Below are positions 1 to 46,994 of a stretch of DNA of 46,994 nucleotides, piece by piece. A program made the position numbers and the translations under genes. Where the stretch lies: the NCBI GenBank assembly GCA_903876765.1, contig CAIRBH010000014.1, positions 1-46,994 of the forward strand, given 5' to 3'. Positions within the stretch are counted from its first letter, which is position 1. Every line of letters starts with the position of its first letter. This stretch comes from an uncultured Pseudomonadota bacterium (lineage in GTDB: Bacteria > Pseudomonadota > Gammaproteobacteria > Burkholderiales > Methylophilaceae). Below the pieces are notes generated by a model, which had not been told where the DNA came from, did not search any database, and was given only the letters and a program-made list of their open reading frames with translations.

Positions 1-9
1 GGTGATCAC
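1..9 (-). CDS. istA: First codons of a putative IstA transposase (partial)
   Basis: On the minus strand a purine-rich AGGAGA (revcomp of 16-21) sits 6 nt before GTG ATC ACC, which would encode Met-Ile-Thr. IstA proteins of IS21 elements often begin this way. In-frame ATG codons also lie at 13-15 and 25-27. Only three codons are visible, so the call rests on the ribosome binding site and on the position just inside an IS21-like end. Confidence 0.35.
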
Positions 10-52
10 TCCCATTCTCCTGCTCATAGGTTGAGCAGAATAGTATCGGTAC

Positions 53-109
53 GTGGGTCAATTTCTAGTGCAATTTATACTCCTAAGTGGGTCAATTCTG
101 AGTGCAATT
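53..109. repeat. Two direct 23-bp subterminal repeats of the IS21-like end
   Basis: Positions 53-75 and 87-109 both start GTGGGTCAATT and end AGTGCAATT. They match at 20 of 23 positions, with the differences confined to three central bases. In IS21-family elements such repeats are the transposase binding sites. The outer copy runs into the stop codon of the neighbouring TPR gene. Confidence 0.7.
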
Positions 110-831
110 CAACACTTGTCGCTATCTTGCTTGCTTAAGGTGGATGATTGATCATTAAGAAACGCTTCTGCCTCATTAGTTAAGCCAGCTTCTGCGTAAA
201 TAGCGGGCACCATACGCGCCACACGTTGATCTTGCGGGGCATAAACCCGCGCTTGCTCTATGGCCCAGAGCGCCAGCTCTACATCACCTAAAGAATAAGA
301 CGCACTAGCCAGTAAATATAATGCCTCGACATTTTCTGCTTCTAGTTTTAAGGCATAGGCCGCCGCCCGCTGTGCTTGAACGTAGCGCTTATTCTCAAGA
401 TACAAATGGGCGAGTTGTATTGCCGCATTTTGAAAATCATGCTGCTGTTCTAATGCCACTAAGTAGCCAGTCTCGGCCAGGTCAAACAAATCTCGTTCGC
501 CAGCACGGGTGCGAATTTGGTAGGCCAAGGCGTTAGCAGCATGTAAAGAGGGATTCTTTAAATCCCGCGCAATGGCAAGATTAAACTCGTGGTTGGCAAG
601 TTTTGCATCGCCAGCAATAATGGCGTCAACGCCAGACTGCATGGATAGACGTACGGGGTTCATGGCTGCATTACTAGGCTTTTCTACGTGTATATCAGTC
701 GCCCCAGCCATAGGCTGCATCAAGCCAACGCCTGTGGTTTTTATGCTGGAACAAGCGCCCAACATCATGCTAAGCAGCAAGGCCGTAGCGATGGGAGTAT
801 GTCGATTTGGCAAGTGACTAGGAATATTCAT
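109..831 (-). CDS. TPR-repeat lipoprotein, 3' end formed by an insertion sequence
   Basis: The 240-residue product has a short N-terminal stretch, a hydrophobic core and a lipobox LGAC with Cys27, so it should be an outer- or inner-membrane lipoprotein facing the periplasm. Residues about 60-225 are helical and alanine-rich with TPR-like spacing (for example YVQAQRAAAYALKLEAENVEALYLLA). Small TPR lipoproteins of this shape include TadD of Flp-pilus loci and other assembly factors, but no partner genes are visible, so the role is unknown. The last Cys codon and the TGA stop lie inside the IS21-like terminus (114 to 109), so the original C-terminus was probably slightly longer or different. The sense strand runs in the same direction as the putative istA. 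Confidence 0.75.
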   Translation of the reverse strand: MNIPSHLPNRHTPIATALLLSMMLGACSSIKTTGVGLMQPMAGATDIHVEKPSNAAMNPVRLSMQSGVDAIIAGDAKLANHEFNLAIARDLKNPSLHAANALAYQIRTRAGERDLFDLAETGYLVALEQQHDFQNAAIQLAHLYLENKRYVQAQRAAAYALKLEAENVEALYLLASASYSLGDVELALWAIEQARVYAPQDQRVARMVPAIYAEAGLTNEAEAFLNDQSSTLSKQDSDKC

Positions 832-858
832 GTTTTACTGAGGCTTATTATTTTGGGC

Positions 859-1131
859 TTATTCATTACAAGCTTTTTTTGCGGCCTGATCTAAGCTAAC
901 GTAGCCACCTACACCACCATCGATTAAATATACTTTTGATCGAGCTAACACGTCGTCTGTCGCTATGGTTTTTGAATAGACTGTTTTTGTCACACCATTA
1001 CTACACTGAATGCTGTAGCTGTAGTTGGGTGGGTTATTGTTATTGATCTTTTTCTGCGACAGGATCTGATAAGCATGGGCACTAAACGAGGCAAATAACA
1101 ACGCAACTCCCATTAAAATAAACTTCTGCAT
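859..1131 (-). CDS. Small exported protein of unknown function
   Basis: From the ATG at 1131 the product is 90 residues and begins with a clear Sec signal peptide (MQKFILMGVALLFASFSAHA). An AAGG ribosome-binding sequence lies about 9 nt upstream. A longer reading to 1224 would place 31 basic residues before the signal peptide and is less likely. The mature part of about 70 residues is polar, with an Asn/Pro patch, two Cys residues (one near the C-terminus) that could form a disulfide, and a GGVGG loop. I do not recognise the family. It lies 27 bp upstream of the TPR lipoprotein gene on the same strand and may be co-transcribed with it; the 270 bp above it separate it from the divergent two-component system. 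Confidence 0.6.
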   Translation of the reverse strand: MQKFILMGVALLFASFSAHAYQILSQKKINNNNPPNYSYSIQCSNGVTKTVYSKTIATDDVLARSKVYLIDGGVGGYVSLDQAAKKACNE

Positions 1132-1404
1132 GGCTACATACCTTATAAATTTAATGCGTAAGTTTTGATGGCTGTGCCGCCTAAGCAGCAAAACACCAGA
1201 CCAAGAGCATAGTAGTGAGTGCAAGATTTGCTGTATGTCCCTAGAACTAGGGACAAGATAATCATGTGGGCGCGCTGGTATTTGCTTTATGATGGCTAGT
1301 TAAGCTATATGCCCAGCCGCAAGTTTGCATAGTCTTCAAGGCCTGATTGGCGTTCTAGCCGTATGATTTCCAAACAAGTTATATAATCAACCATAGGCTA
1401 TGTG

Positions 1405-2094
1405 ATGCCAAACCCCAAAAATAGCACTACCATTCGCGTTGCGCTTATAGACGATGATATAGGCTTTCAAACCGCGGTGACGGACGCGCTAGCCTCAACG
1501 CCAGATTTAGTGCTGGTCAATGTGGCTGGCACGCACGCGCTGGGTTTAGAAATGCTTAATAAGCCTAAGGTGGATGTGCTGATTGTTGATTTAGGCTTGC
1601 CCGATGGCTCTGGCATAGACATTATCCTTGCCGCCTACGAAAAATGGCCTAATTGCAACATCATGGTCAGCACAACATTTGCTGACGAACAACACGTGAT
1701 GCAGTCTCTAGAAGCTGGTGCGACGGGCTATTTACTTAAAGACAGTGCGCCTAAAAACTTAATTAATGAAATACGCAGCTTATATAGTGGCGGCAGCCCG
1801 ATTAGCCCGCTGATTGCCAGAAAGATACTCACACGCTTTCACCAAGAGCATAAAAAAAATGTCAGCCCTGAAGACAAAGCTTCTGTTAAGCTGAGCGTTG
1901 CCTTATCTTTGCGCGAGCAAGAAGTACTGGAATACATTACTAAAGGTTTCTCCTCTAATGAAATTGCAGGCTTAATGGCAATATCGCCGCATACCGTGCT
2001 CACTTTTGTGCGGCGTATCTATGCAAAACTTAAAGTCACGTCTAAAACCGAGGCCATTTACGAAGCGCGTAATCAAGGCCTATTAGATAAATAG
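1405..2094 (+). CDS. NarL/FixJ-family response regulator
   Basis: The 229-residue protein has an N-terminal receiver domain (about 10-130) with the acidic cluster IDDD, the phospho-acceptor Asp62 in VDLGLPDG and the conserved Lys in YLLKD. A LuxR-type helix-turn-helix follows (about 165-225, LSLREQEVLEYITKGFSSNEIA...VRRIYAKL is the landmark region). It is a DNA-binding transcription regulator controlled by phosphorylation, presumably by the kinase encoded 56 bp downstream. The start is chosen at ATG 1405; a GTG directly before it is in frame. A weak AGG lies 8-10 nt upstream. Target genes and stimulus cannot be read from the sequence. Confidence 0.93.
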   Translation: MPNPKNSTTIRVALIDDDIGFQTAVTDALASTPDLVLVNVAGTHALGLEMLNKPKVDVLIVDLGLPDGSGIDIILAAYEKWPNCNIMVSTTFADEQHVMQSLEAGATGYLLKDSAPKNLINEIRSLYSGGSPISPLIARKILTRFHQEHKKNVSPEDKASVKLSVALSLREQEVLEYITKGFSSNEIAGLMAISPHTVLTFVRRIYAKLKVTSKTEAIYEARNQGLLDK

Positions 2095-2110
2095 GCCTTA
2101 TTGGATAAAT
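2076..2110. repeat. Imperfect tandem repeat across the response-regulator stop codon
   Basis: Positions 2076-2092 and 2093-2110 are two adjacent copies of a 17/18-bp unit beginning AGGCCT and ending GATAAAT. They differ by one inserted T and one substitution. The TAG stop spans the junction. The pattern looks like a local slippage duplication rather than a regulatory site. Confidence 0.6.
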
Positions 2111-2150
2111 AAAGATATGGGCTATATTGGTTTTAAGCTTAGTAAGCAAG

Positions 2151-3386
2151 ATGACATTTAATCCGCTGCGTTTTGCCGAGGATAAACTGCTATTAGAACA
2201 ATTGCGCCTAGTCTTAAGTAATTTTCGCAGCACTTTGCCCGTTATATTATTGCCAATTTTATTATTTTGGTCTTTACACAACCCCAGCAACACAATAGCT
2301 TTGGGCGGCTGGTGCCTAGCAGTTATTTTGTCTCACTTGCACTTGCAGTTTTTCACACGCAAACAATTATCAGCCAATATTCAGCCGCCACAAGCACGCA
2401 ACATTGTTTACATGTTCGCCCTGCTCAATGTGCTAGATGGTGTGTTATGGGGCTCATTATCATGGCTGACGCTAAATTCAGTCAGCCAAGCTGACTTTAT
2501 TTTAGTATTTGCCGTATTTGCTGGCATGTTGGGCGGCGGCTTAGCCACGCAGTCCCCAGTGCCTTTGCTGTTTGTGGCTTTTGCAGCACCGCAGGCGCTA
2601 GAAATATGCACTAAGTTATGGTCTTTAGGTGGGCCTATCTACATCACAGCCAGTCTGGGCTCCTTCTTATATCTAATCACTTTGTTCGGCCAAGTCATCA
2701 ACAGCGCTCAAGCAACTCTTGCCGCCATACAAGTACGCTTTGAGCTAACCGACAGCCATGCCAAACTGCGTAAGATAGAGCATAAACAAACGCTGGAGCA
2801 GGAAAGACAACGTCTGATGCAAGATATGCATGATGGCTTAGGCTCATCGTTGATCAGTGCGCTACGGGTTGTAGAACGTGGCAAAATGAATGAAATTGAG
2901 CTAGCCTTGGTGCTCAAAGGCTGCATAGACGACCTAAAATTGGCGATTGATTCTATGGAATCGGTTGATGACAACCTGCTGTTATTACTGGCTAATCTGC
3001 GCTTTCGTCTTGGGCCTCGCCTAGAAAGTATGGACATCGCCTTAATATGGCAAGTAGAAAATTTACCTGCGCTAGATTGGCTAGACCCTAAAAACGCCTT
3101 ACATATCTTACGCATACTGCAAGAAACCTTTACCAACATTATTAAGCATACTGGCGCAACGCAAGTAAACGTGGCGACTTACTCTAAAAACGACTATGTT
3201 GTAGTAAGCATCACAGATAACGGCCCAGGCTTTGATGTTGCAAAAGCGCTGCAAAGTGGCGGCAAAGGCATGTCTGGCCAAAGAACGCGTGCTGCTGGAA
3301 TGGCTGGCACTATTGATTGGCAGTCTAGCCATTTAGGCACATGCATGTGTTTGAGTTTACCCATTAAGCGAGCGATTATTGCTTAA
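2151..3386 (+). CDS. Membrane sensor histidine kinase, DesK/NarX (HisKA_3) type
   Basis: The product is 411 residues from ATG 2151. A TTG 24 bp upstream is in frame but unconvincing. Residues about 25-190 contain several hydrophobic membrane segments with no obvious extracytoplasmic sensor domain. The dimerisation/phosphoacceptor region carries MHDGLGSS with His227, typical of HisKA_3 kinases that pair with NarL-type regulators. A C-terminal ATPase follows with the N-box ETFTNIIKH (Asn329), DNGPGF and GKGMSGQRTRA motifs. It should phosphorylate the regulator encoded just upstream. Regulator-first gene order is less common but not rare. No neighbouring gene reveals the signal; the next gene, ycaO, is 115 bp away. 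Confidence 0.9.
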   Translation: MTFNPLRFAEDKLLLEQLRLVLSNFRSTLPVILLPILLFWSLHNPSNTIALGGWCLAVILSHLHLQFFTRKQLSANIQPPQARNIVYMFALLNVLDGVLWGSLSWLTLNSVSQADFILVFAVFAGMLGGGLATQSPVPLLFVAFAAPQALEICTKLWSLGGPIYITASLGSFLYLITLFGQVINSAQATLAAIQVRFELTDSHAKLRKIEHKQTLEQERQRLMQDMHDGLGSSLISALRVVERGKMNEIELALVLKGCIDDLKLAIDSMESVDDNLLLLLANLRFRLGPRLESMDIALIWQVENLPALDWLDPKNALHILRILQETFTNIIKHTGATQVNVATYSKNDYVVVSITDNGPGFDVAKALQSGGKGMSGQRTRAAGMAGTIDWQSSHLGTCMCLSLPIKRAIIA

Positions 3387-3501
3387 ACCATAGCCCTCTA
3401 GGCTCAATCTTCGCTGTTAAAAACTCAGCATTAAACGCCTAGTTTTCGCATTCTGCGTCCAGCATGATATTCTGTCAGCCTTTTCACCCAGAGCATTGAT
3501 C

Positions 3502-5235
3502 ATGAGCACTAGCCAAACCTTTATTCCCAGCAAAGATGCTTCACTAGAATCATCCATCAGCACCCTACAAGCCAAGTTGCAGGCTTTGGGGATTGAGGTA
3601 GAAGAAAAATCATGGCTGAATGAAATTGAAGGCATTTGGTCTGTGCACGTCATTGATAAAGATTGCACCCGCCTATTCACCAATGGCAAAGGCGCATCTC
3701 AGTTGGCAGCGCGCGCTAGTGCTTTAGGCGAGTATTTTGAGCGCTTAAGCACCAATTACTTTTGGACGCATTTTTACTTAGGTGCAGACATAGCTAATCA
3801 AGATTTTGTGCATTACCCGAATGAGCAATGGTTTAAAGTCAAAGGCGAGCAATGGCCTACAGAATTGCTCACGCCTGAACTGCAAAAATTCTACAACCCC
3901 GAAGGTGGCGTACTTGCTAGCCAGTTGATTGATCTGAATTCAGGCAACGCTGAGCGCGGCATTTGCGCCATTCCTTATCAGCGCTTGCGCGATCAAAAAA
4001 CAGTGCTGTTTCCCGTCAATTTAATTGGCAATTTATACGTAAGCAACGGCATGAGTGCTGGCAACACCATGATGGAAGCACGCACACAAGCACTGGCCGA
4101 GATTTTTGAGCGTGATATTAAGTTTCGCATCATACGTGACGGCATTTGTCTACCCGACGTGCCAGAGCAGGTCATTAATCGCTACCCACGCATCGCGGCT
4201 GGCATTAATGGGCTGCGTGACGCAGGCTATGGAATTTTAGTCAAAGATGCTTCGCTAGGCGGACAATACCCAGTGATGAACGTCACACTCCTACACCCCG
4301 AAGACCAAGGCTGCTTTGCCAGCTTTGGTGCCCACCCTCGCTTTGAAGTGGCGCTAGAACGCGCTTTAACTGAGCTTTTGCAAGGTCGCGCCATTGATCA
4401 CTTAAAAGGCTTTGTTGCGCCTGGCTTTGATATGGAAGAAATAGCCGATTCACAAAATTTAGAGATCCATTTTGTTGATTCTAGCGGCGTGATTAGTTGG
4501 GAGTTTTTACGCAGCACGCCAGACTACGAATTTGTTGACTGGAACTTTGGCACTACAACAGAAGAAGACTACCACTGGTGCGTGAATGCCATACATAATA
4601 GCGGTCATGATATTTACATCGCCGACTTTAAACATTTAGGCGTATATGCTTGCCGCATTTTTGTGCCAGGAATGAGCGAAATTTACCCTGTAGAAGAGTT
4701 GCAATGGGAGAACAATAGCGTAGGCAATCAGGTGCGCCCTTTTGTCGTCAGATTGCCTGAGCTCAGCGCTAATGAATCTGCCGAGTTGCTTGAAACCTTG
4801 CTTGAACTAGAGCTAGCCGATGAGTTGCCAGTGACCACCTTAATCGGCTTATGCGCTGACCCAAATACCACGTGGGTAGACTTACGTGTGGGCGAGCTAA
4901 AAACCCTAGCAGCGCTAGCTTGCAATCGCATAGAGGACATACTAGACGGCTGCGCTTGGATTGCGCAATTTAATGAACTCAATGCTGCGCGCTCAAAAGT
5001 CTATCGCTGTATTGCCAACTTAGTGCAAATTAACGAAGAGTTAACAAATAGTGACACAGCTTTGTTTGAATCTAATTTAGCGCTGATGTATGGCCAAGAT
5101 ACATTGCAGCAAGCGCAAGCATTGCTGGGCCAAACCGAGCAATATTTTGGTCTTGGTACTTTAGGCAGCAATATGCAAGGCAGTAAAATGCACCAACAAT
5201 TGCTGGCCGCCTACGGCAAGGTCTGGCAGCGCTAA
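3502..5235 (+). CDS. ycaO: YcaO-domain protein (E. coli YcaO type)
   Basis: From ATG 3502 the protein is 577 residues, close to the 586 of E. coli YcaO, with similarity along the whole length as I recall the family. YcaO enzymes bind ATP and activate backbone amides. The E. coli type is implicated in assisting RimO-dependent methylthiolation of ribosomal protein S12 and has no peptide precursor partner. The ATP/Mg-binding helix is visible as EARTQALAEIFER (192-204), and the Glu-rich segment GEYFERL lies near residue 78. The C-terminal part (from about 440) is helical and TPR-like, and the PxPxP tail of azoline-forming YcaO proteins is absent. It is the first gene of a tight cluster: the next gene starts 13 bp downstream. 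No radical-SAM, dehydrogenase or precursor-peptide gene is adjacent, so a natural-product role is unlikely. Confidence 0.88.
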   Translation: MSTSQTFIPSKDASLESSISTLQAKLQALGIEVEEKSWLNEIEGIWSVHVIDKDCTRLFTNGKGASQLAARASALGEYFERLSTNYFWTHFYLGADIANQDFVHYPNEQWFKVKGEQWPTELLTPELQKFYNPEGGVLASQLIDLNSGNAERGICAIPYQRLRDQKTVLFPVNLIGNLYVSNGMSAGNTMMEARTQALAEIFERDIKFRIIRDGICLPDVPEQVINRYPRIAAGINGLRDAGYGILVKDASLGGQYPVMNVTLLHPEDQGCFASFGAHPRFEVALERALTELLQGRAIDHLKGFVAPGFDMEEIADSQNLEIHFVDSSGVISWEFLRSTPDYEFVDWNFGTTTEEDYHWCVNAIHNSGHDIYIADFKHLGVYACRIFVPGMSEIYPVEELQWENNSVGNQVRPFVVRLPELSANESAELLETLLELELADELPVTTLIGLCADPNTTWVDLRVGELKTLAALACNRIEDILDGCAWIAQFNELNAARSKVYRCIANLVQINEELTNSDTALFESNLALMYGQDTLQQAQALLGQTEQYFGLGTLGSNMQGSKMHQQLLAAYGKVWQR

Positions 5236-5248
5236 AGAATGGGCCGCC

Positions 5249-6097
5249 ATGATATTAGACACTCTAAACCATGCAAAACCTAATAGCGCTAGCAAGCTGG
5301 CAACCGATATTACGCCTTTAGCTGATATAGCGCCTTTGGCTAAGGTTACTGAATCTAGGCCAGCCAAACTGGCTGAGCAAGCCGCTGTGATTGAGTGGCG
5401 TGACGGTCAGCCTTACGCCAGCGCTTTTCAAGATGTGTATTTTTCTACTGACCACGGTTTACTAGAAACCGATTATGTATTTTTGCAAGGCAACCAATTA
5501 AGCCAGCGCTGGCAATCATTACAGTCTAACAGCTTTACCATCGCCGAAACTGGCTTTGGCACTGGCTTAAACTTTTTAGCCGCGGCAAAACTATGGCTGG
5601 AAACTGCGCCTAAACAGGCAAAATTGCACTATATCAGCGTAGAAAAATACCCACTTAGCCCACTAGAAATGAATAATGCCCTAAGCCTGTGGCCTAGCCT
5701 AGCAGCGCTCAGTCAGGCATTATTACAACAATATGCCAATTTACTAAACAGCACTAAAACTATTACGATGTTTGATCAGCGCATACAACTGACTTTATTG
5801 CTTGGCGATGCAACTGAGGCTTATGAAACTGGCTACATAGCGCAAATCAATCCTGTTGTTGATGCTTGGTTTTTAGATGGCTTTGCCCCAGCAAAAAACC
5901 CAGATATGTGGCAAGCTGCCCTGTTTAAAAACATCGCTTTGCTATCTAACACTGCGAGTACTTTTGCCACATTTACCAGTGCCAGCGCCGTGCGACGCGA
6001 GTTAAGCAAGGCTGGCTTTGCGGTGATTAAGCAGGCTGGTTTTGGCAAAAAACGTGAAATGTTGCGCGGCCAGTTTATCAGAAGGCCTAATGAGTAA
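5249..6097 (+). CDS. mnmD: tRNA U34 (mnm5s2U) methyltransferase, MnmC N-terminal half as a separate protein
   Basis: This 282-residue protein corresponds to the N-terminal, SAM-dependent domain of E. coli MnmC, which methylates nm5(s2)U34 to mnm5(s2)U34 in tRNAs. Landmarks are FQDVYFS, the SAM loop GFGTGLNFL (102-110), DAWFLDGFAPAKNPDMW (205-221) and the ending FGKKREML. It has an extra low-complexity N-terminus of about 45 residues (repeated PLA/KLA pieces) before the conserved core. It ends with TAA at the point where the fused enzyme would continue into the FAD domain; that domain is encoded in another frame by the overlapping next gene. The ATG at 5249 lacks a strong ribosome-binding site, but no other in-frame ATG precedes the core. 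Confidence 0.92.
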   Translation: MILDTLNHAKPNSASKLATDITPLADIAPLAKVTESRPAKLAEQAAVIEWRDGQPYASAFQDVYFSTDHGLLETDYVFLQGNQLSQRWQSLQSNSFTIAETGFGTGLNFLAAAKLWLETAPKQAKLHYISVEKYPLSPLEMNNALSLWPSLAALSQALLQQYANLLNSTKTITMFDQRIQLTLLLGDATEAYETGYIAQINPVVDAWFLDGFAPAKNPDMWQAALFKNIALLSNTASTFATFTSASAVRRELSKAGFAVIKQAGFGKKREMLRGQFIRRPNE

Positions 6098-7367
6098 TGG
6101 ATACTGGTCTGCCATGCTAAGCAACAAAACGGCCATAGTGATTGGCGGTGGCATTGCTGGGTGCAGCAGCGCCTATGCACTGGCTCAGCGTGGCATTCAA
6201 GTGACTTTGCTAGAACGCCATGCCAATTTAGCCAGCGAAGCTTCTGGCAACCCACAAGCCATGCTGTATCCGCGCTTAAGCGGTGATGACACGGCCAGTC
6301 AATTTGCCCTGATGAGCTATTTATACAGCTTAGAATTACTTAAAACGCTAGAGTTAACGCCAGCAGACTTTCAGCTGTGCGGCATGTTGCAACTGGGCTT
6401 TAATCCTAGAGAACTCGCCCGTATAGAGAAAGTCGCCAAGCATTTTGCCGGTGAAAATCTGCTCAGATACGTCAATGCAAAAGAGGCTAGCCTGTTAGCT
6501 GGTTTAACGTTATCACATGATGCGATTTACTTTCCAGATGCCGCTTGGGTTAATCCACAAGTACTATGTCAGCGCTTAAGTCACCATAAAAATATCTCAA
6601 TAAAAACTTTAACTAATGCCAATAAAATATTGAAAAATAAAGGGTTATTTGAAGTTTATGTTGACCAAAAACTTGTAAAAGCAGCCGATATAATCATCAT
6701 CGCCAATGCCAATGAAGCGAACAATATGGGGCTAGCTTTAGTCAGCAAAACTCAGGCTGTGCGCGGTCAAGTCAGCATACTTAAGGCGAGCGACATCAGT
6801 AGCAAACTTAAATTAATCGTCTGTAGTGACGGCTATCTTAGCCCCGCGACCAACGGACAACATTGTTTGGGCGCCACGTTCTCGACCGATTCTACCGATT
6901 TAACCATAGATGAATTAGGCATAGATGAATTAGACCATGAGGCCAATCTAGCCAGGCTTAAATGCTTTTCTTTGCCTTTATATGAGCATCTTAAAGACAA
7001 TATTTGTGCAGGCCGCGTTTCATTAAGATGCACCAGCGCCGATTACTTTCCGCTAGTTGGTGAGTTGCTAGAAAGTAGCGCTGTCATCGCAAAACCACCC
7101 CGCCCTAACGCCAGTACAGCAACCTTACCTTGGTTAACTGGGCTTTATATCAATATTGCACATGGCAGTCGTGGTTTTACCAGCGCGCCATTGTGTGCCG
7201 AGTTGCTAGCCAGCTTAATTTGTGGCGATAGCCTACCCATACCCGCCGAACTTGCTGGCTTATTAAACCCTAACCGTTTTTTATTACGCAAACTAGGCTT
7301 AAAAAAACTGGCCAGAACACTTGCCACATCGAATACTAGGGGCATGCTTCAGCCTATTTCGAGTTAA
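6090..7367 (+). CDS. mnmC: FAD-dependent cmnm5(s2)U34 oxidoreductase, MnmC C-terminal half as a separate protein
   Basis: The product (425 residues from ATG 6090, 417 from ATG 6114) matches the C-terminal FAD domain of MnmC, which removes the carboxymethyl group from cmnm5(s2)U34 before methylation. The dinucleotide fold is seen in VIGGGIAGCSSAYALAQRG, with the family signature EASGNPQAMLYPRLS near residue 60. A C-terminal part with GLYINIAHGSRGFTSAPL closes the FAD site. The gene overlaps mnmD by 8 bp and is in the +1 frame relative to it; the open frame extends upstream to 6042, so a single indel would fuse the two. Translational coupling is likely. Confidence 0.92.
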   Translation: MSNGYWSAMLSNKTAIVIGGGIAGCSSAYALAQRGIQVTLLERHANLASEASGNPQAMLYPRLSGDDTASQFALMSYLYSLELLKTLELTPADFQLCGMLQLGFNPRELARIEKVAKHFAGENLLRYVNAKEASLLAGLTLSHDAIYFPDAAWVNPQVLCQRLSHHKNISIKTLTNANKILKNKGLFEVYVDQKLVKAADIIIIANANEANNMGLALVSKTQAVRGQVSILKASDISSKLKLIVCSDGYLSPATNGQHCLGATFSTDSTDLTIDELGIDELDHEANLARLKCFSLPLYEHLKDNICAGRVSLRCTSADYFPLVGELLESSAVIAKPPRPNASTATLPWLTGLYINIAHGSRGFTSAPLCAELLASLICGDSLPIPAELAGLLNPNRFLLRKLGLKKLARTLATSNTRGMLQPISS

Positions 7368-7376
7368 AATTCCACC

Positions 7377-9530
7377 ATGCCGCAAGCCTACTACCTTAAT
7401 GCACTCAAGTTATATCGCCAAGGTGACTTAGCTCTAGCCGAACAGTCACTTAGGCAAGGGCTAGCCATGCAAGCGCAACATGCCGACGCTTTGCATCTGC
7501 TGGGCATTATTTGTTACCAAAGCAAGCGTGCGGATGAAGCGGTGCAGCACATCCAACAGGCTCTTAGCTTGGCGCCGCGCAATGTGGATTATTTAAACAA
7601 TTACGGGCTGGCTTTGCGGGCTAGTGGCCAGCATAACGAGGCCTTAAAGCGTTTTCAACAAGCGTTAGCCATACAAAGCAAAGATTTAGAGATACAACTT
7701 AATATTGCCAATACTCTGCTCGCGCTAGAGCGCTTTGAAGAAGCGGCTAGTTATTACCGCAGGCTATTGCAAATATTCACCAAGCAACATCATGCCAATG
7801 AAATCAGTGTGCGGGCGGCACTTAGTCACTGCTTAACTATGCTAGGCAATCACGCACAGTTAGCTGGTCAATATTTGCAGGCAGAGGCCAGTTTTTACGA
7901 GGCGCTGAGTTATGCTACAAGCAATAAGATAGAAGATGCTGCGCTGCATTACAACTTAGCCAACGCGCAGCGCGAGCTAGGCAAAACGACAGAGGCTTGT
8001 AAGCATTATCAAATAGCCGCCCAGTTACATCCGCACGATGCCGACATTCACAATAATTTAGGCAATGTGCAGCGCGAATTAGGTCAGATTGATTTGGCCA
8101 TTGCGAGCTACAAAACAGCACTGTCTATCAACCCTGAGCTCTACCACGCAAAAGTGCATTTAGTCCATCAAAAGCAACATTGTTGCGATTGGCAAGGCTT
8201 GCAAGCTGACATTGACCAGATTAGAGGCTGGCTAAAAACTGCGCCACAAGCTCAAATATCGCCTTTTGCCTTGTTGTCCATGCCAGGCACAACGGCGGCA
8301 GAACAAAAAATATGCGCTGATCAGTGGCTCAATCATCGTTATGCCAAGCTCATGGCACAAAGCCCCGCGCTCAATTTTAAATACAACTTAGCGCGTAAAA
8401 AGCCAAAAATTAAAATCGGCTATTTATCAGCAGATTTTAGGTTGCACCCACTGGCTTTTTTGGTGACAGATTTAATCGCCCAGCACGATAGAAATCAATT
8501 TGAAATCATCGCTTTCTCGTATGGCGTCAATGACCAGTCCAGCGCTAGAGGCCGCTTAGAAAAAGCTTTTGACCAGTTTTATGATATTAGAAATATATCC
8601 GAAATTGAGGCCGCACAAAAAATTCATGTCTGTCAAATTGATATATTGGTTGATTTAACTGGCTTTACCCAAACCAGTCGCAGCGGCATTGCCGCTTTGC
8701 GGCCTGCGCCAATTAATGTCAGCTGGTTAGGTTTTCCTGGCACTATGGGGGAACTGGCCACTGGCGAAACCAAAGGCAAACGCGCGCTATTTGACTATTT
8801 GTTAACAGACAGTTTTATTAACCCAGCTGATAGCGCCGTGCATTACGCTGAGACGTTTGCGCTATTACCTTGCTATCAAGCCAATGATAGCAAACGGCCT
8901 GTTGGCAAAATACCCAGCAGAGCAAGCTGCAATCTGCCAGAAGGTGTATTTGTGTTTTGTTGCTTTAATCAAAGCTTTAAAATTAGCCCTGAGGTTTTTG
9001 CCTGCTGGCTACGCCTGCTTAAAGCTGCCCCTAATAGCGTGCTTTGGCTATTAGACTGCAACCCTTGGGCCAAGCAAAACTTAATCGCTCAGGCCTTGGC
9101 GCATGGTTTAACGGCTGATAGGCTCATTTTTGCCGCTAGAATTCCAATTGCCGAGCATTTAGCACGACACATCCATGCGGATTTGTTTTTAGATACGCAA
9201 CCCTACAATGCCCACACAACCTGTAGCGACGCGCTGTGGATGGGCCTGCCAGTATTGACTTGCGTGGGTGATACCTTCTCGGCGCGGGTTGCTGGCAGCT
9301 TATTGCAGGCGGTTGGATTAACAGAATTAATCAGCTATTCTTTGCAAGAATATGAAAATAAAGCACTTTATTATTACCAGCATCAGCCAACTTTGGCATT
9401 AATCAAGCAAAAACTATTAGCCAACAACAAAGATTGTGATTTATTTAATACGCAAAAATTTACCTTATCGTTAGAAGCGCAATACCTAGCTGTCTGGCAA
9501 CGCTATTGCCAATCAACGCATGAGCCATAA
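7377..9530 (+). CDS. TPR protein with O-GlcNAc-transferase-like (SPINDLY/Glyco_transf_41) catalytic domain
   Basis: The 717-residue protein begins with about seven TPR units (residues 1-260; for example ADALHLLGIICYQSKRADEAVQHIQQAL and DADIHNNLGNVQRELGQIDLAIASYKTAL regions). It continues into a GT41-type glycosyltransferase domain (about 340-700). Recognisable parts are KIGYLSADFRLHPLAF, PINVSWLGFPGTMG, a VFCCFNQSFKISP block and the UDP-binding ALWMGLPVLTCVGDTFSARVAGSLL. Such bacterial enzymes are thought to transfer a sugar to Ser/Thr (or similar) of proteins, but acceptors are rarely known. There is no signal peptide, so it should act in the cytoplasm. It starts 9 bp after mnmC and is probably in the same transcript. 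Confidence 0.88.
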   Translation: MPQAYYLNALKLYRQGDLALAEQSLRQGLAMQAQHADALHLLGIICYQSKRADEAVQHIQQALSLAPRNVDYLNNYGLALRASGQHNEALKRFQQALAIQSKDLEIQLNIANTLLALERFEEAASYYRRLLQIFTKQHHANEISVRAALSHCLTMLGNHAQLAGQYLQAEASFYEALSYATSNKIEDAALHYNLANAQRELGKTTEACKHYQIAAQLHPHDADIHNNLGNVQRELGQIDLAIASYKTALSINPELYHAKVHLVHQKQHCCDWQGLQADIDQIRGWLKTAPQAQISPFALLSMPGTTAAEQKICADQWLNHRYAKLMAQSPALNFKYNLARKKPKIKIGYLSADFRLHPLAFLVTDLIAQHDRNQFEIIAFSYGVNDQSSARGRLEKAFDQFYDIRNISEIEAAQKIHVCQIDILVDLTGFTQTSRSGIAALRPAPINVSWLGFPGTMGELATGETKGKRALFDYLLTDSFINPADSAVHYAETFALLPCYQANDSKRPVGKIPSRASCNLPEGVFVFCCFNQSFKISPEVFACWLRLLKAAPNSVLWLLDCNPWAKQNLIAQALAHGLTADRLIFAARIPIAEHLARHIHADLFLDTQPYNAHTTCSDALWMGLPVLTCVGDTFSARVAGSLLQAVGLTELISYSLQEYENKALYYYQHQPTLALIKQKLLANNKDCDLFNTQKFTLSLEAQYLAVWQRYCQSTHEP

Positions 9531-9570
9531 CTAATAATCAAAATAGGCCAATTAAGCCCCAGCTATAGCG

Positions 9571-10497
9571 CTAATCAGTTTGGTTGCTGGCGGCAAATAT
9601 GGCGGCCAGCACGATCAAAATACCGCCTACCCACTCATGTATGGCCATAGTTTCGTGCGCTAAATAATAAGAAGCGATTGCAGCGACCACCAATTCAAAT
9701 AAAAATATCACTGAAGCACGGGTTGCTGGTATTTGCGTCACCCCATATTGCACCAACAAGGTTGCCGCCAGCAGCAGTATGGCGATAAATATCATCACCA
9801 GCCAATGCGTCAGACTAAAAAAATGCGGGCTAGGGAATGTGCCTTTAGTCCATGGTATAAATACTAGCGACATAGCCAACACGCCAAACCACACGGCAAA
9901 AGACTTGGCCCGAATAGTTAAATGCACAGATTGCCGCGTAATGACATTGGTCAGGGCAAAGCCTATGCCAGAAGATAAAGCCAGCCATTCTGCGCTATTT
10001 TTTGGTAAGGGCAAGGCGCTTATATTAGGGTTATATAGCATAATAAAAGCACCTAATAATGAAATTGCAATGGCAATATAGCCCTTAAAATTAGTCTTTT
10101 CTTTCAACCAAAAATGCGCCAAGACTAATGTCCATAAAGGCGACAAATAGAATAGCAGCATGATACGCATCACCTCGCCATCAATCACCGCCAGTACATA
10201 AGCCAAATTAGTCCAGCCTGCCACTACACTCAAAAAAACAATGCTGAGTGGTAATTCAAAAATACCCCGCCAATGTTTAACAAAGTAAGCCCCCGCAATG
10301 AGAATGGCAATGCAATAAGTATAAAAACTAGAAGCCACGCCAGATACACCCGCTTCTGCCATGATGCGATAAGGAAACCAAATGATTCCCCAACACAGTG
10401 CGCCAAACAATAAGCCAAAAATCGCCAGCGATGGTTTGCTATTGCTAGTTTTTATTTGAGCATTGCTGACTGGTTTAGCATTTTTCATGTGATTCAC
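9571..10497 (-). CDS. EamA/DMT-superfamily transporter
   Basis: The 308-residue protein is almost entirely hydrophobic, with about ten predicted membrane helices in two EamA repeats (about 27-160 and 175-300). The second repeat ends in the typical PATRASVIFLFELVVAAIASYYLAHE segment just before the last helices. Drug/metabolite transporters of this type export or import small metabolites; the substrate cannot be predicted. It faces the end of the OGT-like gene (convergent, 40 bp apart) and is divergent from dapC. An ATG three codons downstream is an alternative start. Confidence 0.85.
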   Translation of the reverse strand: MNHMKNAKPVSNAQIKTSNSKPSLAIFGLLFGALCWGIIWFPYRIMAEAGVSGVASSFYTYCIAILIAGAYFVKHWRGIFELPLSIVFLSVVAGWTNLAYVLAVIDGEVMRIMLLFYLSPLWTLVLAHFWLKEKTNFKGYIAIAISLLGAFIMLYNPNISALPLPKNSAEWLALSSGIGFALTNVITRQSVHLTIRAKSFAVWFGVLAMSLVFIPWTKGTFPSPHFFSLTHWLVMIFIAILLLAATLLVQYGVTQIPATRASVIFLFELVVAAIASYYLAHETMAIHEWVGGILIVLAAIFAASNQTD

Positions 10498-10504
10498 TGT
10501 TAAA

Positions 10505-10530
10505 TATTCAGGTTAATTATTCAGGTTAAT
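10505..10530. repeat. 13-bp tandem direct repeat upstream of the EamA gene
   Basis: TATTCAGGTTAAT occurs twice back to back (10505-10517 and 10518-10530), 7 bp before the transporter start on the minus strand. A TTGACA element for the opposite strand lies at 10545-10550, but no good -10 follows. The repeat could be an operator with two half-sites on one face of the helix, or simple slippage. Confidence 0.55.
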
Positions 10531-10605
10531 TTTAAGACACTTGATTGACAAGACGCGATGTATTCATTTTAGCCAAAATCCCGCCCCTATATTACAATAA
10601 CGCCT

Positions 10606-11808
10606 ATGAATCCAAATCTTAATTTATTGCAACCTTACCCATTTCAACGCTTACGTGACTTATTTAGCGGAATAAAGCCTAACCCTGCTTATGCCGCCAT
10701 CAATCTATCTATAGGCGAGCCAAAGCACGCAACACCACAGCTAATTAAAGACGCCCTAGTCAATAACTTAGCAGGTTTAGCCAGTTACCCAACCACTATA
10801 GGCGCATTAAGCTTGCGTGAGGCGATTTCCGCTTGGATTTCTCGTCGATATGGCATTCCAGCCCTCAATCCAGAAAGTGCAATATTGCCTGTCACAGGCA
10901 GTCGCGAGGCGCTATTCGCTGTTGCGCAAATGATCATTAATAGTACAAAACCTAACCCAGTGGTCATTTCACCCAATCCTTTTTATCAGATTTATGAAGG
11001 CGCAGCATTGTTAGCAGGCGCGCAAGCTTATTTTTTAAATACATTGCCAGAAAATGATTACGCGATGGATTTTAGCAGCGTGCCAGTAGAGGTATTAAAA
11101 CGTACGCAATTAGTCTATGTTTGCAGTCCTGGCAACCCCTCAGGTAAGGTCATGAGCTTGGCGCAATGGCAAGTGATTTTCGACTTGTCCGACCAATACG
11201 GCTTTGTTATTGCCGCCGATGAATGTTATTCAGAAATTTACTTTGATGAGCAGCACCCGCCATTGGGGGCGCTACAGGCCGCACATCAACTTAACCGTGG
11301 CTATCAAAACCTGCTGGTATTTAGCTCACTGTCTAAACGCTCTAACGTGCCAGGTATGCGTTCAGGCTTTGTCGCTGGCGATGAAAAAATAATAGAAAAA
11401 TTTGCCTTATACCGCACCTATCATGGCTGCGCCATGAACCCCGCAGTGCAAGCAGCCAGCATGACCGCTTGGAATGATGAAGCACATGTGATTCAAAATC
11501 GTAGATTGTATGCCGAAAAATTTGCCGTGGTTACGCCACTGTTAGCTGACGTCATGCAGGTCAGTCAGCCTGATGCCGCGTTTTATTTATGGGCAAAAAT
11601 CAAACCAGCATCTCGCAGCCAGCTGTCAGATACTGAATTTGCTTTAAGGCTGCACCGCGATTTTAATGTGACCGTATTGCCTGGCAGTTATTTGGCGCGC
11701 GAAGCACAGGGGCTAAATCCTGGACAAAACTTTGTGCGCTTAGCCTTGGTGGCTAGCCTAGATGATTGTGTAGCGGCCGCCAATCGCATTAAGCAAATGC
11801 TGGCCTAA
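10606..11808 (+). CDS. dapC: N-succinyldiaminopimelate aminotransferase
   Basis: The 400-residue protein is a class I/II PLP aminotransferase of the DapC type, which converts N-succinyl-L-2-amino-6-oxopimelate to N-succinyl-LL-diaminopimelate in the lysine/peptidoglycan pathway. Landmarks are the start LLQPYPFQRLRDLF, SIGEPKH, the Asn/Pro turn CSPGNPSG, AADECYSEIY and the PLP lysine in SSLSKRSNVPGMRSGF. The C-terminal Arg that binds the substrate carboxylate is in FVRLALVA. The stop is 1 bp from the end of convergent miaA. It is distinct from ArgD at 28437-29618, which catalyses a related reaction. Confidence 0.9.
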   Translation: MNPNLNLLQPYPFQRLRDLFSGIKPNPAYAAINLSIGEPKHATPQLIKDALVNNLAGLASYPTTIGALSLREAISAWISRRYGIPALNPESAILPVTGSREALFAVAQMIINSTKPNPVVISPNPFYQIYEGAALLAGAQAYFLNTLPENDYAMDFSSVPVEVLKRTQLVYVCSPGNPSGKVMSLAQWQVIFDLSDQYGFVIAADECYSEIYFDEQHPPLGALQAAHQLNRGYQNLLVFSSLSKRSNVPGMRSGFVAGDEKIIEKFALYRTYHGCAMNPAVQAASMTAWNDEAHVIQNRRLYAEKFAVVTPLLADVMQVSQPDAAFYLWAKIKPASRSQLSDTEFALRLHRDFNVTVLPGSYLAREAQGLNPGQNFVRLALVASLDDCVAAANRIKQMLA

Positions 11809-11809
11809 G

Positions 11810-12745
11810 TTAAGCCTTAATAAAGCGACAAACCTGATCGAGCACTTTTTCATTGAGTGCAGGATCTAAACAATCTAACACCAGCATATCCTGCATGCCG
11901 CGCAGCCAAGTTAGTTGCCGCTTAGCCAATTGTCGCGTGGCAAAAATACCTCTATCGCGCAACTCAGCTAAATCGTACTCGCCCGACAAGTATTCTAAGG
12001 TCTGCCTATAGCCCACACAGCGCATGGCTGTCAATTCTGGCGTGAGTGTAGGGTATGTTAGTAGTAGCGCCCTCACCTCTGCCACTAAGCCCTCTGCCAG
12101 CATCTGCTCAAATCTAAGGGCAATACGCTCATGCAGTACTTTGCGCTCACTAGGCAATAAGGCGATTTTAAGCAAGCGATAAGGCAGCGCTACACTGGTT
12201 TGCTTGGCATAAAGCGCAGACATCGCCTCGCCTGTGATTTCAAACACCTCTAAAGCACGTTGTATGCGCTGCATATCGTTAGGGGCTAAACGCGCGGCGG
12301 TCACAGGGTCGACCAAGGCCAGCTTTTCGTGCATGGCAGGCCAGCCTATCAAGGCAGCACGAGCATCTAACCTAGCCCGCACTGCTGGGTCGGCTTCTGG
12401 CAAGCCACTCAAGCCATCTTGCAAGGCTTTAAAGTACAACATCGTGCCGCCTACTAATAAGGGAATATGGCCACGCGCAGTAATCTCTGCCATCAAGCGC
12501 AAGGCGTCCGTTCTAAAGTTGGCCGCAGAATAAGCCGCCCAGGGCGCTATGATATTAATAAGGTGATGCGGTGCGATTGCCAAAGTTTGCGCATCTGGTT
12601 TGGCTGTGCCGATATCCATGCTTGTAAACACCATAGCTGAATCTACGCTAATAATTTCAACAGGCAACTTTGCCGCCAGTGCAACCGCCGCGCCTGTTTT
12701 ACCGCTTGCGGTAGGCCCCATCAGAAAAATGGCGGGGTTAGCCAT
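11810..12745 (-). CDS. miaA: tRNA dimethylallyltransferase
   Basis: The 311-residue protein has the MiaA layout: P-loop GPTASGKT (10-17), the substrate-binding [16 protein letters not shown], the [10 protein letters not shown] segment and, near the C-terminus, [10 protein letters not shown]. It transfers a dimethylallyl group to N6 of A37 in tRNAs reading UNN codons. It follows mutL by only 6 bp on the same strand. mutL-miaA is a widespread proteobacterial pair, often followed by hfq; here dapC lies tail-to-tail instead. Confidence 0.96.
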
Positions 12746-12751
12746 AACCTC

Positions 12752-14590
12752 CTATTGACCCCGCATAAACATTTTATCTAAATCAGCCATACTCACTTGA
12801 AACCAAGTTGGACGGCCGTGATTACACATGCCACTGCGTTCTGTCGCTTCCATATCGCGCAACAAAGCATTCATTTCAGTGATGGATAGGCTGCGGTTGG
12901 CTCGAACAGCGGCATGGCAAGCCATCGTGCCGAGTAATTCGTTTCTGCGCTCGGTGAGGGCTCTTGAAGCGCCATATTCGCGTAAATCACGTAAAACATC
13001 ACGTGCCAAGCTGACGGCGTCTGACTCTTGCAGCATACTGGGCACAGCTCGCACCGCCAAAGTGCTGGGCGAGAGTATGGCAATATCAAAGCCTAGCTGT
13101 TGCAAGCTAGCTGCTGGACTAGCCAAAGCCTCTTGCACGGTGGCGACTTCTAAGCGATCTGCATTAAAACTGATGGGAATTAATAAAGGCTGCATAGCAA
13201 CACTTTTGCTATCTAGTGCGTTTTTAAGCTGCTCATACATAATCCGCTCATGAGCTGCATGCATGTCTACCACCACTAGGCCTTGGCTATTTTGCGCCAA
13301 TACATACACACCATGAATCTGAGCTAGAGCAAAGCCCAATGGATAGCTATTTTCGGCATAAGGCTGCTCAGATCTGGCAATGCCAGCCAATTCATCGTGA
13401 TTGACCTGCTGCATAGTATCTGCGGCATGCTTGGCGCTCAAGCCGCCAAATAAGGTTTGATAAAACTGATTAGGCTCACTGGCATGCAAATTCATTTGCG
13501 CCTGATAGCCGGTATAAGCTGAGCTGGCGTTATTCAGCCCATTTGCTGGTTGCGGCACAAACGGATTATGCCCCGCTTGATTGGCGGTGACCGCATTAGA
13601 AACGCCAGTTGGGCTGGCCAAGGCCTTATGCAATGCATGAAAAATAAATCTATGTATGGCTTGCCCGTCTCTAAATCTGACTTCTGTTTTACTGGGGTGT
13701 ACATTCACATCCACCAAATTCGGATCCAGCTCGATAAATAACACAAAGGCTGGATGCCGGTCATGGTGCAACACATCTTGATAAGCTTGGCGTATAGCAT
13801 GGTTAATCAGCTTATCGCGCACAAAACGACCATTCACATAAACGTATTGCGTGTCAGTTTTATAGCGATTAAACGTCGGCTTAGCCGCCACACCCCATAA
13901 GCGTAAACCAGCGGCAGTTTCGTCCAGCGCTATGGTTTCCGCAGCAAACTCTGCACCTAATACCTCGCCAAACCTTTTTGCTGGCTGGCTGACCGTATAG
14001 CGACTAAGTACTCTGCCATTATGTTGCAACATAAAAGCAACGTCAGGGCGAGACAGCGCTACTCGATTAAAAACCACTTCACAATGGCCAAATTCTGTAC
14101 TTTCAGTTTTTAAGAATTTACGACGTGCAGGGGTGTTGAAATATAAATCATTGACTTCTATGATAGTGCCAAGGTCTAAGGCTGCGGGTGCTATGACTGA
14201 AATCTCACTTCCCTCAGACGCAATGCTCCAAGCGTGTTTAGCATCAGCCAGGCGGCTGTTAATTTGCGTGCGAGACACTGAGGCAATACTAGCCAAGGCC
14301 TCACCCCGAAAGCCCAAACTCGCCACCGCTTCTAAATCGTCTAATGTGGCTATTTTGCTAGTGGCATGACGGGTCAGCGCCATGACCAAATCATCTTGCG
14401 CTATGCCTATGCCGTTATCCGCCACCCTTAGCTGCTTAACGCCGCCTTGCAGTAAAGACACTTGTATCTCCGTGCTACCCGCATCTAGGCTGTTTTCAAG
14501 CAATTCTTTGAGCGCCGATGCGGGACGCTCAACCACCTCGCCCGCGGCGATTTGACTAATTAATTGATCGGGTAACAGTTGTATGCGCAT
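12752..14590 (-). CDS. mutL: DNA mismatch repair protein MutL (endonuclease type)
   Basis: The 612-residue protein has the GHKL ATPase motifs at the N-terminus: ELLENSLDAG, ADNGIGI, TRHATSK and GFRGEAL. A transducer domain to about residue 330 and a variable linker follow. The C-terminal domain carries DMHAAHERIMYE (442-453), corresponding to the metal-dependent nicking motif DQHA(x)2E(x)4E, together with ACHAAVRA and CNHGRP. This indicates a nicking MutL as in organisms without MutH, unlike E. coli MutL. It heads the mutL-miaA transcript and is divergent from the helicase gene, with 44 bp between the starts. Confidence 0.96.
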   Translation of the reverse strand: MRIQLLPDQLISQIAAGEVVERPASALKELLENSLDAGSTEIQVSLLQGGVKQLRVADNGIGIAQDDLVMALTRHATSKIATLDDLEAVASLGFRGEALASIASVSRTQINSRLADAKHAWSIASEGSEISVIAPAALDLGTIIEVNDLYFNTPARRKFLKTESTEFGHCEVVFNRVALSRPDVAFMLQHNGRVLSRYTVSQPAKRFGEVLGAEFAAETIALDETAAGLRLWGVAAKPTFNRYKTDTQYVYVNGRFVRDKLINHAIRQAYQDVLHHDRHPAFVLFIELDPNLVDVNVHPSKTEVRFRDGQAIHRFIFHALHKALASPTGVSNAVTANQAGHNPFVPQPANGLNNASSAYTGYQAQMNLHASEPNQFYQTLFGGLSAKHAADTMQQVNHDELAGIARSEQPYAENSYPLGFALAQIHGVYVLAQNSQGLVVVDMHAAHERIMYEQLKNALDSKSVAMQPLLIPISFNADRLEVATVQEALASPAASLQQLGFDIAILSPSTLAVRAVPSMLQESDAVSLARDVLRDLREYGASRALTERRNELLGTMACHAAVRANRSLSITEMNALLRDMEATERSGMCNHGRPTWFQVSMADLDKMFMRGQ

Positions 14591-14634
14591 TTGTGGTTGG
14601 TATTTTACCTGTTTTAAGATAAATTCTTGAACTT

Positions 14635-16170
14635 ATGACTTCATTAAATCAGGCTTTATCGCAAAATAGCTACCTGAACAGCTACCCACAAGCGCGCAGT
14701 TTAAAGCGCCATCATCACTTTTACTTAGGCCCTACCAATTCAGGTAAAACCCATCAGGCTTTAATTGCCCTGCAAAACGCGAAGTCTGGGGTTTACTTAG
14801 CACCACTGCGACTATTAGCCATGGAGATACGAGACCGCCTAGTTGCCGCTGGCGTGCCTTGCAACTTAATTACTGGCGAAGAACGGCTATTGATAGCGGG
14901 CGCTCAACATACGGCTTCCACCATAGAAATGATGAATCCATCCATGATAGTAGAAGTGGCAGTGATTGATGAGATTCAAATGTTACAAGACCCAGACCGC
15001 GGCAGCGCCTGGACTGCTGCGCTGGTCGGCGTGGCTGCGCAGCAAGTCTTTGTTTGCGGCTCTAACGCAGTCACAGCGACTTGCGTAGCCGTGATAGAGC
15101 AAATGCAGGAAAGCTACCAGATTACGCAATTAAGCAGAAAAACACCCTTGATACTAGAAGAAAGCAGCCTTTGTGGCCGCCGTTATAGTCGGCAAAAACT
15201 AAAGCCTAAGCTGCAAAAAGGTGATGCTATTATCGCTTTTAGCCGCAAAGATGTGCTGACTTTTAGTGCCCGCTTGCGCCAATGGGGGTTTTCTGTTGCC
15301 TCGATTTATGGCGCACTCTCTCCGGAAGTCAGGCGTACCGAATCCGAACGGTTTTGTTCTGGCCTAGCCGATATTTTAGTGGCCACCGATGCCATAGGCA
15401 TGGGCTTAAACTTACCGATACGTCGGGTTATTTTTAGTCATATTCATAAATTTGACGGGGTAGCCACTAGACCGCTTAACGCCACCGAAGTGCGGCAAAT
15501 TGCCGGCCGCGCTGGCCGCTATGGCATTTATGACACTGGTTATATCAATGTATTTGAAGATGATGAACTGATACACATATCACACATGCTAAACAGCAAT
15601 GATACGGCAGATTTAGTAAAACTGCCGATAGGCATACACTTTAAGTACATTGACGTCATTGCACAACAATTACACACCAGAAAAATTGCCGAAGTACTGA
15701 CCTATCATCAGCATAGAAGGCAGATGACTGCTGCTTTATTTAGCCATGCTGACTTAAATAGCCAAATTTCACAGGCAATATTGGTCGATGAATATGCACC
15801 CAATATGTCACTTAAAGATAAATATATTTTTGTATGCGCACCCATCTCGCTCAATGTAGCTTTTGAGAAAGACTACTACTTACTTTGCTTACAAAGTGTG
15901 GCATTGTCACAAAAACGCAGCCTACCGCTTGCACCTAGTTGGTTGACTTCTAGCAGCCCTAAGCATTTAGAAGCAGCAGAATTGCTCAGTCATAACCTCA
16001 GTTTATACGCTTGGTTAAGCTTTAAGTTTCCGGATATTTTTGTGGATGGCGACTTAGTCAAAATATTGAGACTAGGCCTTAGTCGCTATATAGAAAATGC
16101 GCTACTTTGCCAGGCTGGCTATGGCGATACCACAAGAGAAATCGATTATTTAATGACGAACAAACGCTAA
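14635..16170 (+). CDS. SUV3-like DExH RNA helicase
   Basis: The 511-residue protein is a superfamily 2 helicase resembling the mitochondrial degradosome helicase SUV3. Domain 1 has Walker A GPTNSGKT (32-39), LAPLRLLAMEI, TGEER and the unusual Walker B box DEIQ (112-115). Domain 2 has the region LVATDAIGMGLNLPIRRVIF and QIAGRAGR (motif VI). A C-terminal part of about 150 residues includes a segment like the helical SUV3 C-terminal domain. DEIQ in place of DEAD/DEAH and the near-verbatim SUV3 motifs make the family call strong. Its bacterial role is unknown to me, presumably RNA unwinding during decay. The gene ends 4 bp from a convergent beta-CASP nuclease gene. Confidence 0.85.
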   Translation: MTSLNQALSQNSYLNSYPQARSLKRHHHFYLGPTNSGKTHQALIALQNAKSGVYLAPLRLLAMEIRDRLVAAGVPCNLITGEERLLIAGAQHTASTIEMMNPSMIVEVAVIDEIQMLQDPDRGSAWTAALVGVAAQQVFVCGSNAVTATCVAVIEQMQESYQITQLSRKTPLILEESSLCGRRYSRQKLKPKLQKGDAIIAFSRKDVLTFSARLRQWGFSVASIYGALSPEVRRTESERFCSGLADILVATDAIGMGLNLPIRRVIFSHIHKFDGVATRPLNATEVRQIAGRAGRYGIYDTGYINVFEDDELIHISHMLNSNDTADLVKLPIGIHFKYIDVIAQQLHTRKIAEVLTYHQHRRQMTAALFSHADLNSQISQAILVDEYAPNMSLKDKYIFVCAPISLNVAFEKDYYLLCLQSVALSQKRSLPLAPSWLTSSSPKHLEAAELLSHNLSLYAWLSFKFPDIFVDGDLVKILRLGLSRYIENALLCQAGYGDTTREIDYLMTNKR

Positions 16171-16174
16171 GCGG

Positions 16175-17551
16175 CTAATCTAAACTGACGGTTTCAAGAT
16201 AATCTGGCACTTGCACCGGCCAATGCAGCTGCTCCTCAATATGCAGTCGCATGGCATCAGCCGCTACTGGCTCACCATGGGTAATAAAGGTCTTTTTAGG
16301 GGCTGATTCGAAGCCCTTTAGCCAATTAATAATCTCAGAATAATCCGCATGAGCAGATAGGTTGGATATCAGCGCGACTTTTGCTCTTACTGGCACATAT
16401 TCTCCATGTATCTTAATGCTGGTAGCGCCGTCTAGCATGGCCGCACCACGCGTGCCAGCTGCCTGAAAGCCGACAAACAAAATCGTGTTGTTGGGGTCGG
16501 GGGCAAATGCTTTTAAATGATGAACAACGCGCCCGCCAGTGGCCATGCCGCTGGCCGACAGAATAATCATAGGGCCTTTACTTTCGTTCAATTGTTTAGA
16601 CGCTTCTATGCCATTGACCATCTGCGCGGTATGGCATAGGGCGTGGCTTTGCTCAGGCGTTAAGCGATGCTCGTTCTTAAAATGATTAAATATTGCCGTT
16701 GCATCTACCGCCATTGGGCTATTTAAATAAACAGGAATATTGCGATCAATCGCACCACTAGCTTTGAGCAAATGTAGGTAATAAAGCAGCTCTTGCGCAC
16801 GTCCTACAGCAAATACAGGAATAATGACCACACCTTTTCTTTGCACGGTTTCATTAATCAGCGCTGCCAGTTTAATTTTGGGGTCGGTTTGATCATGCAA
16901 GCGATTACCATAGGTGGATTCCAGCACCAAATAATCGGCTTGTTTAATAGGCGTTGGCGCCTTCATCAAAATATCGTGCGGCCTGCCTATATCCCCTGAA
17001 AATAGTACAGAAGTTTTTTTGTGTTGCAGGCGCACAAAGGCAGAACCTAAAATATGCCCGCTAGCAGACAGCCTTAAAGTTAAACCACCACCCAAATCCA
17101 GGTCTTGCTCATAGTCGATTGGCGTTAACAAGCTCAGTGCAAATTGCGCGTCTTCTTGGGTATACAGCGGTAAGGCTGGCTTATGTTTAGAAAAGCCCCT
17201 TTTATTGGCGTACTTGGCTTCCTCTTCTTGCAAATGGGCAGAATCGAGCAGTAGCACCTCACACAAGTCGCGTGTCGCCTCGCTGCAATAGACTTTGCCC
17301 GAAAAACCATTTTTAACAAAAAGCGGTAAATACCCACTGTGGTCAATATGTGCGTGCGTCAGTACCACTACATCTACGTTTTTAGGATTAATAGGCAAGG
17401 CGGCCCAGTTCCTTAGGCGTAATTGCTTTAGCCCCTGAAACAGACCACAATCAACCAGTATGCGCTTGCTTGTGCCATCATCCGTTTTGCATGAGAGTAG
17501 ATACTTAGAACCAGTGACCGTGCCTGTTGCACCTAAAAAGCTTAATTGCAT
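16175..17551 (-). CDS. Metallo-beta-lactamase/beta-CASP RNA nuclease
   Basis: The 458-residue protein has the metallo-beta-lactamase core with LTHAHIDHSG (zinc ligands), SGHILGSAF and FSGDIGRP. A beta-CASP insertion follows, including VLESTYGNR and ILSASGMATGGRVVHHL, and the final zinc His lies in AHADYSEI. A C-terminal RMMBL-type end contains THGEPVAADAMR. This arrangement is that of bacterial/archaeal RNases of the CPSF-73/YSH1-like group, which act as endo- and/or exonucleases on RNA. It lies downstream of amiC on the same strand (48 bp apart) and tail-to-tail with the SUV3-like helicase. Confidence 0.9.
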   Translation of the reverse strand: MQLSFLGATGTVTGSKYLLSCKTDDGTSKRILVDCGLFQGLKQLRLRNWAALPINPKNVDVVVLTHAHIDHSGYLPLFVKNGFSGKVYCSEATRDLCEVLLLDSAHLQEEEAKYANKRGFSKHKPALPLYTQEDAQFALSLLTPIDYEQDLDLGGGLTLRLSASGHILGSAFVRLQHKKTSVLFSGDIGRPHDILMKAPTPIKQADYLVLESTYGNRLHDQTDPKIKLAALINETVQRKGVVIIPVFAVGRAQELLYYLHLLKASGAIDRNIPVYLNSPMAVDATAIFNHFKNEHRLTPEQSHALCHTAQMVNGIEASKQLNESKGPMIILSASGMATGGRVVHHLKAFAPDPNNTILFVGFQAAGTRGAAMLDGATSIKIHGEYVPVRAKVALISNLSAHADYSEIINWLKGFESAPKKTFITHGEPVAADAMRLHIEEQLHWPVQVPDYLETVSLD

Positions 17552-17599
17552 ATCGAATATCCTTAAAGAATTGATAGCTGAAGTATGCTGCGATTTATA

Positions 17600-19006
17600 T
17601 CACTCTAAGGCTAGCTTACTTTTAGCAAGTGCAGGATTGGTAGCAAAATACTTTTTAATACCCTGCAAAATAGAGGCCACTAATTGCTCTTGATAGGCAT
17701 CATCATTAAGTCTACGCTCTTCTTCAGGATTACTAATAAACGCCGTTTCAACGAGGATTGATGGGATGTCTGGCGATTTGAGTACCGCAAATGCGGCTTG
17801 CTCAACCCGTCTAGTATGCAACTTATTAATCTCGCCTATCTGCCCTAGCACCGCTTTGCCTAACTTCAAGCTGTCGTTAATGGTTGCAGTTTGCGATAAA
17901 TCTAGCAAAGTTCTGGCTAATATTGGGTCTTTATCGTCTAAACTCACCCCACCAATCAAATCAGATTCATTTTCTTTCTTAGCTAAATAGCGTGCACTGG
18001 CGCTAGTCGCCCCCCGCTCCGATAAGGCAAACACCGAAGAACCTCGAGCCGATTGATTACTAAAAGCATCGGCATGTATAGAGACGAATAAGTCCGCTTG
18101 CATCTTGCGCGCTTTGACTACACGTCCATGCAGGGGGATAAAATAATCCCCATCACGCGTCAAAACGCCACGCATATTGGGTTCATTATCAATTTGTTGC
18201 TTAAGTTTTTTTGCCACCATTAGGGTGATATCTTTTTCACGACTGCCATTTGCACCTGATGCGCCAGGGTCTTCACCGCCATGCCCTGCGTCAATAGCCA
18301 CAATAATCAGCCGACCGACTTTTTTAACTTCAGTAGCATTAGCAATTTCATTGCTAGCTGGGGGAGGCTCCTCGGCCTTGTTTTGCACAGCAGGCTGGCT
18401 AGATGCAACTTCGCTAGCAAGCGTCGGCTCATTTTTTTCTATGGGCAACGTGCCAAAGCTGATGTCTGGTTGTGCTACATGTTGAGCCGCGCTAACTTCG
18501 CCCTGGCTTGTCGCATTCGCTGCATCTCGCTCTGCCACCATAGCCATTAACGGGTCTATGCTAGGATGTACATCCAGCACCAACCTATATTTATAATCTG
18601 CTGTTGGCGTTAGCGTAAATGCGCTGGGTTTAACTTCAGTTTTTAAATCAACCACCACCCGCACGATATTTTGTTGAAACTTTGCAACACGAATCTGCTT
18701 AATATAAGGATCATTTGCCTGAATTTTATCCGATAAAGATTTAAGTACTTGATTTAAATTCATATTTTCAATATCCATGACGATGCGATCAGGATTTTTC
18801 ATCAGGCTCATTTTGTAAGTGAAGGCTTGGTTAGCTTCAAGTGTAATTCGGGTGTAATCTTGAGCTGGCCAGATACGTACCGCAGTCACCGAGCTGGCAG
18901 CTTGTACTGTTGATGCTGATAGCAGTGCAAAAATCACCAGTAAACTCAGAACAAAAGCATTTCTAAGCAGCAAATAAACAATGGCTGGACTATTAAAAAT
19001 CATCAT
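17600..19006 (-). CDS. amiC: N-acetylmuramoyl-L-alanine amidase with AMIN domain
   Basis: From ATG 19006 the protein is 468 residues. It has a signal sequence, an AMIN domain (about 35-140, VRIWPAQDYTRITLEA...) that targets it to the septum, a variable linker and an Amidase_3 catalytic domain (about 240-455). Zinc ligands and catalytic residues sit in AIDAGHGGEDPGA, SIHADAF and VETAFISN. It cleaves the peptide from N-acetylmuramic acid during cell separation. The ATG at 19006 overlaps the TGA of tsaE as ATGA, which supports this start over 19033. The tsaE-amiC order is common in proteobacteria. Confidence 0.94.
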   Translation of the reverse strand: MMIFNSPAIVYLLLRNAFVLSLLVIFALLSASTVQAASSVTAVRIWPAQDYTRITLEANQAFTYKMSLMKNPDRIVMDIENMNLNQVLKSLSDKIQANDPYIKQIRVAKFQQNIVRVVVDLKTEVKPSAFTLTPTADYKYRLVLDVHPSIDPLMAMVAERDAANATSQGEVSAAQHVAQPDISFGTLPIEKNEPTLASEVASSQPAVQNKAEEPPPASNEIANATEVKKVGRLIIVAIDAGHGGEDPGASGANGSREKDITLMVAKKLKQQIDNEPNMRGVLTRDGDYFIPLHGRVVKARKMQADLFVSIHADAFSNQSARGSSVFALSERGATSASARYLAKKENESDLIGGVSLDDKDPILARTLLDLSQTATINDSLKLGKAVLGQIGEINKLHTRRVEQAAFAVLKSPDIPSILVETAFISNPEEERRLNDDAYQEQLVASILQGIKKYFATNPALAKSKLALE

Positions 19007-19500
19007 TTTTCTATTGAAATGGCTTGTAGGCATTGTTTTCCTAGTATTGTATGCGCTGTTACTGTGATGCGGCGACCTAAACTTCCACCCAACATTTTAA
19101 TGTCAAAAGTAATATCAAGGTCAGGCCTAGGTAACAGATTCTGCGCTTTTTCTGGCCACTCTATCACACAGACATTTTCAGCATTAAAATAATCTCTAAA
19201 GCCCGCAGATTCCCACTCTTCATCATCATTAAATCTATATAAATCAAAATGATATAAATTGAACTTAAAGTGATTATTTGCGTTTACTTCATAGGCTTCC
19301 ATCAGGCTGTAAGTCGGGCTTTTGACCTTACCCACATGACCTAAGGCATGCAATAAGCCGCGCACCAGGGTAGTTTTACCTGCCCCTAAGTCGCCATGTA
19401 AATAAATATTAAGCTTAGCTCGCATCGCTCCAGCCAACGCGGCAGCAAATTGTAAGGTGGCTGCTTCGTCAGGCAAATCGAGTGTAAAATTGTCACCCAT
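19003..19500 (-). CDS. tsaE: tRNA t6A37 biosynthesis ATPase TsaE
   Basis: The 165-residue protein (ATG 19500; a GTG at 19521 is in frame) carries the P-loop GDLGAGKTTLVRG, the SPTYSLMEAY switch segment and the ending CVIEWPEKA typical of TsaE/YjeE. It is the essential ATPase that cycles the TsaBD complex making threonylcarbamoyladenosine at A37 of ANN-decoding tRNAs. Its stop overlaps the amiC start. Its own start codon overlaps that of divergent queG within one CATG palindrome, so its promoter must lie inside queG or a longer start is used. Confidence 0.94.
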   Translation of the reverse strand: MGDNFTLDLPDEAATLQFAAALAGAMRAKLNIYLHGDLGAGKTTLVRGLLHALGHVGKVKSPTYSLMEAYEVNANNHFKFNLYHFDLYRFNDDEEWESAGFRDYFNAENVCVIEWPEKAQNLLPRPDLDITFDIKMLGGSLGRRITVTAHTILGKQCLQAISIEK

Positions 19501-20581
19501 GACGCACGCCACCGACTTCACTCAACTCAGCCAAGACATTAAACAATGGGGATTGGCGCTGGGGTTTGATCAAATAGGCATCACTGACACCCAGTTGCAG
19601 GCTGAAGAAGCCTATCATCAAGCTTGGATTGCTAATGGTTTTCATGGTGAAATGGATTATATGGCAAAACACGGCATGAAGCGCACCCGCCCAGCAGAAT
19701 TAGTGCCTAATACTATGCGCGTTATTTCAGCAAGGCTGGATTATTTTCCACCGAATGCCTTGGCTAGTGAGCAGGTATTGCAAGATAGCAGTAAGGCATT
19801 TATATCCAGATACGCTTTGGCCCGTGACTACCACAAGGTAATGCGTCATAAGCTACAAAAACTCTGTGAAAAAATACAAGGCAATATCAACCAACAAGCG
19901 CTTAATTTTGAATATCGGGTATTTGCCGACAGTGCTCCAGTGCTTGAAGTTGCGCTGGCAGAAAAAGCTGGCCTAGGCTGGCGCGGCAAGCATACCTTAC
20001 TCATCAACAAAGAAGCTGGCTCTTGGTTCTTTTTAGGCGAAATCTATACCAATCTACCATTAACCATAGACACCCCGGCCAGCAACCACTGTGGCACCTG
20101 CAAAAGCTGCATGGACGTCTGCCCGACTCAAGCCATCGTCGCACCATATCAAGTGGATGCTAGGCGCTGCATCTCATATTTAACGATAGAACTTAAAACC
20201 AGCATCCCTATGGAGTTTAGATCACTGATAGGCAATAGAGTATACGGCTGTGATGATTGCCAATTATATTGCCCATGGAATAAATTTGCCGAGACTAGCC
20301 GTGAGCCAGATTTTGCGATCAAAAATGGTCTAGATGACATTAGTTTAATTGATTGTTTTTCTTGGTCAGAACAGACATTTAAAACCAAGCTGGCGGGCAG
20401 CGCCATCTATCGTATAGGTTATACGCAATGGCTGCGCAACATCACCATAGGCTTAGGTAATGCCCAAACCACCCCTGCCGTTGTTGCCGCCTTACAAACT
20501 CGCCTGAATGATGGCTCAGCAATATTGCGCGAACACATTACTTGGGCTTTAGCACAACATCAAATCAATCATCGGCAGTAG
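19499..20581 (+). CDS. queG: Epoxyqueuosine reductase
   Basis: The 360-residue protein reduces epoxyqueuosine to queuosine in tRNA, the last step of Q34 synthesis, using cobalamin and two [4Fe-4S] clusters. The ferredoxin-like cluster motifs are CGTCKSCMDVCP and CDDCQLYCP. The N-terminal domain matches E. coli QueG from LSQDIKQWGLALGF onward, which supports ATG 19499. The C-terminal part is HEAT-like. No strong ribosome-binding site precedes the start. The 3' end overlaps the convergent amt gene by 17 bp. queD, an early step of the same pathway, is at 34048-34488. Confidence 0.95.
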   Translation: MTHATDFTQLSQDIKQWGLALGFDQIGITDTQLQAEEAYHQAWIANGFHGEMDYMAKHGMKRTRPAELVPNTMRVISARLDYFPPNALASEQVLQDSSKAFISRYALARDYHKVMRHKLQKLCEKIQGNINQQALNFEYRVFADSAPVLEVALAEKAGLGWRGKHTLLINKEAGSWFFLGEIYTNLPLTIDTPASNHCGTCKSCMDVCPTQAIVAPYQVDARRCISYLTIELKTSIPMEFRSLIGNRVYGCDDCQLYCPWNKFAETSREPDFAIKNGLDDISLIDCFSWSEQTFKTKLAGSAIYRIGYTQWLRNITIGLGNAQTTPAVVAALQTRLNDGSAILREHITWALAQHQINHRQ

Positions 20582-21755
20582 ACACTATCTTGTGTATGCT
20601 TAAATCCGCACCGTCAAACTCTTCTTCACGCCCCATACGAATGCCAACAATTTTTTTCAGTGTGCCATAGACTAGCAAGCCACCTACCAAGGCTACCACT
20701 ATGCCTAAGCCAGTACCAAGCAGCTGCGAGATCAAACTCACGCCGCCTCTACCCCCTAATGATTGAGCGCCAAATATACCTGCGGCTATACCACCCCAAG
20801 CACCACATAAGCCATGCAAAGGCCAAACACCTAACACATCATCAATTTTTAAGCGATTTTGTGTGTGAGTAAACGCCCAAACAAATAAAATACCAGCCAC
20901 AAGACCTGTAACTAAAGCGCCTAGGGGGTGCATGATATCTGAGCCCGCACACACCGCCACCAAGCCCGCTAAAGGGCCGTTATGCACAAAACCAGGGTCA
21001 TTTTTACCCATGACTAAGGCGGCTAAAGTACCGCCAACCAACGCCATTAATGAATTAACTGCCACTAAGCCCGAAATACCGGCAATCGCTTGTGCTGACA
21101 TCACATTAAAACCAAACCAACCGACGGTAAGTATCCATGCACCCAGCGCTAAAAATGGGATGTTAGAGGGTGGATGGGCATGTAATCGGCCATCTTTACC
21201 ATAACGGTCTGAACGTGCGCCTAGCAATAGCACGGCCACCAAGGCTATCCAACCACCCATAGCATGCACAACCACAGAGCCTGCAAAATCATGAAACTTA
21301 GCACCAAAGGCAAGATTGAGACTATCTTGAATACCGTAATGGTTATTCCAAGCGATGCCTTCAAAAAACGGGTAAACAAAACCAACCAATGCAAAAGTGG
21401 CCGCCATCTGCGGATTAAATTTTGCTCGCTCAGCGATACCGCCAGATACGATGGCAGGAATTGCCGCAGCAAAGGTTAAAAGAAAGAAAAATTTAACTAA
21501 TTCGTAGCCATTTTTAGCTGCCAAGGTTTCTGCCCCGCTAAAAAAATTGATGCCATAGGCGATGCTGTAGCCAATAAAAAAATAGGCAATCGTGGACACG
21601 GAAAAATCAACCATGATTTTTACCAAGGCATTGACTTGATTCTTTTTACGCACGGTGCCGACTTCTAAAAATGCAAAACCTGCGTGCATGGCGAGCACCA
21701 TAATGGCGCCTAATAAAACAAATAACACATCATTTGATGAGACCGCAACTTCCAT
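20565..21755 (-). CDS. amt: Ammonium transporter
   Basis: The 396-residue protein has about eleven membrane helices and the Amt/MEP signatures: MVDFSVSTIAYFFIGY, GGIAERAKF, the pore histidines in GSVVVHAMGGW and LHGLCGAWGG, and a cytoplasmic tail GMRMGREEEFDGADLSIH that in relatives docks the PII protein GlnK. It conducts ammonium/ammonia through the inner membrane. No glnK gene is adjacent. A sigma54-type promoter and two NtrC-like sites lie upstream (separate entries), so expression should rise under nitrogen limitation. Confidence 0.95.
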   Translation of the reverse strand: MEVAVSSNDVLFVLLGAIMVLAMHAGFAFLEVGTVRKKNQVNALVKIMVDFSVSTIAYFFIGYSIAYGINFFSGAETLAAKNGYELVKFFFLLTFAAAIPAIVSGGIAERAKFNPQMAATFALVGFVYPFFEGIAWNNHYGIQDSLNLAFGAKFHDFAGSVVVHAMGGWIALVAVLLLGARSDRYGKDGRLHAHPPSNIPFLALGAWILTVGWFGFNVMSAQAIAGISGLVAVNSLMALVGGTLAALVMGKNDPGFVHNGPLAGLVAVCAGSDIMHPLGALVTGLVAGILFVWAFTHTQNRLKIDDVLGVWPLHGLCGAWGGIAAGIFGAQSLGGRGGVSLISQLLGTGLGIVVALVGGLLVYGTLKKIVGIRMGREEEFDGADLSIHKIVSTADD

Positions 21756-21792
21756 TTTTAAGCCACTCCATTATTTTTAGTGTTGATAAAGT

Positions 21793-21810
21793 AAGCAAAT
21801 AGCGCGCCAA
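21793..21810 (-). promoter_or_regulatory. Sigma54 (RpoN) promoter of amt
   Basis: Read on the minus strand the sequence is TTGGCGCGCTATTTGCTT. It matches the RpoN consensus TTGGCACG-N4-TTGCTT with one difference, and the GG and GC elements are correctly spaced. The transcript would start near 21783, about 27 nt before the amt ATG at 21755. Confidence 0.75.
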
Positions 21811-21862
21811 TACGTAACTTGTTGTTTTATATTAGCTATTCATAGTATAACTGATGATAAAA

Positions 21863-21879
21863 TGCACAATTATAGTGCG
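21863..21879. promoter_or_regulatory. NtrC-like binding site 1 upstream of amt
   Basis: TGCACAATTATAGTGCG is a near-palindrome of the form TGCAC-N7-GTGCA (one mismatch), the NtrC consensus architecture of 17 bp. It is centred about 88 bp upstream of the predicted sigma54 start. Confidence 0.6.
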
Positions 21880-21892
21880 GTCATCATGTTAG

Positions 21893-21909
21893 CGCACTAC
21901 TCTAGTGCT
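21893..21909. promoter_or_regulatory. NtrC-like binding site 2 upstream of amt
   Basis: CGCACTACTCTAGTGCT again has GCAC-N7-GTGC. Its centre is 30 bp from site 1, close to three helical turns, as expected for paired NtrC dimers forming an enhancer about 120 bp from the promoter start. Confidence 0.55.
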
Positions 21910-21993
21910 TTTTACTTGCCGCCAAGATAAACTTTACAATATCTAGCGCAGCGGACATACTGGCCAGCCATCCCAATTAAAAAGTAATGCTGT

Positions 21994-22296
21994 ATGGAAT
22001 TAGTGCTGATATTGATACTCGTTGGCTTGGCTTGGTTTTGGCTGGATAGCATGGACAAGCGTGAAAGAGCGATTGAACTCGGCAGCGATTTAGCTGCTCG
22101 CTTCAATTTACAATTACTTGACGAAACTGTCGCCTGTAATCACTTATGGCTGGCAAGAAATAGCCGTGGCCATGTACAATTTCTGCGTCGCTATGAGTTT
22201 GAGGTCAGCGCCAATGGCGCTGATAGACTGCATTGCCAGCTAACACTACTAGGCGGGCAATTAGGCACTTGGCACATTCCGCCTTATCAACAATAA
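21994..22296 (+). CDS. DUF3301-like single-pass membrane protein
   Basis: The 100-residue protein starts with one hydrophobic helix (ELVLILILVGLAWFWL) followed by a soluble domain with DSMDKRERAIELGSDLAARFNLQLLDETV and a FLRRYEFEVSANG segment. This matches my memory of the DUF3301 family of small proteobacterial proteins of unknown function. It would be anchored in the inner membrane; topology is not determined. It is divergent from amt and convergent with the outer-membrane protein gene (2 bp apart). Confidence 0.7.
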   Translation: MELVLILILVGLAWFWLDSMDKRERAIELGSDLAARFNLQLLDETVACNHLWLARNSRGHVQFLRRYEFEVSANGADRLHCQLTLLGGQLGTWHIPPYQQ

Positions 22297-22298
22297 CC

Positions 22299-23051
22299 TT
22301 AAAATTCGTACTCTAATTGCATTCTGAATGTGTTGTTAGGTGCAGCATCACTGATACCAAACAAATAAGCCGCGTTATATTTAATCGCCTGCTTGTTTGC
22401 TAAGGCCATTTTACCGAATACAGCGGGCCCTAAACGATGATTTTGTGCGCCAGCCTTCTCCCAATGATTCCACTCCCCCACTTCACCAAAGCCCTGTGTA
22501 CCAAATTCAAATTCAGACTTGAGACGATACTTTACTTGCCATTGATAAGACATTTCTGTGACATAAGTTTCATCGGCATCATTAGACGCGAATTTACGTT
22601 CAAACAATAGATTGCCATTGACTTGCATTTTGCCAAAGTCGCGCTGAAATAGTGGGCCTATTTTGAATTCCCAAGGTTCATGACCATTGTTCAATGGCGC
22701 TTCAATTTCAACAACTAAACCCAAGTCTATCGGGTATTGGCCAGCTTCTGTGAGCTGAAATTTATTTTCCCACTCCGCCAGCGTTAAGCCATCACCTGCC
22801 TCACGCTCAGACTTTAAGTAAAGTTCAGTAAACCAGCTCGCATTGACGCCATAACCCAAACCAAGCGAGCTTACTGTTGTGTGGCTTCCGTCTTGCTGTT
22901 TAGCACTACCGTACTTAAAGTCCAGCTCCTTTTCACCTGGCTCAACCATGGGAGTATAGATATAGTCTGCTGGTCCTGCCAGCGCACTGCCTATGTTTAG
23001 CGTGGCAGTACCAGCAAATACTAAACAAACTAACAAGTTATTAATTTTCAT
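22299..23051 (-). CDS. Putative outer-membrane beta-barrel protein of the iron-uptake cassette
   Basis: The 250-residue product has a Sec signal peptide ending ...GSALAG. It continues as alternating amphipathic strands rich in aromatic residues and ends in LEYEF, a C-terminal Phe typical of proteins assembled by the BAM complex. About ten to twelve strands could form a small barrel. I do not recognise a named family and there is no TonB box or plug domain. It is the third gene after the cupredoxin-like protein and FTR1 permease (55 bp after the latter), suggesting a role in metal passage or envelope adaptation to iron limitation; this is inference from context. Confidence 0.65.
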   Translation of the reverse strand: MKINNLLVCLVFAGTATLNIGSALAGPADYIYTPMVEPGEKELDFKYGSAKQQDGSHTTVSSLGLGYGVNASWFTELYLKSEREAGDGLTLAEWENKFQLTEAGQYPIDLGLVVEIEAPLNNGHEPWEFKIGPLFQRDFGKMQVNGNLLFERKFASNDADETYVTEMSYQWQVKYRLKSEFEFGTQGFGEVGEWNHWEKAGAQNHRLGPAVFGKMALANKQAIKYNAAYLFGISDAAPNNTFRMQLEYEF

Positions 23052-23106
23052 GTTATGTCATTCCTATTTTTTATTGAAGAGCTGTTTATTGATGGTTTTT
23101 TATTGA

Positions 23107-23913
23107 TTAGCGGTCTTTTGCAGTTAACTTCATTCCTAGGCTTATTACACTGAGTGTCAAGATATAAACCATCACCTGCATACCAGCTGGACGAGCTTCA
23201 TAGCCAATAAGACCATGCAGCAACATGCCTAAAACGCTATTTTCCGATATGGTTGCAGAGCTATCCCACAAAGGTGTGGCAAGTGATGGGATTAAATCGG
23301 CTTGAATAAGAAAATGTGCCGCGCTTGATGCCATGCCTGCGGCTAGTAACAAGACTAGCAAACTGGTCACCATAAAAAACCAACGCAGAGGAATGCTTAA
23401 TAAGCCTGCATAGATGATGTAACCAACAATGATGCCAGCTAGCGCTCCTAATATGCCACCTAGCAACATAGCCTGCGTGCCAGATGCGCCACTGGCGACA
23501 ATGCCATAAAGGAATAAAACAGTTTCTGAGCCTTCACGTAACACCGCTAGACCGACCACCAGCAACAATATTGAACACTCGCTACGGCCTTCAGTAATAG
23601 TAGTGGCAAGGCTGCGTGCATCACTGGCTAGCTGCGCACCGTGAGATGACATCCAAATATTATGCCAAGCCAGCATCAGCACCGCAATGCCTAGCACCAT
23701 TGCGTTAAATAGTTCTTGACCAACGCCATCAGCAAAATTAGCGATTAGCTTGGTTGAGGCGGCAACGGCTGCAGAGCCTATCAGGCCAAGCATTAGGCCT
23801 GCTACTATCCAATAATGATGCCTAGGCACTCCTCTTGTAGCGGCGGCCAAAATGCCAATAATAATGGCGGCTTCAAGCACTTCACGAAAAACAATAATGC
23901 TAGTTGCAAACAT
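23107..23913 (-). CDS. FTR1-family iron permease
   Basis: The 268-residue inner-membrane protein has about seven helices and both REXXE iron-binding motifs of the FTR1/EfeU family: REVLE (10-14) and REGSE (126-130). Such permeases move iron across the membrane, usually coupled to an oxidase or periplasmic iron-binding partner. The preceding gene, 13 bp upstream, encodes a cupredoxin-like periplasmic protein, as in FtrABCD/EfeUOB-type systems. No peroxidase (EfeB), P19 protein or ferredoxin gene is in this cluster. Confidence 0.92.
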   Translation of the reverse strand: MFATSIIVFREVLEAAIIIGILAAATRGVPRHHYWIVAGLMLGLIGSAAVAASTKLIANFADGVGQELFNAMVLGIAVLMLAWHNIWMSSHGAQLASDARSLATTITEGRSECSILLLVVGLAVLREGSETVLFLYGIVASGASGTQAMLLGGILGALAGIIVGYIIYAGLLSIPLRWFFMVTSLLVLLLAAGMASSAAHFLIQADLIPSLATPLWDSSATISENSVLGMLLHGLIGYEARPAGMQVMVYILTLSVISLGMKLTAKDR

Positions 23914-23926
23914 TTTTCACTCCTAA

Positions 23927-24244
23927 TTATTGGGCAATAATGACGCCTTGTGCAGTTGCTTTGTTGAACTCACCAAAAAATGGATATCGCCCTGGCGCAA
24001 GCGGCCCTAAGTAAATTTTTATTGCGCTATTAGCACCAATGATTTTTTCACGATTCAATGAATAGCTTTCAAACTCTTCAGGCGTTGCATCTTTGTTCTC
24101 AATTAATAATTTAATTTTTTTAGCTGCTGGCACGATAATTTCCGTGGGTTGAAATTGATGATTTTGAATTACGATGATGTATTCATTTTCAGCCGCACTT
24201 ACATAAAGTGGCAGCATAAGTAATATAAAAAATAGCTTTTTCAT
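23927..24244 (-). CDS. Periplasmic cupredoxin-like protein partnered with FTR1
   Basis: The 105-residue protein has a signal peptide (MKKLFFILLMLPLYVSAA) and a single cupredoxin-type beta-sandwich. It lacks Cys and has no Met in the mature part, so the classical type-1 copper ligands are missing. Instead it has the acidic motif TPEEFESYSLNREK found in EfeO/FtrB-like cupredoxin domains, where acidic residues are proposed to bind metal. It is the first gene of the cassette, below a Fur-like box, and probably supplies or oxidises iron for the FTR1 permease. Confidence 0.8.
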   Translation of the reverse strand: MKKLFFILLMLPLYVSAAENEYIIVIQNHQFQPTEIIVPAAKKIKLLIENKDATPEEFESYSLNREKIIGANSAIKIYLGPLAPGRYPFFGEFNKATAQGVIIAQ

Positions 24245-24268
24245 GTGAAATCCTATTGATTAACTAAA

Positions 24269-24287
24269 GTTAATGATAATCGTTCTT
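24269..24287 (-). promoter_or_regulatory. Fur-like box upstream of the iron cassette
   Basis: GTTAATGATAATCGTTCTT matches 15 of 19 positions of the Fur consensus GATAATGATAATCATTATC, including the central AATGATAATC. It lies 25 bp upstream of the cupredoxin-like gene start and overlaps a possible minus-strand promoter spacer (TTGTAA/TTAACT), as expected for an iron-responsive repressor. Confidence 0.7.
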
Positions 24288-24342
24288 ATTTACAATAGCA
24301 AGATTTTTTCGTATTGACTAGGCTAAATGCTAAAATAGTCAG

Positions 24343-25251
24343 ATGGATAATAATCATGACAAACTGCAGCGCTTCGTATTCGAGAACACGCCAGTACGCG
24401 GCAATTTAATCAATCTGACTAGCACATTTCAGCTTGCGCTTAACAAGCAGAAGCTGCCTAAAAGCCTCAAAAAATCGCTAGGTGAATTAATGGCAGCTAG
24501 CGCCCTACTTGCCGCCACCCTAAAAATGCACGGGGCATTAGTATTGCAAATTCAAAGTAAAGGTGCGTTAAAGTTATTAGTAGTGGAATGTACTTCAGAC
24601 TTAGATAGCTCAATGAAAATACGTGCAACGGCTAAATGGAGTGGCGAGATCGAAGACCATCAAACCATGTTCGAATTAATTGAACATGGTCAATTTATAA
24701 TTACACTAGACCCTAAAGATGGCGGCCAAGCTTACCAAGGCATTGTGCCACTAGAAGGTGATAGCATCAGCGCGATACTTGAAAACTATATGCTGCGTTC
24801 TGAGCAAATTGATACAAAAATCTGGTTATGCTGTGATGGAGAATCTGCTGCTGGTATGTTGATTCAAAAACTGCCTGAAACCATGCATTCTTCACTAGAC
24901 GTGCAAGATGCCGATGTATGGAACCGCGTAAACCATTTAGCTAGCACGGTCACCGATGACGAACTATTGCATTTATCTGCAGAAACACTACTCACACGAC
25001 TATTTAACGAGGAAGATGTGCGGCTATTTGAGGCGACAGACACACAGTTTTTTTGCAGTTGCACCCGAGATAGCGTCGCCAATATGCTGCGCATGTTGGG
25101 TGATGAAGAACTGACGGACATCATTGCAGAGCATGGCAAGATTGAAGTGAACTGTGACTTTTGCAATGCACATTACGCATTTGATCAAGTAGATGCTACG
25201 CAATTATTAATGACTGAAACACCCATCCTTAGCAATGCTAAGTTACATTAA
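24343..25251 (+). CDS. hslO: Redox-regulated chaperone Hsp33
   Basis: The 302-residue protein begins DKLQRFVFENTPVRGNLINL, the Hsp33 signature. It has the C-terminal zinc-binding cysteines in CSC and CDFC (about residues 235-272). Under oxidative stress these cysteines form disulfides and the protein becomes a holdase. An extended -10 (TGCTAAAAT, 24328-24336) sits so close to the ATG that the transcript may have almost no leader. The gene is divergent from the iron cassette and converges on a TrmH-family gene 7 bp away. Confidence 0.95.
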   Translation: MDNNHDKLQRFVFENTPVRGNLINLTSTFQLALNKQKLPKSLKKSLGELMAASALLAATLKMHGALVLQIQSKGALKLLVVECTSDLDSSMKIRATAKWSGEIEDHQTMFELIEHGQFIITLDPKDGGQAYQGIVPLEGDSISAILENYMLRSEQIDTKIWLCCDGESAAGMLIQKLPETMHSSLDVQDADVWNRVNHLASTVTDDELLHLSAETLLTRLFNEEDVRLFEATDTQFFCSCTRDSVANMLRMLGDEELTDIIAEHGKIEVNCDFCNAHYAFDQVDATQLLMTETPILSNAKLH

Positions 25252-25258
25252 AGGCATT

Positions 25259-26050
25259 TTAAATTTGGCTAGTCTGTCTTTTACGCTCAAATAAACAAAC
25301 TGCCGCCGCCGCGCCAGCATTTAGCGACTCTACTCTACCTAGCTTAGTTACTGCCATAGGAATGGTAATGCTTTTACTAGTCGCGGCTATGGTCTGCTGA
25401 CGTAACCCAGCGCCCTCATTGCCAATCACAAAAGCGGTAGCTTGGGTGAAATCTTGCTCATAAAGCGACTCACCTGACATGGTAGTGGCGTAACTATTGC
25501 CGTTAAACTTGTCTAATTCAACAATCAAGTCTGCACGCGACTTAACTGGCAACACAAATTGAGCACCCTGCCCGCCTCGTAAAGCTTTGGGTGACCAAGC
25601 ATCAGTACAGCTGCTCGTTAAATAAACCGCTTCTACGCCAGCCGCCGCCGCAGTGCGCAATAGACTGCCCAGATTACCAGGATCTTGAATGTCTTCTAAC
25701 ATCAAGACAAAACTAGGTGAAGTTGGCAAAGTAATTTGTGGAATTTTTACCAAGGCAAGCACGCCTGTGGCGCTAGCCACTGGCGTCAGTTCGGCAAACA
25801 TCAATGTCGGTAGCATGACGGTAGCAACATGCTGTAAGGCTTGAATCAAGCCAGTAGCTTCAACACTGCTTTGACCTTCAGGAATAATCAGCAGCTCAGG
25901 CTCGGTAAATGCAGCGATATAAGCCTCTATCAAATGCACGCCATCGAGCAAGGTTAGCTCTTCACTGCGCCGCTCACGGGCGTTATCTGCCAGTTTCTTT
26001 AGGTGCTTAAAAACAGGATTATCGCGAGATACGATGTGCTTAAAAGACAT
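25259..26050 (-). CDS. TrmH/SpoU-family RNA 2'-O-ribose methyltransferase
   Basis: The 263-residue protein has an N-terminal substrate-binding domain (about 1-100, with LDGVHLIEAY) and a SPOUT catalytic domain. The three family motifs are IQDPGNLGSLLRTA, FVIGNEGAGL and ESLNAGAAAAVCLFE. It methylates a ribose in rRNA or tRNA; RlmB-, TsnR- or YsgA-like targets are all possible and the exact site cannot be assigned. It follows the arg operon on the same strand, separated by a terminator, and faces hslO. Confidence 0.88.
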   Translation of the reverse strand: MSFKHIVSRDNPVFKHLKKLADNARERRSEELTLLDGVHLIEAYIAAFTEPELLIIPEGQSSVEATGLIQALQHVATVMLPTLMFAELTPVASATGVLALVKIPQITLPTSPSFVLMLEDIQDPGNLGSLLRTAAAAGVEAVYLTSSCTDAWSPKALRGGQGAQFVLPVKSRADLIVELDKFNGNSYATTMSGESLYEQDFTQATAFVIGNEGAGLRQQTIAATSKSITIPMAVTKLGRVESLNAGAAAAVCLFERKRQTSQI

Positions 26051-26084
26051 AAGTATGATTTACCATTAAAGCCTTTGCAGATAC

Positions 26085-26154
26085 AAAAACCGCCTGCCAT
26101 GTCTTTTTTTTACCCCACATGTTTACATAACATGTGTTTTTAGACGGCAAGCGG
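26085..26154 (-). terminator. Branched intrinsic terminator after argG
   Basis: On the minus strand the outer stem pairs CCGCTTGCC with GGCAGGCGG (9 bp including one G-U), extended by GTCT/AGAC, and is followed by five T residues (26089-26085). A second perfect hairpin (CACATGTT/AACATGTG, 26116-26136) sits inside its loop. It lies 32 bp after the argG stop and would end the argDFG transcript. Confidence 0.65.
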
Positions 26155-26186
26155 ATGTAAGGTCGATGCAGCAGATGAGCTTAGGG

Positions 26187-27446
26187 CTATTGTCTGAGCT
26201 TCAGATTGGCTGCAATACGCAATCTCAAGGCATTTAACTTAATAAATCCGCCAGCATCTTTTTGATCATAAGCCCCTTTGTCATCCTCAAAGGTGGCAAT
26301 ACTAGAATCAAATAATGAATTGGTTTGACTATCTCGGCCAGCGACTATCACATTGCCTTTATAAAGCTTAACGCGTACCCAGCCATTAACCACGGCTTGC
26401 GTATGGTCGATCAGGGTTTGAATAGCAACACGCTCAGGGCTCCACCAATAACCGTTATAAATCATGCTGGCGTAACGAGGCATGAGGTCGTCTTTTAAGT
26501 GCGCCACTTCGCGGTCTAAGGTAATAGATTCAATCGCACGATGCGCTTTGAGCATAATTGTACCGCCTGGCGTTTCATAGCAACCGCGTGACTTCATGCC
26601 CACATAGCGGTTTTCTACTAGATCTAGACGACCTATGCCGTGTTTACCACCGATTTTATTCAAATGTGCTAGTAACTCATGTGGTTTCATGGCCTCACCG
26701 TTTAAGCTCACGGGGTCGCCATTGACATACTCTATGTCTAAATATTCAGCCGCATCAGGCGCTTTTTCAGGGCTGACACTCCATCGCCACATAGATTCTT
26801 CGGCCTCGGCCGCAGGGTCTTCTAAATGCCGGCCTTCGTATGAAATATGCAATAAATTAGCATCCATACTATATGGGCTGCCACCTTGCTTATGTTTCAT
26901 CTCAACGGGTATGCCATGAGTTTGGGCATAAGCCATGAGTTTTTCACGACTTAATAAATCCCACTCACGCCAAGGCGCAATAATTTGAATATTAGGGTTT
27001 AAAGCGTATGCGCCCAATTCAAAACGAACCTGATCATTACCTTTGCCAGTCGCACCATGTGAAATGGCGTCAGCATTAGTTTCACGGGCAATTTCTATCA
27101 AACGTTTGGCAATTAAAGGCCGTGCGATTGAGGTGCCTAATAAATACTCACCTTCATACACGGTATTTGCACGAAACATAGGAAAAACGAAGTCACGAAC
27201 AAACTCTTCACGTAGATCATCAATATAAATCTCTTTTACCCCAGCCGCCTTGGCTTTAGACCGAGCAGGCTCTAATTCTTCACCTTGGCCTAAGTCAGCA
27301 GTAAATGTAACGACTTCACATTGGTATTCATCTTGCAACCACTTCAAAATAACCGACGTATCTAGGCCACCTGAATAGGCTAGAACAACTTTTTTCACTG
27401 GTTTTTTTGCACTTTTATTGTCTGTACTCATATTGTCTGTACTCAT
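26187..27446 (-). CDS. argG: Argininosuccinate synthase
   Basis: The 419-residue enzyme joins citrulline and aspartate with ATP in arginine synthesis. Family marks are the PP-loop [10 protein letters not shown], the segment [30 protein letters not shown] and a final [10 protein letters not shown]. The first ten residues are a duplicated MSTDN (see the repeat entry), so the start may be ATG 27446 or 27431. It is the last gene of argD-argF-argG, 3 bp after argF. Confidence 0.96.
27417..27446. repeat. Duplicated 15-bp unit containing the argG start codon
   Basis: On the minus strand ATGAGTACAGACAAT occurs twice in perfect tandem (27446-27432 and 27431-27417). Both copies give an ATG in the argG frame. 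The outer copy lies directly after the argF stop. Confidence 0.85.
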
Positions 27447-27449
27447 TGC

Positions 27450-28364
27450 TTAAACTTTTCCTAATAATAAATATTCCATTAATGCTTTTTGCACATGCAA
27501 ACGGTTTTCTGCCTCATCCCATACCACAGATTGGCTGCCATCAATCACTTCTGCCGAGACTTCTTCACCACGGTGCGCAGGCAAACAATGCATAAAAAGT
27601 GCATCTTTAGCTGCTACTCGCATCATATCGCTATCGACTTGCCAATCGGCAAAGTCGCGCAAACGCTCTTCATTCTCCGCCTCAAAGCCCATGCTAGTCC
27701 AAACATCAGTGGTCACCAAGTCAGCGCCACGCGCCGCATCCATAGGGTCAGCAAATACTTCAAAGTGATTATTGCCATATAAATTTGCACGCTCAGGTTC
27801 AACTTCATAGCCTGGCGGCGTAGACACATGTACGTTAAAATCTAGCACCTCTGCGGCCTGCAGCCAAGTGTTACAAACGTTATTGCTATCCCCTATCCAT
27901 GCGACAGTTTTACCTTGTATAGAGCCACGATGCTCAATATAGGTAAAGATGTCTGCCAAAATTTGGCAGGGGTGATATTCATTGGTGAGGCCATTAATGA
28001 CAGGCACACGAGAATTGGCGGCAAAGCGCTCTATGATTTCCTGCTCAAAAGTACGTATCATCACCACGTCACTCATGCGCGAGATGACTTGCGCGGCATC
28101 TTCTACAGGCTCACCTCTGCCTAACTGTGAATCACGCGTATTCAAATAAATAGCTGAGCCGCCGAGTTGCTGCATACCTGCCTCAAAAGACAAGCGAGTT
28201 CGAGTGCTGGCTTTTTCGAAAATCATCACCAACGTGCGGTCTTGCAAAGGCCAATATTGCTGATAGGCCTTAAATTGGCTTTTAATGAGGCGTGTACGCT
28301 CAAACACATACTCAAGTTCTTGGCGGTTTAAGTCGTTAAATTGTAAAAAATGTTTTATTGCCAT
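27450..28364 (-). CDS. argF: Ornithine carbamoyltransferase
   Basis: The 304-residue enzyme makes citrulline from ornithine and carbamoyl phosphate. It has the carbamoyl-phosphate motif STRTR, the HPCQILADIFTYIEH region and the ornithine-binding FMHCLPAHRG near residue 270. Its length is normal for the family. It lies between argD (72 bp upstream) and argG (3 bp downstream) and is probably co-transcribed with both. Confidence 0.96.
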   Translation of the reverse strand: MAIKHFLQFNDLNRQELEYVFERTRLIKSQFKAYQQYWPLQDRTLVMIFEKASTRTRLSFEAGMQQLGGSAIYLNTRDSQLGRGEPVEDAAQVISRMSDVVMIRTFEQEIIERFAANSRVPVINGLTNEYHPCQILADIFTYIEHRGSIQGKTVAWIGDSNNVCNTWLQAAEVLDFNVHVSTPPGYEVEPERANLYGNNHFEVFADPMDAARGADLVTTDVWTSMGFEAENEERLRDFADWQVDSDMMRVAAKDALFMHCLPAHRGEEVSAEVIDGSQSVVWDEAENRLHVQKALMEYLLLGKV

Positions 28365-28436
28365 AATATTTACCGCATTAATTACAATGCCTATTAGTCT
28401 AAAATTTTAAGTTATTGGATTATATAGTGCTTATAA

Positions 28437-29618
28437 CTAGCTGTTTAAGAATGTTTTAATTAACTTAGCCAAACGCTGAACCAACTCGTTAGCCTCAGAT
28501 TCGTTGATGACTAGCGGGGGCAGCAATCTAACTACTTTATCTGCGGTCACGTTAATCAGCAACTTGGCCTCTAACGCCATTTTCACCAAACTCCCACAAG
28601 GTCTATCTAATTCTATGCCTATCATTAAACCTGAATTGCGCACTGCTAACACCTCAGGGCTATTTTTAAACTCAGCCTCAAAGCCTAAACGAATTAAATT
28701 ACCCATTTTCTCAGCGTTTTTGCACAGGCCTTCTTGTTCTATTGCCTGCAAAGTAGCCAAACCAGCCGCACAGGCCAAGGGATTGCCGCCAAAAGTTGAG
28801 CCATGCTTGCCATACGTCAACACCTCAGCAGCCCTGCCACTAGCCACACAAGCCCCAATGGGGACGCCCGACCCTAAGCCTTTGGCTAAACTCATGACAT
28901 CTGGTTTAATATTGCTGTGCTGAAAAGCAAACCAAGTGCCAGTGCGGCCTATGCCTGTTTGTACTTCATCTAACATCAGCAACCAGCCTTGGGCATCGCA
29001 AATTTGCCGCAATGTTGCTAAATAAGCACTTGCATCTTTCGGAATATTAATACCACCCTCACCCTGCACAGGCTCGACCAAAATAGCCACCACATTAGCG
29101 TTACGTGTGGCCACTTGTTTAACCGCCTCAATGTCGTCATAAGGCACACGAATAAAGCCGCTGACCAAAGGCTCAAAGCCCGCTTGTACTTTACGATTGC
29201 CCGTGGCCGAGAGCGTTGCCATGGTACGGCCATGAAATGACTTATCCATGACGATAATTTCAGGATTGCTAATGCCTTTATTGTGGCCATACAAACGCGC
29301 TAATTTGATGCTAGCTTCGTTCGCTTCGCAGCCAGAGTTGCAAAAGAACACTTTATCCATGCCTGAGACTTCACATAATTTATCGGCCAAAGCCGCTTGC
29401 TCAGCAATATGATAATAATTAGAAACGTGTATCAGTTTGGCCGCTTGCTCGCTGATGGCTTTGACCAGCTTAGGGTGTGCGTGGCCTAAACCATTGACTG
29501 CCACGCCAGCTAAAGCGTCTAAGTACTTCTCGCCTGCTGTATCCCAAAGCCAAACGCCCTCCCCTTTAACAAAGGTCACGGCTTGACGCATATAGGTATT
29601 CATTAAATGATCTGACAT
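28437..29618 (-). CDS. argD: Acetylornithine aminotransferase
   Basis: The 393-residue class III PLP aminotransferase converts N-acetylglutamate semialdehyde to N-acetylornithine. Motifs include FCNSGCEANEASIKLAR, KSFHGRTMATLSATGN, LDEVQTGIGRTG and the PLP-binding lysine in MSLAKGLGSGVPIGA. It is the first gene of the argDFG operon. A strong intrinsic-terminator-like hairpin lies in its leader only 24 bp before the start (see 29643-29669), suggesting control by premature termination. Confidence 0.95.
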   Translation of the reverse strand: MSDHLMNTYMRQAVTFVKGEGVWLWDTAGEKYLDALAGVAVNGLGHAHPKLVKAISEQAAKLIHVSNYYHIAEQAALADKLCEVSGMDKVFFCNSGCEANEASIKLARLYGHNKGISNPEIIVMDKSFHGRTMATLSATGNRKVQAGFEPLVSGFIRVPYDDIEAVKQVATRNANVVAILVEPVQGEGGINIPKDASAYLATLRQICDAQGWLLMLDEVQTGIGRTGTWFAFQHSNIKPDVMSLAKGLGSGVPIGACVASGRAAEVLTYGKHGSTFGGNPLACAAGLATLQAIEQEGLCKNAEKMGNLIRLGFEAEFKNSPEVLAVRNSGLMIGIELDRPCGSLVKMALEAKLLINVTADKVVRLLPPLVINESEANELVQRLAKLIKTFLNS

Positions 29619-29642
29619 AACATTCTTTAAATTAAATTCAAT

Positions 29643-29669
29643 AAAAAACGGCGACTGATGCCGCCGTTT
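29643..29669 (-). terminator. Intrinsic terminator in the argD leader (possible attenuator)
   Basis: Minus-strand RNA would fold AAACGGCG/CGCCGTTT (8 bp, loop GCATCAGT at 29661-29654) and run directly into six U residues (29648-29643). The plus strand has no comparable T tract, so it works towards argD. No gene ends here: the next gene to the right is divergent. It must therefore stop a leader transcript or a small RNA. Confidence 0.65.
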
Positions 29670-29674
29670 GTAAC

Positions 29675-29710
29675 TTATGCAAGTGGATTGATCATGCGGC
29701 GCATGTCCAC
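29675..29710 (-). other. Hairpin and Arg-codon mini-ORF in the argD leader
   Basis: On the minus strand GTGGA and TCCAC (29710-29706, 29687-29683) enclose an inner CATGC/GCATG stem with a 5-nt bulge. The same stretch holds a mini-ORF (29704-29675) reading Met-Arg-Arg-Met-Ile-Asn-Pro-Leu-Ala-stop, with two CGC codons in positions 2 and 3. There is no spaced Shine-Dalgarno sequence. A -10-like TATAAA (29717-29712) would place the transcript start almost at the ATG. The hairpin is seen; translation of the mini-ORF is conjecture. Confidence 0.35.
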
Positions 29711-29863
29711 GTTTATAATGACATACTGCTCATGGAAAGATTAACAATTATTAAATATTGTTATCGATCAGACAATAGGTGTGAGATTATCTGAAAACCC
29801 CTGAATTGGCAAGCCTAGCGCTCACACTAAGCGCTTATAAACAATACTTTAGCGAATATATTC

Positions 29864-30793
29864 ATGTTGAAAAAATTACTGACTAATATAAGCAATAGCC
29901 GCCTGCCTAATTTAGGTAGCTTATGGATGTTAGTTGCCGCGCTTGGCTTTGCCATCATGGGTGCGCTAGTGAAAATAGGCGCAGAAAAATTTAGCAGCAG
30001 TGAATTGGTTTTTTATCGTTCGCTATTAGGTTTAATCGCCATTTATCTCTACATTTGGCATAAAAAACTGCCGCTTGCTAGCCCTGTTATATTCAAACAA
30101 ATATCGCGCGCGCTGGTCGGCTTTGCCTCGCTGGTGCTGTTTTTTTATGCCATTGCCCATTTACCTTTAGCAACTGCAATTACCCTCAACTACACATCCC
30201 CGTTATTTTTAGCGCTATTCACGCCATTTTTATTAGGCGAAAAACCAAAAAAAATCTTGTTTATTGGATTGCTGATTGGCTTTAGCGGGGTCAGTTTATT
30301 GCTCAAGCCCACCCTCAATACGGCCAATTGGTTAGCAGGCAGCTTAGGTTTGCTGTCAGGTTTTGGTGCTGCACTGGCTTATGTGCATGTAAAACAACTA
30401 GGCAAGGTCAATGAGCCAGACTGGCGTACGGTATTTTATTTCACACTGATTTCAACGATTTGTGCAGGCACATGGATGATAGCAACCCCTGAGCAGATGG
30501 CCAGCACTAGCCAAAATAGCTATCAGCTGCACGGCTTTCATACCATTAGCTGGCAAGATTTACCCATTTTATTCGGCTTAGGCCTGTCTGCTACCATCGC
30601 ACAATTAGCCATGACTCGCGCCTACCGCACTGGTGATACCTTGGTAGTAGCCAGTTTAGCCTACGTGACGGTAGTTATAGCGAGCTTATTAGGGGTGCTA
30701 TGGTGGCACGAACATCTAAGCCTAGCTGACTATCTAGCCATAGCTTTGATTATCTTAAGCGGTATTATTAGCCTGCGCAGCACGCAAGGCTAA
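29864..30793 (+). CDS. EamA/DMT-superfamily transporter
   Basis: The 309-residue protein has about ten membrane helices in two EamA repeats (about 18-150 and 165-300). Features are the internal FYRSLLGLIAIYLY, ATAITLNYTSPLFLALFTPFLLGEKP and a C-terminal GTDTLVVASLAYVTVVIASLLGVLWWHE-like segment (here RTGDTLVVASLAYVT). Substrate is unknown; relatives include S-adenosylmethionine and amino-acid transporters. It is divergent from argD and converges on orn with 9 bp between the stops. Confidence 0.85.
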   Translation: MLKKLLTNISNSRLPNLGSLWMLVAALGFAIMGALVKIGAEKFSSSELVFYRSLLGLIAIYLYIWHKKLPLASPVIFKQISRALVGFASLVLFFYAIAHLPLATAITLNYTSPLFLALFTPFLLGEKPKKILFIGLLIGFSGVSLLLKPTLNTANWLAGSLGLLSGFGAALAYVHVKQLGKVNEPDWRTVFYFTLISTICAGTWMIATPEQMASTSQNSYQLHGFHTISWQDLPILFGLGLSATIAQLAMTRAYRTGDTLVVASLAYVTVVIASLLGVLWWHEHLSLADYLAIALIILSGIISLRSTQG

Positions 30794-30802
30794 TTTAGCG
30801 CT

Positions 30803-31366
30803 TTACTTAACGATAAAATGCTCACGGTAATACTTTAACTCATCAATAGACTCATAAATATCAGCCAATGCCTCATGTTTACTGGCTTTTTTAAAGCCTG
30901 CGTAGATCTCTGGCTTCCAGCGGCGCGCCAACTCTTTGAATACGCTAACGTCTAAATTGCGATAATGAAAATATTTTTCTAAATCTGGCATATAGCGCGC
31001 CATAAAGCGGCGGTCTTGGCATATAGAATTGCCACACATGGGTGATTTACCTGCTGGCACGAATTCTTTTAAAAACGCCAGCATTGTCAGCGTCGCTTGC
31101 GCCTCATCAATCTTAGAATCTTTAACCTTCTGAATTAAACCTGAACGACCATGTGCACCCTTATTCCAAGCATCCATGCCATCTAAAACTGCATCAGATT
31201 GATGAATAACCAAAACAGGCGATTCGCCTAATACATTCAATTGGGCATCTGTGACCACCACGGCAAGCTCTAAAATGCGGTCTGAGTCTGGTAACAATCC
31301 ACTCATTTCCATGTCAAGCCAAATTAAATTATTCTGGTTGCTACTAGTACTAGACTCTGCCATCAT
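30803..31366 (-). CDS. orn: Oligoribonuclease
   Basis: The 187-residue DEDDh exonuclease degrades 2-5-nt RNAs, including pGpG from c-di-GMP turnover, and is usually essential. The catalytic residues are visible in WLDMEMSGL (D, E), [12 protein letters not shown] (D) and KHEALADI (H, D). ATG 31366 is preferred because GGAA lies 5 nt upstream; in-frame ATGs at 31375 and 31363 are alternatives. It is divergent from the Ste24-like protease. The orn-rsgA neighbourhood is also seen in E. coli. Confidence 0.95.
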
Positions 31367-31463
31367 GATTTCCATTAAAATTAATCGTTATAAACAAACT
31401 GAGTGAACCAACACTGAAGAAATGCTTCACAATGTACACATATTAACCGAACTTAAATCAATT

Positions 31464-32708
31464 ATGCCTTTTACACTTACTTTTGTTAGCTTGCTGATCG
31501 CCTCAACTTTAATCCGCCTTTGGCTGGGTGGTAGGCACATTACTTATGTGCAATCCCATCGCAATTTAGTGCCCGCCGCTTTTAGTGACAACATCACTTT
31601 AGATGCCCACCAAAAAGCGGCAGACTACACCGCAGCAAAAACAAAACTAGCGTTGATAGAAACCGTGGTACAAGCATTGTTTTTATTCGCATTGACGCTA
31701 GGCGGCGGACTACAGTTGATTGATGATAGTTGGCGTAGCCTGCTAGTCAATCAAGAAATTATCCGCGGCGCATTGGTTATATGTAGCGCGATGCTGGTAA
31801 GTAGCTTGATTGATTTACCTTTTGAATATTACAAAACCTTTGTAGTAGATGCGCAATTTGGTTTTAACAAAATGACCCACGCCATGTTTGTCAGCGACCT
31901 CATTAAGCATAGCCTGCTAGGGCTAGCCTTAGGCGGCCCACTATTATTGCTAGCCTTGTGGCTCATGCAAGGCGCTGGTGAATATTGGTGGCTATATTTA
32001 TGGCTGGTTTGGAGTGCGTTCAATCTCATCATGCTAGCGCTATACCCGACTTTTATTGCCCCCTTATTCAATAAATTCAGCCCGTTAAATGATGAAGCGC
32101 TAAAACAGCGTATAGAAATATTGCTGACTAAGTGCGGCTTTAAATCTCAAGGCTTGTTTGTCATGGATGGCTCATCTCGTAGCAGTCACGGCAATGCCTA
32201 TTTCACTGGCTTTGGCGCTTCAAAACGCGTGGTATTTTTTGACACCTTGCTTGAACGTTTAAATGCTGATGAAATTGAGTCAGTCCTAGCCCATGAGCTA
32301 GGTCACTTTAAACATAAACACGTTGTCAAGCGCATTGCCATGATGTTTATAGTCAGCTTTTTCGGGTTAGCCTTGCTAGGCTGGTTAATGAACCAACCTT
32401 GGTTCTATCTTAGCCTTGGCGTTAACCAAGTCAGCAATTATATGGCCTTGATGCTATTCATGCTGGTATCGCCAGTATTTCTATTTTTATTGCGCCCATT
32501 CATGGCCAATTATTCACGTCAAAATGAATTTGAAGCTGATGACTACGCAGCTAAACACGCTAGCGCAAAATACTTGGTGCAGGCACTGGTCAAACTTTAT
32601 CGAGATAATGCTTCTACGCTGACGCCAGATCCATTGCATTCTGCTTTTTACGACTCGCATCCGCCAGCTAGCATTAGAATTTCTAAATTGTCAGGGTATA
32701 CTAGCTAG
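31464..32708 (+). CDS. M48-family (Ste24-like) membrane zinc metalloprotease
   Basis: From ATG 31464 the protein is 414 residues, the usual size of bacterial Ste24 homologues; an in-frame ATG at 31422 would add 14 residues. It has about seven membrane helices, a PF06-type N-terminal domain (LVPAAFSD... LIDLPFEYYKTFVVDAQFGFN) and the zinc site HELGHFKHKH with a downstream EFEADDYAA glutamate. It probably cleaves membrane or periplasmic proteins; bacteria lack the CAAX substrates of the yeast enzyme. The next gene is 30 bp downstream. Confidence 0.88.
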   Translation: MPFTLTFVSLLIASTLIRLWLGGRHITYVQSHRNLVPAAFSDNITLDAHQKAADYTAAKTKLALIETVVQALFLFALTLGGGLQLIDDSWRSLLVNQEIIRGALVICSAMLVSSLIDLPFEYYKTFVVDAQFGFNKMTHAMFVSDLIKHSLLGLALGGPLLLLALWLMQGAGEYWWLYLWLVWSAFNLIMLALYPTFIAPLFNKFSPLNDEALKQRIEILLTKCGFKSQGLFVMDGSSRSSHGNAYFTGFGASKRVVFFDTLLERLNADEIESVLAHELGHFKHKHVVKRIAMMFIVSFFGLALLGWLMNQPWFYLSLGVNQVSNYMALMLFMLVSPVFLFLLRPFMANYSRQNEFEADDYAAKHASAKYLVQALVKLYRDNASTLTPDPLHSAFYDSHPPASIRISKLSGYTS

Positions 32709-32738
32709 CTAAATACGTTAGCGGTTAAATGCCCTTTT

Positions 32739-33044
32739 ATGAAAACACTATGCTTAATCTTGCTGTTAGTCAGTCTCAAAGCTTTTGCTGAGCCTTATCC
32801 GCAAGCTGACGCTGCAGCAGGTAAAACATTGGTAGAAAAAAATTGTATTAGCTGCCACGCCAGCAGCTTTGGTGGTGATGGCTCAGTTATTTATACTAGA
32901 GACTTTCACAAAGTCACCAGCGCTAAAGCCTTAGTTGCCCAAGTGCGAAGCTGCAATACTATGCTAGGCCTTAAATGGTTTGAAGATGAAGAATTAAACG
33001 CTGCTAAATATCTCAACACCACTTACTATCAATTTGCTGAATAA
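32739..33044 (+). CDS. Small periplasmic c-type cytochrome
   Basis: The 101-residue precursor has a signal peptide (to about Ala17) and one haem-binding CISCH (36-40). A Met in NTMLGL near residue 77 is a candidate axial ligand. It is a class I monohaem cytochrome, placed in the periplasm. It sits between the Ste24-like protease and rsgA, and neither context gene suggests its redox partner. Its stop lies inside the first codons of rsgA if the TTG at 33034 is used. Confidence 0.88.
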   Translation: MKTLCLILLLVSLKAFAEPYPQADAAAGKTLVEKNCISCHASSFGGDGSVIYTRDFHKVTSAKALVAQVRSCNTMLGLKWFEDEELNAAKYLNTTYYQFAE

Positions 33045-33948
33045 TTTGTCTAATTCACCTTCAGCTACCTCCAATTTTATCGCTCCCTTACAAGGCATAG
33101 TGGTAGCCGCTTACGGCAAGCGCTTTAAAGTGGAACTACCCGACAAAAAACGTATTAGTTGCGTCACGCGCGGCAAAAAAACTGATCTAGCCTGCGGTGA
33201 CATTGTGACCTTAGACCTTACCGATAAACATGAAGGCGTCATTGAAAGCACGCTAGCACGTAAAACCTTGCTGTACCGAAGCAACGCATTTAAAAGCAAA
33301 ATATTGGCTGCTAACGTGACACAAATTATTATCGTACTTGCCACTCAACCCAGCTTTTATGAAGCTTTACTCAATCGCTGCCTAATTGCCGCTGAAGCGG
33401 CCAATATCAAGCCACTGATCGTACTCAACAAATGTGATTTAGCCGATACCAGTGAAGCAAAACAAAAACTTGCACTCTACACTTCACTTGGTTATCAAGT
33501 GCTGGCACTGTCGGCAAAAGAAGATATTTCTGCACTTAAGCCTTACCTAGAGGGTGAAGCGAGTATTTTAGTCGGTCAATCAGGCATGGGGAAATCTACC
33601 ATCATCAACGCGTTATTGCCTAACGAAGATGTAAGAACGCGAGAAGTGAGCCATACGCTAGACAGTGGTAAGCACACCACCACCGCCGCGCACTTGTACC
33701 ATATTAACGAACATAGTCAGCTCATAGACTCGCCTGGCCTGCAAGAATTCGGCCTGCATCATCTTAGTACCAGCGAGCTAGAACATGCTTTTATCGAATT
33801 TAGGCCCTATTTGGGTCAATGTAGATTTAATAATTGCAAACATTTGCAAGAGCCAGACTGTGCAATCAAAGATGGCAAATCTAGCGGCAAAATAACAGCT
33901 GAGCGATTGGCTATTTATCAAATGCTGCGCACGGAAATATCTCATTAA
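33034..33948 (+). CDS. rsgA: Ribosome small-subunit-dependent GTPase RsgA
   Basis: The 304-residue protein has the circularly permuted GTPase order: NKCD (G4), then GQSGMGKST (G1), then DSPG (G3). An N-terminal OB fold (GIVVAAYGKRFKVEL) precedes it and a C-terminal zinc knuckle CRFNNCKHLQEPDC follows. It assists late maturation of the 30S subunit. No ATG precedes the conserved part; the start must be TTG 33034 (overlapping the cytochrome stop) or TTG 33046. The unusual start codon suggests low, coupled translation. Confidence 0.93.
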   Translation: MLNNLSNSPSATSNFIAPLQGIVVAAYGKRFKVELPDKKRISCVTRGKKTDLACGDIVTLDLTDKHEGVIESTLARKTLLYRSNAFKSKILAANVTQIIIVLATQPSFYEALLNRCLIAAEAANIKPLIVLNKCDLADTSEAKQKLALYTSLGYQVLALSAKEDISALKPYLEGEASILVGQSGMGKSTIINALLPNEDVRTREVSHTLDSGKHTTTAAHLYHINEHSQLIDSPGLQEFGLHHLSTSELEHAFIEFRPYLGQCRFNNCKHLQEPDCAIKDGKSSGKITAERLAIYQMLRTEISH

Positions 33949-34011
33949 GCGATTACCTAGGTGAAGTCCAGTGTGCATAAAAGCGACTAAATAAATTAGC
34001 CTGACTTGGCG

Positions 34012-34017
34012 TATAAT
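34012..34017 (+). promoter_or_regulatory. Probable -10 element of queD
   Basis: A perfect TATAAT lies 30 bp before the queD ATG. No good -35 is found at 16-18 bp, so this is a tentative call based on the hexamer and position only. Confidence 0.35.
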
Positions 34018-34047
34018 CGCAGCATACTTTTACTTTAAGTCAGCCTC

Positions 34048-34488
34048 ATGCAAATCACTACCCGCCTAGAATTTGACGCTGGACACCGCATCCCCAGTCA
34101 TAAAAGCCAATGCAAGAATTTACATGGGCATCGCTATGCGATAGAAATCACCCTATCTGGCGACATCATTAGCCGTGCCGACGCTTCAGAAAACGGCATG
34201 GTGATGGATTTCTCTGACGTCAAAGCCATTGCTAAATCATCCTTGGTTGATGTCTGGGACCATGCTTTTTTAGTCTATCAGCATGATTTAGAAGTGTTGA
34301 ATTTTTTAAATAGCCTAGACAACCATAAAACCGTGATATTTCCTACGGTGCCGACTGCTGAAAATATGGCGACCGAGGCATTTAATATTTTAAAAAACAA
34401 ATACCAAGATACTTATGGCACGCACTTAAAGCTGGAAAAAGTGCGTTTATACGAAACCCCTAACAATTGGGCAGATGCACTAGGTTAA
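34048..34488 (+). CDS. queD: 6-carboxy-5,6,7,8-tetrahydropterin synthase
   Basis: The 146-residue protein is a QueD/PTPS-family enzyme of queuosine synthesis, acting after GTP cyclohydrolase. Zinc-binding histidines are in FDAGHRI and HGHRY, the catalytic Cys in SQCKNLHGH, plus the DHAFL and PTAENMA segments. Its length is slightly above the 121 of E. coli QueD. It follows rsgA by 99 bp and converges on rfbB. No other que gene is adjacent, though queG is elsewhere in the window. Confidence 0.93.
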   Translation: MQITTRLEFDAGHRIPSHKSQCKNLHGHRYAIEITLSGDIISRADASENGMVMDFSDVKAIAKSSLVDVWDHAFLVYQHDLEVLNFLNSLDNHKTVIFPTVPTAENMATEAFNILKNKYQDTYGTHLKLEKVRLYETPNNWADALG

Positions 34489-34505
34489 AGCCAAGCTATC
34501 GCTTA

Positions 34506-35594
34506 TCAGGCAAGTTCCTCGCCACGCTCTGCATATTGTTTTTGTACCCATTGGCGATAATCACCACTGGTGACATTATTGACCCAAGCTTGATTATCTA
34601 AATACCAATTCACCGTTTTTTCGATGCCCGATTCAAAGCTCTCCTTTGGTTTCCAGCCTAATTGCTTGGCGATTTTACTGGCATCAATCGCATAGCGCTG
34701 GTCATGCCCTGGCCTATCTTCAACAAAAGTAATTTGCTGGGCGTAAGATTTGCCATCTGCTCGTGGTTTTTTGATGTCTAAAATGCTGCATAGCGTTTTT
34801 ACCACCTCAATATTCGGCTGCTCATTCCAGCCACCTATGTTATAAACCTCTCCCACTTTCCCTGCCTCCAACACCCTTCTAATTGCCGCACAATGGTCGG
34901 TAACATACAACCAATCGCGTATCTGTTGGCCAGTGCCATAGATAGGCAAATCCTTACCCGCCAACGCATTGTGAATCACCAAGGGTATTAATTTTTCAGG
35001 AAAATGATGGGGTCCGTAATTGTTAGAGCAATTCGTGGTCAAGGTAGGCAAGCCATAAGTGTGGTGATAAGCCCGCACCAAATGGTCTGAGGCGGCCTTA
35101 GAAGCAGAATACGGGCTATTAGGTGCGTAACTATGACTTTCACTAAATGCGGGCTCATCTTTAGCCAACGAGCCGTAGACTTCATCGGTAGAGACGTGTA
35201 AAAAGCGGAATTGCGGCTTATCTTCCTCAGCCAAATCAGCCCAATAAGCGCGGGCCACCTCTAATAAATGAAAAGTCCCGACCACGTTAGTTTGAATAAA
35301 GTCTTCAGGCCCATGAATAGAGCGGTCTACATGGCTTTCTGCTGCAAAATTGACGATGGCTACTGGCTGATGTTCATGCAAGAGCTGGTTGATTAATGCT
35401 TGATCGCCAATATCGCCATGGATAAAAAGATGTTGTGGATGATGGCGCACAGAGGCTAAATTCTCTAAATTGCCCGCGTAGGTCAATTTGTCTAAGTTGA
35501 TAATCTTGCCTAATCCGAGTTTAAGCCATTCCAAGACAAAATTAGCGCCAATAAAGCCTGCGCCGCCTGTGACGATAATCGTTTTTTCTCTCAT
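34506..35594 (-). CDS. rfbB: dTDP-glucose 4,6-dehydratase
   Basis: The 362-residue short-chain dehydrogenase has the NAD site GGAGFIGANF, VNFAAESHVDRSI, STDEVYGS, the YSASKAASD catalytic Tyr/Lys and NCSNNYGP. It makes dTDP-4-keto-6-deoxyglucose, the precursor of dTDP-rhamnose and related sugars. It starts 1 bp after the dnaQ stop, so it is probably on the same transcript. Its usual partners rfbA, rfbC and rfbD are not to its right; they may lie elsewhere. Confidence 0.93.
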   Translation of the reverse strand: MREKTIIVTGGAGFIGANFVLEWLKLGLGKIINLDKLTYAGNLENLASVRHHPQHLFIHGDIGDQALINQLLHEHQPVAIVNFAAESHVDRSIHGPEDFIQTNVVGTFHLLEVARAYWADLAEEDKPQFRFLHVSTDEVYGSLAKDEPAFSESHSYAPNSPYSASKAASDHLVRAYHHTYGLPTLTTNCSNNYGPHHFPEKLIPLVIHNALAGKDLPIYGTGQQIRDWLYVTDHCAAIRRVLEAGKVGEVYNIGGWNEQPNIEVVKTLCSILDIKKPRADGKSYAQQITFVEDRPGHDQRYAIDASKIAKQLGWKPKESFESGIEKTVNWYLDNQAWVNNVTSGDYRQWVQKQYAERGEELA

Positions 35595-35595
35595 A

Positions 35596-36324
35596 TTAAT
35601 TTTCTGCTTTTTCTAAATTGCTTGCGGTTTCTAGCGTTTGCCATAAACAATCGCCAGATTTAGCCAAAGTGGTCAGATAAGCTTGATGCGCTTCAACTTC
35701 CGCAGCGCTAGCAAGTTGAATTGGCAAGGCTTGCTGGATAACTGGACTTGTGCCCGTATTTATTTCTTTATGTGGCCTATCTAACTCCATCATCAAGCTG
35801 TCTTGCCCACGGGTCATGGCCATATACACATCGGCTAACAACTCCGCATCCAGCAAAGCGCCATGCAAGGTACGTCTTGAGTTATCAATGCCAAAGTGTC
35901 GGCAAAGCGCATCTAAGCTATTACGCTGACCTGGGCGCATTTCTTTGGCAATTTTTAAGGTATCGGTGACTTTTGCCACCACTTCTTCAACTGGCTGATG
36001 CTCGATTAAACCAAATTCACAGTTTAAAAAGCCCACATCAAATGGCGCGTTGTGCATAATTAACTCGGCGTCGGCAATAAATGCGATCAACTCTTTTGCA
36101 ATATCAGCAAAGCGCGGTTTGTCTTGCAGAAATTCTAGCGAGATGCCATGCACTTCTTGTGCCCCTTGGTCTATCTCACGCTCAGGGTTTAAGTAATAGT
36201 GAAAATGTTGCTTAGTCAATCGACGATTAACCACTTCAACCGCCGCCACTTCAATGATGCGGTGGCCCTGCGCATGGTATAAACCCGTGGTTTCAGTATC
36301 TAAGAAAATTTGACGCATTAGCAA
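35596..36324 (-). CDS. dnaQ: DNA polymerase III epsilon subunit (proofreading exonuclease)
   Basis: The 242-residue protein has the DEDDh exonuclease motifs [19 protein letters not shown] and [16 protein letters not shown]-terminal tail in relatives binds the alpha subunit. It proofreads replication errors. It overlaps rnhA by 7 bp. The rnhA-dnaQ pairing is a classic proteobacterial neighbourhood, divergent in E. coli but here co-directional. Confidence 0.95.
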
Positions 36325-36776
36325 TTGCCTCCTTGCAAAATTTGTTCTACACCCTTATTGGCTAGCATGTCTGCCCGCTCGTTTCCTGCATTGCCCGCAT
36401 GGCCTTTTACCCAAATCCACTGCACAGTATGTTGCTGAGCCAGCACGTCTAGCACGCGCCATAAATCGTCATTTTTAACTGGCTTTTTATCTGCGGTGCG
36501 CCAATTACGAGCTTTCCAGCCAATAATCCATTCAGAAATGCCTTTTTGTACATAAACAGAATCGGTAAATACTTTTGCATGGCAAGTACGATTTAATGCC
36601 TCTAAAGCCCGAATCACCGCGGTTAGCTCCATACGATTATTAGTCGTTAACAACTCACCGCCAAATAATTCTTTCTCATTACCTGCATAGCTAATCCAAG
36701 CGCCCCAGCCGCCTGGCCCAGGATTACCTTTACACGCTCCATCGGCATATATTTCGACTTCTTTATGACTGCTCAT
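36318..36776 (-). CDS. rnhA: Ribonuclease HI
   Basis: The 152-residue enzyme degrades the RNA of RNA-DNA hybrids. The four acidic catalytic residues are in [35 protein letters not shown] and GNERADMLA. Its length matches E. coli RNase HI (155). It follows the YafS-like gene by 57 bp and overlaps dnaQ. Confidence 0.97.
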
Positions 36777-36833
36777 ATTATTTGAAACTGCCTTTATTCA
36801 ATGATAAAAATTTGTAGGGCGATATTGACTGGC

Positions 36834-37631
36834 TTATTTTAAAATTTCTGATTGTGCTGGCTTAGACTGAGAAGGTTTCGTTTTCGGTTGCACCGCAATC
36901 AAACTTGATTTTAAAGGAGTCTTCCAATTTGGCTTAATAGGCGTCATACCGACCACCCGTTTTTTTGCCACAATAAAATACACACCGCCTAATTTTGTGC
37001 AGCAGCGCTCGCTTATTTTATCCATAAAAGCAAAACGTTGATGCCAAGCCGCTTGCTCAAAAGGCGGAATGTGGCCGCACATGGTCACAGACACCACCTC
37101 AAAGCCTAGCAAGGTCAGCCAATCTTTTAAACGTGGCAACGCAATAAAATTGCCATGCCACGGGTAACTCGCTTGTTTAAACAAAATTTTCTTTAAGGCT
37201 GAAGTCAAGCCCCAAGCGCTGTGCGGGTTAAAACCTGAAATTAATAAATGTCCATCTGGCATCATGACTCTAGACGCCTCACGCAAGGTTTGATGGGGCC
37301 TTGGGCTAAACTCTAACCGATGTGGTAATAGCAATAAATCTAGGCTCATTTCAGCAAAAGGTAAAAAATCATCACTGCCAGCCACATCATAGTCAAATTG
37401 CTGACCACTAAAATGTGCACCTGCCGAATTATCCATGGCGTCTGCCAATTTGTAGCGATTAGGCATACGTGAGTTGCTGAGCAAATCCATTTGCAAACAG
37501 CCCATTTGTACAGCATTAAATCCAAATAAATGAAACACAGCGTGGTCATACAGACTATGCTCTTGAGTCTGCAAATATTGTCCCGCTATGGATCGCATCC
37601 AAAAAGATGATAGCTGAGTGGCTATTGACAT
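36834..37631 (-). CDS. YafS-like SAM-dependent methyltransferase
   Basis: The 265-residue protein resembles the class I methyltransferases encoded next to gloB and rnhA in many proteobacteria (YafS in E. coli). The start region FWMRSIAGQYLQTQE, FGFNAVQMG and the post-motif REASRVMMPDGHLLISGFNP are typical. The canonical SAM GxGxG loop is not obvious, which is common in this family. The C-terminus is a Lys/Pro/Ser-rich tail. ATG 37631 is preferred over 37598 because the conserved Trp lies before the second Met. Substrate is unknown. It is divergent from gloB with a 29-bp gap. Confidence 0.78.
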   Translation of the reverse strand: MSIATQLSSFWMRSIAGQYLQTQEHSLYDHAVFHLFGFNAVQMGCLQMDLLSNSRMPNRYKLADAMDNSAGAHFSGQQFDYDVAGSDDFLPFAEMSLDLLLLPHRLEFSPRPHQTLREASRVMMPDGHLLISGFNPHSAWGLTSALKKILFKQASYPWHGNFIALPRLKDWLTLLGFEVVSVTMCGHIPPFEQAAWHQRFAFMDKISERCCTKLGGVYFIVAKKRVVGMTPIKPNWKTPLKSSLIAVQPKTKPSQSKPAQSEILK

Positions 37632-37660
37632 TTAGACCAGTAAAACAAATGATAGTAGTT

Positions 37661-38440
37661 ATGCAACATAATTTACAAATTATACCTATTCCTGCATTCA
37701 AGGATAATTATATCTGGCTAATTCATAATGGCCAGCAAGCACTGGTCGTTGACCCGGGCGATGCCACACCGGTGCTACAAGCTCTGCAACAGCTAAATCT
37801 GCGCCTAAACACCATACTCATCACCCATCATCACCATGACCATATAGATGGCGTATCTGACTTAGTTGCTGCGTATCCCCATGTAAAAATTTATGCCCCG
37901 CGATTAGAACACTACGCTTTTGCTCATCGTTCAGTGCATGAGTTAACTAACATTAGTGTGGATGACTTAAAGCTTAATTTTACCGTAATGAGTCTGCCTG
38001 GTCACACTTTAGGCCATGTTGCCTATTATGCTGAGCAAGCCAGTGGTAAACATTTATTATTTTGTGGTGACACGCTGTTTGGCGCAGGTTGCGGCCGCTT
38101 ATTTGAAGGAACGCCAGCGCAGATGTACCAATCACTGCAAAAATTGGCCGCATTACCGCCTACAACTCAGGTGTATTGTACACATGAATATACCCTGCAT
38201 AATATCAACTTTGCATTAGACCTTGAACCCAACAACCCAGCGCTTACCGAACGTTACTACCATACGCAAAAATTGCGAGAAGCTAAGCATGCCAGCCTAC
38301 CCTCTAACATGGCATTAGAACTGGCGACCAATCCATTTTTGCGCTGCCATTCGACTGAAATTCAAAATGCAGTCGGCCTTAAAAACGCCAGTGATTTAGA
38401 TGTATTTACTCATGTAAGAGAACGTAGAAATCGTTATTAA
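37661..38440 (+). CDS. gloB: Hydroxyacylglutathione hydrolase (glyoxalase II)
   Basis: The 259-residue protein (ATG 37661; longer in-frame starts exist at 37649 and 37607) has the start IIPIPAFKDNYIWLI and the binuclear metal site THHHHDHIDG (55-64). Further marks are LPGHTLGHVAYY, FCGDTLFGAGCGR, and YCTHEYT. It hydrolyses S-lactoylglutathione to lactate and glutathione, and in methylotrophs may also serve glutathione-linked aldehyde detoxification. It is followed after 184 bp by mltD, as in E. coli. Confidence 0.95.
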   Translation: MQHNLQIIPIPAFKDNYIWLIHNGQQALVVDPGDATPVLQALQQLNLRLNTILITHHHHDHIDGVSDLVAAYPHVKIYAPRLEHYAFAHRSVHELTNISVDDLKLNFTVMSLPGHTLGHVAYYAEQASGKHLLFCGDTLFGAGCGRLFEGTPAQMYQSLQKLAALPPTTQVYCTHEYTLHNINFALDLEPNNPALTERYYHTQKLREAKHASLPSNMALELATNPFLRCHSTEIQNAVGLKNASDLDVFTHVRERRNRY

Positions 38441-38488
38441 TCATTAAGATATAAAGCTATTTTAATGTAGTTATTAAATATATTTAAC

Positions 38489-38518
38489 TTGACTTTGACT
38501 GCCTGCTTTGGTTAGTAT
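38489..38518 (+). promoter_or_regulatory. Possible sigma70 promoter for mltD
   Basis: TTGACT (38489-38494) and TAGTAT (38513-38518) are separated by 18 bp in the gloB-mltD gap. The transcript would start near 38525, leaving a leader of about 100 nt before the mltD ATG. Nothing else was recognised in this 184-bp gap. Confidence 0.4.
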
Positions 38519-38624
38519 GTGACAATCTTTTGACGATAAACGCTAGCATGTTTTATGTTGATTTTCGTGCCAGCGTCACTTTACGTGTCAGTTTATTAGC
38601 AGACTACAACGCAATAATTTTTCT

Positions 38625-40331
38625 ATGCCCTCTAAGCAATCATTGACTAAACTTTCAACTCAACTTATCACATTTACCATTTTAACCATCACTGCATTCA
38701 TCTGCCTGCCGGTGTATGCCGAATCTAATGTTGCTGGTGAAGAAATTACCATCACCTCTGATGACGCGCTAAAACCTAGTGTTAAAGACTTGGGCGCGGC
38801 AGAAAATTTGACAGCAAAAAAGATGAATGACTATAGGCTGAGCAATACTCTGGAAGCGCAAACACCATCCCAAGAGGACAGCAGTAGCCAGCAAGAAGTC
38901 ATTAACATAGGCAGTGAGGACCTATGGCAACGCATAAAAAACGGTTACGCCATGCCAGACTCCAATTCCAGCCTAGTCGCTAATCATGAAAATTGGTATA
39001 GCTCACGTCCAGACTACATTAGGCGCATGGTTGAGCGCAGCCAAAAATACTTATTCCATATTGTAGAAGAAGTAGAAAAACGTGGCATGCCCACAGAAAT
39101 TGCGCTACTGCCCATGATAGAAAGCGCCTATAACCCACAGGCTTATTCTACTAGCCATGCCTCTGGCATTTGGCAATTCATTCCATCTACTGGGAAAGAT
39201 TTTGGTCTTAAACAAAATTGGTGGGTAGATAACCGGCGTAATGTAGTGATTGCAACCGATGCAGCACTGACCTACCTGCAAAAACTATATGGCATGTTTG
39301 GTTCATGGGATTTGGCGCTGGCCGCATACAATGCGGGCGAAGGCACTGTGGGGCGAGCTATAGAACGTAACCGCAAGTTAGGCCTAGCTACTGATTATGA
39401 GAGCTTAAATTTACCGCCAGAAACCAAAAATTATGTGCCTAAATTACAGGCCATTAAAAACTTAATGACCAACCCTGGCAAATATGGCCTAAAAATCCAA
39501 ACGATAGCTAATACCGCTTATTTCGCAAAAGTTACTGCGCCATTACAAATTGATGCGCATTTAGCCGCTAAGCTAGCTGAGATTAGTGATGAAGAATTTC
39601 TGGCGCTTAATCCTAGCAATAACCGCCCTGTCATCACTAATAATGGTGAAAAGCACGAGTTACTATTGCCAATTTTAGCTGCTCAAACTTTTAGAGAAAA
39701 TTTAGCTAACTACAATAAACCGCTAGTCAGCTGGCAGACCTACTTTGCTAAACGTGGTGAACGTATGGAAAAAATTGCCGCAAAATTTGGCATTCAACTC
39801 TCAAAGTTGCGACATATTAATAATTTGCCTAGCCAAAATAAGATAAAAAAATCTTCTACCATATTAGTGCCTAATGGCAACAAGTCTGACTTCAGCCCCA
39901 CTGATGTAGATAACAGCCCAGCATTACCAGATGCGCAAAGCAATCATCAAATCAGCACCCAACAAGCATCAGACAATATCAACTTAACCGCCATGGATCT
40001 GGCCAATGCTGAGAAAATATCTGAAAATAATAAAAGTAAAATTGAACCTGTAAGCAGCCGCAATATCATACATAAAGTTAAAAAAGCTCAAACGATCTAT
40101 GCCATCGCTAAGCTTTATGGCGTGAGTGTTCAGCAGATAGTAGAATCTAACTCACTGACAAATAAGCAAGTTAAAGTTGGGCAATTGCTCATAATAAATA
40201 TCAGCAATGAATACCAAGCTGAGGGTAAAGTTAATAACAAAAAAAATAAGATTACTGGCAAGGCTAAGCGTCTGGCTAATGCTAAAACAAAAAGTGCTAA
40301 AACAAAAAATGTATCCTCTAAAAAGAAGTGA
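38625..40331 (+). CDS. mltD: Membrane-bound lytic murein transglycosylase D
   Basis: The 568-residue protein has an N-terminal hydrophobic signal (about 15-35, without a clear lipobox), an acidic linker, a goose-type lysozyme/SLT domain and LysM repeats. In the SLT domain the catalytic Glu166 is in LLPMIESAYNP, followed by ASGIWQFIPSTG and ALAAYNAGEGTV. LysM repeats lie near 370-410 and 480-525 (HKVKKAQTIYAIAKLYGVSV region). It cleaves peptidoglycan with 1,6-anhydro ring formation. The last 35 residues are extremely Lys-rich, unlike E. coli MltD. gloB lies directly upstream. Confidence 0.93.
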   Translation: MPSKQSLTKLSTQLITFTILTITAFICLPVYAESNVAGEEITITSDDALKPSVKDLGAAENLTAKKMNDYRLSNTLEAQTPSQEDSSSQQEVINIGSEDLWQRIKNGYAMPDSNSSLVANHENWYSSRPDYIRRMVERSQKYLFHIVEEVEKRGMPTEIALLPMIESAYNPQAYSTSHASGIWQFIPSTGKDFGLKQNWWVDNRRNVVIATDAALTYLQKLYGMFGSWDLALAAYNAGEGTVGRAIERNRKLGLATDYESLNLPPETKNYVPKLQAIKNLMTNPGKYGLKIQTIANTAYFAKVTAPLQIDAHLAAKLAEISDEEFLALNPSNNRPVITNNGEKHELLLPILAAQTFRENLANYNKPLVSWQTYFAKRGERMEKIAAKFGIQLSKLRHINNLPSQNKIKKSSTILVPNGNKSDFSPTDVDNSPALPDAQSNHQISTQQASDNINLTAMDLANAEKISENNKSKIEPVSSRNIIHKVKKAQTIYAIAKLYGVSVQQIVESNSLTNKQVKVGQLLIINISNEYQAEGKVNNKKNKITGKAKRLANAKTKSAKTKNVSSKKK

Positions 40332-40366
40332 CGTCCATAACAAATAATTGAAATGCCTTTTAGCGA

Positions 40367-42043
40367 ATGTTACTCAATATTGATCAAAATAGATTTTTAA
40401 AGCCATGGCTTGTGCTGTCGTTTTTAATGCTTATCACGGCATGTGAGAATTCATCCTCAAGTAGGCCAAGCGGTCATGTGACTGATTTCAGTCAGCATTA
40501 CCCTGCCAGCAATGGTGGTATGCTGGTAGATGCAATGACTGGTGAACCTAGCGGGCTAATCGCGATGATTGCAGGGGAGTCGGCGGCATCAGCGATTGCA
40601 GGCAATATATTTAACAGCCTACTTAAATATGACAAAAATCTAGATTTAACGGGCGAACTAGCTAAATCTTGGGACATTTCCAGTGACCAAAGAACCATTA
40701 CTTTCCATCTAAAACCGCAATTAAAATGGGCAGATAACCAGCCCTTAACCAGCGATGACGTGTTATTTACTTGGCAAAAAGTCACCGATGAGAAAACTCG
40801 CACGCCTTACGGTTCAGATTTTAAATTGGTGATCAAGGCCGAAACGCCAGATGCTAATACATTTAAAGTGACTTATGCCGTGCCTTATGCACCAGCACTA
40901 GATACTTGGGCTGGTTTGCATATTCTGCCCAAGCACTTACTCAAAGATCAAGACATCAACACCACCGCATTTTCCCGCAATCCAGTTGGCAGCCATTACT
41001 ACAAATTGGATCGCTGGAAAAATGGCCAATACCTCAAGCTCACTCGCAATAATAATGCTACGCAAGGGCAAGCCAGAATAGACTCTTTACTCTCACGCAT
41101 TATTCCTGATAAAGCCTCGCAATTTTTAGAGCTTAGCGCAGATAATATAGATTCCATGGGTTTGAACCCCATACAATACGCACGAATTTTTCCTGCGCGG
41201 CCAGATCTTAATCACCATATCGCCTTATACAAAGAGCTGGGTAATAGCTATACCTATATGGGCTTTAATCTTAAGCGTAAGCCGTTTGACGATATTCGCG
41301 TGCGCCAAGCCATTAACTATGCAATAGACAAACAAGAAATCATTGATGGTGTGCTGTTGGGCCTTGGCGAGCCAGTGGCATCGCCTTATAAGCCAGGCAC
41401 AAGATGGAGTAACCCCGCACTTAAGCCTTACCCTTACGACCCCAACAAGGCCAGAGACTTATTGAAAGCGGCAGGTTATGTAGATCACGACGGTGATGGT
41501 ATTTTAGATAAAGATGGCAAGCCCTTTAGCTTTGAAATTTTAACTAACCAGAATAAAGAACGTGAAATGACCGCTGTATTGATACAGCGCCGACTAAAAG
41601 ATATTGGCATTAACGCCAATATTCGCGTACTAGAATGGGCAAGCTTCTTGGGCCGCTTCATCAAACCCAAAGCATTTGACGTGGTAGTTTTAGGCTGGGG
41701 CTTATCATTAGACCCTGATCAATACAGTATTTGGCATTCTAGCCAACAAGCCCCAGGCCAATTTAATTTTATTGGATATAGCAACCCACAGGCTGATAAG
41801 CTACTCGAGGCTGGCCGAATAGAACTTGACCCTGAAAAACGCATGAAAATTTACCACGAATTTTCAAAAATATTACTCGATGATAGCCCCGTAGTTTACT
41901 TATCCGCGGGCTATGGCTTATCGGCCATTCATAAGCGGATAAGTGGCATCAGCAACCCCGCTCCGCCTGCTGGTATAGGCCATAATACTTATGAGTGGTA
42001 TATTCCAAAAGCTTACGCTCGCAACGAAATCAATGAACAATAA
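40367..42043 (+). CDS. Oligopeptide-type ABC transporter substrate-binding lipoprotein
   Basis: The 558-residue protein is an SBP_bac_5 family (DppA/OppA-like) binding protein with a lipobox LITAC (Cys26). Family regions are DLTGELAKSWDISSDQRTITFHLKP, the DDVLFTWQ segment and QAINYAIDKQEIIDGVLLGLGEP. A DHDGDGILDKDGKPF calcium-loop-like stretch is usual in this family. It should capture peptides or similar ligands in the periplasm for the two permeases encoded downstream (10-bp gap). Ligand specificity cannot be read. Confidence 0.9.
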   Translation: MLLNIDQNRFLKPWLVLSFLMLITACENSSSSRPSGHVTDFSQHYPASNGGMLVDAMTGEPSGLIAMIAGESAASAIAGNIFNSLLKYDKNLDLTGELAKSWDISSDQRTITFHLKPQLKWADNQPLTSDDVLFTWQKVTDEKTRTPYGSDFKLVIKAETPDANTFKVTYAVPYAPALDTWAGLHILPKHLLKDQDINTTAFSRNPVGSHYYKLDRWKNGQYLKLTRNNNATQGQARIDSLLSRIIPDKASQFLELSADNIDSMGLNPIQYARIFPARPDLNHHIALYKELGNSYTYMGFNLKRKPFDDIRVRQAINYAIDKQEIIDGVLLGLGEPVASPYKPGTRWSNPALKPYPYDPNKARDLLKAAGYVDHDGDGILDKDGKPFSFEILTNQNKEREMTAVLIQRRLKDIGINANIRVLEWASFLGRFIKPKAFDVVVLGWGLSLDPDQYSIWHSSQQAPGQFNFIGYSNPQADKLLEAGRIELDPEKRMKIYHEFSKILLDDSPVVYLSAGYGLSAIHKRISGISNPAPPAGIGHNTYEWYIPKAYARNEINEQ

Positions 42044-42053
42044 TAGTTAAATT

Positions 42054-43073
42054 ATGTTGGCTTACTTACTCAAACGCTTGCTATGGATGGTGCCATTATT
42101 GATAGGCATCAGTCTCATCTCTTTTTTTATCATGCACTTAGCCCCTGGTGACATCACAACCAGCGAAGCCAGCTTTAATCCCAAAGCCAGTGAAGAATCA
42201 CGCCAAAAACTAAGGGCATTATATAATTTAGATAAACCTGTCATCGTGCAATATGGCTTATGGGTAAAGCGCATGGCCACCCTAGATTTTGGCACTTCGT
42301 TTGCATCGCACCAGCGCCCAGTATTTTGGCAAACCAAAGATAAAGACGGCAACATTACACTGGGGATGATACAAGAAGCGCTGCCTATCACGCTGCTGAT
42401 CAATCTGCTTAGCCTAGGGCTAATTATTAGCGTTGCATTGCCCTTGGGCATTATTTCTGCGCTTAAGCAAAATCAATTGGCAGACCGTAGCATTACCTTA
42501 TTCGTATTTATAGGCTTTGCTATTCCTGGTTTTTGGCTGGCATTAATCTTGATGTATTGGACTGGCGTGCAACACGCTTGGTTGCCTATTTCTGGGCTAG
42601 AAAGCATGGGTCACGAGAATTTATCTGGACTGGGTCAAGTAGCTGACACACTCAAACATTTAATTTTACCCGTTTCTATTTCCGGACTTACTGGCCTAGC
42701 TGGCATCTCACTATTTGTGCGCAACGGCATGCTAGATGTGCTCCATCAAGACTACATCACCACCGCTCGTTCAAAAGGCTTAAATGAAAACAGAGTGATT
42801 TATGGTCATGCGCTGCGCAATGCACTGTTACCGCTGATTACTATTTTTGGTTTAAGCATACCGGGTTTGATAGGCGGCTCGGTCATTGCTGAAAGCATTT
42901 TTGCTATACCTGGCATGGGTAAACTATTTTATGACGCGGTGCTGATGAGAGATTTTCCAGTGATTATGGGCATACTCACTATAGGGGCGCTGCTGACTAT
43001 GATAGGCAATTTATTAGCGGATGTTGCATACGCTTGGGCTGACCCTAGAGTCAGGCGCGGAGTGATTAAATGA
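42054..43073 (+). CDS. ABC transporter permease, DppB/OppB type
   Basis: The 339-residue protein starts LLKRLLWMVPLLIGISLISFFIMHLAPGD, the standard first helix of DppB-type permeases. It has six or so helices and the EAA loop region ARSKGLNENRVIYGHALRNALLP for contact with an ATPase. It forms the inner-membrane channel with the next gene, which it overlaps by 4 bp (ATGA). Confidence 0.92.
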   Translation: MLAYLLKRLLWMVPLLIGISLISFFIMHLAPGDITTSEASFNPKASEESRQKLRALYNLDKPVIVQYGLWVKRMATLDFGTSFASHQRPVFWQTKDKDGNITLGMIQEALPITLLINLLSLGLIISVALPLGIISALKQNQLADRSITLFVFIGFAIPGFWLALILMYWTGVQHAWLPISGLESMGHENLSGLGQVADTLKHLILPVSISGLTGLAGISLFVRNGMLDVLHQDYITTARSKGLNENRVIYGHALRNALLPLITIFGLSIPGLIGGSVIAESIFAIPGMGKLFYDAVLMRDFPVIMGILTIGALLTMIGNLLADVAYAWADPRVRRGVIK

Positions 43074-43891
43074 TCACTATGCGGCGCCATCCATTGGCTA
43101 TGATTGGCTTTATTATTATTGCAAGTATATTGCTACTAGCGTTAATTGCGCCATGGATAGCACCTTACGACCCAGATGCCATCAATGTTAAAGCCATATT
43201 ATTAGCCCCTAGCCACATGCATTTAATGGGTACCGATGGTCTTGGCCGAGATGTGTTTTCTCGTATGCTATATGGCTCACGCATATCGCTACTGGTCGGC
43301 TTTGTTGCCGTAGGCATTGCCACCATCATAGGCATTATTTTAGGCGCTATTGCTGGATTCTATCGCGGCTGGGTTGATACACTCATCATGCGTATTGTCG
43401 ATATTATGCTGTCTATTCCGACTTTCTTTTTAATTTTAGCGGTCATTGCATTTTTAACGCCTTCTATCTGGAATATTATGATAGTCATAGGTTTAACTTC
43501 ATGGATGGGCGTTACACGGCTTGTACGTGCCGAATTTTTAAGTCTGCGCCAGCGAGAATTTGTATTGGCCGCTCAAGCTTTAGGCGCTAAAGATAGGCGA
43601 CTCATTTTCACCCATTTGCTACCCAACAGCTTAACGCCTATCATCGTAAGCTCAATATTAGGCATAGCCAGCGCTGTACTTGTTGAATCTGGCTTAAGCT
43701 TTTTAGGCCTAGGAGTGCAAGCGCCGCAAGCTTCTTGGGGTAATATTCTGACCGACGGTAAAGAATATATACAATTTGCTTGGTGGCTATCGCTATTTCC
43801 TGGACTAGCCATCCTGATTACCGTGTTAGGGTATAATCTGCTTGGAGATGGCCTGCGTGATGCATACAACCCAAGAAGCAGCCAACATTAG
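43070..43891 (+). CDS. ABC transporter permease, DppC/OppC type
   Basis: The 273-residue protein has the DppC hallmarks HLMGTDGLGRDVFSRMLYGSRISL and an EAA loop AAQALGAKDRRLIFTHLLPN, with about six helices. It pairs with the preceding permease. No ATP-binding subunit gene follows: 38 bp downstream begins fabI. The ATPases must be encoded elsewhere or shared with another transporter. Confidence 0.92.
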   Translation: MITMRRHPLAMIGFIIIASILLLALIAPWIAPYDPDAINVKAILLAPSHMHLMGTDGLGRDVFSRMLYGSRISLLVGFVAVGIATIIGIILGAIAGFYRGWVDTLIMRIVDIMLSIPTFFLILAVIAFLTPSIWNIMIVIGLTSWMGVTRLVRAEFLSLRQREFVLAAQALGAKDRRLIFTHLLPNSLTPIIVSSILGIASAVLVESGLSFLGLGVQAPQASWGNILTDGKEYIQFAWWLSLFPGLAILITVLGYNLLGDGLRDAYNPRSSQH

Positions 43892-43929
43892 TTACATAAA
43901 ATTCAAGATTTAAAATAAGGATAAATGTC

Positions 43930-44715
43930 ATGGGATTTTTAGCGGGCAAAAAAATATTAATCACCGGCCTCATCAGTAATCGTTCTATCGCTTACGGTAT
44001 CGCTGCGGCAATGAAACGTGAAGGTGCAGAGCTGGCATTCACCTATCAAATGGAAAAACATCAAGAACGAGTAGAAAAACTGGCCGCAGATTTCGGCTCA
44101 AATTTAGTTTTTCATTGCGACGTTGCGGATGACAACTTAATCGCCGCACTATTCCCGGCAATTGCTAAGCACTGGGATGGCATTGATTCTATTGTGCACT
44201 CAATCGCTTTTGTACCTAAAGATGCGCTAGATGGCGATTATCTTGAAAAAGTAACGCGTGAAAACTTCCGCATTGCTCATGATATTAGCTCTTACAGCTT
44301 TGCCGCACTGGCCAAAGCGGCATTACCTATGATGCTAGGCAGAAATGGTAGCTTAGTCACCCTCAGCTATTTGGGCGCTGAGCGCACTATGCCTAATTAC
44401 AACGTCATGGGCTTAGCCAAAGCCAGTTTAGAAGCCAACGTGCGCTATATGGCACAAAGCTTAGGGCCTAAGGGTATTCGCGTCAATGCAGTGTCAGCTG
44501 GCCCCATCAAAACTCTAGCTGCTTCTGGCATTGCAGATTTTGACAAAATGATAGGCTTTAACGAAAAACATGCCGCATTGCGCCGTAATGTCACCATAGA
44601 AGAAGTAGGCAATGCCGTAGCATTTTTGTGTAGCGACTTAGCTTCTGGCATTACTGGTGAAATCACCTACGTAGATGGCGGCATGAACATTACGGCAGCT
44701 GGGGTCATTGAATAA
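43930..44715 (+). CDS. fabI: Enoyl-[acyl-carrier-protein] reductase (NADH)
   Basis: The 261-residue protein catalyses the last reduction step of fatty-acid elongation. FabI marks are [20 protein letters not shown], the catalytic Tyr/Lys spacing in [20 protein letters not shown] and the [12 protein letters not shown] substrate loop. An AAGGA ribosome-binding site (43917-43921) lies 8 bp before the ATG. A strong palindromic terminator follows. It is the target of triclosan-type inhibitors in relatives. Confidence 0.96.
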
Positions 44716-44770
44716 ACGTAGGCAGACTCATTAGTCTAATCTGGTCAAATAAAACAAACCATTTGGCAAT

Positions 44771-44798
44771 AAAAAAAGGCACTTAAGTGCCTTTTTTT
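44771..44798. terminator. Bidirectional intrinsic terminator between fabI and ppiD
   Basis: The 28 bp form a perfect palindrome, A7-GGCACTT/AAGTGCC-T7. Either strand gives a GC-containing hairpin followed by seven T residues, so it can end both fabI (plus strand) and ppiD (minus strand), whose stops lie 56 and 26 bp away. Confidence 0.9.
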
Positions 44799-44823
44799 AT
44801 GTTGTTATCAGCAAGCTAGAAGA

Positions 44824-46728
44824 TTAATTATTAGCAGTGCTACCTAACAAAATTTTCTCATTAACCGTTACTTTGGCTTTTTCTCGCAGAGATTGCTTGT
44901 AGGCTGCCAAGTATTCGGCAGCAAGAGCTGCATTTAATTCACGTTTAGCCAGCTTCTGCGCATCCTCTTCTTTAGGGATTGCCGCCTCAACCTTGATCAC
45001 TTTTACTAGCAAATAACCCTGCTTGCTATCTGCCAGCCCAGAATAGGCTGGTAACTTAGCAACATTGGTTTTAAATGCTAAATTCATAGCGAGCTCAGTA
45101 AGACCCTGTGCAGTTTTGCGATCTATAGTCACTTGCGGTATCCATTCTATACCAGCAACTTCTTTGCCTTCACGCAGGCTTTGTAAAGCCGCCTCACCTT
45201 TGCTTTTGGCCAATTTAGCCGCCGCTTCTAATTTGAGCAATGACTCGATACCTGCCTTCACTTCATCAAAGCTTCTTGGTGTTGCAGGTTTATAATCAAG
45301 CACGCGAGCTGCGACTAAATTATTAGGTGAAATTTCTACAGCTTCCGTATTGCGATGATCTTTAAGCACTTCATCAGAAAAAATTAAACCCATGATTTTT
45401 TGATTATTTTTGAAAAATTTAGCGCCTGATTCACGGCTTAACCAATCTGACTTTTGCACTTCACCGCCATAAGATTTAGCAGCAGGTTGCAAACTACCAG
45501 ATTGCTCATAAACCAAATTGCTAAATGTTTCAGCTTGCTTTGCAAATTCTTCTTGTGCTTTTTGGAACATCAAATCGCCTTTAATTTGCGGTTTCAAGCT
45601 ATTAAAATCAGTGCTAGCACCCCTAATTTCTGTGACTTTAATAATATGGTAGCCAAATTCAGATTCAACCAAATCACTCACTTGGTCAACCTTCATACTA
45701 AAAACCGCATCTTCAAATGGCTTAACCATAGCACCACGGCCAAAGCTACCTAAATCACCACCTTTAACAGCAGAGCCAGGATCTTGCGAGTTTTTAATCG
45801 CCAACGCTTCGAATGAATTTGGATTTTTCTTAATCGCCGCTAAAATTTCTGTGGCTTTTGCCTTAGCTTGCTGTTTTTGCTGTGCTGTTGCACTAACACC
45901 AAAACCAATCAAAATATGGCTTGCTCTTCTTTGCTCATTGCCTGAGAATTTAGAGGCATTTTCATCGTAGTATTTTTTTACTTCCGCATCATCAACATTC
46001 ACCTTACGCATAAAATCAACAGATGACATAGATAGAAACTCAAGTTTTACCTGTTCAGGCACCATCAACTTACTTTTGTGTTGCTCATAGTAAGCTTTAA
46101 CTTCTTCAGGTGTCACAGTCGCTTGATCGACAAAATCTTTAGTTTTAATTTCCGCCACGGTCACAACGCGCTGTTGATTAGCTAATTTGATAGCACTATC
46201 TAAACGTGCATTAGAAATAAAGCCCAACCTGGCAATACCATTTTGTGCCTGCTGTACCAGCATATCAGCACGCATACCCGCTTCAAACTTCGTTGGCGTC
46301 AGTTGATTTTGCGCTAGGGTCTGATCATATAATTCTTGTGAAAATTTACCATCTTTCTGAAACTCAGGCATACCCGTTATATAGGTGGCCAACTGCACAT
46401 CACTGATAGCAAATTTCGCCTGTTTAATCTCGTCATTTAATAACTGTTTGTTAATCAATTGGTTTAACACCAAAGATTTTACTTCAGGGCCATCAAGCTG
46501 CGCTGGATCAAATTTTCCTTCTGACTGCAAACGATTACGCATGTTTTTTAGGGCGTTATCATACTCTTGAACAGAAATATTATTGCCCGCAACCTTAGCC
46601 ACAGCAACGTTATGACCAGCACCGCTCAAATATGAGTCAATACCAAATAATGCAAAGGGGATAGTAATTAAAGCCAACAAAGCCTTACCCACCCAACCTT
46701 TAGCAACTGTGCGAATTCTATCTAACAT
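44824..46728 (-). CDS. ppiD: Periplasmic chaperone / peptidyl-prolyl isomerase PpiD
   Basis: The 634-residue protein starts MLDRIRTVAKGWVGKAL and has one N-terminal membrane anchor (about 14-32). A SurA_N-type chaperone domain (about 40-240) follows, with a parvulin rotamase domain near 260-365 (RRASHILIGFG...GGDLGSFGRG...FGYHIIKV) and a C-terminal helical domain. PpiD assists folding of outer-membrane and periplasmic proteins near the Sec translocon. It lies downstream of a tRNA-Asp gene on the same strand. In the 160-bp gap, an extended -10 TGGTATATT (minus strand, near 46821-46829) is a possible promoter. Confidence 0.94.
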   Translation of the reverse strand: MLDRIRTVAKGWVGKALLALITIPFALFGIDSYLSGAGHNVAVAKVAGNNISVQEYDNALKNMRNRLQSEGKFDPAQLDGPEVKSLVLNQLINKQLLNDEIKQAKFAISDVQLATYITGMPEFQKDGKFSQELYDQTLAQNQLTPTKFEAGMRADMLVQQAQNGIARLGFISNARLDSAIKLANQQRVVTVAEIKTKDFVDQATVTPEEVKAYYEQHKSKLMVPEQVKLEFLSMSSVDFMRKVNVDDAEVKKYYDENASKFSGNEQRRASHILIGFGVSATAQQKQQAKAKATEILAAIKKNPNSFEALAIKNSQDPGSAVKGGDLGSFGRGAMVKPFEDAVFSMKVDQVSDLVESEFGYHIIKVTEIRGASTDFNSLKPQIKGDLMFQKAQEEFAKQAETFSNLVYEQSGSLQPAAKSYGGEVQKSDWLSRESGAKFFKNNQKIMGLIFSDEVLKDHRNTEAVEISPNNLVAARVLDYKPATPRSFDEVKAGIESLLKLEAAAKLAKSKGEAALQSLREGKEVAGIEWIPQVTIDRKTAQGLTELAMNLAFKTNVAKLPAYSGLADSKQGYLLVKVIKVEAAIPKEEDAQKLAKRELNAALAAEYLAAYKQSLREKAKVTVNEKILLGSTANN

Positions 46729-46887
46729 AAAAAATTTATACCCTTAAATATGCTTGCAATAATTAACTTAGACTAAGCCATCTTGCTAAGTTCTTTTTTT
46801 TATAAAACAAGCTGTCAATATACCATAAGACCCAGCTTCTAAAGCAAAAGCCCTGTGCGCAATTGGCCTACATAGAAGCCAAAATAC

Positions 46888-46927
46888 AAATAAAAATAGC
46901 GAGTCCTAAGACTCGCTATTTTTATTT
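46888..46927 (-). terminator. Intrinsic terminator directly after tRNA-Asp
   Basis: An 18-bp perfect inverted repeat (46888-46905 and 46910-46927) with a CTAA loop (TTAG on the minus strand) has the core GCGAGTC/GACTCGC and A/T-rich outer arms. On the minus strand the right arm gives a run of T residues after the GC core. The last base overlaps the CCA end of the tRNA gene, so termination and tRNA 3' processing are adjacent. Confidence 0.85.
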
Positions 46928-46994
46928 GGCGGAGCGGACGGGACTCGAACCCGCGACCCCCTGCGTGACAGGCAGGTATTCTAACCAACTGAAC
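46927..46994 (-). tRNA. tRNA-Asp (anticodon GUC), 5' end beyond the window
   Basis: The minus strand reads the D-arm, the anticodon arm CCTGC-CTGTCAC-GCAGG with anticodon GTC (46969-46967), the T-arm with GGTTCGAGTCC and an acceptor strand ending in encoded GCCA. About 9 nt of the 5' acceptor strand are missing because the window ends. tRNA-Asp GUC is one of the four queuosine-modified tRNAs, so it is a substrate of the QueD/QueG pathway encoded here. Confidence 0.95.

Follow-up and report, generated by a model that had tools for sequence, protein, structure and literature searches.

The window, that is, the whole 46,994-nucleotide stretch of DNA analysed, comes from an uncultured member of the Methylophilaceae and carries a cluster of arginine genes on its minus strand. 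The first gene, argD (28437..29618; 393 aa), matches Aminotran_3 (PF00202). Pfam gives the superfamily, and the name argD rests on the position of the gene beside argF and argG and on an earlier note on this DNA. It is followed on the same strand by argF, encoding ornithine carbamoyltransferase (27450..28364; PF00185 and PF02729), and argG, encoding argininosuccinate synthase (26187..27446; PF00764 and PF20979). On the other side of the argD start lies a divergent gene for an EamA-family transporter (29864..30793, plus strand; PF00892). When the whole window was compared with Rfam at the gathering threshold, the sole match was a tRNA gene truncated at the end of the window (46930-46994, minus strand; Rfam tRNA, 47.6 bits), and the segment 29600-29900 gave no Rfam match at E up to 5. 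A known Rfam riboswitch or leader family was ruled out, as no covariance model matched the argD leader.

In the 5' leader of argD we found an intrinsic terminator hairpin followed by U6 (29643..29669, minus strand), recognized by its fold, its terminator score and its presence in relatives. The stem (29669-29646) has 10 pairs, 6 of them G-C, a loop of 4 and a folding energy of -15.5 kcal/mol; U6 occupies 29648-29643 and the argD ATG, at 29618, comes 24 nt further on. We scored hairpins by d, from an intrinsic-terminator scoring scheme in which d > 0 was taken as terminator-grade, and the hairpin in the window reached d = 33. The 95-nt leader folds with -25.7 kcal/mol (z -2.63), and equal or greater stability was seen in 2 of 200 shuffles. 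The earlier note had described a terminator with U6 24 nt before argD, with no other gene there for it to end. Its coordinates and description hold, and because the EamA-family neighbour is divergent, the terminator is needed by no upstream gene in the window. In attenuators of the trp/his type, too, the leader of an amino-acid operon carries a terminator. What the argD leader shares with them is an intrinsic terminator standing before the first structural gene.

Two alignments of leaders were used for the surrounding elements: A2, with 12 close leaders, and a separate set of 13 leaders with the same layout. A distal promoter candidate, TTGCCA-N17-TAATCT (29784..29812, minus strand), was aligned in the 13 leaders, of which 11, picked like the other rows by a loose form of the motif, have exactly TTGCCA and TAATCT. 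A looser promoter scan added a weak, possible proximal promoter, TTTCCA-N15-TATAAA (29712..29738, minus strand; 9 of 12 positions), and ATTRTAA stands at this place in 6 of the 12 A2 rows. Between the terminator hairpin and the ATG of argD the standard scan found no promoter-like site; among the best 12 sites of the looser scan there was one weak 9-of-12 pair, with its -35 between hairpin and ATG and its -10 inside argD. The terminator lies between a candidate promoter and the start codon, an arrangement that is kept in relatives (promoters here being sequence matches). In 9 of the 13 same-layout leaders (L018, L020, L019, L206, L021, L026, L025, L027 and L041) the terminator stem lies 115-117 nt from the distal -10, and the sequence in between is hardly conserved. 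At the argD-argF junction we also noted a promoter-like TAAACA-N17-TATAAT (28447-28419, minus strand; 10 of 12), from a scan whose number of sites was about equal to that in shuffles; argFG may have a start of its own there and so escape the leader terminator.

The recurrence of the hairpin was examined in upstream DNA from 35 argD loci of the genus, 123 other loci of the order, 40 more family members and 79 named loci. An ArgD search of 200 genomes of the order (E up to 1e-115) gave 135 matches, including the genome of the window (G000), and left 65 genomes without a match; among the 134 other genomes with a match, 12 were left out of the upstream set. In the 170 nt ahead of argD, 88 of the 123 order loci and 20 of the 35 genus loci carry a hairpin with a U-tract. 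Strong hairpins at most 60 nt from the argD start were found in 63/123 order and 10/35 genus loci, compared with 6/264 control ORF starts. The score d exceeded 0 at 51/118 order loci, 15/35 genus loci and 31/45 further family loci, the last set including 13 extra genus members; among controls it did so at 5 of 280 gene starts and 12 of 292 gene ends. When the T requirement was dropped, the scan returned a hairpin in 76 of 123 order loci against 24 of 280 controls. At least five T followed within 10 nt of the stem in 68 of these 76 hairpins and in 6 of the 24 control hairpins, and the 10 nt before the stem were T-rich in 9 of the 76.

The stem itself is also recognizable across the order. Its usual form before argD is ACGGCGGC-n4-GCCGCCGT, often lengthened by GCAC/GTGC. 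CGGCGGC occurs in the hairpin at 62 of 123 order and 16 of 35 genus loci but at none of 264 control starts, and this heptamer or its complement was seen in 1 of 40 strong terminator-like hairpins of control DNA. Variant stems still pair: AACGGAGGC with GCCTCCGTT in small-genome Methylophilaceae, GGGCGGC with GCCGCCC in one family (f34) and CACTCGGCGGC with GCCGCCGAGTG in another (f33). Changes on both sides affected 11 of 12 stem pairs, a level that none of 500 shuffles reached, in a comparison biased by the selection of rows for complementarity. Alignment A3 held 67 of 76 distinct hairpins; the nine left out (L107, L067, L175, L155, L165, L055, L109, L139 and L101) were rpsT-type, unrelated or register-shifted. 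Covariation of both leader stems had been proposed in the earlier note as a check, and across the 12 A2 rows the terminator pairs in 90% of cells. At four loci from some members of f15, f36 and f48 (L090, L110, L138 and L148) the 5' arm CGGCGGC is kept despite a changed upper 3' arm, and the outer GCACACGG/CCGTGTGC stem alone pairs. The arm sequence may thus be kept for more than pairing.

In 33 of the 38 families scanned, one locus or more has a terminator-like hairpin before argD, by a crude scan that also picks up terminators of neighbouring genes. The same scan gave no hairpin in f6 (0/3), f18 (0/4) or f26, f30 and f38 (0/1 each), and a hairpin in 1 of 4 loci of f49. Several Methylotenera, for example L022, L028, L030 and L032, lack the hairpin and keep the promoter-like element. 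The hairpin is dispensable, as these Methylotenera and the f6 loci indicate. The same four Methylotenera loci carry TTGCCA-N17-TAATCT/TACTCT with a similar spacer (around GGTTTTCxGC) and no terminator; a spacer conserved in this way suggests a regulator site. We examined 79 of 80 named loci, since L226 had too little upstream DNA. Sixteen of the 79 had no hairpin, and those with one included Sulfuricella sp. T08, Thiobacillus denitrificans RG, Thauera phenolivorans and Aromatoleum toluvorans. Of 30 named loci whose records are titled as gamma-proteobacteria or a subgroup of them, 19 had a hairpin at most 85 nt from the start; most of these stems differ in sequence, as in Thiorhodococcus minor and two Thioalkalivibrio. 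Judged by this distribution, the predicted terminator is older by far than the species of the window.

Searches for the arginine repressor ArgR found no N-domain (PF01316) over the cut-off in 200 genomes of the order, with two weak sub-threshold matches; G000, about 90% complete, was without any PF01316 match. The C-domain (PF02863) was found in none of 61 relatives, and ArgR in none of 11 further named genomes (nine gamma- and two beta-proteobacterial, two of the 11 without the hairpin). With no ArgR-family match over the cut-off, argD could not be placed in an ArgR regulon. This agrees with the available part of PMC5343134, in which ArgR is conserved in many gamma-proteobacterial groups and absent from other classes.

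The genomes were searched for the same type of hairpin elsewhere. With model R1 the argD hairpin was the top-scoring place in 12 of 16 genomes, 13 of which had supplied training rows for the model. It came second in G000, was not the best in G056 and G078 and was not found in G205, and in G113 the opposite strand scored higher at the place of the argD hairpin. The window itself matched R1 on both strands, with 29.5 and 22.2 bits. Of 14 R1 loci inspected elsewhere, 8 lay within about 60 nt of a gene 3' end, 4 inside predicted frames and 2 in other places, so that hairpins of the argD type also stand at the positions of ordinary terminators. Taken with the d > 0 scores and the T-tract on the 3' side, these gene-end hairpins indicate that a terminator function fits the argD hairpin best. 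The pattern TTGCN{12,17}TTCGGNTAAATATA had seven matches in 6 of 18 genomes. The promoter motif was rejected as the sign of a regulon; six of the seven precede argD itself. The seventh (L199; G073:C15:59660) duplicates the promoter-like element and the stem found at G073 argD, in another context.

A terminator before argD could have been inherited from an upstream neighbour, such as rpsT or a membrane-protein gene of PF06181, and now insulate or damp argD without regulating it. The type of hairpin, shared with gene ends elsewhere, would suit such an origin. By eye, 22 of 32 Methylophilaceae loci outside the genus have the hairpin some 15-40 nt after the point where an upstream gene stops; this gene belongs to PF06181 in L046 and L068, and the hairpins of these 22 loci could be the simple end of that gene. 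L065 has the rpsT terminator only, and the f25 loci look alike by eye. Across the order, a same-strand frame stops at most 80 nt upstream of 49 of 81 hairpins, although such frames may be spurious, and at 72 of the 123 order-set loci there was no strong control over neighbours. Against this origin, the neighbour in the window is divergent, and 32 of the 81 order hairpins, from 19 families, have no same-strand frame of at least 60 codons ending within 80 nt upstream. In L053 and L064, rpsT (PF01649) is followed by its own separate terminator and then by the argD promoter-like element and hairpin (order by eye). The -10-like elements enriched just 5' of the stem also oppose it. Of 86 loci, 33, representing 20 of 32 families, have a -10-like hexamer at a distance of 0-29 nt ahead of the stem, and in the other 53 none was found within 29 nt. 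Counted in 15-nt bins, the first two bins next to the stem held such hexamers in 15 and 19 of the 86 loci (shuffles: 3.7 and 3.8), and lesser excesses came at 45-59 nt (11/86 versus 2.5) and 105-119 nt (10/86 versus 3.6). Moreover, 59 of 86 hairpins end at most 40 nt before the ATG, which leaves scarcely enough space for a promoter between hairpin and gene. On balance, we consider inheritance without regulation unlikely as the account of the hairpin as a whole.

The hairpin might instead be a 5' stem-loop that protects the end of the mRNA, with the U-tract aiding the ribosome as a translation enhancer and little or no termination. By eye, the stem lies near the inferred transcription start in f33, f37, f42, f45 and f47 (in four of five f37 members it begins about 3-12 nt after a -10-like element, with a poor U-tract), and at several loci the U-rich stretch extends into the ribosome-binding site. 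However, the scores are often terminator-grade, most of the T-rich tracts flank just the 3' side, and the distal -10 in the window is about 115 nt from the stem, which makes a stabilizing role improbable. Still less probable is a stand-alone small RNA, the terminated 5'UTR transcript acting in trans and argD readthrough being secondary. The promoter-like element and the terminator would delimit a short RNA, and a comparable 5'UTR RNA, P32, precedes carA in Pseudomonas in the available part of PMC4997734, but the interval between promoter and stem is poorly conserved in the genus and its length varies between families.

The earlier note had read the locus as an attenuator-like leader controlled by an Arg-Arg mini-ORF in a second hairpin. 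This hairpin does exist (hairpin 1, 29683..29710, minus strand; inner stem CATGC-GCC-GCATG; -8.8 kcal/mol by folding), as does the 9-codon ORF in it with two CGC codons after its ATG (MRRMINPLA, 29675..29704, minus strand; ATG CGC CGC ATG ATC AAT CCA CTT GCA TAA). Its Shine-Dalgarno sequence is unconvincing by eye, with GTGGA alone, 1 nt from the ATG. In A2, 4 of 12 leaders keep the ATG, 3 have one or more Arg codons behind it and 2 have both; among the 13 same-layout leaders, both codons occur in the window and in G020 (MRRMINPVA) only, and G015 has one (MRCMINLEN). The whole sequence from promoter to terminator is poorly conserved in close leaders and the terminator is kept. The inner helix of hairpin 1 pairs in 79% of A2 cells, 3 of its 5 pairs showing changes in both arms, and its outer helix in 53%; most of the 12 rows are predicted to fold otherwise, and the RNAalifold consensus of close leaders predicts the terminator alone. 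The covariation score of the whole leader structure was reached in 200 of 500 shuffles, and hairpin 1 is therefore not established.

By the energy model, only one upstream segment pairs strongly with the 5' arm of the terminator, GCCGC at 29700-29696 (-11.3 to -11.5 kcal/mol). This segment overlaps the Arg codons, which are at positions 2-3 of the peptide, and would be hidden by a ribosome stalling on them, contrary to how trp/his attenuators work; stalling at the control codons in the window would not, on these energies, free an antiterminator. In addition, at the 33 of 86 order loci with a -10-like element within 29 nt of the stem, a leader peptide would have little space, if any. The argD leader, unlike those of the trp/his type, has neither conserved control codons nor a conserved competing antiterminator. 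Despite the related peptides in G020 and G015, attenuation of argD through an Arg-codon leader peptide is hardly credible. MRRMINPLA is probably not functional, an Arg-codon peptide is unlikely as the sensor, and no conserved sensor of any kind was seen in the argD leader. What stands of the earlier reading is a leader terminator before argD, recurring far beyond the genus; control by the Arg-Arg peptide does not.

Together, these comparisons support, with reasonable but not high confidence, a promoter-proximal intrinsic terminator, or attenuator, in the argD 5'UTR that does not work through an Arg leader peptide. Transcription of argD would start upstream of 29669, at the distal TTGCCA-N17-TAATCT and perhaps at the proximal promoter too, and the polymerase would meet the intrinsic terminator ahead of the argD start codon. 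Some transcripts would then end near 29643 as a short RNA and others would read through into argD. Since the terminator is widely kept in the argD 5'UTR, it most likely sets or regulates readthrough in these bacteria without ArgR, that is, acts by transcription attenuation. Termination in vivo, regulated readthrough and a signal related to arginine are all what we infer from the sequences. More tentatively, beta-proteobacteria and some gamma-proteobacteria lacking ArgR may control argD, or argDFG, through the promoter-proximal terminator. As its leader is often too short for a peptide or a riboswitch, readthrough would in that case need a factor that works on the polymerase or the hairpin, a new kind of arginine control in place of ArgR.

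A close likeness is the Pseudomonas P32 leader, in which, according to the available part of PMC4997734, a promoter is followed by an intrinsic terminator in the carA 5'UTR and attenuation was proposed; in P. syringae DC3000 no leader peptide was found there and the 3' end was mapped at the terminator. P32 and the argD leader are closely similar in placing a terminator in the 5'UTR of an arginine-pathway gene. They differ in the gene, which for P32 is carA, with a marked ArgR site that is known from P. aeruginosa, and in the transcript evidence behind P32 (PMC4997734, same part); the argD leader is a prediction from sequence. The carA (SRC-12-1) motif of beta-proteobacteria, mostly Polynucleobacter, is likewise a candidate cis element before an arginine/pyrimidine gene; the available part of PMC8632094 describes it as an extended imperfect hairpin beside the ribosome-binding site and a proposed translational riboswitch. 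No earlier report of the argD leader terminator was found in the accessible portions of the literature searched; a word search found neither argD nor arginine in PMC2965389 and neither argD nor argF in PMC4423775. ArgR regulation has the same target genes but acts through a DNA-binding repressor.

The locus also illustrates that a chance Arg-Arg mini-ORF can mimic a textbook attenuator. For beta-proteobacteria without ArgR, the hairpin before argD would offer one defined, easily tested cis element for the control of arginine synthesis.
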